From assembly GCA_030751095.1 (NCBI GenBank), contig JASMGX010000007.1, forward strand, positions 1 to 39,386: a DNA stretch of 39,386 nt, given 5' to 3'. Under the pieces are notes generated by a model, which saw only the letters and a list, made by a program, of their open reading frames with translations, was not told where the DNA came from and did not search any database. A program made the position numbers and the translations under genes. The DNA comes from Pirellulales bacterium (GTDB lineage: Bacteria; Planctomycetota; Planctomycetia; Pirellulales; UBA7805). Below are positions 1-39,386 of the stretch, in pieces (position 1 is the stretch's first letter; each line of letters opens with the position of its first letter).

Positions 1-411
1 GAACGGGTCTTGGAGATCGGCACCGGTAGCGGGTATCAAACGGCCGTGTTGGCCCATCTTCTTACCAAAGGGGGCGGCCTGTTCAGCGTAGAACGGCATC
101 CGGACCTAGCGCACGCCGCTGAAGAGCGACTTATCCAAATCGGCTGCAACGATGTTCATCTTCTCGTGGGAGACGGTTCGCTCGGTTGGCCGACCGCAGC
201 ACCTTTCGATCGCATTTTGGTGACCGCCGCTGCACCCCACTGCCCTTCTGCTCTCTTGGAACAGCTTGCGTTGGGTGGCAAGATCGTGATCCCAATCGGT
301 CCGCGAAGCGTACAAACATTGCAGGTATTTTCCAAGGAACTGGATGACACGGTCTCTACTCTAAAGCTGACTGGCTGCCGCTTCGTACCTCTCATTGGCG
401 AAGGATCGTGA
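1..411 (+). CDS. pcm: Protein-L-isoaspartate O-methyltransferase, 3' part
   Basis: The reading frame is open at the left edge, so the N-terminal third is outside the window; about 136 residues remain of a family of roughly 210. The visible part starts at the SAM-binding motif I (VLEIGTGSGYQTAVLA), which is almost diagnostic for Pcm. It continues through the post-I acidic strand (FSVERHPDLA) and the motif FDRILVTAAAP, followed by LGGKIVIPIG. The C-terminus (FVPLIGEGS) matches the usual end of the family, so the 3' end is intact. The enzyme uses S-adenosylmethionine to methylate L-isoaspartyl residues in damaged cytosolic proteins so that they can revert to aspartate. The next gene begins 252 bases downstream. 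Confidence 0.93.
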   Translation, partial: ERVLEIGTGSGYQTAVLAHLLTKGGGLFSVERHPDLAHAAEERLIQIGCNDVHLLVGDGSLGWPTAAPFDRILVTAAAPHCPSALLEQLALGGKIVIPIGPRSVQTLQVFSKELDDTVSTLKLTGCRFVPLIGEGS

Positions 412-608
412 AAGCACCGCTATCTTCGGGCCGAGGCAAGAGAACCTGCAACTTGATTACGGACGTCCAGATCAGCTGGCATTTTTCAAATCCGCTGAAC
501 AATCTCGCTCCCTCTGTCCGATACCAACAAGAATACAACATTTCCGAGCACGTCCATTAGGGATCGTATCCTCTGCCTACCAACCACTTCCAGTACCCAT
601 TCGGTTCG

Positions 609-633
609 CGATTAGCTCAATGTTCGCTAATCG
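609..633. other. Short stem-loop upstream of the secreted-protein gene
   Basis: CGATTAGC (609-616) and GCTAATCG (626-633) form a perfect 8-bp inverted repeat with a 9-base loop. It lies about 30 bases before the start at 664. No T-run follows on the plus strand, so it does not look like an intrinsic terminator for pcm. It could sit in the leader of the next transcript or be an operator; the role is unknown. Confidence 0.35.
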
Positions 634-663
634 AATGGTTCTGAAGCCATAAGGAATCTGCCG

Positions 664-1608
664 ATGTCGTTCCGTAGCCTTTCAAGACAGATGGGTGCTA
701 GCATTTTTGCTGGTTGTATCTTTTGTCTGCTCATCGCATCCGCCGATGCACAACTGGTCCCCGGAACAGGAAAAAAACTCGCAACCGTGGGGGATGATTT
801 TGAAGACCCCGAGTGGCGATTTATCGGCAATTGGCCAAAAAGCACCGAGGAAAACAACGATCGGCACAATTATCCTTCTGGGAAATCAGCAAACAGCCGC
901 TGGTACGAGGGAATGAAGCGAGGCCAACCCGACTTCATTCGGCGGGTACCCACGCCCGGAGGCGGCTTGGTGGGGAGTGAAGGATCGCTGCTGATGCGAT
1001 CACTACAGACCGGTATTCCTGGCGTTCCGAGCTATCGCGTACAGCAGGACGACTTTATCGCAGATACCATGTACCGACTGGGGCGACCGATTGCTGCTGG
1101 TCGCATGCCGAGCGTCGTCACCCGAGTTTTTCTGGCCCCATTTGAAAGATGGGAACGCCGCAAAGGCCCGACCTTCGCATTCAGACTTGCTTGTGAACCG
1201 TCAAACCCCCAGCCCCGTTCCCGGCGCGATCACAGTAACGAACCCGATACCTACTGGCCCGGACTCTTGATCGACTTCCATCCGAAAAATGGCGAGAAAC
1301 AACCTGAGGATATGGCCTCTTTTCGTATTCGGGCCAGTCGCGGTGGTGACTACCGAGGACCGGCAATCACCGAAACGGGCTGGTGGACGTTCGGCATGTC
1401 GGTCACTCCCGATGGAATGGTCCACTACTACGCACACAAGGGAATCGAGGATCTCAAACCGGAAGACCGCATTGCTTCACAGTACCCCTACGGTTTCCGG
1501 GCCCGCGAGATGCGGACTTTCTTTTTCAACGTACTCAGTGGCGACGATGGCAAAACCTGGTCGACTCCCTGGATTGTTGATGACCCGACCGTCTATGCCG
1601 TCCGCTGA
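664..1608 (+). CDS. Secreted protein of unknown function
   Basis: This 314-residue protein starts with a clear Sec signal peptide: basic start, hydrophobic stretch IFAGCIFCLLIASADA, and cleavage near ADA|QLV. The start has AAGGAA about 8 bases upstream. The mature part is rich in Trp, Arg and Gly, with phrases such as DDFEDPEWRFIGNWP, ETGWWTFGMSVTPDGMVHYY and SGDDGKTWSTPWIVDDPTVY. The alternating aromatic/polar pattern suggests a beta-sandwich, possibly concanavalin/LamG-like, but that is only an impression. No catalytic motif was recognised. It is probably periplasmic or surface-exposed. It converges on the crcB pair and has no functional link to it that I can see. Confidence 0.8.
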   Translation: MSFRSLSRQMGASIFAGCIFCLLIASADAQLVPGTGKKLATVGDDFEDPEWRFIGNWPKSTEENNDRHNYPSGKSANSRWYEGMKRGQPDFIRRVPTPGGGLVGSEGSLLMRSLQTGIPGVPSYRVQQDDFIADTMYRLGRPIAAGRMPSVVTRVFLAPFERWERRKGPTFAFRLACEPSNPQPRSRRDHSNEPDTYWPGLLIDFHPKNGEKQPEDMASFRIRASRGGDYRGPAITETGWWTFGMSVTPDGMVHYYAHKGIEDLKPEDRIASQYPYGFRAREMRTFFFNVLSGDDGKTWSTPWIVDDPTVYAVR

Positions 1609-1671
1609 GAGCCGCACGTTCTTGCCGCTTTCGGAATCTTTTAAACGGGACTATTCGCTGCAAACGTGCGC

Positions 1672-1689
1672 TTGCGCCAAGTAGCGCAA
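1672..1689. terminator. Possible weak terminator hairpin between convergent genes
   Basis: TTGCGC (1672-1677) and GCGCAA (1684-1689) form a 6-bp stem with a 6-base loop between the stop of the secreted-protein gene (1608) and the stop of the second crcB (1724). No long T-run follows on either strand, so this is only a candidate. Confidence 0.3.
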
Positions 1690-1723
1690 ATTCAGGCGGC
1701 GGCCCGGCCCGACAAAACGCGGC

Positions 1724-2233
1724 TCAGCGGAGCACAAAGATGCGGCCGAGAAAAAATCCCGCCCAGACCGCCGCATATCCCAGTCCGACAGAACCGATCA
1801 GATTGATCATCAACTCGCCCCAGGCAGCTTGCGACACGAATTGCGCTGAAAGCAGACTGAAGGTACTGAAGGTGGTGTACGTACCCAAAAATCCTGTAAT
1901 GACAACCGCTGCGAGCACCTGCAAATTCAGTGCAAAAAAGAAATGATCCACAACCGGGAGCGTCGGATCGCCCTCGGGCCACCAAGTGCGATCGTTCAGC
2001 GTCTGACTTACGGACAAGTGTCGCATGCGACTGGTACCATCCCGGCGCAACGATCCCTCGAGCCAGATAAACGCAATCCCAATGAGAAAACAGCCACAGA
2101 CGTTGACAACCATCAGTGCAATGTATTCGGGCAAACCGACAAGCTGAAGCGCCTGCATCGAAGCATAACGCGCCAGGGCACCCAGCCCACCGCCAAAACC
2201 AACACATACGCTGCTGATAAAAAATCGTGTCAC
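1724..2233 (-). CDS. crcB: CrcB/Fluc fluoride channel, second paralogue with a long loop
   Basis: A small four-helix membrane protein of the CrcB/Fluc family, which exports fluoride through dual-topology dimers. Seen here: GGGLGALARYASM in helix 1, the conserved Asn of helix 2 (VVNVCGCFLIG), and the pore motif TYTTFSTFS carrying the phenylalanine box. I chose the GTG start at 2233 (VTRFFISS...) because AGGAG lies 11 bases upstream; the longer frame from 2290 would overlap the upstream crcB. The product is 169 residues, longer than the usual ~125. The excess is an extra polar stretch of about 25-30 residues between helices 2 and 3 (around RRDGTSRMRHLSVSQ to LPVVDHFFF). It lies 19 bases downstream of the other crcB and is probably co-transcribed. 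Confidence 0.9.
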   Translation of the reverse strand: MTRFFISSVCVGFGGGLGALARYASMQALQLVGLPEYIALMVVNVCGCFLIGIAFIWLEGSLRRDGTSRMRHLSVSQTLNDRTWWPEGDPTLPVVDHFFFALNLQVLAAVVITGFLGTYTTFSTFSLLSAQFVSQAAWGELMINLIGSVGLGYAAVWAGFFLGRIFVLR

Positions 2234-2252
2234 GCGGTTTGTGACTCCTGTT

Positions 2253-2690
2253 TCAGACCGACACCCACTGATGTGCCAAAGACATTCCAAGCGCCGCCAT
2301 CACCATTCCTATCAAGACCGAACCAAAAATATTCATTGTCAGCTGTCCGAACTTGCCGTGACTCAGAAAGACGTTGTCCAGAGAGAAAGTACTGAAGGTC
2401 GTCAAGCCGCCGCAAAATCCGACCAGCAGAGCAGCCATACCGTGATGGATATTTTGCTCCGAAATCAAATGTGCTGCGGCAGTGCCTGCAATCGTCGCAT
2501 CGGTCAACTCGGCTGCCAGCCAGATCTGTCCAAAACCGATGATAAAACAGCCAATCATGTTTGCTACAAAAATAGCCGCCCAGCCTGGCAGTCGCGTCCC
2601 GGTGGTGAATATTTCCTGGATGGCGAAGCGACTCATGGCACCTACACCGCCACCAAAGATAACAAACAGCAGCGTACTGAACGTGGCCAT
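2253..2690 (-). CDS. crcB: CrcB/Fluc fluoride channel, first paralogue
   Basis: This 145-residue protein has the standard CrcB layout of four hydrophobic segments. Motifs are GGGVGAMSRFAIQ in helix 1, the helix-2 Asn in VANMIGCFIIGFG, and the signature GFCGGLTTFSTFS in helix 3. Known Fluc channels are dimers that pass fluoride down its gradient out of the cytoplasm. In several bacteria two adjacent genes supply a heterodimer, and the layout here, with a slightly divergent second copy immediately downstream, fits that arrangement. It is transcribed away from the sugar-transporter operon. I looked for a fluoride riboswitch upstream and could not fit one. Confidence 0.92.
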   Translation of the reverse strand: MATFSTLLFVIFGGGVGAMSRFAIQEIFTTGTRLPGWAAIFVANMIGCFIIGFGQIWLAAELTDATIAGTAAAHLISEQNIHHGMAALLVGFCGGLTTFSTFSLDNVFLSHGKFGQLTMNIFGSVLIGMVMAALGMSLAHQWVSV

Positions 2691-2868
2691 GTTTTGTTCA
2701 CATTTCCGGTGGTCTTAATGCGGATTTATTGCTCCGCCAAAGAGCGCGATCCCTTTGGAACCGGCAGAGCATTTGAGTCGCAATTAGCATGACCGCTGAG
2801 TCCATATTGTCAACAGTCGCGTGGCACACCTGTGGACCTTCCTCACAGAATGGACCGGGTGGGGCTGC

Positions 2869-2897
2869 TTCATCTTATTCGGTCGGAGGGCTACAAT
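2869..2897 (+). promoter_or_regulatory. Candidate sigma-70-type promoter for the ytfQ operon
   Basis: TTCATC (2869-2874) and TACAAT (2892-2897) are separated by 17 bases. The -10 box matches the consensus at 5 of 6 positions; the -35 is poor. It lies about 58 bases before the ytfQ start, in the divergent interval between crcB and ytfQ. No obvious repressor operator was seen beside it. Confidence 0.35.
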
Positions 2898-2954
2898 TTA
2901 CATTGGCATCCCAGGGTGGGGTGAACCGGTTTTAAAGAGACGAAGGGGAATTTT

Positions 2955-3911
2955 ATGATACGCATTCTACAAATTACGATTGTTTGTATATTTTCCACGG
3001 CCGTGTTGAGTGTCGATACAAAAAACAGTTTTGCTGACAACAAGGATCTAACCGTTGGGTTCAGCCAAATCGGCGCAGAGTCGGGTTGGCGAACGGCCGA
3101 AACCAAATCGATCCGCAGTGAAGCCAAAAAACGGGGCGTCAATCTAAAATTCTCCGACGCCCAGCAGAAACAGGAAAACCAGATCAAGGCGCTCGGGGCC
3201 TTCATCGCACAGAATGTGGATGCGATCATCCTCGCGCCGGTGGTCGAGACCGGTTGGGAACCCATCTTAAAAAAAGCGCATCGGCGAGGCATTCCGGTGA
3301 TTCTTGTGGACCGCGGCGTAAAGGTAACGAACGACGACCTCTACACGACACTCATCGCTTCTGATTTTGTTGCTGAAGGCCGCATGGCGGGTGACTGGTT
3401 GGCAGCAAAAACCGGTGGCAAGGCAAATATTGTCGAACTGCAAGGCACCCCTGGCGCGGCACCTGCCATTGACCGCAAAAAAGGATTTGAACAGGCCATT
3501 GCAAAACACCCCGGGATGAAAATTACCAAAAGCCAGACCGGAGAATTCACTCGCGCCAAAGGCAAAGAGGTGATGGAAGCGTTTCTCAAAAGTGGCGGCG
3601 AGATTGATGCCGTCTACGCACACAACGACGACATGGCACTCGGTGCAATCCAGGCGATTGAAGAGGCCGGGAAAAAGCCTGGAGTGGATATCCTGGTTGT
3701 TTCTATCGATGGTGTGAAACCGGCATTCGAAAGCATGGTCGAAGGCAAGCTCAACTGCACTGTGGAGTGTAACCCACTACTCGGTCCGGCGGCGTTCGAT
3801 GCGGTCGAACAGGCAGTGGCCGGCAAAAAGTTACCGAAGAATACCATTGTCCAGGACAAGCTCTTCGATCAATCCACAGCCAAGGATGTGATCGACAGTC
3901 GGCAGTATTAA
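2955..3911 (+). CDS. ytfQ: Sugar ABC transporter, periplasmic binding protein (YtfQ-type, galactofuranose)
   Basis: This 318-residue protein has a signal peptide (ending near SFADN) and then a LacI-type periplasmic binding fold. Similarity to E. coli YtfQ, as I recall that sequence, is striking: LTVGFSQIGAESGWR, QQKQENQIKALGAFIAQ, IILAPVVETGWEPILKKA, ELQGTPGAAPAIDRKKGF, GEFTRAKGKEVMEAF and VYAHNDDMALGAIQAIEEAG. YtfQ binds galactofuranose and galactopyranose and delivers them to the YtfRT-YjfF permease. AAGGGGAA sits upstream of the ATG. The stop codon overlaps the start of the ATPase gene (TAATG), so the two are translationally coupled. The ligand is inferred from family resemblance, not shown. 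Confidence 0.88.
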   Translation: MIRILQITIVCIFSTAVLSVDTKNSFADNKDLTVGFSQIGAESGWRTAETKSIRSEAKKRGVNLKFSDAQQKQENQIKALGAFIAQNVDAIILAPVVETGWEPILKKAHRRGIPVILVDRGVKVTNDDLYTTLIASDFVAEGRMAGDWLAAKTGGKANIVELQGTPGAAPAIDRKKGFEQAIAKHPGMKITKSQTGEFTRAKGKEVMEAFLKSGGEIDAVYAHNDDMALGAIQAIEEAGKKPGVDILVVSIDGVKPAFESMVEGKLNCTVECNPLLGPAAFDAVEQAVAGKKLPKNTIVQDKLFDQSTAKDVIDSRQY

Positions 3912-5473
3912 TGACCAATCGGGCCACGAGCACAAATAGCCCGCTCCTTGAGCTGCGCGGCATTACTAAACGATTTCCCGGTGTGCTCGCACTCGACGGG
4001 GTCGATTTCACCCTGCGGGCTGGTGAGGTTCATGCGCTGCTAGGCGAGAACGGGGCGGGAAAAAGCACGCTGATCAAGGTACTCACCGGCGTCTACCGCC
4101 GCGATACCGGATCGATGCAGTTGGGCGGCCTTGAGATAGATCCGCAAAATCCGGCTCAGGCAGAGCAACTGGGCATCTCCACGGTCTATCAGGAAGTGAA
4201 CCTGATCCGGGAGTTGAGCGTGGCCGAAAATATCTCGATCGGCCGACAACCGCGACGGTACGGCCTGATCGACTGGCAGGCATGCCGGCTTCGGGCGCAA
4301 GAGGCCTTGGCGCCCCTCGAACTCTCCATCGATGTCACACAGCCCCTACGCACCTATTCGATTGCAGTCCAGCAGATGGTGGCGATTGCCCGCGCACTCG
4401 ACCAGCAGGCAAAAGTCCTGGTACTTGATGAGCCGACCTCATCCCTCGATACGGCCGAAGTCGAACAGCTCTTCCGCGTCATGCGGCAACTCCGCAAAGA
4501 CGGCATGGGAATCGTTTTTGTCAGTCATTTTCTCGATCAGGTCTATGCGATCAGTGACCGCCTCACGGTACTCCGCGGTGGCAATCTCGTCGGAGAGTAT
4601 GGGGCAGAGTCACTGCCGAGACTTGAGCTCATCAGCAAGATGATCGGCAAAGAAGTTGCCCAAGTGGCGGACATGGAAAACAGACATGCAGCAACACAAG
4701 CTGCCGGTCCACACCCGGTCGTCCTGCAGGCACAAGGCCTTAATCGTCGAGGAGCGGTCGAAGACATGGATTTGAAAATTCATAGCGGCGAGGTGGTGGG
4801 ACTCGCCGGGCTGCTCGGGTCAGGTCGCACCGAGACCGCACGGCTGTTGTTCGGGATCGACCAGCCCGATTCGGGAACGATCGAAGTCGATGGAAAATTC
4901 GTCCGAAAACATGGTCCTCGCACCGCGATTCGCAACCGGATTGCGCTGGCACCTGAAGATCGCAAAGAGGCGGGAATTATTCCGAACCTGAGCGTGCGGG
5001 AAAATATTGTACTCGCTCTGCAGGGTCGGCGTGGTTGGCTTCGCCGCATCAAACGCGCCGAGCAGCAACTGCTTGCCGATCGGTTTATCCGGGCTCTGAA
5101 TATCGCTACACCCAATTCCGAAAAGCCGGCCGGTCAACTTTCCGGCGGGAATCAACAGAAGGTGATCCTCGCCCGCTGGCTGGCGATGCAGCCCAAAATC
5201 CTCATTCTCGACGAACCGACCCGCGGGATCGATGTCGGGGCAAAGGCAGAGATTGAAAATCTTGTCACAGAACTATGCGCAGATGGCATGGCCCTGCTGT
5301 TCATCTCCAGCGAACTTGCGGAGGTCTGCCGCGATAGTCATCGCATTGTGGTGCTCCGTGATCGGCGAAAGATCGCCGAATTGACTGGTGAAGAGATCCA
5401 ACTCGAGCGCATCATGCACATCATTGCCGATGAGCAGCCCACCGAGGAGGCGGAAGACCGAACCGATGCCTGA
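3911..5473 (+). CDS. ytfR: Sugar ABC transporter, tandem ATPase (YtfR-type)
   Basis: A 520-residue fusion of two ABC nucleotide-binding domains, as in RbsA, MglA and YtfR. Domain 1 has Walker A GENGAGKS (residues 45-52), a Q-loop (VYQEVNL), the atypical signature YSIAVQQMVAIARAL that is usual for YtfR, and Walker B VLVLDEPTSSLD. Domain 2 has the degenerate Walker A region GLLGSGRTETARLLFG, a canonical LSGGNQQKVILARWL signature, and Walker B ILILDEPTRGIDVG. Domain 1 probably hydrolyses ATP and domain 2 is the weak site, as in the family. It acts on the inner face of the cytoplasmic membrane with the two permeases. It overlaps the next gene by 8 bases. Confidence 0.92.
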   Translation: MTNRATSTNSPLLELRGITKRFPGVLALDGVDFTLRAGEVHALLGENGAGKSTLIKVLTGVYRRDTGSMQLGGLEIDPQNPAQAEQLGISTVYQEVNLIRELSVAENISIGRQPRRYGLIDWQACRLRAQEALAPLELSIDVTQPLRTYSIAVQQMVAIARALDQQAKVLVLDEPTSSLDTAEVEQLFRVMRQLRKDGMGIVFVSHFLDQVYAISDRLTVLRGGNLVGEYGAESLPRLELISKMIGKEVAQVADMENRHAATQAAGPHPVVLQAQGLNRRGAVEDMDLKIHSGEVVGLAGLLGSGRTETARLLFGIDQPDSGTIEVDGKFVRKHGPRTAIRNRIALAPEDRKEAGIIPNLSVRENIVLALQGRRGWLRRIKRAEQQLLADRFIRALNIATPNSEKPAGQLSGGNQQKVILARWLAMQPKILILDEPTRGIDVGAKAEIENLVTELCADGMALLFISSELAEVCRDSHRIVVLRDRRKIAELTGEEIQLERIMHIIADEQPTEEAEDRTDA

Positions 5474-6467
5474 GTCGCTCCGCAAGCTCACTTGGCCCCT
5501 GGCGGCATTGGCCGTTCTGCTGCTGTTTAACGCGCTGCTCAATCCGGAGTTTTTTTCACTCCACTTCGCCGAGGGGCGGTTGACCGGATCACTGGTCGAT
5601 GTCCTCGACCGGGCCACGCCAGTACTGCTCCTGTCACTCGGCATGACGCTGGTGATCGCCACTGCGGGCGTCGATCTTTCAGTCGGAGCGGTGATGGCGA
5701 TGGCAGGTTCGATCTCCGCGGTCCTGTTGACCGACGTTGGAATGCCCGTGCTGCCAACACTGCTCATTACGCTTCTGGCCTCTCTGGCAGCGGGTGCCTG
5801 GAACGGTCTGTTGGTCTCCATGTTGGGCATCCAACCGATCGTGGCAACTTTGATCCTTATGGTGGCCGGTCGCGGGATCGCACAACTGCTCACCGATGGA
5901 CAGATTATCCCCATCGAAGGACATCCTGGATTTGCCTATCTGGGTGGAGGGACATTATTTTTCCTGCCTGTCACGATCACAATCGCCCTGGCCGCAGCTC
6001 TCTTTACAGCGATAGCCGTTCGCTATACCGCCCTGGGCCTCTTTATTGAGTCGGCCGGCGAGAACCCAACGGCCAGTCGTTATGCAGGGCTCAACGTGCG
6101 TGCGGTGCGGCTGCTTGTCTACACCTTAAGCGGCCTCTTTGCGGGCGTGGCAGGTTTGATCTATGCCTCGGATATTACGGCGGCCGATGCCAACAATGCC
6201 GGACTCTACCTGGAACTGGACGCGATTCTTGCCGTGGTGATCGGCGGCACCGCGCTCTCCGGCGGCCGATTTTTCCTGGCCGGCTCGATCATCGGAGCAC
6301 TGATCATCCAGACGCTCGGGACCACCATCCTGATGACACAGATTGGCGGCCAGAGCATCCCTGCTGAGTGGAACCTGATCGTCAAGGCGATTGTGGTACT
6401 CGTGGTCTGCCTGCTCCAATCGGCCGCACTCCGGCAAATACTGACCGGCAAGGGGGTCCGTGGATGA
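5466..6467 (+). CDS. ytfT: Sugar ABC transporter permease (YtfT-type)
   Basis: A 333-residue BPD_transp_2 (RbsC-family) permease with about eight to ten hydrophobic helices. The ATG at 5466, overlapping the ytfR stop, was chosen because it matches the N-terminus of E. coli YtfT (short polar start, first helix, then ...GRLTGSLVDVLDRATPVLL). Motifs include LGMTLVIATAGVDLSVGAVM and, near the C-terminus, LDAILAVVIGGTALSGG with the coupling-helix EAA-like loop. It forms the membrane pore with the YjfF-like partner. Its stop overlaps the next start (ATGA), continuing the tight coupling. Confidence 0.9.
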   Translation: MPESLRKLTWPLAALAVLLLFNALLNPEFFSLHFAEGRLTGSLVDVLDRATPVLLLSLGMTLVIATAGVDLSVGAVMAMAGSISAVLLTDVGMPVLPTLLITLLASLAAGAWNGLLVSMLGIQPIVATLILMVAGRGIAQLLTDGQIIPIEGHPGFAYLGGGTLFFLPVTITIALAAALFTAIAVRYTALGLFIESAGENPTASRYAGLNVRAVRLLVYTLSGLFAGVAGLIYASDITAADANNAGLYLELDAILAVVIGGTALSGGRFFLAGSIIGALIIQTLGTTILMTQIGGQSIPAEWNLIVKAIVVLVVCLLQSAALRQILTGKGVRG

Positions 6468-7423
6468 GGACACGACTGAGAATCAAGCCCCAGCACCTGT
6501 CGCTGGTTGCCACCGCCGCTGTCTTTCTGCTTCTCTATGGAGCCGCAGCACTGCGTTACCCGGGTTTCGCCTCCTGGTTTCAAACTACGGAATTGATCGC
6601 TACCAATGCTCCGCTGGGACTGGCGGCTATCGGGATGACGTTTGTCATTCTTTCCGGAGGCATCGACCTCTCGGTTGGAGCAATCATCGCACTTTCGAGC
6701 ATCTTGCTCGCAAAGTGTCTCGTCGAGTGGAACCTGCCGGTCCCACTGGCAATCCCAACGGTCCTCGTCGGTGGTATCCTATTCGGTACGGCCAGCGGTG
6801 TGGTAATTCGCTGGTTTCGGCTGCCCCCTTTTCTGGTCACGCTCGCTGCCATGTTTCTCGCGCGGGGTATCGCATTGGTGCTAACCGAAGAGAAACGGCT
6901 CTCCATCGCCGGCCACGCGACCTTTGACCCACTTGTTGATTTTCTGCTTTTTGACTTCAACCTACCGGCACTCATTTTTGTCGTGGGGATTGTGGTAGCC
7001 ATTGGCGTCGCACGCTATACCCGATTTGGCCGCAACGTCTATGCGATCGGCGGCAGTGAACAGTCGGCACTTTTGATGGGACTTCCGGTTGGCCGTACGA
7101 CCGTCATGATTTATGCACTGAGCGGTCTTTGTGCTGCCGGAGGGGGCATTCTCTATGCCATCGGATCACAGTCGGGCGATGCCTCGGTCGCACAGCTTCT
7201 CGAACTCGATGCCATTGCCGCCGTGGTCATCGGTGGCACGCTCCTCTCCGGAGGCGTTGGTTCCATGGGCGGTACACTGCTCGGTGTCCTGATTCTTGGC
7301 GTGATCACTGTCGTTCCGGTCTACGAAGGAGACTTAAACAGTTGGTGGACAAAAATCGCAATTGGCGGGTTGCTACTTGTGTTCATCGTACTGCAGCGAC
7401 TTTTGCAGCGGCAGCGCCATTAG
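6464..7423 (+). CDS. yjfF: Sugar ABC transporter permease (YjfF-type)
   Basis: The second RbsC-type permease, 319 residues. The ATG at 6464 in the ATGA overlap is the sensible start; a longer frame runs back to 6368 but would lie inside ytfT. Motifs include PLGLAAIGMTFVILSGGIDLSVGA, RFGRNVYAIGGSEQSALLMG and LDAIAAVVIGGTLLSGGVGS. These correspond to YjfF, and with YtfT it should form a heterodimeric channel. It is the last gene of the operon; I see no catabolic galactofuranose gene or regulator next to it, and no clear terminator after 7423. Confidence 0.9.
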   Translation: MRTRLRIKPQHLSLVATAAVFLLLYGAAALRYPGFASWFQTTELIATNAPLGLAAIGMTFVILSGGIDLSVGAIIALSSILLAKCLVEWNLPVPLAIPTVLVGGILFGTASGVVIRWFRLPPFLVTLAAMFLARGIALVLTEEKRLSIAGHATFDPLVDFLLFDFNLPALIFVVGIVVAIGVARYTRFGRNVYAIGGSEQSALLMGLPVGRTTVMIYALSGLCAAGGGILYAIGSQSGDASVAQLLELDAIAAVVIGGTLLSGGVGSMGGTLLGVLILGVITVVPVYEGDLNSWWTKIAIGGLLLVFIVLQRLLQRQRH

Positions 7424-7545
7424 TAGCTCACCCGCCGGAGAATGTTTCAAAAAATAGCCACCACACTCTTCCTGTCATGATCGTTCTGCCATGAAGGGAA
7501 AATAGATGCCCGAGTGCAGACTTGCGACGGCTGCGTTTTTCTCAG

Positions 7546-8355
7546 CTAGCTCTCGCTCGGTTCACCGATATGGGCCCAGATGCCTGTCCCTTTTTCTTGT
7601 GCCTGCTCCTGCTGTCCGGCAAAGATGTCTGACAACTGGTACTCATATGTCGAGGCGGCCAGCGAATAACCGTCACGAATCATCTTTAGATTCAGAAACG
7701 CATTGTCTCCCGTACGGTGCACGTAGGCAACCGCGACACCCTCTTCATCCTCTTTGGCCACAGATTCATCGTGCGTGAGAGACACCTGTTTGCCAAGCAC
7801 TAGTTTTTCTAAATGGTGTTTCGATTTCTGTTCAAAATTAATCTCACTCTCTTCGCTCCTAACAAGATCAATTCCCAGCAAGCGAACCTTCCTCCTGTTG
7901 CCACCAGAAGAGACCAGAAGGGTTTGTCCATCAACGACGCGGACAACCCGACCTAAGATTGGCCGGTTATCATTCTCGACCACCTGTTTAGGTTGATCTA
8001 CCACCACCACTGGTCCACTTGCGACGTTTACCGTTGCAACTCGCTTCACTACGGGTACTCCGACGACGCGTGCCACTCTGGGGGCAATCACTGGAAGGTG
8101 GCGGTGATTGTATTTGGAATATCGGAAACGTTTATTGAGAGCCGCTTTTGCAGCCAAATGAGCCTTAGGGTGCGCTTTGCCAGAACTTTTTTTGGCTTTG
8201 GCTTTCAATGATTTAGATTTTACCGTTTTCGCCTTCGCTTTAGCCTTTGCTTTAGGAGGTACTGCCAGCACCGAGTTTGTCCCGACTGTACATAAAAAAG
8301 CCATCAGGGTAACAAGCATCATCGTGTGGATCGCTCTGTTGCTGCACCGAAACAT
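7546..8355 (-). CDS. Secreted nuclease-like (SNase fold) protein with Lys/Ala-rich tail, probably inactive
   Basis: A 269-residue protein with a signal peptide (cleavage near VLA|VPP) and a good ribosome site (AAGGAG, 9-base spacing). Residues 33-75 form a Lys/Ala-rich, histone-H1-like stretch (for example PPKAKAKAKAKTVKSKSLKA). Residues ~133-262 resemble the staphylococcal nuclease domain: GRVVRVVDGQTLLV, RKVRLLGIDL, VAVAYVHRTGDNAFLNLKMI, GTGIWAH. Aligned by eye with SNase, Arg35 (R158) and Asp40 (D163) are kept. Asp21 becomes Gln144, Glu43 becomes Arg166 and Arg87 becomes Val207. The metal site and general base are therefore broken, and nuclease activity is doubtful. A role in binding nucleic acid or another polyanion outside the cytoplasm is my inference. 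Confidence 0.8.
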   Translation of the reverse strand: MFRCSNRAIHTMMLVTLMAFLCTVGTNSVLAVPPKAKAKAKAKTVKSKSLKAKAKKSSGKAHPKAHLAAKAALNKRFRYSKYNHRHLPVIAPRVARVVGVPVVKRVATVNVASGPVVVVDQPKQVVENDNRPILGRVVRVVDGQTLLVSSGGNRRKVRLLGIDLVRSEESEINFEQKSKHHLEKLVLGKQVSLTHDESVAKEDEEGVAVAYVHRTGDNAFLNLKMIRDGYSLAASTYEYQLSDIFAGQQEQAQEKGTGIWAHIGEPSES

Positions 8356-8648
8356 GGATTGGTTCTCCTTAGCTGAAATCCCGTAAGCCCCTCTTGCTCC
8401 TCGTTCTATAAAACCCCGGCAAGGGTTCTAAGTTTCGCACCAGATTTCCGACTCCATCACTGGCTAAAACGGCCCGGCAGGACACTTTTTTGCAAAAGGT
8501 GCCGACGATTCTCATAGGTACACTATCAAAATGACGCATAAAATCTCAAAAACATCGCGTATAATAAAACTATCGAACGCGGCACGAGGAAGATCGACTA
8601 TTTTGGTTGGAGCGGACATTTTTCCCACTCGATGTTTAGGGCGGCACG

Positions 8649-9236
8649 ATGGGCACATTCGACAAACAGACAAAAACACGAAGGCCCTGCACGCAACCGA
8701 GCAATTGTGGAATATGGAATAGCGGATTTACGCTGATTGAACTATTGGTTGTCATCGTTGTCATTGGAATATTACTAGCTCTGCTCATGCCAGCCGTTCA
8801 ATACGTTCGCAATAGCGCTCGCATCACACATTGTCAATCCAACTTGCGGCAAATTTCTCTGGCAATGGATGTCTATCTAGATATCCAGGGCATCAATGGC
8901 CGTTACCCTGATGCCGCAGTGTTACCTAGCGTAACACCTGACCGACCATCTTTAAGTGAGATACTCACTCCGCATCTCGAGGACAACAATCTCGTTTTTC
9001 GTTGCCCCGGGGATGAAGAATATTTTGACAAGGAGGGTCTCAGTTACGAGTACCGCAATAGCAAGTTTGCCAAAAAAACCCGCAAACAGGCACTACAAGG
9101 CACCGATGGCAAAAAACAGTGGAAAAGCAACTCGGAGTATTGGATGATCTACGACTTTGAAGCGTTCCATGGGCCTGAAGGAGAAGAAGGTTCACGCAAT
9201 GTGCTATTTGCGGATGGTCATGTAGACGGATTTTGA
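8649..9236 (+). CDS. Pseudopilin-like protein with prepilin N-terminus
   Basis: This 195-residue protein carries a type IV prepilin/type II pseudopilin N-terminus: a 26-residue leader, then the cleavage point in [16 protein letters not shown] with the conserved Glu at +5, followed by a single hydrophobic helix. Next come the [20 protein letters not shown] stretch and, at the end, [12 protein letters not shown], the terminal 'ADG' motif typical of the many planctomycete H-X9-DG/DUF1559-like proteins. It would be processed by prepilin peptidase and exposed outside the membrane. AGGG precedes the ATG. Its target is unknown; planctomycetes carry many such genes scattered singly. Confidence 0.85.
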
Positions 9237-9305
9237 AACATAAGCATAATATTCCTAAACGAGTATGGTCACACCATTGCCTCTATTATTCGAGAACTCT
9301 TACCG

Positions 9306-9956
9306 ATGATCACAAAAATCACCCTGGCTGTCCTTGCAGTGGCGGTAATTGGCTTGACTGTCACTTGGTCTACCGGTCAGTGGGAAAGCCCTCAACTGAA
9401 GGAGATTCGCAAACTACAGAAAGAAATCCAGCAAACAAGAGAAAAACCATCCGGGGAGGAGACTGCAGAGGCCGGGCAGCAGACTGCAGAGGAAGAAGCC
9501 CGCGATGAAATTCGCCGAGAAAAAATACGCAGCGAAAAGTTGGCCGAATATCGAGAAAAGGTGAAAGAACTTCCCGAGCATCAACGGAAGAGTGTCGAGA
9601 CCGAGACGCGAAATCAATTTCTCGCACGGATAGAAAAGCGGATCGACCGCGTCCTTTCGCTCCCACCCGGAGAACGCAACGCCGAACTCGACAAACAAAT
9701 CGACGAAGGAGACAAGCGGCGCAAGAGGTGGCAACAAGAACGGGAGGCCAAACAATCGGAAAACAATGGCAGCAGTAAAACCACCGGAAAAAACAGGTGG
9801 CGCACTGCTTCGACCGAACAGCGCAACCAATGGCGGCGTCAAATGCTCGCCTATACAACTCCAAAGCAAAGAGCCAAATTTCAAGAGTATCGGCGAGTAA
9901 TGAACCGCCGGCGCAAGGAACGAGGCATGCCCGAACGAGGGGGGCACCCATTTTAG
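9306..9956 (+). CDS. Membrane-anchored, highly charged coiled-coil protein, unknown
   Basis: A 216-residue protein with one N-terminal hydrophobic segment (ITLAVLAVAVIGLTVTW). A long charged region rich in Glu, Lys, Arg and Gln follows, with heptad-like spacing around residues 25-170 (LKEIRKLQKEIQQTREK; ARDEIRREKIRSEKLAEYREK). The C-terminal third is strongly basic (RWRTASTEQRNQWRRQML; RRVMNRRRKERG). It probably projects from the inner membrane or is a signal-anchored periplasmic rod. It lies 69 bases after the pseudopilin-like gene on the same strand, so they may be co-transcribed. I do not recognise the family. Confidence 0.75.
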   Translation: MITKITLAVLAVAVIGLTVTWSTGQWESPQLKEIRKLQKEIQQTREKPSGEETAEAGQQTAEEEARDEIRREKIRSEKLAEYREKVKELPEHQRKSVETETRNQFLARIEKRIDRVLSLPPGERNAELDKQIDEGDKRRKRWQQEREAKQSENNGSSKTTGKNRWRTASTEQRNQWRRQMLAYTTPKQRAKFQEYRRVMNRRRKERGMPERGGHPF

Positions 9957-10285
9957 ACGGACTCCGAGTCGCCGCGAAAGCACTCAAAACGGTCGCACTT
10001 CTTTTTCAATGGCTACTTCGGTTTGACAAGTTCGCGTTTGACGATAGAGAGCCTCAGCGCGGGGCGAGTCAGAGCGACCCTCAAAGCGACGCGCTCTCTG
10101 AACCGGTAACCGGGCACAAGAAACCCTCTAAAAAGTGGCGGACTTCCGAAAGAAGGCCGTTACCGTTCGGCCCGAGAACCTCCTGCTTCAAATTCCTGCA
10201 CTTTTTCTGTTTAGCAGCCTGTTCAGAAATACGTTCATCATCAATACTTCCACGGTAGTCCCACCACAAACAAAGGAAAGCTCTC
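9957..10285. other. Intergenic stretch, no gene seen
   Basis: This 329-base interval separates the coiled-coil gene from the PfpI-family gene. Frames that cross it are low-quality shadows of the upstream gene. I see no tRNA or long hairpin. The ribosome site AAAGGAAAG of the next gene is at its right end. Confidence 0.5.
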
Positions 10286-10861
10286 ATGGCTCGCGTCTTG
10301 ATGATCGTTGGAGATTTTAATGAAGATCTCGAGGTTCGTTTTCCTCAACAGGCCCTCGAGATGCTCGGGCACGAGGTGCATACCATCTCCCCGGGAAAAG
10401 AGGCCGGCTCGAGTGTCGTGACTGCCGTACATGATTTGGCCGACAAGTCACTCCAATCGTATACGGAAGATCGCGGCCACACGCTACCGGTCACCCACAG
10501 TTTTAGCGCTACCGATCCGAAAGGTTATGACGGGCTCATCGTTCCCGGTGGCCGCGCGGCCGAATACCAGCGATGCGATGAAAAAATACTCACACTTGTT
10601 CGTCATTTCTTCGATTCCTCCAAGCCGGTAGCCTGCACCTGTCACGGGATCCAGACTCTCGCGGCCGCAGGGGTACTCACAGGCCGGAGTGTAACGGCGG
10701 TTCCTTTTTGCCGCCCTGAGGTGGAAATGGCCGGGGGCATCTGGGCCGATCGGGGTCTTGATGGGATTGAAGTTGACGGCCCGCTTGTAACGGCTGCCAC
10801 CTGGATGAGTAATCCCGCCTGGATGCGCGAGTTCAGCCATCAGTTGGAAATCGGGGGCTGA
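10286..10861 (+). CDS. DJ-1/PfpI family protein (glyoxalase/amidotransferase-like)
   Basis: A 191-residue single-domain member of the class I glutamine amidotransferase-like superfamily. It starts with RVLMIVGDFNEDLEV, containing the family's acidic residue. It has YDGLIVPGGRAAEY and the nucleophile elbow PVACTCHGIQTLAAAG, where the central Cys sits before HG. DJ-1/PfpI proteins act as deglycases or glyoxalases, chaperones or proteases, and the exact activity cannot be told here. The length suits the PfpI branch. A strong ribosome site (AAAGGAAAG) precedes the ATG. It stands alone and converges on the S74-domain gene, with only 22 bases between the stops. Confidence 0.88.
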   Translation: MARVLMIVGDFNEDLEVRFPQQALEMLGHEVHTISPGKEAGSSVVTAVHDLADKSLQSYTEDRGHTLPVTHSFSATDPKGYDGLIVPGGRAAEYQRCDEKILTLVRHFFDSSKPVACTCHGIQTLAAAGVLTGRSVTAVPFCRPEVEMAGGIWADRGLDGIEVDGPLVTAATWMSNPAWMREFSHQLEIGG

Positions 10862-10883
10862 CTTTTTGGCTGACCGGTCCCTG

Positions 10884-11744
10884 CTACGGACCGGGAACAC
10901 CATCACATTCGCTCAATTCGCGAAACGGTACATCAATCAGGCCGTAATGGACCATCATGTATCCGCTCGATGCGAAAACAACCGCTTCAGGATGGGTCAG
11001 GAGCAGCTCCTGGGCGAGGACACCCTCATACCACCGCGAGTCACCCCGGTAGCGAAATCGATAGATTTTGATACCCGAAGGACTGGTGCCCACAAACTTC
11101 AAGTCCCTCTTCAATCGCTCATCGCTGAATCCCCCCCCAAATCCGCCCCAGCCAAAGCCACCTGAGGAGTATTCCATCGTAGCCTGAGCTGCTTCTCTCT
11201 GTTGTTGCTTGTACATCGAGCGAGCGAACTGTCGATCCTGATTGATCGTCTTCTCTTGCTGAGCAGCCTGTTTATGTTCATCCTTCTCAATATTTTTGAG
11301 GATGTTTTGCTGGTTACGAATCTCGGCCAGACCACGGGTTGTTCGTACAGCACGATTTTGCTTTTCGGCCTCATTTTTTTTTGCAGCTACTTGTCGCTCC
11401 TCTTCAAACTGCATCAGCCATAGTTCCATCTGAGGAGCCGTCATGGATGCCAAATGTTTGCGATATTCTTTTTTTTGCTCAGGAGTATATTTTTTTGATA
11501 CACGGAAATACTCCTCCATCCAGGCCCGGGCCCATAACATTTCAGGGCTGTTCCAGACCTTGTCCCGATCGGATTGGACGTTTGCCGTAGGTATCGCTTT
11601 TTCAGATGCCGATTTGCTTGTTTTTTGATCTCCCGTTTTTGTTGCCTTCGCTGTGTCTACTGCAAAGACATATCCGCTAGCACCCAGGAAAATAGCCAAT
11701 ACACAAACAATCCCCACAGCAAGGCAGAGAACACGCCTACACAT
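10884..11744 (-). CDS. Secreted coiled-coil protein ending in a Peptidase_S74 (tail-fibre chaperone-like) domain
   Basis: A 286-residue protein with an N-terminal signal peptide or anchor (LAVGIVCVLAIFLGASGYVFA). A long polar, probably coiled-coil region follows (about residues 110-190, rich in Gln, Glu and Lys), then a Gly/Phe-rich linker (SSGGFGWGGFGGGF). The C-terminal domain is SDERLKRDLKFVGTSPSGI, KIYRFRYRGDSRWYEGVLAQE, PEAV...GYMMVHYGLID. That order is characteristic of the S74 intramolecular chaperone of phage tail fibres and some bacterial surface proteins, and the proposed catalytic Ser207 and Lys212 are both present. In the family the domain trimerises and then cuts itself off just before that Ser. 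The surface role here is inferred. Confidence 0.8.
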   Translation of the reverse strand: MCRRVLCLAVGIVCVLAIFLGASGYVFAVDTAKATKTGDQKTSKSASEKAIPTANVQSDRDKVWNSPEMLWARAWMEEYFRVSKKYTPEQKKEYRKHLASMTAPQMELWLMQFEEERQVAAKKNEAEKQNRAVRTTRGLAEIRNQQNILKNIEKDEHKQAAQQEKTINQDRQFARSMYKQQQREAAQATMEYSSGGFGWGGFGGGFSDERLKRDLKFVGTSPSGIKIYRFRYRGDSRWYEGVLAQELLLTHPEAVVFASSGYMMVHYGLIDVPFRELSECDGVPGP

Positions 11745-12013
11745 ATTTAGGTTCCTTTTTTCCAGGGTTACTTGCCTTGCAAAAAGATTGGATCAAAACA
11801 GCCAACAAACTCTCTCCTCATAAACATAGTATAATTTCTCCTTCCTTTCATCCCAAAAACAACTTTGTTCTCTACATCATCAATGGGCCGAATCGCCTTC
11901 GAGCTGCGTATTGGGGCCAAATGAAGGGCAACTGGCACATTTTGAAAAGGATGCCAAAATCACGTACACTCGGGAGATCCCAAGGACCTTCAGAAAACGG
12001 GAGAGGAGAACCC

Positions 12014-12349
12014 ATGCAGCACAAATCACACTTTGGACATCATGCTGACAAACTGCCTGCAGATCGTGATGGACAAATTCCAGAACATGGCGATGACTGG
12101 CGAGACATGAATTATGATCATGGGCCTCACGATCCAGAGGAGGAGGGGATCAAAGATGAGGAACAAGCACAACGGATTGAATATCTGGACAAGGAATGGT
12201 GGCCCAAAGTTATTGCAATTGCCAATCAACAGAAATCCGAAATTGAACTTTCTACGGCCGATACTCCCATCAAACACTGGGAAGAAATCATGCATCAACA
12301 TCCGCCGCATTCACACGGCTTTGAAGTTGAACGATTGGATGAAAGTTGA
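12014..12349 (+). CDS. Small acidic, histidine-rich protein, unknown
   Basis: I chose the ATG at 12014 (MQHKSHFGHHADK) because GGAGAGGAG lies just upstream; the frame is open back to 11777 but those residues look non-coding. The 111-residue product has no signal peptide and is rich in His, Asp and Glu (DYDHGPHDPEEE-like content, HQHPPHSHGFEVE). It contains the segment EYLDKEWWPKVIAIANQQK, which may form a short helix. The composition suggests possible metal binding. I do not recognise the family. Confidence 0.6.
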   Translation: MQHKSHFGHHADKLPADRDGQIPEHGDDWRDMNYDHGPHDPEEEGIKDEEQAQRIEYLDKEWWPKVIAIANQQKSEIELSTADTPIKHWEEIMHQHPPHSHGFEVERLDES

Positions 12350-12477
12350 CCTGCTTCCATGTTTGATAAGTTGGCTCACCAAGATTATGATAAGGCACTC
12401 GTCATTAGCAATGCACAGGATGCCGGTGATAACATCAGTTTTCAAATAGCAGACAGTCTTACCACAAGGATCCAACC

Positions 12478-13104
12478 ATGAAACAAACGTGTCCCAAACA
12501 ACGAGGTGTCATCCTTTTTGTCGCCTTTGCGGGATTACTGGGCCTGGTCCTAACCATACACGGTGAAGAAACCAGTGATGCAAAGGACAACGCTGGCGAT
12601 CAGAAACCGATGGTACTTCACGTACACCATCACTATGGCGGGGCTACAACGACGGGCGGACAATATATGTACGTACCCCACTACCGCACGTACCTGGGAG
12701 CCTCGACCTTTGCCGGGCAACCCGAGGTGCTCCAGCGCTACTCACTTTTTTATCCCACAGCAAGTAAGGCGGTCCTCGGGGGTTTCATTGAACCTTGGAA
12801 ACAGGACTGGCTCCACCTCGGTTTCACGGGCTACCTGGGACAGCAGGGAGAGATTTCCGGTCTGATTGTCGATACGGTCACCCCCGATAGTCCGGCGTCT
12901 AAAATGGGGCTCATCCCTGGCGACTTTATTCTGAAAATCAATGGTACGCCGCTCAATAGTTATCGTCAGGTTGCCGTTGTCTTTGAGGCAACTCGGGAAA
13001 ACCCTAAGCACGAAATCTCTTTTGAAATTTGGAATCCGCACACACGGCGGAAGAACACCGTCCGCGCGATCCTCAAGGACGACAAGGAGAAGGGACCACC
13101 ATAA
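12478..13104 (+). CDS. Secreted or membrane-anchored PDZ-domain protein
   Basis: This 208-residue protein starts with a hydrophobic signal or anchor (VILFVAFAGLLGLVLTI) and has AAGGA at 8 bases before the ATG. A His/Gly/Tyr-rich segment follows (VLHVHHHYGGATTTGGQYMY). The C-terminal half is a PDZ domain: LHLGFTGYLGQQGEISGLIV, then VTPDSPASKMGLIPGDFILKINGTPLNSY. PDZ domains bind C-terminal peptides; here there is no protease domain, so it is likely an adaptor or substrate-binding protein in the cell envelope. It converges on the glutamate decarboxylase gene. Confidence 0.85.
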   Translation: MKQTCPKQRGVILFVAFAGLLGLVLTIHGEETSDAKDNAGDQKPMVLHVHHHYGGATTTGGQYMYVPHYRTYLGASTFAGQPEVLQRYSLFYPTASKAVLGGFIEPWKQDWLHLGFTGYLGQQGEISGLIVDTVTPDSPASKMGLIPGDFILKINGTPLNSYRQVAVVFEATRENPKHEISFEIWNPHTRRKNTVRAILKDDKEKGPP

Positions 13105-13179
13105 ATCAGTTGCTAAGCACTCAGTCGCTCAGCAGAGTGACGCAGCGAAGTGACGATGCAGCGGGACAGAACCTCTTTC

Positions 13180-14598
13180 TTAGTGATGGAATGCTGTTCC
13201 TGGCACAGTTTGTTCTCCATCCCGTGGGATGTGGCTCGACTGTGCCTTGTAATAGGCGAGTGCGTGGTGGAGATCGCTGATAAGCAAGTCGGCCATATCG
13301 CGGCTAAAACCTTCCTTAACAACGATCCGCAGCACGGCAAGATCCTCGCGATTTTTGGGGAATGTGTATGCCGGTATCAGCCACCCGCGTTCGCGAATTT
13401 TATCTGACAGGTCATAGGCCGAAAAATTCGCGTCACCTGTCCCTTCTCCACGAACCGCGAACGCAAAGACGGGAATATCACTCCCATTGGAGATCAATTC
13501 AAAAGGCCCCATTTCGGCAATTTGATTTGAAAGATAGAGTGCCACATCCTGACACGTTTTTTGGATCTGGAAGTAACCCTCCCTTCCAAGCCTGATGAAA
13601 TTATAATATTGAGCAATAACCTGATTCCCCGGACGCGAAAAATTCAATGCAAAATTCGGAAGATCACCACCCAGATAATTACAGTGGAAGATCAAATCCT
13701 CCGGCAACTGATCTTTGTCCCGCCAGACGATCCAGCCCACGCCAGGATAAACCAAACCGTACTTGTGTCCTGAACTGTTGATTGATTTGACAAGCGGTAG
13801 GCGGAAATCCCATTCAATGTCCGGTTGCAAAAAAGGCGCAATAAAACCGCCGCTAGCAGCATCAACATGAATCGGCACCTCATAGCCCGTCTTCTTGTTC
13901 GACTTGACGAGTGCGTCGTTGACTTCCTTGACGTTCTCATAGCGTCCATCGAACGTACTTCCCATAATGACGACAACACCGATAGTGTTTTCGTCTACAA
14001 GCTTGAGTGCTTCTTCAGCATTCAGACAGAAGCGATTACCCTCCATCGGCACAAAACGAGGCTCCACTTCCCAATAGCGACAAAACTTTTCCCAACACAC
14101 CTGGACATTAATCCCCATCACAAGATTGGGCTTATCGGCTGGTTTGCCTTTCGCACGCATGCGATCCCGCCATCGCCACTTGAGTGCCATACCTCCAAGC
14201 ATCGCCGCTTCGCTTGATCCAATCGTCGAACACCCCGTTGCGGTTTCGGCTTCCGGGGCGTTCCACAGACGAGACATAATATGCACACAACGCATTTCAA
14301 TTTCTGCCGTCTGTGGATATTCGTCCTTGTCGATCATGTTCTTGTCAAATGTCTGCGACAACAACTGCTGGGCTTCCGGCTCCATCCAAGTCGTGACAAA
14401 GGTGGCCAGATTCAAACGCGAGTTTCCGTCAAGCATCAATTCGTCAGTGATCAACTGGTAGGCAACACGGGGATCCAGAGATCCCTCAGGAAGTTCATGT
14501 TTTGGGATTGGATTTGCCATTGCACGGCGCGCAAAGGTCGGCGAGAGAATGCGCGGCTGGCAAGCTGCAGAATCATTATGGGTTCCTTTTTTAGCCAT
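13180..14598 (-). CDS. gadB: Glutamate decarboxylase (PLP-dependent)
   Basis: A 472-residue group II PLP decarboxylase, close to the 466 of E. coli GadB. The frame extends to 14796, but I start at the ATG at 14598, which has AGGAG about 10 bases upstream and avoids overlap with ndh. Motifs: TGCSTIGSSEAAMLGG, IGVVVIMGSTFDGRYENV, HVDAASGGFIAPF (cofactor Asp) and SINSSGHKYGLVYPGVGW, where Lys279 binds PLP. The enzyme makes GABA and CO2 from glutamate, consuming a proton. The protein ends in FHH; E. coli GadB uses a penultimate His to shut the active site at neutral pH, so similar gating is possible. It lies 19 bases after ndh, so they probably share a transcript. No gadC antiporter is nearby. 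Confidence 0.95.
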   Translation of the reverse strand: MAKKGTHNDSAACQPRILSPTFARRAMANPIPKHELPEGSLDPRVAYQLITDELMLDGNSRLNLATFVTTWMEPEAQQLLSQTFDKNMIDKDEYPQTAEIEMRCVHIMSRLWNAPEAETATGCSTIGSSEAAMLGGMALKWRWRDRMRAKGKPADKPNLVMGINVQVCWEKFCRYWEVEPRFVPMEGNRFCLNAEEALKLVDENTIGVVVIMGSTFDGRYENVKEVNDALVKSNKKTGYEVPIHVDAASGGFIAPFLQPDIEWDFRLPLVKSINSSGHKYGLVYPGVGWIVWRDKDQLPEDLIFHCNYLGGDLPNFALNFSRPGNQVIAQYYNFIRLGREGYFQIQKTCQDVALYLSNQIAEMGPFELISNGSDIPVFAFAVRGEGTGDANFSAYDLSDKIRERGWLIPAYTFPKNREDLAVLRIVVKEGFSRDMADLLISDLHHALAYYKAQSSHIPRDGEQTVPGTAFHH

Positions 14599-14617
14599 CT
14601 CACAGACTCTCCTATCG

Positions 14618-15952
14618 CTAAGCAGTATGATGTTTGTCTTCGGAAACTCTTTTGTGACGCAATGTCTTGATAGATACTTCGGGATCGCCCGTAATGAGTC
14701 GAGATTGTCGTGTATGCCACATATAGTCCCAAAACCATTCGCAAAGGACAACCAACTTGTTCCCAAAACCGACAAGGAACATGGCATGGACGACATTCCA
14801 TGCCAACCAGCCTAAAAAACCTCCCAGATGCACTTTGCCAATTGCGGCAATTGCATTTCCATGCCCTACCATTGCCATGGATCCCTTGTCGTAATACGTG
14901 AAGGCGGGTCTGTCTTTCGGGACGGCACCTTTCAGATCATTCAAGATTATTTTGGCTACGAAATCTCCGGTCTGGATCGCTCCCTGGGCAACACCAGGAA
15001 CCGGCGAGCCGGTCAGAGCATCGGTGGCGGCAGCCGCATCACCAACGACAAAGACTTTCGGGTAATTTGGGATGGACAGATCCTGTTGTACCACAACACG
15101 ACCGGCCCGATCGGATTCAACATCCAACGTTTTACAGACCGTCTGTCCCTGCACACCAGCTGCCCAAAAAATATTTTGGGCAAATATTTTTTCCTCACCA
15201 ATCTCCACACTCTCCTCTGTCACATTTGTGACAAGCGTGTTGAGTCGGATTTCCACTCCCAATTTTTCGAGTACCCGATGTGCCCGCGTTGCCAAGTCCT
15301 CTGGCATGGGTGGCACGAGTCGCGGTGCTCCTTGAATAAGGATCACGCGAGCTTGGCGGGTATCAATGTTATGAAAATCGGCCGGCAACGTTTTTGTAGC
15401 CAACTCCGTAATGGCACCGGCCAACTCCATTCCGGTGGGACCACCACCCACAATGACAAACGTTAGCTTGGCCTGACGTGATGCGGCATCCTCTTCCCAT
15501 TCTGCCTCCTCAAATGCCAACAACACACGGCGACGTATCTCGAGGGCATCATCAATCGACTTGAGACCTGGTGCGAGCGTACGGTATTCATCGTGGCCGA
15601 AGTAAGACTGTCGAGCACCGGTTGCCACAATCAAGTAGTCGTACTCTATCTTCCCGCCGTCAACCTGAACACATTTGTCCTCTAGGTCAATTGATGTCAC
15701 TTTTCCAAGCACGACATCGCAATTGTGCTGCTTCTGAAAGATTTTGCGAATCGGAAACGCAATGTTGTTGGGTTCTAATTCGGCCGTCGCCACCTGATAG
15801 AGCAGGGGCTGAAAAAGATGGTAGTTCCTCTGGTCAATCAATGTGATGCAAACGGACGCATTTTTAAGTCCCTTCGCAGCATGCAGGCCACCAAACCCAC
15901 CACCAATAATGACAACATGGGGGCGCGAGGGAGTCACCGTTTGATTACTCAT
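14618..15952 (-). CDS. ndh: Type II NADH dehydrogenase
   Basis: A 444-residue, single-subunit, FAD-containing NADH:quinone oxidoreductase. The first dinucleotide-binding motif is VVIIGGGFGGLHAAKGL (residues 13-29, FAD); the second is FVIVGGGPTGMELAGAI (165-181, NADH). YLIVATGARQSYFGH and KVFVVGDAAA (299-308) complete the fold, and GVAQGAIQTGDF near 320-331 matches the quinone-proximal motif. The C-terminal amphipathic or hydrophobic stretch (FLGWLAWNVVHAMFLVGF) should attach it to the membrane. It passes electrons from NADH to quinone without pumping protons. No strong ribosome site was seen before the ATG. It heads the ndh-gadB pair. Confidence 0.95.
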   Translation of the reverse strand: MSNQTVTPSRPHVVIIGGGFGGLHAAKGLKNASVCITLIDQRNYHLFQPLLYQVATAELEPNNIAFPIRKIFQKQHNCDVVLGKVTSIDLEDKCVQVDGGKIEYDYLIVATGARQSYFGHDEYRTLAPGLKSIDDALEIRRRVLLAFEEAEWEEDAASRQAKLTFVIVGGGPTGMELAGAITELATKTLPADFHNIDTRQARVILIQGAPRLVPPMPEDLATRAHRVLEKLGVEIRLNTLVTNVTEESVEIGEEKIFAQNIFWAAGVQGQTVCKTLDVESDRAGRVVVQQDLSIPNYPKVFVVGDAAAATDALTGSPVPGVAQGAIQTGDFVAKIILNDLKGAVPKDRPAFTYYDKGSMAMVGHGNAIAAIGKVHLGGFLGWLAWNVVHAMFLVGFGNKLVVLCEWFWDYMWHTRQSRLITGDPEVSIKTLRHKRVSEDKHHTA

Positions 15953-16114
15953 AGTCTAGCTGATCATAGTGATTTGCTGAGCCTTTGCAAATAAAGGCGG
16001 GGTGCAGTGCCCGAAAAACCAATCCATGATTCAGGACCTGGCTATCCAATTAAACGTGCCGTCAATCGCATAGTTCGTAAATCGCATGGTTCGCAAAAAG
16101 TGCCGATCACCCCA

Positions 16115-17716
16115 CTAATCGTTTGCCGGAATATCTGAATGGAACATTTCGGCTGAGGCGAGTTGCCAATAGCGATCGAAGCCCGGGTCATCCGTGCCGT
16201 CGAGTAACTCACCAGGCCGTAAAAACCGGTAGGCTTCATCGTACGTCATGATCTGCGTACCGACTCCCCGGAGACAGATATGCCATGGCCCCAACTCCCG
16301 AGGGTGATCCAGACCAGCAGCAGCGACTATTTCAGAGAGTGCCTTCATTGTGTTGCGGTGAAAATTATATGTTCGGTCGCGCTTATTCTTCACATTGAGA
16401 GCCCAACTTCGACGAGGATCTTGCGTTGCAACACCAACCGGGCAATTGTTGGCATGACACGCCTGCGCCTGAATGCAGCCAACAGCCATCATGAAACTGC
16501 GAGCAGCGTTGCACCAGTCCGCACCAATCGCCAGATTCCTAGCAATCGCAAATGCCGAAGCAACCTTTCCTGCCGCACTGATCTTGATCTTGTCTCGCAG
16601 ATTGCAACCAACAAGTGCATTATGCACAAAAATAAGTCCCCCCTTCAAAGGCGTGCCCAAGCTGTCAGAAAATTCTAGTGGTGCTGCTCCTGTCCCTCCT
16701 TCGGCACCATCTACTGTAATAAAGTCGGGCAATATGTTGGTTTCCAGCATCGCCTTACAGATGCTAAGAAATTCGGTGCGATGGCCAACGCACAATTTGA
16801 AGCCGATGGGCTTTCCTCCAGAATGGCTTCGCAACTTGGCAATAAACTCACACAAACCAAGCGGTGTTGTAAACGCCGAATGCCCAGGCGGTGAAATACA
16901 GTCGCGCCCCATCGGTATCTTGCGGGCAGCCGCAATCTCAGGAGTGATTTTGGAAGCAGGCAACACTCCCCCATGGGCTGGCTTCGCTCCTTGCGAAATT
17001 TTGATTTCGATCATCCGCACCTGATCCAACTTCGCTTGCTCGGCAAAGAGAGCGTCATCGAAGGTGCCATCATCGTTTCGGCAGCCAAAATAGCCTGTTC
17101 CTATCTGCCAGACGAGATCGCCACCATATTTTTGATGGTACGAACTGATGCCACCCTCTCCTGTGCATTGATAAAAGTCTCCCTGTTTAGCACCTGCATT
17201 GAGTGCCATGACGGCATTCGCGCTGAGTGCGCCAAAGCTCATTGCGGATACGTTCAAAACCGAACAGGAATATGGCTGCTTACAATCCGGCCCGCCCACT
17301 GTCGTACGAAATGGCTCGTCACTCGTGGCATGCGGATGCATTGAGTGCTCCAACCATTCGTGCCGAGGATCATAGACATCCATTTCTGTACCAAATGGCC
17401 GTTGTTCTTCAACATTTTTTGCTCGTTGATAGATAAGTGAACGCTGACTGCGATTGTAGGGACGCCCGTCGATATCGCTTTCGATAAAATACTGATGAAT
17501 CTCTGGACGTATCGTCTCTTGCATAAATCGAAGATGTGCAATGATGGGATAATTCCGGGTGATACTGTGGTGACTTTGAACCAGATCCCAAATTCCAACT
17601 AAAGTCAAATAGCCGAATAATACCGTTAAGATATGGAACGCGTGGGATTCAATCTGGCCAAGCAGACCAAACAACAGAGTGAGACATCCTGCAATGATCA
17701 GCGGTACAAATCGCAT
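16115..17716 (-). CDS. Membrane-anchored FMN glutamate synthase-like protein
   Basis: This 533-residue protein has two N-terminal hydrophobic segments (FVPLIIAGCLTLLFGLLG and FHILTVLFGYLTLVGIW), followed by a domain matching the FMN/glutamate-synthase part of GltB. Motifs include NVSAMSFGALSANAVMALN, GEGGISSYH, IKISQGAKPAHGGVLP, FITVDGAEGGTGAAPLEF and CIQAQACHANNCPVGVATQ. The last supplies Cys414, Cys420 and Cys425, the family's 3Fe-4S ligands. It lacks the glutaminase domain of full GltB, so its ammonia source and electron donor are unknown; some family members may not make glutamate at all. It lies 162 bases upstream of ndh on the same strand. Confidence 0.88.
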   Translation of the reverse strand: MRFVPLIIAGCLTLLFGLLGQIESHAFHILTVLFGYLTLVGIWDLVQSHHSITRNYPIIAHLRFMQETIRPEIHQYFIESDIDGRPYNRSQRSLIYQRAKNVEEQRPFGTEMDVYDPRHEWLEHSMHPHATSDEPFRTTVGGPDCKQPYSCSVLNVSAMSFGALSANAVMALNAGAKQGDFYQCTGEGGISSYHQKYGGDLVWQIGTGYFGCRNDDGTFDDALFAEQAKLDQVRMIEIKISQGAKPAHGGVLPASKITPEIAAARKIPMGRDCISPPGHSAFTTPLGLCEFIAKLRSHSGGKPIGFKLCVGHRTEFLSICKAMLETNILPDFITVDGAEGGTGAAPLEFSDSLGTPLKGGLIFVHNALVGCNLRDKIKISAAGKVASAFAIARNLAIGADWCNAARSFMMAVGCIQAQACHANNCPVGVATQDPRRSWALNVKNKRDRTYNFHRNTMKALSEIVAAAGLDHPRELGPWHICLRGVGTQIMTYDEAYRFLRPGELLDGTDDPGFDRYWQLASAEMFHSDIPAND

Positions 17717-18175
17717 GCCAGTTCCGGTTTCATATCCAAGCCATCTGAAACGTTATCACGTACATTAACCCACTAAGCATGAATGAAATCTGCCACACCA
17801 ATACTTTTTGTCAAACATATCCAACCTGTCAGGTGCCGATCATCGACCTGAGACTATAGCAGCGACCCGAATTCGATGGCCTCGATCACAGATTTCCTCA
17901 TGAATACCGCCAACAATTCGAACGCAATTATGTGAGATCAAAATCTGGTAGTCAATGAACGATGGCACCAAAAAATAACCGACATTTGTCGCTGGGGGGC
18001 GGATAATCCTGGCACAGGTATTGTGCTTCTGCGTCCTGTTTCACAATAATCACGAGGCTCACTAGGCATATTCCCGGGAAAGTAATTGTCCCTGCCTGGC
18101 GTCTAAAATAGAACCCGCAAGACAAAACGTATTTGGTCTTGGAAAGTCAGAACATCTATCGGGTAGCGTGCCGTT
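17717..18175. other. Divergent intergenic region
   Basis: This 459-base interval lies between the glutamate-synthase-like gene (minus) and the TVP38-like gene (plus), so it must hold both promoters. I see no coding frame of interest and no RNA gene. The one notable feature is the inverted repeat TATTGTG (18019-18025) / CACAATA (18042-18048). Confidence 0.5.
18019..18048. repeat. 7-bp inverted repeat, possible operator
   Basis: TATTGTG and CACAATA are perfect inverted copies separated by 16 bases, in a divergent promoter region. The spacing and AT-rich half-sites could suit a dimeric regulator, but a 7-bp repeat can arise by chance. Confidence 0.25.
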
Positions 18176-18898
18176 GTGATCTCTACAAAAGAAGACAACA
18201 AATCAACCCGTTCCCAGAATAATTATGTATTGTTCTGGCGAATTGGTGCCATCGTATTGATTCTGGCAACCATCGTGTTGCTGGGAAGTGCGCTTCGAAA
18301 CGATGCAGAAAAGTTGGAGGAATGGATCGTCGCACGCGGGGCATGGGGACCGGCTGCCTTTCTGATTATTTTTATCTTGCTCTCTTCCGTATTTGTACCC
18401 GATACGATCTTCGCCATCATCGCCGGCACACTCTTCGGTCTGCTCTGGGGAACTGTGCTAATGTTTGTTGGTGGCGTGATCGGCGCCATTCTAAATTATT
18501 TCATCGGGAAACGATTTCTCGGACATCACTTTCGGGTATTTCTGAAAAACCATCCAAGATTTTCAGTTGTAAAACACGCAGCAGAGCGAGAAGGAATCCG
18601 GCTTCTACTCCTACTGCGAATGACACCGATCAACCCCACCATCGTCAGTTATATACTGGGTGCCATCCGGGTTCGATTTTCGAGCTTTCTCGTCGCTTGC
18701 CTGGGGCTGATTCCTACGTTTTTTGTCGAAGTCTACTTCGGCTATCTAGTCAAGCATGTGAGTGTCGTTGTGAGTGGACCACCAGAGACTCATAGCCGCC
18801 TCCACACAATTATCGTGATCGCAGGCTTTGCCATGTGTCTGATTGTGTTGGTCTACATAACACACATTGCCCGACGTGCTCTTCTTCGGGATAATTAA
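18176..18898 (+). CDS. TVP38/TMEM64 (DedA/SNARE-associated) family membrane protein
   Basis: A 240-residue integral membrane protein with about six hydrophobic segments. The family core is visible: FIILLSSVFVPDTIFAIIAG, TLFGLLWGTVLMFVGGVIGA, the GKRF turn, and then LLLLLRMTPINPTIVSYILG. In the related DedA/VTT proteins these re-entrant loops form a lipid-scrambling or transporter fold. The exact substrate is unknown. The start is a GTG with no convincing ribosome site, so the N-terminus is uncertain. It ends a few bases before the bidirectional terminator shared with the FKBP gene. Confidence 0.85.
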   Translation: MISTKEDNKSTRSQNNYVLFWRIGAIVLILATIVLLGSALRNDAEKLEEWIVARGAWGPAAFLIIFILLSSVFVPDTIFAIIAGTLFGLLWGTVLMFVGGVIGAILNYFIGKRFLGHHFRVFLKNHPRFSVVKHAAEREGIRLLLLLRMTPINPTIVSYILGAIRVRFSSFLVACLGLIPTFFVEVYFGYLVKHVSVVVSGPPETHSRLHTIIVIAGFAMCLIVLVYITHIARRALLRDN

Positions 18899-18936
18899 AA
18901 AACGAGTCGCAGGCACACTGGGCGCCCGCGACTCGT
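18897..18936. terminator. Bidirectional intrinsic terminator between the TVP38-like and FKBP genes
   Basis: ACGAGTCGC (18902-18910) and GCGACTCGT (18928-18936) form a perfect 9-bp stem. After one mismatch, GGC/GCC (18912-18914, 18924-18926) adds three pairs, with a 9-base loop. On the minus strand the hairpin is followed by six T's (A-run 18897-18902), a textbook terminator for the operon ending in the FKBP gene. On the plus strand it follows the TVP38-like stop directly and has TCATTAAA after it. Confidence 0.9.
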
Positions 18937-18977
18937 CATTAAATCACAAAACAATAAACAGACTATTTTTTAAAGAC

Positions 18978-19739
18978 TCAACTAACGCCTTTACCCGCTT
19001 TTTTGCCAGCGGAGCCTGCCGGACCCACTTTGATCAATTCCACTTCAAAAACAAGTGTCTCATTGGGGCCAATACGACCACCGGCACCATGAGAACCATA
19101 GGCGAGAGTCGAGGGAATGTAGAGTTCCCACTTGTCGCCTTCGTGCATCAACTGCAAGGCTTCCGTCCAACCGGCAATGACGCGGTCCACCTTAAAGGTC
19201 ACCGGTTCGCCACGCTCGTAGGAACTGTCGAAGACCGTACCATCTGTTAAGGTGCCACGATAATGCACGGTCACCGAATCGCTGGCCGTCGGCTTCGGGC
19301 CCTCACCACTCTTGATGATGCGATATTGCAGGCCACTCTCTGTGGAAGAGATACCGTCTTTATTCTTGTTTTCGTCGAAGAATCTCTTTTCCTTTTGGCT
19401 TGCGGCATCGACGGCTTTTTTCTGCGCCTGCACCTGCTTCTCGATCATGCGTGTCTGAAATTTCATCATCACCTCACGCATCTCGGCTTCGGTGTACTTA
19501 CTTTCTGTACCCTCGATGCCCGCCTTGATGCCATCGGCAAATGCCGGCAGATCAATGTCGATCTGTTGGCCGCGCATGCTCTTTCCAAAACTAATTCCAA
19601 TACAGTAACTGACTTCGGTCATGTTCGTCCCGGCAGCGTTCGCCTGCTTTGTGGTGGTATCACCACTCACATTTGCCACATACAGAATGCCCGGTGTTAA
19701 CATCGACGCAACCAACGCAACAAAAAATAACTTTCTCAT
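18978..19739 (-). CDS. Periplasmic FKBP-type peptidyl-prolyl isomerase (FkpA/Mip-like)
   Basis: This 253-residue protein has a signal peptide (LFFVALVASMLTPGILYVA). An alpha-helical N-terminal dimerisation region follows (SYCIGISFGKSMRGQ ... EMREVMMKFQTRMIEKQVQAQ), then an FKBP domain: SGLQYRIIKSGEGPKPTASD, VHYRGTLTDGTVFDSSYERG, VIAGWTEALQLMHEGDKWEL, YIPSTLAYG and GPNETLVFEVELI. Conserved binding residues Tyr, Phe, Asp and Trp are present. It catalyses proline cis-trans isomerisation and probably acts as a periplasmic chaperone. I start at the ATG at 19739 (GGGAG 6 bases upstream) rather than the GTG just before it. It is the last gene of the Bat operon, 39 bases after the BatD-BatE fusion. 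Confidence 0.93.
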   Translation of the reverse strand: MRKLFFVALVASMLTPGILYVANVSGDTTTKQANAAGTNMTEVSYCIGISFGKSMRGQQIDIDLPAFADGIKAGIEGTESKYTEAEMREVMMKFQTRMIEKQVQAQKKAVDAASQKEKRFFDENKNKDGISSTESGLQYRIIKSGEGPKPTASDSVTVHYRGTLTDGTVFDSSYERGEPVTFKVDRVIAGWTEALQLMHEGDKWELYIPSTLAYGSHGAGGRIGPNETLVFEVELIKVGPAGSAGKKAGKGVS

Positions 19740-19778
19740 CACATACTCCCTTCTTAATGTATGGATCCTCGGGATCCG

Positions 19779-22496
19779 TTATGTCGCATGCCAATATCGC
19801 GACGAAATAAGTTCGGTGTTTTTCTTAGTAAGCCAGCCTGCGCGGCCATCGGGGGTACGAATCTGAAGCCAGTCGCCACGTTGCTGGACGACTTCAAACA
19901 TGGTTCCCATATCGAGAGATGCCTCGCCCGCAAGGGCAAAACCGTCTCCATTACCCACATGCAGTTGTGTGCCAGCGACAACAATCACCCCTCGATCGCT
20001 GCTGACCGGTTCGGACCATTGGAGTCCCAATGAGCCGGCACAGAGAACGAAACCAACTGCTGCTGGAATGATGATGTATCGCAATCCCTTTTTAGTAAAC
20101 AAAAGACCGGCCGCCATTGTCAGCCACAAAACCGACCAGGAAACCACACCTACAATGAGTCGACTGTTGAGTGATAGGCTTTTGTTCCAAATCATCACTC
20201 GCTCAGTGAGTGATCTCTTTTCTTTCGGATTTTCTCCCGTCAGCAAAGAAATTGCATGATCTCGATTGGCGACGACCGCTGCATCACCAGGCTGCAACAA
20301 AGCGGCACGCTCGTAATTTGCTAGAGCGCGGCCCGGATTGCCAATCTGCAGATAGGCACCGGCAAGGTTGAAATAGAGTTTTCCATTCTCGATCCCATCA
20401 TCGACGAGGGTCTGGTACTTGCTCGCGGCTACTGTAAATGCTTCTTTTGCAACCGCAGCATCATCGGAAGCAGCTTGGCCTCGCTCGTAAGCATCGGCTG
20501 CTTCTTGAAGAATCTGTCTTGACTGATGGGGACTCAATTCGGCCGCTTTCGCAATACTCGCTCCCGCCGGAAAGCCGCCCGATGCCAGTGTGGCCAAAAG
20601 AAGGATACTTGCAGCGGTTGTCTTGGAAAACGATCGATTCCACATCCTCTTGCCAGAGGTCGATCCGTAGCCAACTGTCCGCTGCCGGCCAAGCATTGTC
20701 AGACAAGATTTTCCACGACTGATGAGTGACTCAATGTTATTGTCTGCAATACCTGCATAACAGCTTGTCTCACACTCAGAAAGCAAACTATCTAGTTCTC
20801 CACTGCCGCTTTGCAATCCATGCTTTCGCAACGCTGCAACCGCTTCAGTGCGCGTGAGTCCTGTAGCCGACATTCCCACACGATCGGCAACGTACCCGAG
20901 CATCACTAATGCGACATCATCGCTGGTCTTTGCCACCTGCAAACCGCGATTCGCTCGGCGAAACGCCGCCTGACGGCCATTTTGCACAGCACCGGTGACC
21001 TGAGGCCAATATTTGATCAGGGCGAAGACTACAAACACAAACGGGGCAAACAAAAGGGCGCCAATCAGCACCAACCGGTTTAAGGGCTTTGCACTCACCA
21101 ACAGATCGCTTCCCCTGTAATTGTCGAACGAAACCTGAGATACCGGACCATCGGTATCCCCGGAAGTACCCGTTGCTGCCCGGCGACCACCTGCTGCAAC
21201 GACCGAGGAGAGGGCCAATGTATCTGCCGGCTGAACGTTGATGGTGATCGGCTCGCTCCAAGCGGTTACAAACTCTTCTTTGTCAGGATCAAAATAACTC
21301 AGTGGAACTGCCGGAATCTGAGAAATTCCCGCGCGGCGAGGGCGAATGCTGGCACGAAAGACTTTAACGTCATTCTCAACGACACCTGCGAGTGCCTCAT
21401 CCGGAACTTTGAAGTCGCGAGAAAACTCGGCTAATTCCGCCAATGGTGGGGCCTGCACCAACTCCATGGGGCCATCGCCTCGGATCCCGATATGGAGTGT
21501 GATCGGATCCCCTGCTTTGATATCGATTGGCGTAGCTCGGGTAATGATTTCATAATGTCCAACAGCTCCACGATAATCAGCGGGCCGCCGGTCCGTCGGA
21601 ATCGCAACCACTTCCGTCGAGGGAATCTGTGCATCTTCTACGATGGGCCGGACCTGATTGATTGTTAACTGACCTGCGGAAAAGAAATCCCGGGATCGTG
21701 TCAATGATGTTGGATATTGCATCACAACCTGGACATCACCCGCATTCACCTTCCCTGGCCGGGTCGGATACATAGTCGCAGGAATTTCGTACAGGTAATA
21801 TATTTCATCTTGTCCTTCGCCATTGTCACGAAGCACCTTGCGACCGACAACACGACGTTGTTCTTGAGCCAACTCACGCAGTGTTTCATCAAAGGATCCC
21901 CAGTTGGAATGTTCTGTGGAAATCAGACTCCACATATCGCTAGGAGAGAGAGCGACATCATAGCGGTCATCGTGAAACTGCTTGATCAGAATCTGAAGTG
22001 TCAAATCAAGTGGTTGCCCTACATATATTTTTTCTTCTTTACCCTCCACCTCGACAAACAGAAGATCTCCCGTTTCGCTTTTCGTGGCCAGAAAGGAGAG
22101 CGACTGTGTACGCTCGATGCGGCCATCTGCTTGGACCTCTACCGATGGAATATGAAAAGTTCCTTCTCTTCGCGGAGTCAACTGCCAGGCATAGGTTATC
22201 GACGTGCGATGACTTCGACGACCGTTGATAATCGTTGTTTGAGAACTCTGACTCGGCACACCGGCAGACTCGATATCAAGGCCAGCAACGTCTCCAATGA
22301 CGGGCTGCGTATGACGACCAGCATTGCTGATTCTCAGATGCATGGTGATGGGAACACCCACATAGGCCTCCTGAGTTGACAGGGCCGTATCGACTGTAGC
22401 GGCGGACAGTTTGGCGGGTGCAAGTGTCATCGCGATTGCGACGGCAAGGGCAAAGGCCATGCTGAGAATCTGTGTATGTGTGCACTCTTTTTTCAT
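19779..22496 (-). CDS. BatD-BatE fusion: BatD beta-domains, internal signal-like segment, TPR and SH3
   Basis: A 905-residue protein. Residues 1-33 are a signal peptide. Residues ~34-470 are BatD-type beta-sandwich repeats (VDTALSTQEAYVGVPITMHL; IYVGQPLDLTLQIL; IDIKAGDPITLHIGIRGDG). A membrane helix follows at ~474-495, then a cytoplasmic part. Near residue 618 comes a second signal-like segment (MWNRSFSKTTAASILLL ... AKAAELS). After it are a TPR region (KLYFNLAGAYLQIGNPGRAL), two more membrane helices (~780-825) and a C-terminal SH3-like domain (TQLHVGNGDGFAL ... DWLQIRTPDGRAGWL). The second half is what BatE normally is. The start at 22496 follows the BatC-like stop by 16 bases. A 914-residue version from a GTG at 22523 is possible. 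Confidence 0.88.
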   Translation of the reverse strand: MKKECTHTQILSMAFALAVAIAMTLAPAKLSAATVDTALSTQEAYVGVPITMHLRISNAGRHTQPVIGDVAGLDIESAGVPSQSSQTTIINGRRSHRTSITYAWQLTPRREGTFHIPSVEVQADGRIERTQSLSFLATKSETGDLLFVEVEGKEEKIYVGQPLDLTLQILIKQFHDDRYDVALSPSDMWSLISTEHSNWGSFDETLRELAQEQRRVVGRKVLRDNGEGQDEIYYLYEIPATMYPTRPGKVNAGDVQVVMQYPTSLTRSRDFFSAGQLTINQVRPIVEDAQIPSTEVVAIPTDRRPADYRGAVGHYEIITRATPIDIKAGDPITLHIGIRGDGPMELVQAPPLAELAEFSRDFKVPDEALAGVVENDVKVFRASIRPRRAGISQIPAVPLSYFDPDKEEFVTAWSEPITINVQPADTLALSSVVAAGGRRAATGTSGDTDGPVSQVSFDNYRGSDLLVSAKPLNRLVLIGALLFAPFVFVVFALIKYWPQVTGAVQNGRQAAFRRANRGLQVAKTSDDVALVMLGYVADRVGMSATGLTRTEAVAALRKHGLQSGSGELDSLLSECETSCYAGIADNNIESLISRGKSCLTMLGRQRTVGYGSTSGKRMWNRSFSKTTAASILLLATLASGGFPAGASIAKAAELSPHQSRQILQEAADAYERGQAASDDAAVAKEAFTVAASKYQTLVDDGIENGKLYFNLAGAYLQIGNPGRALANYERAALLQPGDAAVVANRDHAISLLTGENPKEKRSLTERVMIWNKSLSLNSRLIVGVVSWSVLWLTMAAGLLFTKKGLRYIIIPAAVGFVLCAGSLGLQWSEPVSSDRGVIVVAGTQLHVGNGDGFALAGEASLDMGTMFEVVQQRGDWLQIRTPDGRAGWLTKKNTELISSRYWHAT

Positions 22497-22512
22497 GGTG
22501 TTTATCCGTTCT

Positions 22513-23904
22513 TTACCAGTCACGATCTACAGGTTGATAGTACCGCTGCGTCTTGCGGAGTTTTTCGTAACGTCGCTTCAAATCACGATCTCGGACTGCC
22601 TGAAGCATTTTTTCAGCTTCCTCTTTGGTCATCGGCCGAACCTCCTCTTCGCCCTGTGGCTGGTGTCCAAAATGAGGAACCTGTCCTTCTTGCTGCTCTT
22701 GTTCGTCATTCGGTTGACCCGCCTGAGCAGATGACGGTGCATCGTGTTGCTCTTGCTCTTTCTCGGCCTGGCCCTGCTGGGCATGCTCATGCTGCTCCTG
22801 ATTTTGCTCGTCCTGTTGCTCTTGATCCTGTTCGTCCTGGTTCTGTTCGTCCTGGTTCTGTTCGTCCTGGTTCTGTTCGTCCTGGTTCTGTTCGTCCTGG
22901 TTCTGTTCGTCCTGGTTCTGTTCGTCCTGCTGATCCTGCTCCTGCTGCTCTTGCTCCTGGTTCTGCCTATCTTGGTTCTGGTGCTGGTGCTGCTCTTGCT
23001 CCTGCTGATCCTGATTTTGCTCGTCCTGTTGCTCTTTATCCTGCTGCTCTTGCTCCTGTTCGTCCTGGTTCTGCTGATCCTGGTTCTGCTCGTCCTGGTT
23101 CTGCTCGTCCTGTTGCTCCTGCTGATCCTGCTGATCCTGGTTCTGCTCGTCCTGGTTCTGTTCGTCCTGCTGATCCTGATTTTTCTCGTCCTGTTGCTCT
23201 TTATCCTGTTGCTCTTGCTCCTGCTGCTGCTGATCCTGGTTCTGGTGCTGGTGCTGTTGATCCTGCTCCTGCTGCTCTTGTTCCTGCTGCTCTTGTTCCT
23301 GCTGCTCGTCCTGGTTCTGGTGCTGGTGCTCCTGTTCCTGTTGATCCTGTTCCTGCTGCTCTTGGAGCTTTTCGATCAACATGGCAGCCAATTCGGCATT
23401 GGCCCTCGAATCGGAATCGTTCGAATCAGCATCCAATGCACCCCGGTAGTGCGAGATTGCCGTCTTTAGTTTTTCAATTGCCGCCTGAGAATCTTGCTCC
23501 GCAAGACCGACCGCCTCGGCATAATCACAGTTTGCAAGATTGAATCGCGATTTGGCCTCTAATTGGCTGTCTTCAACGCCCGTAGAGTGCGCAAAGAGTT
23601 CGCGGGCTGCGGCATAATCGCCACCACGATAATGGGTCACCCCCTGGTTGTATGCCGCTTCATAACTGTCCGACTGCGAGGCCTCTCCCTCTGATTCCGT
23701 TTCAGAGGCATCGCCAGATCGACTCTCAGACGGTTGAAACTGCTGTATGTCTACCGCTGAAGGAACGGCTTGCCCCTGCGGATGGTCGCCGACGACCTGC
23801 CCGGCCTTTGCATCGGCGGTACCAGAGAGTAGGGATACCAGGAGGATCGCAATGATGATCACCATCACGATGTCTAACCTGCTAATTCGCGTATGGCTAC
23901 TCAT
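22513..23904 (-). CDS. BatC-like TPR protein with about 200-residue Gln/Glu/Asp/Asn/His tract
   Basis: A 463-residue protein. The ATG at 23904 overlaps the BatB stop (ATGA) and has GGAAAGGG upstream. It has a signal peptide or anchor (LDIVMVIIIAILLVSLLSG), an acidic Ser-rich spacer, and a TPR-like pair at ~82-160 (YEAAYNQGVTHYRGGDYAAA; SRFNLANCDYAEAV). A low-complexity region at ~180-387 is built almost entirely from Q, E, D, N and H. The C-terminus (MTKEEAEKMLQAVRDRDLKR ... PVDRDW) matches the end of BatC proteins, which proves the frame stays intact through the repeat. BatC proteins are periplasmic partners of BatA/BatB. The size and purity of the tract exceed what I know of the family; short charged or Gln-rich stretches there are common. 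Confidence 0.87.
   Translation of the reverse strand: MSSHTRISRLDIVMVIIIAILLVSLLSGTADAKAGQVVGDHPQGQAVPSAVDIQQFQPSESRSGDASETESEGEASQSDSYEAAYNQGVTHYRGGDYAAARELFAHSTGVEDSQLEAKSRFNLANCDYAEAVGLAEQDSQAAIEKLKTAISHYRGALDADSNDSDSRANAELAAMLIEKLQEQQEQDQQEQEHQHQNQDEQQEQEQQEQEQQEQDQQHQHQNQDQQQQEQEQQDKEQQDEKNQDQQDEQNQDEQNQDQQDQQEQQDEQNQDEQNQDQQNQDEQEQEQQDKEQQDEQNQDQQEQEQHQHQNQDRQNQEQEQQEQDQQDEQNQDEQNQDEQNQDEQNQDEQNQDEQNQDEQDQEQQDEQNQEQHEHAQQGQAEKEQEQHDAPSSAQAGQPNDEQEQQEGQVPHFGHQPQGEEEVRPMTKEEAEKMLQAVRDRDLKRRYEKLRKTQRYYQPVDRDW
22831..22929. repeat. Perfect 15-bp tandem repeat coding for DEQNQ units
   Basis: Six identical consecutive copies of TTCGTCCTGGTTCTG (22831-22920) plus a partial seventh lie inside the BatC-like gene. 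On the coding strand they read as repeated five-residue units of Gln, Asn, Asp and Glu. Identity at the DNA level means recent expansion, so copy number may vary between strains. Looser related repeats continue to about 23370. Confidence 0.95.
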
Positions 23905-24938
23905 GCATTTACCCTTTCCATAACATTTCTTCGCCTCCCACCAGCCATCCAAAAGGTGTCCAGCACAATGAGGGCAAGCGCGAGACCGACAAACCATTGA
24001 AATTGGGGAATGTAACTGTTGATACGAGCGGTCTCAAATTCAGTTTGCTCAACGCTCGAAACATAACCCCGATACACATCAGCCATATCGACCTGTTTTG
24101 TGCCTGCAGGGATATAAGCACCATCCCCTTTTAGGGCGATCTCTTTGAGAACATCCCCGTCAAGACGCGACCAGACCTCTTGCCCGTCGTGCTGCAAATA
24201 AGACCTTCTGTTGCTGGCCAAGCGAACTGGGATCCTTGATCCCTGGTCGAAATCGCCCAAGCCAATTGTAAAAGTCCGGATTCCCTCTTCGGCAAAAGCC
24301 TCTGTGGCTTCCTCGATCGGTTCGCTCTCGTGATCTTCGCCATCGGTGATGATCACGAGAGCCTTGTGATTGTCGCTCTCGTCAAGAAATGTAGATCTCG
24401 CAACTCGAATTGCATCCCCCAGACGAGAGCCACCTCGCTCTAAGCAATGGGGACCTACTTCTTCGAGCATCAGTTTAAAGTCGTGGTAGTTGCTCGTGAG
24501 AGGAATTTGCTGCTTGGCACGGCCTGCAAAGACCACCAAACCCGCTCGATCACCATCCATCACATCCAGAATGTCTACGATCTGCTGCTTGGCGCGCTCC
24601 AAGCGGTTCGGACTCACATCCTCCGCCAACATGGATCGCGAAATATCCAATGCGAACACCACTTCAATACCTTTTTGGGGAACATCTCGCCAATTGCGGC
24701 CCCACCGAATATCGATCAGTGCTACAACCAGGGCCAACATTGCCGCCGTAACCAAAACAATGCGAAACAGGCTCCGCGAAAATCCACCATGTGGAAGTAG
24801 GCGGGCCAGAAGGTTCGGTGTGGCAAACTTCTTTGTCGCCCTCTGCTTTAAAACAAGGGCAGCGACCATAGCTCCCAGAGCAATCGCGACGACCCAAAGA
24901 AGGCTTAGGCTGCTCAAACTACCAAACTGGATGTCCAT
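23901..24938 (-). CDS. batB: BatB: von Willebrand A membrane protein
   Basis: A 345-residue protein with two N-terminal membrane helices, a von Willebrand factor A domain and a C-terminal helix (FQWFVGLALALIVLDTFW). The metal-ion (MIDAS) residues are visible: D98-x-S100-x-S102 in FALDISRSM, Ser171 in GGSRLGDAI (commonly Thr), and D199 in VIITDGEDHE. The VWA domain lies on the periplasmic side between the helices. Bat proteins were first linked to aerotolerance and stress survival in Bacteroides and Leptospira, but their biochemical role is unsettled. The ribosome site AGGGAGAG precedes the ATG by 6 bases; the gene is 19 bases after BatA. Confidence 0.93.
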   Translation of the reverse strand: MDIQFGSLSSLSLLWVVAIALGAMVAALVLKQRATKKFATPNLLARLLPHGGFSRSLFRIVLVTAAMLALVVALIDIRWGRNWRDVPQKGIEVVFALDISRSMLAEDVSPNRLERAKQQIVDILDVMDGDRAGLVVFAGRAKQQIPLTSNYHDFKLMLEEVGPHCLERGGSRLGDAIRVARSTFLDESDNHKALVIITDGEDHESEPIEEATEAFAEEGIRTFTIGLGDFDQGSRIPVRLASNRRSYLQHDGQEVWSRLDGDVLKEIALKGDGAYIPAGTKQVDMADVYRGYVSSVEQTEFETARINSYIPQFQWFVGLALALIVLDTFWMAGGRRRNVMERVNA

Positions 24939-24957
24939 TATTATCTCTCCCTATGCA

Positions 24958-26046
24958 TCACGGAATCTGTCGATAGACAAAAGCACCTAGACAACTTTGC
25001 GTTACCAGAAGAATCAGTGCCACCAACACCAAGGGCGGCAACAGAACAAAACCTGCAGGTAATGGTTCAATCGCCAGTTCTCGATAATCAACGTAGTGGC
25101 GTTCTTCAACGCGACTTTTTTCCAGCGCGTCGATCTCTTCATAAATTGCGGCCAGCGACTCGGTATCTGTGGCACGAAAATATTTTCCACCTGTCTTTTG
25201 GGCAATGTTTTGAAGTGTCTCTTCATCGATATGCACTTCTGTCCACTGCATGGTGCGGCGACCCGTGAGGGGATTGGTCACCGGCACTGGCGCACGACCG
25301 GTCGTACCAACACCAATGGTGTATATCTTGATCCCGAGCGTCTCTGCCAACGCGGCAGCCTCGGCTGGCTCAACGGATCCTGCATTATTTTCACCATCGG
25401 TGAGCAGGATGACAATTTTACTCTGGACGTCTTCATCCTGTTGGCCGCGACGTTGATCGAGTGTTTTCAATTTTTCAAGTGCAAGACTGATGGCATCGCC
25501 AATTGCTGTTCCATCTTCGTTTTGATCGGTGGCAATCTCCGTTTTTCTGAGCCGTGCCGTCAGATACGAATGATCCAGTGTCAACGGGCTCACTCCATCG
25601 GCATAGCCAGCAAAGGTGATCAGACCCACCAAATCCGCGAATCGACCTGGCAAATCGTCACCACCGGTCACGAACTTACCGGCAACATCCTTGATCGCGG
25701 TAAGACGATCGACGGGCCTTCCATCAACTTCAAAATCCATGGCCTGCATACTGCCACTGCGGTCCACCACCAGTTGGATCGCAATGCCATCGGAATCGAC
25801 TGTTGTTACCTTACGACCCAACATTGGCCGGGCAATGGCCACGATCAACATTGCGATGGCCAACAACCGCAGGCAGGGTAAAATCCAACGCGTTCGGGTT
25901 TTCCAGGTTGCACCTGCGACAGCGGCAGCGGACGTGGAGCTGAAGCTGATAGCAGATGCTTTCCGCTTTCTGAACCGCAACCAGGCAACTGGCACGATCA
26001 ATACAAGCAGTAAAAGAAACCACGCTGATAATGGATGAAAAATCAT
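24958..26046 (-). CDS. batA: BatA: von Willebrand A membrane protein
   Basis: A 362-residue protein starting at the ATG at 26046, which overlaps the previous stop (ATGA). It has an N-terminal helix (SAWFLLLLVLIVPVAWL), a second helix at ~55-73, and a VWA domain with an intact MIDAS: D95-x-S97-x-S99 (VVDRSGSM), T180 (DGTAIGDA) and D217 (LLTDGENN). A C-terminal helix (AGFVLLPPLVLVALILLV) follows. The overall plan is the same as BatB but the sequences differ throughout, so this is an old duplication. In the family BatA and BatB are thought to form a membrane complex that works with the MoxR ATPase. Confidence 0.93.
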   Translation of the reverse strand: MIFHPLSAWFLLLLVLIVPVAWLRFRKRKASAISFSSTSAAAVAGATWKTRTRWILPCLRLLAIAMLIVAIARPMLGRKVTTVDSDGIAIQLVVDRSGSMQAMDFEVDGRPVDRLTAIKDVAGKFVTGGDDLPGRFADLVGLITFAGYADGVSPLTLDHSYLTARLRKTEIATDQNEDGTAIGDAISLALEKLKTLDQRRGQQDEDVQSKIVILLTDGENNAGSVEPAEAAALAETLGIKIYTIGVGTTGRAPVPVTNPLTGRRTMQWTEVHIDEETLQNIAQKTGGKYFRATDTESLAAIYEEIDALEKSRVEERHYVDYRELAIEPLPAGFVLLPPLVLVALILLVTQSCLGAFVYRQIP

Positions 26047-27125
26047 GCTGCCACCTGCTCCGGCGTTGACGATTGTGATTTTGTATCTTCTTGGGATGTC
26101 GTACAAACAAACTCGCGGGCTTTTTCAATCGCCTGCTCCGCTTCTCCGCGCGAAGGATCGAGGCAGGCAAACTTGACCATATCCGCAAAAATAAGGAACT
26201 CCTGTAGCGATGCACGATGTGCATCTTGGAGCAAACTCTCTGTTCGCATCGCTAACAGGAATTCCGTAGTCGTCTGCTTCGGTGCGGAGTAGCCGAAGCG
26301 TCGTTCGATATAGAAACGGACGATGTCCGTCAATTTGCAATAAAATTCATGCGTCTTCCCGGACTCAAGGAGTCCACTTCCTTCCAGATCGGCCAACTGC
26401 TTCAACGCCCACTGCCGCACAGTCAATTCTTTTCGCAGGCGATACCAACAAAACAGAGCTGCCGAAGCAATCAGACAAAGTACGCCGCCAACAATCCCAT
26501 AAGATGTCCAGGATGTTTGCTGCACCGTTGCGACGGGAATCTCGACCAATCCCTTGATATCGCGAAACTGCATCGGATCAGCCTGACCTTCAAGTAAACT
26601 CACAATCTTGATTTCCATTGACTCCGAGGCGAGAGAGTCGGTGACAGACTTTTTTTGTCGATGGTCGGTGAACGATACCGAGATCGCGGGAATTTCCTGT
26701 GTCCCCGAGTTGAGTGATTCCAACTGATACGTTCGCTTCCAACTTCGCCCGTCACTTTCGGGAATATCCAATGTGTCATTGGATTTGAGGACATCAAAAG
26801 AACCGATCGATTCTCCGACTTCTGGAAATTGGACCGTCACGCCGGCCGGAGCCTTAACGGTGAGCGACATCGTGATCGGCTCGGCAACCTGGGCTGAGGT
26901 TCGATCCACAAAGGCTGTCATCTGGACCGGGCCCTTTTGGGAATGCCGCATAACGTGGACGTCGCTGGTGACATCCGGCGTCTTTTTGCCCTGGCTACAG
27001 GCACCAGCCAATAGCATCAGGGCTGTCGCGAGCACGAACAGATGGGCGTGCCGCCCACCCATCCGACCGCCGCAACGGCCAATAGAAGTTTTATGGTTTT
27101 TCAATCGTTGCACGATTTCTCTCAT
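26043..27125 (-). CDS. Membrane-anchored BatD-like protein (BatD N-type/DUF4381-like)
   Basis: A 360-residue protein with a basic N-terminus, then a hydrophobic stretch ending LMLLAGACSQ. That is lipoprotein-like, although Ala rather than Leu stands at -3 of the lipobox. A beta-rich extracellular part follows (VQMTAFVDRTSAQVAEPITM; PEVGESIGSFDVL), a helix at ~209-229, and a cytoplasmic tail (HEFYCKLTDIVRFYIERRFG; TTTEFLLAM) shared with BatD/DUF4381 proteins. The operon therefore has two BatD-type modules, this one and the BatD-BatE fusion. The start overlaps the DUF58 stop (ATGA) and the stop overlaps the BatA start (ATGA). Confidence 0.85.
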   Translation of the reverse strand: MREIVQRLKNHKTSIGRCGGRMGGRHAHLFVLATALMLLAGACSQGKKTPDVTSDVHVMRHSQKGPVQMTAFVDRTSAQVAEPITMSLTVKAPAGVTVQFPEVGESIGSFDVLKSNDTLDIPESDGRSWKRTYQLESLNSGTQEIPAISVSFTDHRQKKSVTDSLASESMEIKIVSLLEGQADPMQFRDIKGLVEIPVATVQQTSWTSYGIVGGVLCLIASAALFCWYRLRKELTVRQWALKQLADLEGSGLLESGKTHEFYCKLTDIVRFYIERRFGYSAPKQTTTEFLLAMRTESLLQDAHRASLQEFLIFADMVKFACLDPSRGEAEQAIEKAREFVCTTSQEDTKSQSSTPEQVAA

Positions 27126-27997
27126 CGACGCGCCTCCCGCTTGTGAAAAAATCGGCGTAGTGGATCGACCATATCTTCGCCGGTGTTGATATAGATGGGA
27201 TCCATCTTCAGTTTTCGGAATAATTGCTCCCGATTCTCTGCTTCCAGAGATGCCTGCTTCTGATACAACTCGCGATGGTGTCGGCTTGTCGTATCAAAAA
27301 CGACAATCTCGCCAGTTTCCGAATCTCTCAATTCGACGATTCCAACATTGGGCATCTCGGTTTCACGCTGGTCGCCAACAACAATTGGAATGATGTCGTG
27401 TTTCCGGCGAGCAATCCGCAGTGGAGTTTGATAATCACTATCCTGGAAATCGCTGATCAAAAATATCACCGAACGACGTTTGGCCGTTCTGTTAATGTGA
27501 TCCAGTGTCGCTGCAATATCAGTACCGCGGCCGATTGGCTCGCAGTACAGAAGTTCACGGATCACTCGCAACACATGCCGAGTTCCCTTGGCTGGTGGCA
27601 CAACCTTTTCAATACCATCGGTGAACAACGTCAGGCCAACCTTGTCGTTGTTCTTGATCGCCGAAAAAGCCAGCGTCGCCCCTAATTCTGTCACCAACTC
27701 CCGTTTGGACTGCTGTTGGGTTCCCAGTGACTGCGAGGCACTCAGGTCCACCACCAGATGAACCGTCAATTCGCGCTCCTCGCGAAAAAGTTTGACGAAC
27801 GGATCACCGGTTCGGGCGGTAACATTCCAGTCGATTGTGCGAACATCGTCACCAATCTGATAGGGACGCACCTCCTCAAACTCAATGCCCCGACCTTTAA
27901 AGGCTGAGTGGTACTGTCCACCCAACATGTCATCAACGACATGTGAAGTGCGGATTTCAATCCGTCGAATTTTTTTCATTATGTCTACTGGGATCAT
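27122..27997 (-). CDS. DUF58 protein
   Basis: A 291-residue DUF58 protein. I start at the ATG at 27997 because AAAGG lies 9 bases upstream; in-frame starts also exist at 28018 (GTG) and 28006. The family signature runs FKGRGIEFEEVRPYQIGDD, VRTIDWNVTARTGDPFVK (about residues 33-69). A VWA-like motif follows with D84-x-S86-x-S88 (VVDLSASQS). DUF58 proteins are the standard partner of MoxR ATPases and of Bat proteins. No membrane helix was seen, so it is cytoplasmic. It lies 61 bases after moxR. Confidence 0.92.
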   Translation of the reverse strand: MIPVDIMKKIRRIEIRTSHVVDDMLGGQYHSAFKGRGIEFEEVRPYQIGDDVRTIDWNVTARTGDPFVKLFREERELTVHLVVDLSASQSLGTQQQSKRELVTELGATLAFSAIKNNDKVGLTLFTDGIEKVVPPAKGTRHVLRVIRELLYCEPIGRGTDIAATLDHINRTAKRRSVIFLISDFQDSDYQTPLRIARRKHDIIPIVVGDQRETEMPNVGIVELRDSETGEIVVFDTTSRHHRELYQKQASLEAENREQLFRKLKMDPIYINTGEDMVDPLRRFFHKREARR

Positions 27998-28058
27998 TTC
28001 GATCATCCTTTCGGACACAAACCATTGGGCGGCAAACGATGCGGGATGCTGTTGTCAA

Positions 28059-29078
28059 TCAGGGCACTTGAACCTGGCCCAATATTTTGTCAATCACATC
28101 CACGGACGTCAGCTCTTCAGCTTCCGCCTCGTATGTCAGGATGACACGATGTCGGAGCACATCGTATGCCATATCCTTGACATCCTGCGGCGTGACATAG
28201 CCACGGCCAGCTAGAAATGCGTTTGCTTTTGCCGCTAAAGTCAGGTTGATCGAGGCTCGCGGCGATGCGCCATACTGAATCAGATGCTCAAGCGAGAGAC
28301 CATACGACTCAGGTTCACGAGTGGCGATCACCAGATCAACGATATACTTGCTGACCCGCTCATCGACATAGATCTCGTCGATCAGTTTTCTAGCCGTAAC
28401 GACTTCTTCCGGATTCAATACTGAATGTACGTCATAGGAAGCCTTGGTTTTCGACATGCGATTCAAAATCTGACGCTCTTCATCGCGATTCGGATAGCCA
28501 ACGATCACTTTCAGCATGAATCGATCCATCTGGGCTTCCGGAAGTGGGTAGGTCCCCTCCTGCTCAATCGGATTTTGAGTCGCCATGACTAAAAACGGAT
28601 CGTCCAGCGGAAATGTCTCTCCGCCAATGGTCACTTGTCGTTCCTGCATCGCCTCGAGCAAGGCGCTCTGCACCTTGGCCGGGGCACGATTGATTTCGTC
28701 AGCCAGTATCAGATTTGAAAAGATCGGACCCTTATGAACCACAAAATCCTGATCTTGTGGACGGAAAATCAAAGTACCGAGCAGGTCTGCGGGGAGCAGA
28801 TCAGGAGTGAACTGCAATCGCTGAAAACTGGTATTGATGCCTTTTGCCAAACACGCAACCGCTGTTGTCTTTGCCAAGCCGGGGACACCCTCGATCAGGA
28901 GATGACCATTGCCCAACAGACCTACCAGCATGCGGTGCATCAGGTTTTCCTGGCCAACAATCACTCGCCCGACTTCGCCAAGCAAACGCTGAAATGGTTC
29001 GCTGTGGATTTTAATTTCTTCAGTGATTTCGTTGATTCGATCGTGTGTCACTCTCGTGTCTGCAGTTGCGTGTGCCAT
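28059..29078 (-). CDS. moxR: MoxR-type AAA+ ATPase
   Basis: A 339-residue AAA+ ATPase of the MoxR family. Walker A is GVPGLAKTT (residues 64-72), Walker B is LILADEINRAP (123-133), and sensor 1 is MATQNPIEQEGTYPLPEAQ with the following arginine DRFMLK. The C-terminal lid contains GASPRASINLTLAAKANAFL. MoxR proteins act as chaperones that insert cofactors into, or assemble, VWA-protein complexes. It is the first gene of the operon; GAGAGG lies upstream of the ATG. Confidence 0.95.
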   Translation of the reverse strand: MAHATADTRVTHDRINEITEEIKIHSEPFQRLLGEVGRVIVGQENLMHRMLVGLLGNGHLLIEGVPGLAKTTAVACLAKGINTSFQRLQFTPDLLPADLLGTLIFRPQDQDFVVHKGPIFSNLILADEINRAPAKVQSALLEAMQERQVTIGGETFPLDDPFLVMATQNPIEQEGTYPLPEAQMDRFMLKVIVGYPNRDEERQILNRMSKTKASYDVHSVLNPEEVVTARKLIDEIYVDERVSKYIVDLVIATREPESYGLSLEHLIQYGASPRASINLTLAAKANAFLAGRGYVTPQDVKDMAYDVLRHRVILTYEAEAEELTSVDVIDKILGQVQVP

Positions 29079-29536
29079 TTTCAGCGCCTCTCAGATTCAG
29101 TGTTTTGTTGACCAAATAATCCAACCCGAGTTACTCGTTACTACTTGTCCCGTCCAAAATGCCGGGCGAAATCACACCGCGCGGCGGGGGGCAACAGAAA
29201 GAAAGCAACTGCTGTGCCAATTTTTTTTTCTGCCGATTTACAGCTATTTTTTTCAGAATGTGGCGGCACTCTGCGCGGCATTTTGCCCCGGCGTCCCAGA
29301 ATTCCTCATAACAAACGCGGATTCTGCGAGATCTCAGAAGTCTGCTGGAGAAACTCGGTCACAGATTCCCGAGAAATGAACGGTCCGGAAGACCATTTAT
29401 GGACATTCTTAGCAATCCAGCTTAAATTGGTGTTATCCGAGGAGCGGTGTTCCGGTCCATTTGCAGATCGTTGCCGACCAGCGGTGAGAGATCCCACCTC
29501 CAAATTTCACACCTCACATTTCGTAGAGCCGCATCC
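29079..29536. other. Divergent intergenic region upstream of moxR and the cytochrome/DUF1549 gene
   Basis: This 458-base interval must contain the promoter of the Bat operon (minus) and of the cytochrome-domain gene (plus). It holds runs of T around 29221-29229 and 29248-29254. I could not assign promoter boxes with confidence, and no RNA gene was found. Confidence 0.5.
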
Positions 29537-32500
29537 ATGACGAAGTGGCACGCATTCCTGCCCGGCCTTGCAGTTGCACTTTGCATGTCCCTCAATCTTT
29601 GCGTGAAAACCTTTGCCGATCCCGAGGAACAGACGCCCAATCCCTTGGCAAAAGAATTTGCCCGGGAACATCTTGAATTCTTTGAGAAGAACGTCCGTCC
29701 GCTCCTGGTAAACCGCTGTCATGAATGCCACGGTGAGGAGGAAGGTGAACGTGAGGCTGGTTTGCGACTCGACTCCCGCAAAGAAATGCTCGCGGGCGGC
29801 CAGTCTGGTCCGACGATTGTACCCGGAAAGCCAGAACAGAGTCTTTTGATCGAGGCGATCCATTATGGCGACACGTTTGAAATGCCGCCCGATTCAAAAC
29901 TTTCAGAACAGGAAATCGCCACGCTGACAAAGTGGATCCGCATTGGTGCACCCTGGTCGGCCGACATTGATACAAACAAGAATGCCGAACAAAAAGCGGT
30001 TGCAGATAGTCAAGAGGAAGCGAGATACTGGTGCTGGAATCCGATCCAACAACAATCGCCTCCCGAAGTCAAGAATCGGGATTGGCCACTCGGGGATGTG
30101 GACCGTTTTATCCTCCGCGCCCTGGAGGATCGGGACTTGTCTCCGGCGCCACCAGCCAATCCCTATCACTGGATCCGGCGCGTCAGTTTCGATCTGACGG
30201 GCCTTCCACCGACACCAGAAGAAGTCGACGCGTTTATCAATGACTCCTCAACAGAGGCCCGTGAGCGGGTCGTCGATCGCTTGCTCGCTTCGCCACGCTT
30301 TGGTGAGCATTGGGCACGTTATTGGATGGATCTTGTTCGGTACGGAGAAACAAAAGCTTTTGCACAGGACTATGCAATGCCCTTTATCTACCGGTACCGC
30401 GATTACCTGATCCGTGCCTATAACGAGGACGTCCCCTACGACAAATTTATTATGGAAGCACTTGCAGGAGACCTTCTGGAAACTCCTCGTCTTAATCCTT
30501 CGAACCTATCGAATGAATCGGTCATGGGGCCTGGCTTTATTTACCTTACCGATGGGCATCATGGACCTGCTGATATCCACGCCGATGAGGCCCGGGTTTT
30601 TGACACCATTATCGACACGACCAGTAAAGCATTTACAGCACTCACACTCTCCTGTTGTCGTTGTCACGATCATAAATTCGATGAGCTTACCGCCAGTGAT
30701 TATTATTCACTTTATGGCGTGCTTGCCAGTTCACGGCTCGATTATGCCAACGCAGTCTCCCCAGAGAAGCTGCAACAATCTGAAGCCCAGCTCAAGCAAC
30801 AAAAAGAACTGATACAAAACGAGCTGTTCAGAAGTCTTCGGCAACAAATCGATGCATTGGATCTGACCGATCGCGCCAAACTGTCCAAAGAGTGGCAAAC
30901 ACTGCTTTACTCTAAGGAAAAACTTGCAACGAGCCATCCACTCTATCCTATGGCAACCATTGTATCTGCGGCAGATGAGTCGCAGCGGAAGCAACTCTGG
31001 AACCACTTGGCGAGTGCGCCTGCGGAGTCAGTACGAGACGAAGTGCCAGAATCGCTCGCTTTTGAACACTGGTTTCCTTCTGGGACGGCCTTTGCAAATA
31101 CTCCGCTCAAGGCGGGCACTTTTGTTCTGGCTCCCGATGGGGAAACAATCATCAATACATTCATCGGGGGAAGCGTCGCTGCGGGTGAATTCTCATCGCG
31201 CTTTGCTGGCTCGTTTAAGTCCCCGACTTTTGTTCTTCCTGAAAAAATCAGCCTCCGCGTAAAAGGACGACAGGGCCACGTGCGGCTCTATGTACAGCAT
31301 TATGAAATGGTAGGTCACGGACCGACAACCACCGAGCTAGATATTGCCATCAATAATGATCAGTGGCACTGGGTTGAATTTGATACCCGGCTCTGGAAAG
31401 GCAAACGCGGCTATTTGGAACTTCTCCACAATGGACGCGAGATGAGATTTTTTGCAAAACAGCAACACATGGCAATCCACCAGGACGATAGCTATCTGGC
31501 TTGCAATCAAGTCCTGCTCTCCCAGGCACCGGAAGTTGAGAAAACCACCACCTACTCTGCAGCTTGGAACATTTACGGCAAGCCGCCTGCCGATCTCGCG
31601 ACGGCCGGAGCATTTTTTCGCGATCAATTACTTCAACTGCTCACGCGTTGGGAATCTGGAATACTACAATCGGACGAACAGGATATCCTTGAATCTCTCT
31701 GCACTGCAGAGGGCCCCCTCGCAACAACCATTCGGCCAGAAAGTGCTCTCGGTTCTTTGGTCCAGACGTATCGACAGACGGTGCGCGGGATCCCCACACC
31801 TTTTTATGTCCGAAGCATGACGGACGGCCACGGCGAGGATGAACCGATTTATATCCGAGGAAATCCCCATGTAATGAATCGAACAGCCACGCCACGACAC
31901 TTTCTCGAGGCGATCGATGGAGAAGCGTTCACCGGGTCGGGAAGTGGCCGCAAGGAATGGGCCGCCGCACTGGTTGATCGAAACAATCCCCTGGTATCCC
32001 GAGTCGAGGTGAACCGTATATGGTATCGACTCTTTGGGCGTGGAATCGTTAAGACTGTCGATAATTTTGGCGAAAAGGGGGATGCTCCCAGCCACCCGGA
32101 ATTGCTCGATTATCTAGCCGCTGATTTCATGAAAAACGATTGGTCGCGCAAGTCGATGATTCGTAAACTGGTTCTTTCGAACACCTATCAGATGTCCACC
32201 AAAGGCTCCGCAGCAGCAACGGAAATCGATCCGGATAATATTTTCCTCCAGCACATGAAGGTGCGACGCATCCCGGCCGAAGCAATCCGAGATGCTATTC
32301 TCGCCACCAGTGGCTCACTAAATGATCAGATGTATGGCCCATCCGTTCCGGTGAATTTGAATCAAACCCAACCAAGCCGGGCAAGGCCCGATAAAAGCGG
32401 GCCCCTCGATGGAGATGGCCGACGGACGGTCTATCAGGAGATGCGGCGCAATTATTTACCTCCGCTGCTGTTGGTTTTCGACCTTCCTCAGGCGGCTGTT

Positions 32501-32827
32501 TCGGCGGGTCAGCGTGGAGTCACCAATGTTCCTGCACAATCGCTCGCCCTGCTGAACGATCCCTTTGTTGTCGAACAGGCCGGATTATGGGCGAACAAAG
32601 TCCTGCAAGACAAGCAACATTCAACGGAGGATCGCATTCACTCTATACACCATGCTGCCTTTTCGCGACCGGCGACCGATCGCGAGATAGACCGCTCTAA
32701 ACGGATGCTTTCGGCCTTGGCTCAAGAACACCAACTGGATGAAAAAGAGGTCACCGAGAACGAGCAGGTCTGGAAAGATTTCTGCCATATGATGCTCAAC
32801 CGCAAAGAGTTTATTTTTCTCCAATAG
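29537..32827 (+). CDS. Planctomycete cytochrome-c / DUF1549 / DUF1553 protein
   Basis: A 1096-residue secreted protein. I use the ATG at 29537, which gives a signal peptide (WHAFLPGLAVALCMSLNLC) and skips 30 extra residues of the longer frame. A cytochrome-c-like domain comes first, with CHECH (C61, C64, H65) and a possible Met ligand in FEMPPDS. DUF1549 follows (VDRFILRAL; RVSFDLTGLPPTPEEVDAF), including the conserved CCRCHDHKFD near residue 371. A middle beta-sandwich-like part (about 530-700) leads to DUF1553 (NNPLVSRVEVNRIWYRLFGR; KLVLSNTYQMS). Such proteins are a planctomycete hallmark, often near sulfatases; their reaction is unknown. The DUF1501 partner follows after 36 bases. Confidence 0.93.
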   Translation: MTKWHAFLPGLAVALCMSLNLCVKTFADPEEQTPNPLAKEFAREHLEFFEKNVRPLLVNRCHECHGEEEGEREAGLRLDSRKEMLAGGQSGPTIVPGKPEQSLLIEAIHYGDTFEMPPDSKLSEQEIATLTKWIRIGAPWSADIDTNKNAEQKAVADSQEEARYWCWNPIQQQSPPEVKNRDWPLGDVDRFILRALEDRDLSPAPPANPYHWIRRVSFDLTGLPPTPEEVDAFINDSSTEARERVVDRLLASPRFGEHWARYWMDLVRYGETKAFAQDYAMPFIYRYRDYLIRAYNEDVPYDKFIMEALAGDLLETPRLNPSNLSNESVMGPGFIYLTDGHHGPADIHADEARVFDTIIDTTSKAFTALTLSCCRCHDHKFDELTASDYYSLYGVLASSRLDYANAVSPEKLQQSEAQLKQQKELIQNELFRSLRQQIDALDLTDRAKLSKEWQTLLYSKEKLATSHPLYPMATIVSAADESQRKQLWNHLASAPAESVRDEVPESLAFEHWFPSGTAFANTPLKAGTFVLAPDGETIINTFIGGSVAAGEFSSRFAGSFKSPTFVLPEKISLRVKGRQGHVRLYVQHYEMVGHGPTTTELDIAINNDQWHWVEFDTRLWKGKRGYLELLHNGREMRFFAKQQHMAIHQDDSYLACNQVLLSQAPEVEKTTTYSAAWNIYGKPPADLATAGAFFRDQLLQLLTRWESGILQSDEQDILESLCTAEGPLATTIRPESALGSLVQTYRQTVRGIPTPFYVRSMTDGHGEDEPIYIRGNPHVMNRTATPRHFLEAIDGEAFTGSGSGRKEWAAALVDRNNPLVSRVEVNRIWYRLFGRGIVKTVDNFGEKGDAPSHPELLDYLAADFMKNDWSRKSMIRKLVLSNTYQMSTKGSAAATEIDPDNIFLQHMKVRRIPAEAIRDAILATSGSLNDQMYGPSVPVNLNQTQPSRARPDKSGPLDGDGRRTVYQEMRRNYLPPLLLVFDLPQAAVSAGQRGVTNVPAQSLALLNDPFVVEQAGLWANKVLQDKQHSTEDRIHSIHHAAFSRPATDREIDRSKRMLSALAQEHQLDEKEVTENEQVWKDFCHMMLNRKEFIFLQ

Positions 32828-32863
32828 TTGTTTCCACCACGATAAAAACTTTTTGACTGCAAT

Positions 32864-34273
32864 ATGAACACTGGATTGACAAGACGCGAACTACTCCAGA
32901 AGACCTCAATGGGTTTCGGTGCGCTTGCACTTTCCGATATGCTGCTAACCGGACAGGTAGCCTCTGGCAGCACTCCCGCCCTAACCGGTCCCAGACCACC
33001 ACATTTTGAACCGAAGGCAAAAAGCGTTATTTTCCTCTATATGGATGGTGGGGTTTCGCAAGTCGATTCCTTCGATCCAAAACCACAACTTGAAAAAGAC
33101 AGCGGCAAACCACCGCCCTTTAAAACCGATCCTACGGTTTTCAACAACCAGGGCGGATTGCTACCGAGCCCCTGGAAATTCAAGCGGCATGGCCAAAGTG
33201 GGCAGCAACTCAGCAGTCTTTTTCCCCATCTGGGAAGTTGTGCGGATGAATTATGTATTATCCGATCGATGACTGCTTTTTTGCCCGATCATCCCAACGC
33301 CAATTATGCATTGCATAGTGGTTTTGCCGTCCGTGGTCTGCCCTGCATGGGGGCGTGGATTTCCTATGGACTGGGGAGTGTGAATCAAAATTTACCCAGC
33401 TTTGTCGTGATCCATGGCGGGCAAATACCGCCCGGCGGAATGACCACTTTCGGTAATGGATTCTTACCTGCCCAACATCAGGGTTCCATATTCCTGCACC
33501 AGAAACCCGCTTTGCGAAATCTGCAGAGACACGAGACCTCGGCCGGCCTACAGGCTACAAAAATTAACTACCTCAAAGAGTTTGACCAGGAATATGTTGA
33601 CACCGAGGGGACCGATCGTGAAATTGAAGCAGCGATCAGCAACTACGAACTGGCGTTCCGCATGCAGATGGCGGTTCCGGAAGTGATGGATCTTTCTCAG
33701 GAAAGCAAGGCGACAAAGCAACTCTATGGACTCGATTCCAACCACGAGTTTGTAAAATCGTATGGCACCCAGTGTTTGCTCGCACGACGGATGGTCGAAC
33801 GGGGCGTTCGGTTCATTGAGTTGACGATGGCCAAACAGCCGGGAGTGGATCGCTGGGACCAGCACAACAACCTGAAAGAAGCGCATCCCAAAAATGCTTT
33901 GGCGGTCGATCAGCCAATTGCCGGACTGATCAAAGATCTGAAATGCCGCGGACTGCTCGATAGTACGCTGTTGGTCTTCACCAGCGAGTTTGGCCGTACA
34001 CCCTTTGCTCAGGGGAAAAATGGCCGCGATCATAACCCACAAGGATTCAGCTTGTGGCTCGCTGGCGGAGGCATTCGGGGAGGCACCGTCTATGGCTCGA
34101 CCGACGAGTATGGATATCGAGCAGTTGTAAATAAATTGAGCGTGAATGATCTGCACGCAAACATTTTGCATCTACTCGGTATTGACCATACCAGACTGAC
34201 CTACCAATACAGCAGTCGGGATTTCCGGCTTACAGATATCGGTGGTCGCGTCATTCCTGAAATCCTGCTGTAA
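32864..34273 (+). CDS. DUF1501 secreted protein (sulfatase-like fold)
   Basis: A 469-residue protein with a Tat-like signal (LTRRELLQKTSMGFGALALS). DUF1501 motifs follow: SVIFLYMDGGVSQVDSFDPK, SLFPHLGSCADELCIIRSM, DHPNANYALHSGF, GVRFIELTMAKQPGVDRWDQH, LVFTSEFGRTPFAQGKNGRDH and LLGIDHTRLTYQYSSRDFRL. The fold is related to alkaline phosphatase/sulfatase, and the DGG, EFGRTP and RDH positions resemble metal-binding parts, but activity is unproven. No strong ribosome site was seen. DUF1549/DUF1553 and DUF1501 genes are almost always paired in planctomycetes and likely work together outside the cytoplasm. Confidence 0.92.
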   Translation: MNTGLTRRELLQKTSMGFGALALSDMLLTGQVASGSTPALTGPRPPHFEPKAKSVIFLYMDGGVSQVDSFDPKPQLEKDSGKPPPFKTDPTVFNNQGGLLPSPWKFKRHGQSGQQLSSLFPHLGSCADELCIIRSMTAFLPDHPNANYALHSGFAVRGLPCMGAWISYGLGSVNQNLPSFVVIHGGQIPPGGMTTFGNGFLPAQHQGSIFLHQKPALRNLQRHETSAGLQATKINYLKEFDQEYVDTEGTDREIEAAISNYELAFRMQMAVPEVMDLSQESKATKQLYGLDSNHEFVKSYGTQCLLARRMVERGVRFIELTMAKQPGVDRWDQHNNLKEAHPKNALAVDQPIAGLIKDLKCRGLLDSTLLVFTSEFGRTPFAQGKNGRDHNPQGFSLWLAGGGIRGGTVYGSTDEYGYRAVVNKLSVNDLHANILHLLGIDHTRLTYQYSSRDFRLTDIGGRVIPEILL

Positions 34274-34380
34274 GGCAACAGGCAGAACGATTCTCGCAGG
34301 GAAAACGGCCGACCGGCCACGCTGAAGACCGGTGGAGGGCCACCATCGCTTCATAACCGGCCGCTCAAATTCAGGGTGGC

Positions 34381-35367
34381 TTACTCGCCACCGTTGCGGG
34401 TACCCATGTGTTGCCAGAGGATCGGATCAATATTGTCCTCCGCGATGCTTACCGAACCGTCCATCATCAACGTGTTGACATAGCCCGAGTGATAACTGCG
34501 GGCTGTCACGGCAGCCTTGGTAGGATCGGAGGTACTTTTGCCCTCCTGCATCGAGTTGAAATCAATGTCATATGTTCCATTCTGATAAGGGCAGAACGTG
34601 TTCGGCGTAAACACAGTGGTTATGCCACTGTGATGCACACGGCCGTCGCACCATTCGGTGTGTCCCGTGTTATCGTTTAACACCGCACCGAGCTTTTCAT
34701 CTCCACCGAGCGTCTCAAGATCTGTTGGCGAAGTAGGCCGCTCCCCCGGATCTCCCCCTACATTTCGGATATAGGACGTAAAGGCTTTAACTTCTGATGC
34801 ACAGAGTGTCCGGGAGAGACCATCACTAAAATTGCGGGGACTAAGACGACTGTTCGGATGAAAAGAACCGTCACCACCGGTGTTGGTCGCCGGATCGTAG
34901 ACGAGCCAACTCCCAAAGTTAAAACCGTAATTCTGTGGGTAGACCTTGGGCAAGCCGCTCGAATCAACACGGACTATATCGTTCTCTTCGCTTGCACAGA
35001 GGTAAGTATTGATCCGCATCGTGGGAACACCCGTGTCCCGCTGCTCATCCCATGGCACGTCTAAGTCAACCATATCATAGGCAAACCCGTGTTCTAGAAA
35101 TGGAAGCAGACGGCCCTGGATCGACCAGGAACCATTATTGGTCTCAAGCTCCGTATCCGGGGCAATCTCAAAGCTGGGGGGAAATACCCGGAACGCTGTC
35201 TGATAGCTATGTACCGCCAGGCCAATTTGCTTGAGATTATTCTTGCAGGCCGCACTGCGGGCCGACTCCCTTACCGACCCGAGTGCCGGTAGGAGGAGGG
35301 CAACGAGAATACCGATGATGGCAATCACCACCAGCAGCTCAACGAGCGTGAAGCCAGAACGTTTCAT
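34381..35367 (-). CDS. DUF1559 protein with prepilin-type N-terminus
   Basis: A 328-residue protein beginning [21 protein letters not shown], a typical prepilin peptidase site with Glu at +5 and one long hydrophobic helix. The ATG at 35367 is chosen because GGAGATCTCTT precedes it. Next is [20 protein letters not shown], then the DUF1559 body ([26 protein letters not shown]) and the terminal [19 protein letters not shown], the H-X9-DG-like ending. DUF1559 proteins are massively expanded in planctomycetes; they are presumed to be pseudopilin-like surface proteins of unknown function. The stop faces the DUF1501 stop. Confidence 0.92.
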
Positions 35368-35675
35368 AAGAGATCTCCGTATATATCGACAAAAACCTCG
35401 GATTTGCCCGTTAGGGGCAGGCAATACCCCTCAGTTTACCCAACCAGACAATTCGGGGCACCGGACACTCAATGTTTTTTGCCCTGCCCCGTTTTCGGGA
35501 AGCCGACAATGGAACTCAATGGGCCATTTTTACGAGAAAAATCGCCATATGTCACCTCATTTTTGCATCGCCAAATAGGCCCGCTTTTATGTCCGGTTTC
35601 CTGCCCATCTGGCCATTTAAAGTCATGGCTAATTCAATCCACCACCAAATATCAAATTTTAAGCATCACACAGGT
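35368..35675. other. Divergent intergenic region
   Basis: This 308-base interval separates the DUF1559 gene (minus) from the PEP-CTERM gene (plus). The frame of the PEP-CTERM protein is open back to 35472, but that part lacks a sensible N-terminus. A short GC hairpin near 35406-35420 (TGCCC/GGGCA) is the only structure I noticed. Confidence 0.4.
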
Positions 35676-36311
35676 ATGTCTCGTCTCAACCACTCGCTGA
35701 TTGCTCTGGCCGCTGCGATGTTGATTGCAGGCAATGCCTCGGCCACCGAGCTGCATGTCTTCGACTTTTCCAATTCCAGCTCAAATGTTGTCCAGGCCCT
35801 TGATGGCGAGGCCTCCGAATCTTACACCTCTGTGGGTGATGATTACGACGTGACGCTCGATGCCGAGGCTTTTTTGGGTGTGATGGCCTTCTCAGAAGAC
35901 GATTCTACCTTCACGGTCGATTCGGGAATGGCTCTCCTATTCACCTTTTCTGTTTCGGAATCGGTTTCAATCAACATTCACGACCTCTCGCTCGATTTTT
36001 TTCCCGAGAACACGCCACTGGGAGGCAGTCCAATGATAGCTGATATTATGGTTGCAGGTTCCGCTCAGTCTTCGATCTCGGGACTGGATATCTCGAACGG
36101 CATATTGTACATGATCTCTGAAAGAAACGACGATACGCAGTCACTCCATCTCGTAGTACCCAACCTTCAAAACAACTGGCACGGCCTAGAATCGATCACT
36201 CTGGCTGTCGGCAACTCGAGTCCTTCGGCCGTTCCTGAACCGACGGCGGTGGCTTTGTTCTTCGCCGGTATCATACTCGTCGGCACGGTTCGCCTCAGAA
36301 TGTTCCGTTAG
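35676..36311 (+). CDS. PEP-CTERM sorting-domain protein
   Basis: I start at the ATG at 35676 because it opens directly with a signal peptide (RLNHSLIALAAAMLIAGNASA). The 211-residue product has a Ser/Asp/Val-rich beta-type body and ends in the PEP-CTERM tripartite signal: VPEP at 186-189, a hydrophobic helix (TAVALFFAGIILVGTV) and a basic tail (RLRMFR). Such proteins are processed by an exosortase and often reach the surface or exopolysaccharide matrix. No exosortase is in the window. The ribosome site is weak. The body is not recognised. Confidence 0.88.
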   Translation: MSRLNHSLIALAAAMLIAGNASATELHVFDFSNSSSNVVQALDGEASESYTSVGDDYDVTLDAEAFLGVMAFSEDDSTFTVDSGMALLFTFSVSESVSINIHDLSLDFFPENTPLGGSPMIADIMVAGSAQSSISGLDISNGILYMISERNDDTQSLHLVVPNLQNNWHGLESITLAVGNSSPSAVPEPTAVALFFAGIILVGTVRLRMFR

Positions 36312-36475
36312 TCGGAAGCGATATCCCCGACTCGGTCGCTCCTCGTTTTTGGCAACGCCTCCAGATGCTCCGGGCGGAAATCAGTTTGCCAAGTCGCTCT
36401 GTTGGCCCAACATTCCAAATTCTCATCTATTTTGGCGGCTGGAGCGCGTAAAAAATTCTTCTTCCTGCGCATAAA

Positions 36476-36499
36476 AAAACGCCGGTCTCTCGGCGTTTT
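36476..36499. terminator. Intrinsic terminator downstream of tRNA-Lys
   Basis: AAAACGCCG (36476-36484) and CGGCGTTTT (36491-36499) form a 9-bp stem with a 6-base loop. On the minus strand the stem ends in a T-run (A's at 36473-36479), so it should stop the tRNA transcript. It is nearly symmetrical and could also serve the PEP-CTERM gene from the other side. Confidence 0.85.
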
Positions 36500-36502
36500 G
36501 AG

Positions 36503-36575
36503 TGCCCCCTCAAGGACTCGAACCTTGAACCTATTGATTAAGAGTCAATTGCTCTGCCAATTGAGCTAAGGGGGC
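36503..36575 (-). tRNA. tRNA-Lys (CTT anticodon)
   Basis: The minus strand folds into a full cloverleaf. The acceptor stem is GCCCCCT/AGGGGGC with discriminator A. The D-arm is GCTC...GAGC, the anticodon stem is ATTGA/TCAAT around loop CTCTTAA, and the T-arm is CAAGG-TTCGAGT-CCTTG. Positions 34-36 are CTT, which reads AAG (Lys). No CCA is encoded. It lies 82 bases downstream of ppiB on the same strand, followed by the terminator at 36476-36499. Confidence 0.97.
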
Positions 36576-36657
36576 AGGAAAGGCATAACGGCCCGCCAAT
36601 GGTCCGTATGGTATCACCTGCATCTCACCCGGCAAGGGGCGAGGGTAACCCGATACT

Positions 36658-37095
36658 CTATTCGCCTTCGTCGGTGACCGTGACCTTTTCCATCGCATCC
36701 CCCTGGGCAATGGAATCGACGACGTCCTGTCCCTCGAGCACCACACCAAAGACCGAATGCTTGTTGTCCAGATGCGGGGTCGGACCATGCGTGATGAAAA
36801 ACTGGGAACCGTTGGTGTTCGGACCCGCATTGGCCATCGAAAGAATGCCCGCGCGATCGTGACGGAGAGTCTCGTGAAACTCGTCGTCAAACTTGTATCC
36901 CGGTCCGCCGGTTCCCGTACCCTGTGGACAGCCGGTCTGGATCATGAAATTGGGGATCACGCGATGGAACAACAGACCGTCGTAAAATCCATCTCCTGCC
37001 AGTTTCTCAAAATTTGCGACCGTTTTGGGTGCCTCATTGGCATGCAATTGGAGTCGGATCGTTCCTTTGCTCGTTTCAATCGTGGCAACTTTCAT
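36658..37095 (-). CDS. ppiB: Cyclophilin-type peptidyl-prolyl isomerase
   Basis: A 145-residue single-domain cyclophilin. The ATG at 37095 ([11 protein letters not shown]) has GAGGAAACTG upstream and is preferred to one four codons earlier. Active-site motifs are [13 protein letters not shown] (catalytic Arg), [20 protein letters not shown] and [12 protein letters not shown]. There is no signal peptide, so it is cytosolic. It isomerises prolyl peptide bonds during folding. It lies between sixA (divergent) and the tRNA. Confidence 0.95.
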
Positions 37096-37401
37096 CAGTT
37101 TCCTCATTCTTTTCAGTGTATTTCCAACGGCGGCTTTTCTTTCCTAGAAATCCGCCCCGGCGGTCACTTTAACAAATCGGTCGAGTCGTGTCGCCTTCCC
37201 CGGACCGCGATCCTTCGATTTTTCGCTTCGCGAATCCGATACTGCCAACGCCAGTGACTCCGGAATAACAACAGTAGCCAAAGCGGATCGGGCTCAAACC
37301 GGCAAACTATACGCCGAGCGGCCAAGACGCTATTCTTCAGTTTTTCATAGACTCATGTTCCCGAGGCCCGTAGCTCCTTTGTCCGACCTATTCGAGATGC
37401 C
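37096..37401. other. Divergent intergenic region
   Basis: This 306-base interval lies between ppiB (minus) and sixA (plus). It presumably contains both promoters. I found no RNA gene, long repeat or convincing promoter boxes. Confidence 0.45.
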
Positions 37402-37890
37402 ATGAAAACACTCCTGCTGCTCCGTCACGCAAAATCGAGTTGGAAGGAATCGCACCTTGCAGACCATGACCGGCCACTGAACAAGCGGGGCCAGAGTGAT
37501 GCTCCCCGCATCGGAACACTGATTGTCCAAGAAAACATCCAACCCGATTTGATCGTCAGTTCCACCGCCCTACGTGCCCGCAGCACCGCCGAGGCGGTTG
37601 CCGACTCCTGCCACCATCCCGAGGCGGTTCACGAAGTTCGCGATTTGTATCTGGCACCACCGATGACCTACATTGAAACGGCACAATGTTTTCCAAACCA
37701 GCTCGAGCGGGTCATGATGGTGGGCCACAATCCAGGAATTTCCCAATTGCTTTATCGTCTGACTGGGTGTGACGAAGATTTCCCCACTGCGGCACTGGCG
37801 CAGATTGAAATACCGGTGGAGGACTGGGGAGATTTGTGCGAAACCACCCGCGGTGAGCTTATCGCGTTCTGGAGACCCCGCGAGTTGTAA
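37402..37890 (+). CDS. sixA: Phosphohistidine phosphatase SixA
   Basis: A 162-residue histidine phosphatase. The N-terminal motif LLLLRHAKSSW contains the phosphate-accepting His9 after Arg8. DRPLNKRGQSDAPRIG follows, then the second Arg region SSTALRARSTAEAVA and the second His in VMMVGHNPGISQLLYRL. Size and motifs fit the SixA branch rather than phosphoglycerate mutase. SixA removes phosphate from histidine residues of phosphotransfer proteins such as ArcB or the nitrogen PTS in E. coli; the target here is unknown. Confidence 0.92.
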   Translation: MKTLLLLRHAKSSWKESHLADHDRPLNKRGQSDAPRIGTLIVQENIQPDLIVSSTALRARSTAEAVADSCHHPEAVHEVRDLYLAPPMTYIETAQCFPNQLERVMMVGHNPGISQLLYRLTGCDEDFPTAALAQIEIPVEDWGDLCETTRGELIAFWRPREL

Positions 37891-37919
37891 ACGGGCTCCG
37901 AAAACGGGCTCTGAGAAGA

Positions 37920-38840
37920 TCAGCGGGGACTACCTGCATACGAGCGAAGCAGATCGGCTGCCGCTCGGATGTTCGTCTCTTCTCCGTCGGGCGACATCGC
38001 CTCATCGAGTTTGACGCCCTCTCGTCGCAGAGACATCTGACTCGCCGCAAGATCGTGGGCCGCCTCTTTGGCACGCGAATCTCCCTCCAGGTAGAGCCCG
38101 ACGACAAAACGGGCGTCACCACAGGGATGCACCCCTTTGATCAGGTAGCGACTTCGCTGTCCCTTTGCCAGACACGAAAACAGTACATAATCCCCTCGCC
38201 AACTGCGGGGGACGACAAACTGGCAACTGAGCTCCTGGACACCTTCGAAGGAACGCTGGGGCGACTGCTTGAATTTAAAAAAGACACCCCGCTGCTGCGC
38301 AAATGTGCCACTGACAATAACCGGTGTTTTGGCCGGCATCTTTCGCATCTCTTCTCGGACGCTGTTTTGCTCGTTGGTGCCGAGACTGGCGACCGGCTGG
38401 GCACTTGCGGGCAACGGAATCGGAGCCGCCATGGTACCGTTAACCGTTCCCCCGATCGTACGATGTTTTCCCACGGTCTTGACGATCTGGATCGGCTCGA
38501 CAAACTCGCTGTCCAACTGCGTCTTGGGCGTAAATTCAAAGATCCGGGCATGCGGGCTGTCAATCTCAAAGAGAAGTTCCCGAAGATCGATTGCGTCCCC
38601 CTCAGAAACCCTTGTCGATATCTGCAGCGTCGCCTCGATAATCTTTTCATTCGGATTCGAGATTGCAAAGTCGACAGGTGTCACATCGCGGCAGACAACA
38701 GCCGGCCCGCAATCAAACTCGACAGACACTGCATCGGCCGCCTGAGAAGTTGTGCCGCCGAGCAGCAGAAGGAGCAATAGTCCCGACCTTCGCAGACGAA
38801 CTGCAGTTACCACAATCCCTGAATTCGTGCCTCTATCCAT
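37920..38840 (-). CDS. Secreted protein of unknown function
   Basis: A 306-residue protein starting at the ATG at 38840, which has GGAGAACTCTCTG upstream. It has a long leader with a basic stretch then SGLLLLLLLGGTTSQAADA, probably a cleaved signal peptide. The mature part begins VSVEFDCGPAVVCRDVTPVD and then FAISNPNEKIIEATLQIST, which looks like an immunoglobulin-like beta fold. Cys pairs (DCG...VCR, SCQF, FSCLAKG, HPCGDARF) suggest disulphides. I do not recognise the family; it converges on sixA. Confidence 0.8.
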   Translation of the reverse strand: MDRGTNSGIVVTAVRLRRSGLLLLLLLGGTTSQAADAVSVEFDCGPAVVCRDVTPVDFAISNPNEKIIEATLQISTRVSEGDAIDLRELLFEIDSPHARIFEFTPKTQLDSEFVEPIQIVKTVGKHRTIGGTVNGTMAAPIPLPASAQPVASLGTNEQNSVREEMRKMPAKTPVIVSGTFAQQRGVFFKFKQSPQRSFEGVQELSCQFVVPRSWRGDYVLFSCLAKGQRSRYLIKGVHPCGDARFVVGLYLEGDSRAKEAAHDLAASQMSLRREGVKLDEAMSPDGEETNIRAAADLLRSYAGSPR

Positions 38841-39142
38841 CAGAGAGTTCTCCTGAGAAAAAGAATAGTCACACCACCGGTAACCAAAGATTTCCTGCAC
38901 CAAGACAATTTTTTCAGCGCCCGCTCAAGAGTCAAGCTTTCAGACAAAAGAAAAACCGATCTCTCGCCTCTATAGCGACCGAGGAGCAAGCGTCGCTAGC
39001 AGAACCAAACCGGCATCTGCAGCCTGAGGGGCGCTTTTGGGTGATGGGAGCCGCCCATAGCGAAAATACTCGGCGATTGCGGGCCGATGCGGTTGTAGCG
39101 ATTGAGCGGCCCGAGAGCAGCCTGCACGCACTGCTCGCTCGC
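38841..39142. other. Intergenic region with a long hairpin
   Basis: This 302-base interval between two minus-strand genes shows no convincing gene. The plus-strand frame that crosses it is mostly antisense to its neighbours. The one structure is the hairpin at 39099-39149 described separately. Confidence 0.4.
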
Positions 39143-39149
39143 TCAATCG
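39099..39149. other. Two-part inverted repeat at the end of the edge gene
   Basis: CGATTGAGCG (39099-39108) pairs perfectly with CGCTCAATCG (39140-39149), and inside it GAGCAG (39115-39120) pairs with CTGCTC (39131-39136), leaving a 10-base loop. It overlaps the stop codon of the edge gene on the minus strand. No T-run follows, so if it is a terminator it is not of the usual kind. It could stabilise the 3' end of the mRNA. Confidence 0.5.
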
Positions 39150-39386
39150 CCGACCCAGCCGGTGGAGCGGACCAGGTCAAGCGGGACACCATCGACTAGC
39201 GTGTAGAGGCGAAACTCGATGGCCTCTGCATCACCCATTTGCTCAGCCCAACCCTGAAGATGTTGTAGCTGATTGCGGCGTTTTTTGATTTTTTCCTGTT
39301 TCGCCTCATAGACGCCACGCAATTTTTCCATCTGCTCTTTCGAGATGTCCCCCCGGGGAAGACCGAGTGCACGCCACTGGCGAGTG
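39143..39386 (-). CDS. C-terminal part of an unknown protein, cut by the window edge
   Basis: The frame is open to the right edge, so the N-terminus is outside the window. The visible 80 residues include TRQWRALGLPRGDISKEQME, then a basic, heptad-like stretch (YEAKQEKIKKRRNQLQHLQ), and end in FRLYTLVDGVPLDLVRSTGW. An internal ATG at 39331 exists, but the upstream residues read as protein, so I treat it as partial. The family is not recognised. Confidence 0.55.
   Translation of the reverse strand, partial: TRQWRALGLPRGDISKEQMEKLRGVYEAKQEKIKKRRNQLQHLQGWAEQMGDAEAIEFRLYTLVDGVPLDLVRSTGWVGD

Follow-up and report, generated by a model that had tools for sequence, protein, structure and literature searches.

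The analysed stretch of DNA, hereafter the window, comprises 39,386 nucleotides from a Pirellulales bacterium whose draft genome (3.69 Mb, 469 contigs) is 82% complete; among named relatives, the nearest one found, with 58% BatB identity, is a Mariniblastus metagenome genome. On its minus strand the window carries an intact operon in the order moxR-DUF58-batD-like-batA-batB-batC-batDE:

28059-29078, minus strand: MoxR-type AAA+ ATPase (PF07726, E=2.5e-64)
27122-28018, minus strand: DUF58 protein (PF01882, E=3.9e-78)
26043-27125, minus strand: short BatD-like protein (PF13584, E=3.6e-05)
24958-26106, minus strand: batA, with a VWA domain and the BatA N-terminal domain
23901-24938, minus strand: batB, with a VWA domain and three membrane segments; many relatives have it fused to batC
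22513-23904, minus strand: coding sequence of batC (463 aa and a stop codon), conserved in its position beside batB among relatives
19779-22523, minus strand: batD-batE fusion of 914 aa, a BatD domain followed by TPR and SH3

Both its position and its architecture identify the gene directly 3' of batB as the BatC of a moxR-bat operon, in agreement with the initial annotation of the locus, which had called it BatC-like. The ATG of batC and the stop codon of batB overlap by 4 nt. At the other end of batC, a batD-batE fusion is also suggested by ORF lengths in several relatives (L032, L036, L037), and Borrelia bb0170 has been described as such a fusion (PMC5700661). A divergent PSCyt1/PSCyt2/PSD1 and DUF1501 gene pair (29447-34273, plus strand) lies beside the moxR end of the operon. 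BatC itself divides into the following features:

23803-23877, minus strand: N-terminal signal peptide or membrane anchor, approximately residues 10-34, hydropathy 2.79
23365-23667, minus strand: small TPR domain, approximately residues 80-180, with conserved N86, A100, N122, G/A124 and N169
22744-23364, minus strand: polar tract, residues 181-387 (Q100 E43 D29 N18 H9 K4 A2 R1 G1)
22837-22926, minus strand: six tandem DEQNQ copies, residues 327-356, a 15-nt unit with identical codons
22633-22743, minus strand: mixed polar linker, residues 388-424, low model confidence
22543-22632, minus strand: conserved C-terminal helix, residues 425-454, MTKEEAEKMLQAVRDRDLKRRYEKLRKTQR
22516-22530, minus strand: C-terminal VDRDW, where conservation is highest in the protein

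The N-terminal hydrophobic segment is followed directly by ADAKA and qualifies as an export or membrane signal by hydropathy alone. The TPR domain is recognised through matches to TPR modules in profile and fold searches; PF13432 reaches E=0.0059 in a single-sequence Pfam search, which is weaker than the cut-off, and the fold search returned generic TPR matches alone, none at E<0.001. Neither Pfam nor NCBIfam gave a BatC model. Among solved structures, VWA domains of BatB-type proteins are represented (3ibs, 4jdu), and BatC is represented only by the generic TPR matches.

The polar tract is as near to pure Q, E, D, N and H as first described for residues ~180-387, and its reading frame, coordinates and composition were all confirmed. 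Only eight of its 207 residues fall outside these five types, there are no aromatics, and two Ala are the only hydrophobics. The charged fraction is 0.37 and the net charge per residue is -0.32. All nine His sit in repeated HQHQNQ motifs, and further DEQNQ copies with synonymous codon differences occur beyond the six identical ones, the whole array being placed at 22828-23169 by a tandem-repeat program. The six-copy array is a probable recent expansion.

The initial annotation had argued that the tract is selected as protein given that its frame stays open. That the tract is part of a translated protein stands, but the argument from the open frame fails. T makes up only 2.9% of the coding strand across the tract, and in DNA so poor in T no stops occur in sense frame +1 or in antisense frames 0 and 2 either; with these three other frames equally open, the open batC frame is no evidence of selection. 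The real evidence, as judged from sequence comparison, is the in-frame conservation of the same plan in orthologues. Two antisense ORFs lie on the plus strand opposite the tract, one of 355 aa with RPGSV repeats (22476-23543) and one of 241 aa with a Leu/Val/Ile/Phe-rich stretch (22744-23469). Both were rejected as genes, being an effect of the T-poor repeat composition, and they could mislead automatic annotation.

Orthologues were collected from approximately 180 relatives in all, drawn from members of the window's own order and phylum, from 80 named genome contigs and from a separate Bacteroidota sample, an orthologue being the gene 3' of batB or, in fusions, the part that continues batB. 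When candidates were chosen without regard to their ends, a terminal Trp was present in 130 of 141 complete candidates after batB, mostly from Planctomycetota and Flavobacteriaceae, and in 41 of 48 proteins of the separate Bacteroidota set, for which the longest ORF was taken and which shows the same plan. In both sets the Trp end is usually [E/D][K/R]DW or a close variant, a family feature established in this comparison and present in the window BatC. The candidates that lack it are largely other genes beside batB, together with small pick errors and one protein ending in DWR. The W-ending proteins share a common plan: a signal or transmembrane segment, a small TPR domain, a polar tract, a short helix and a KDW-type end. 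The polar tract is present in essentially all 131 of them. In Planctomycetes bacterium CA13 (L136), no recognisable batC follows a batB that is 58% identical to that of the window (after 5984), and the gene may be elsewhere in the genome or lost. Three sequences titled Thermodesulfobacteriota, Proteobacteria and Nitrospinaceae (L149, L151, L193) carry a gene after the BatB homologue that is not batC-like.

The tract had been regarded as unusual, but nearly every BatC examined has one, and its absence from close relatives, which the initial annotation had named as refuting its view, is not what was seen: in L032, the only complete same-genus relative compared, it is approximately half as long. 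Tract length ranges from 39 to 291 aa, with a median of ~90, in the 128 proteins kept for composition analysis. Under a uniform tract rule the window tract measures 228 aa and ranks second of 131 in length and fourth in QEDNHK purity, although the rule penalises hydrophobic residues, such that its hydrophobic-free character is partly built in. The window tract is thus an extreme member, long and pure, of a family-wide linker and is ordinary in kind.

The residues that make up this linker drift with base composition. Across the 128 proteins, the K+N fraction correlates negatively (rho -0.71) and the P+G+A+R fraction positively (rho +0.70) with genomic GC, the tracts shifting from Q/E/D through K/D to P/G/E-rich. 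A net positive charge is found in 17 of the 128, His is near zero in most (median zero), and Pro or Gly occurs in 127, at a median of 11%. Taken from sequences alone, this pattern fits selection for a hydrophilic, unsticky character and not for a particular chemistry.

The C-terminus shows the opposite behaviour. Between the window and L032, 38 of the last 39 residues are identical despite 17 silent codon changes, whereas identity falls to 62/96 (65%) in the TPR domain and 12/45 (27%) at the N-terminus, and the linkers measure 247 and 120 residues. In an alignment of 48 BatC sequences, D462 and K/R461 stand out together with N86, A100, N122, G124 and N169 of the TPR domain. Only proteins with a [D/M/N]W or KTW end entered this alignment, so that Trp conservation within it is not independent, and the unbiased figures are the end-blind ones, 130/141 and 41/48. 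N86, N122 and N169 place Asn at the same position of all three repeats in 92-98% of the 48. TPR consensus designs also often carry Asn there, and ligand binding by BatC is therefore only suggested. The accessible literature, which included few subscription journals, yielded no description of the batC tract or of the terminal KDW-type motif in searches made without the motif letters.

Natural BatB-BatC fusions bear on the location of these domains, and they usually keep a hydrophobic segment, preceded by a short basic loop, between the third membrane segment of BatB and the TPR domain. BB0173, a BatA-family homologue, sits in the inner membrane and was shown to expose its VWA domain to the periplasm (PMC5700661). 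The fourth hydrophobic segment of the fusions would therefore place the TPR domain on the VWA side, and the TPR, tract and tail of BatC are probably periplasmic. The proposed periplasmic spacer is supported to this extent, the tract lying very probably outside the cytoplasm. Composition and structure models together indicate that the tract is probably disordered. The AlphaFold model of the window BatC has a mean pLDDT of 73, with 95-98 in the TPR domain and 75-89 in the C-terminal helix. In the model of a planctomycete fusion (L138), the VWA, TPR and C-terminal helix are confident (79-94), and most of the tract falls below a pLDDT of 50.

With a probability of about 0.75, the BatC tract is a periplasmic tether between the TPR domain and the tail, extended, largely disordered and negatively charged. 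A membrane-proximal periplasmic TPR domain would be joined by this tether to a short helix ending in VDRDW-COOH. Selection would preserve the exact C-terminal tail and a minimum of ~40 linker residues that are soluble and non-sticky; how long the linker is and which residues it uses would drift through repeat expansion and base composition. The sequences directly show the plan common to the family, the drift of the linker and the conserved tail. One point against a tether comes from the models, according to which the first part of the tract may prolong the TPR domain as a helix.

It is unlikely that the whole tract is a functionless, neutral repeat expansion, in which CAG/GAG/GAC-rich units slip and only frameshifts are purged for the sake of the in-frame tail. 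Six tandem DEQNQ copies with identical codons, the twofold difference in linker length within one genus and the dependence of composition on GC would all be expected of such a process, but nearly all BatC proteins, over several phyla, retain some polar linker, and neutral gain and loss would not lead to that. Neutral expansion likely holds for the excess length in the window and not for the presence of the linker; the extra residues of the tether are probably slippage-driven and tolerated.

Quite improbable, too, is a long rigid helical rod that continues the last TPR helix. In the window model, helices span residues 164-251 and 263-339, the tract having a pLDDT mostly of 85-95 up to approximately residue 240 only, and the last TPR helix of the L138 fusion model runs for ~55 residues. 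Pro or Gly in almost every orthologous tract and the low confidence of most of the L138 tract argue against a rod, and in our judgement helix prediction in Q/E repeats may be a bias of the model.

The initial annotation had also offered a divalent-cation binding brush and a phase-separating scaffold for the BatA/BatB complex. High acidic content and nine His in repeated motifs make such roles conceivable in the window protein, but neither acidity nor His is conserved as composition shifts with GC, and the usual stickers of a scaffold are missing, there being no aromatic and a single Arg. Both roles are very doubtful, and any binding of cations would be a secondary trait of the window lineage. 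The same charged fraction, absence of aromatics and single Arg led to rejection of a prion-like or condensate-forming domain, as the tract had been described.

There is very little reason to regard the tract length, or the whole repeat array, as an assembly artefact. The window derives from a fragmented draft, and assemblies of close relatives break in the batC tract, at contig ends (L033, L034, L132) or N runs (L131), and estimates of tract length in the whole group may therefore be wrong. However, the frame is intact on both sides of the tract, a similar tract is present in the complete same-genus relative, and no 99-mer is repeated within it. The exact assembled length in the window is provisional, with copy number alone uncertain.

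For a tether of this kind, the tail would be a putative docking element for another Bat component or for a TPR groove, and the tether would set its reach. Candidate partners are the TPR groove of BatC or BatE and a VWA metal site. On a tentative reading, somewhat less probable than its negation, the helix and [E/D]KDW-COOH would be a dedicated ligand within the Bat complex, and their binding site would be either the VWA metal site of BatA or BatB or the TPR groove of BatC or BatE with its lining of Asn. If true, it would explain how the tail is kept across phyla while its surroundings drift. BatC gives profile and fold matches to peptide-binding three-repeat TPRs, including CTPR390 with an Hsp90 peptide (3kd7), Hop TPR2A and the OGT asparagine ladder, in comparison with which the BatC TPR domain is probably a periplasmic adaptor.

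The closest known counterpart is BatC of the Bacteroides aerotolerance moxR-bat operon, compared here through Bacteroidota examples that include Flavobacteriaceae (among L161-L264). These share with the window the position after batB as well as the signal sequence, TPR, polar tract, helix and [E/D]KDW end, whereas the window tract is ~2.5 times the median length, richer in Q, D/E and His, and poor in K. In Leptospira biflexa, BatB and BatC are fused (PMC3557215). The order of VWA, membrane segment and TPR in this protein, known here by its published description, and in planctomycete fusions (L035, L036, L038, L138) is that of the window, and the planctomycete fusions also carry a polar tract and a DW end. 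In the window, unlike in the fusions, batB and batC are separate genes. The role of Bat proteins in aerotolerance is disputed (PMC3557215).

What the comparison isolates is a precise element, a C-terminal Trp motif that is conserved across phyla and carried on a replaceable tether. The KDW-type end is more interesting than the tract itself, which is mostly ordinary for the BatC family. The widespread Bat system is still without a settled function after over two decades. The three residues of the motif, with whatever binds them, would give direct access to how the Bat complex works.
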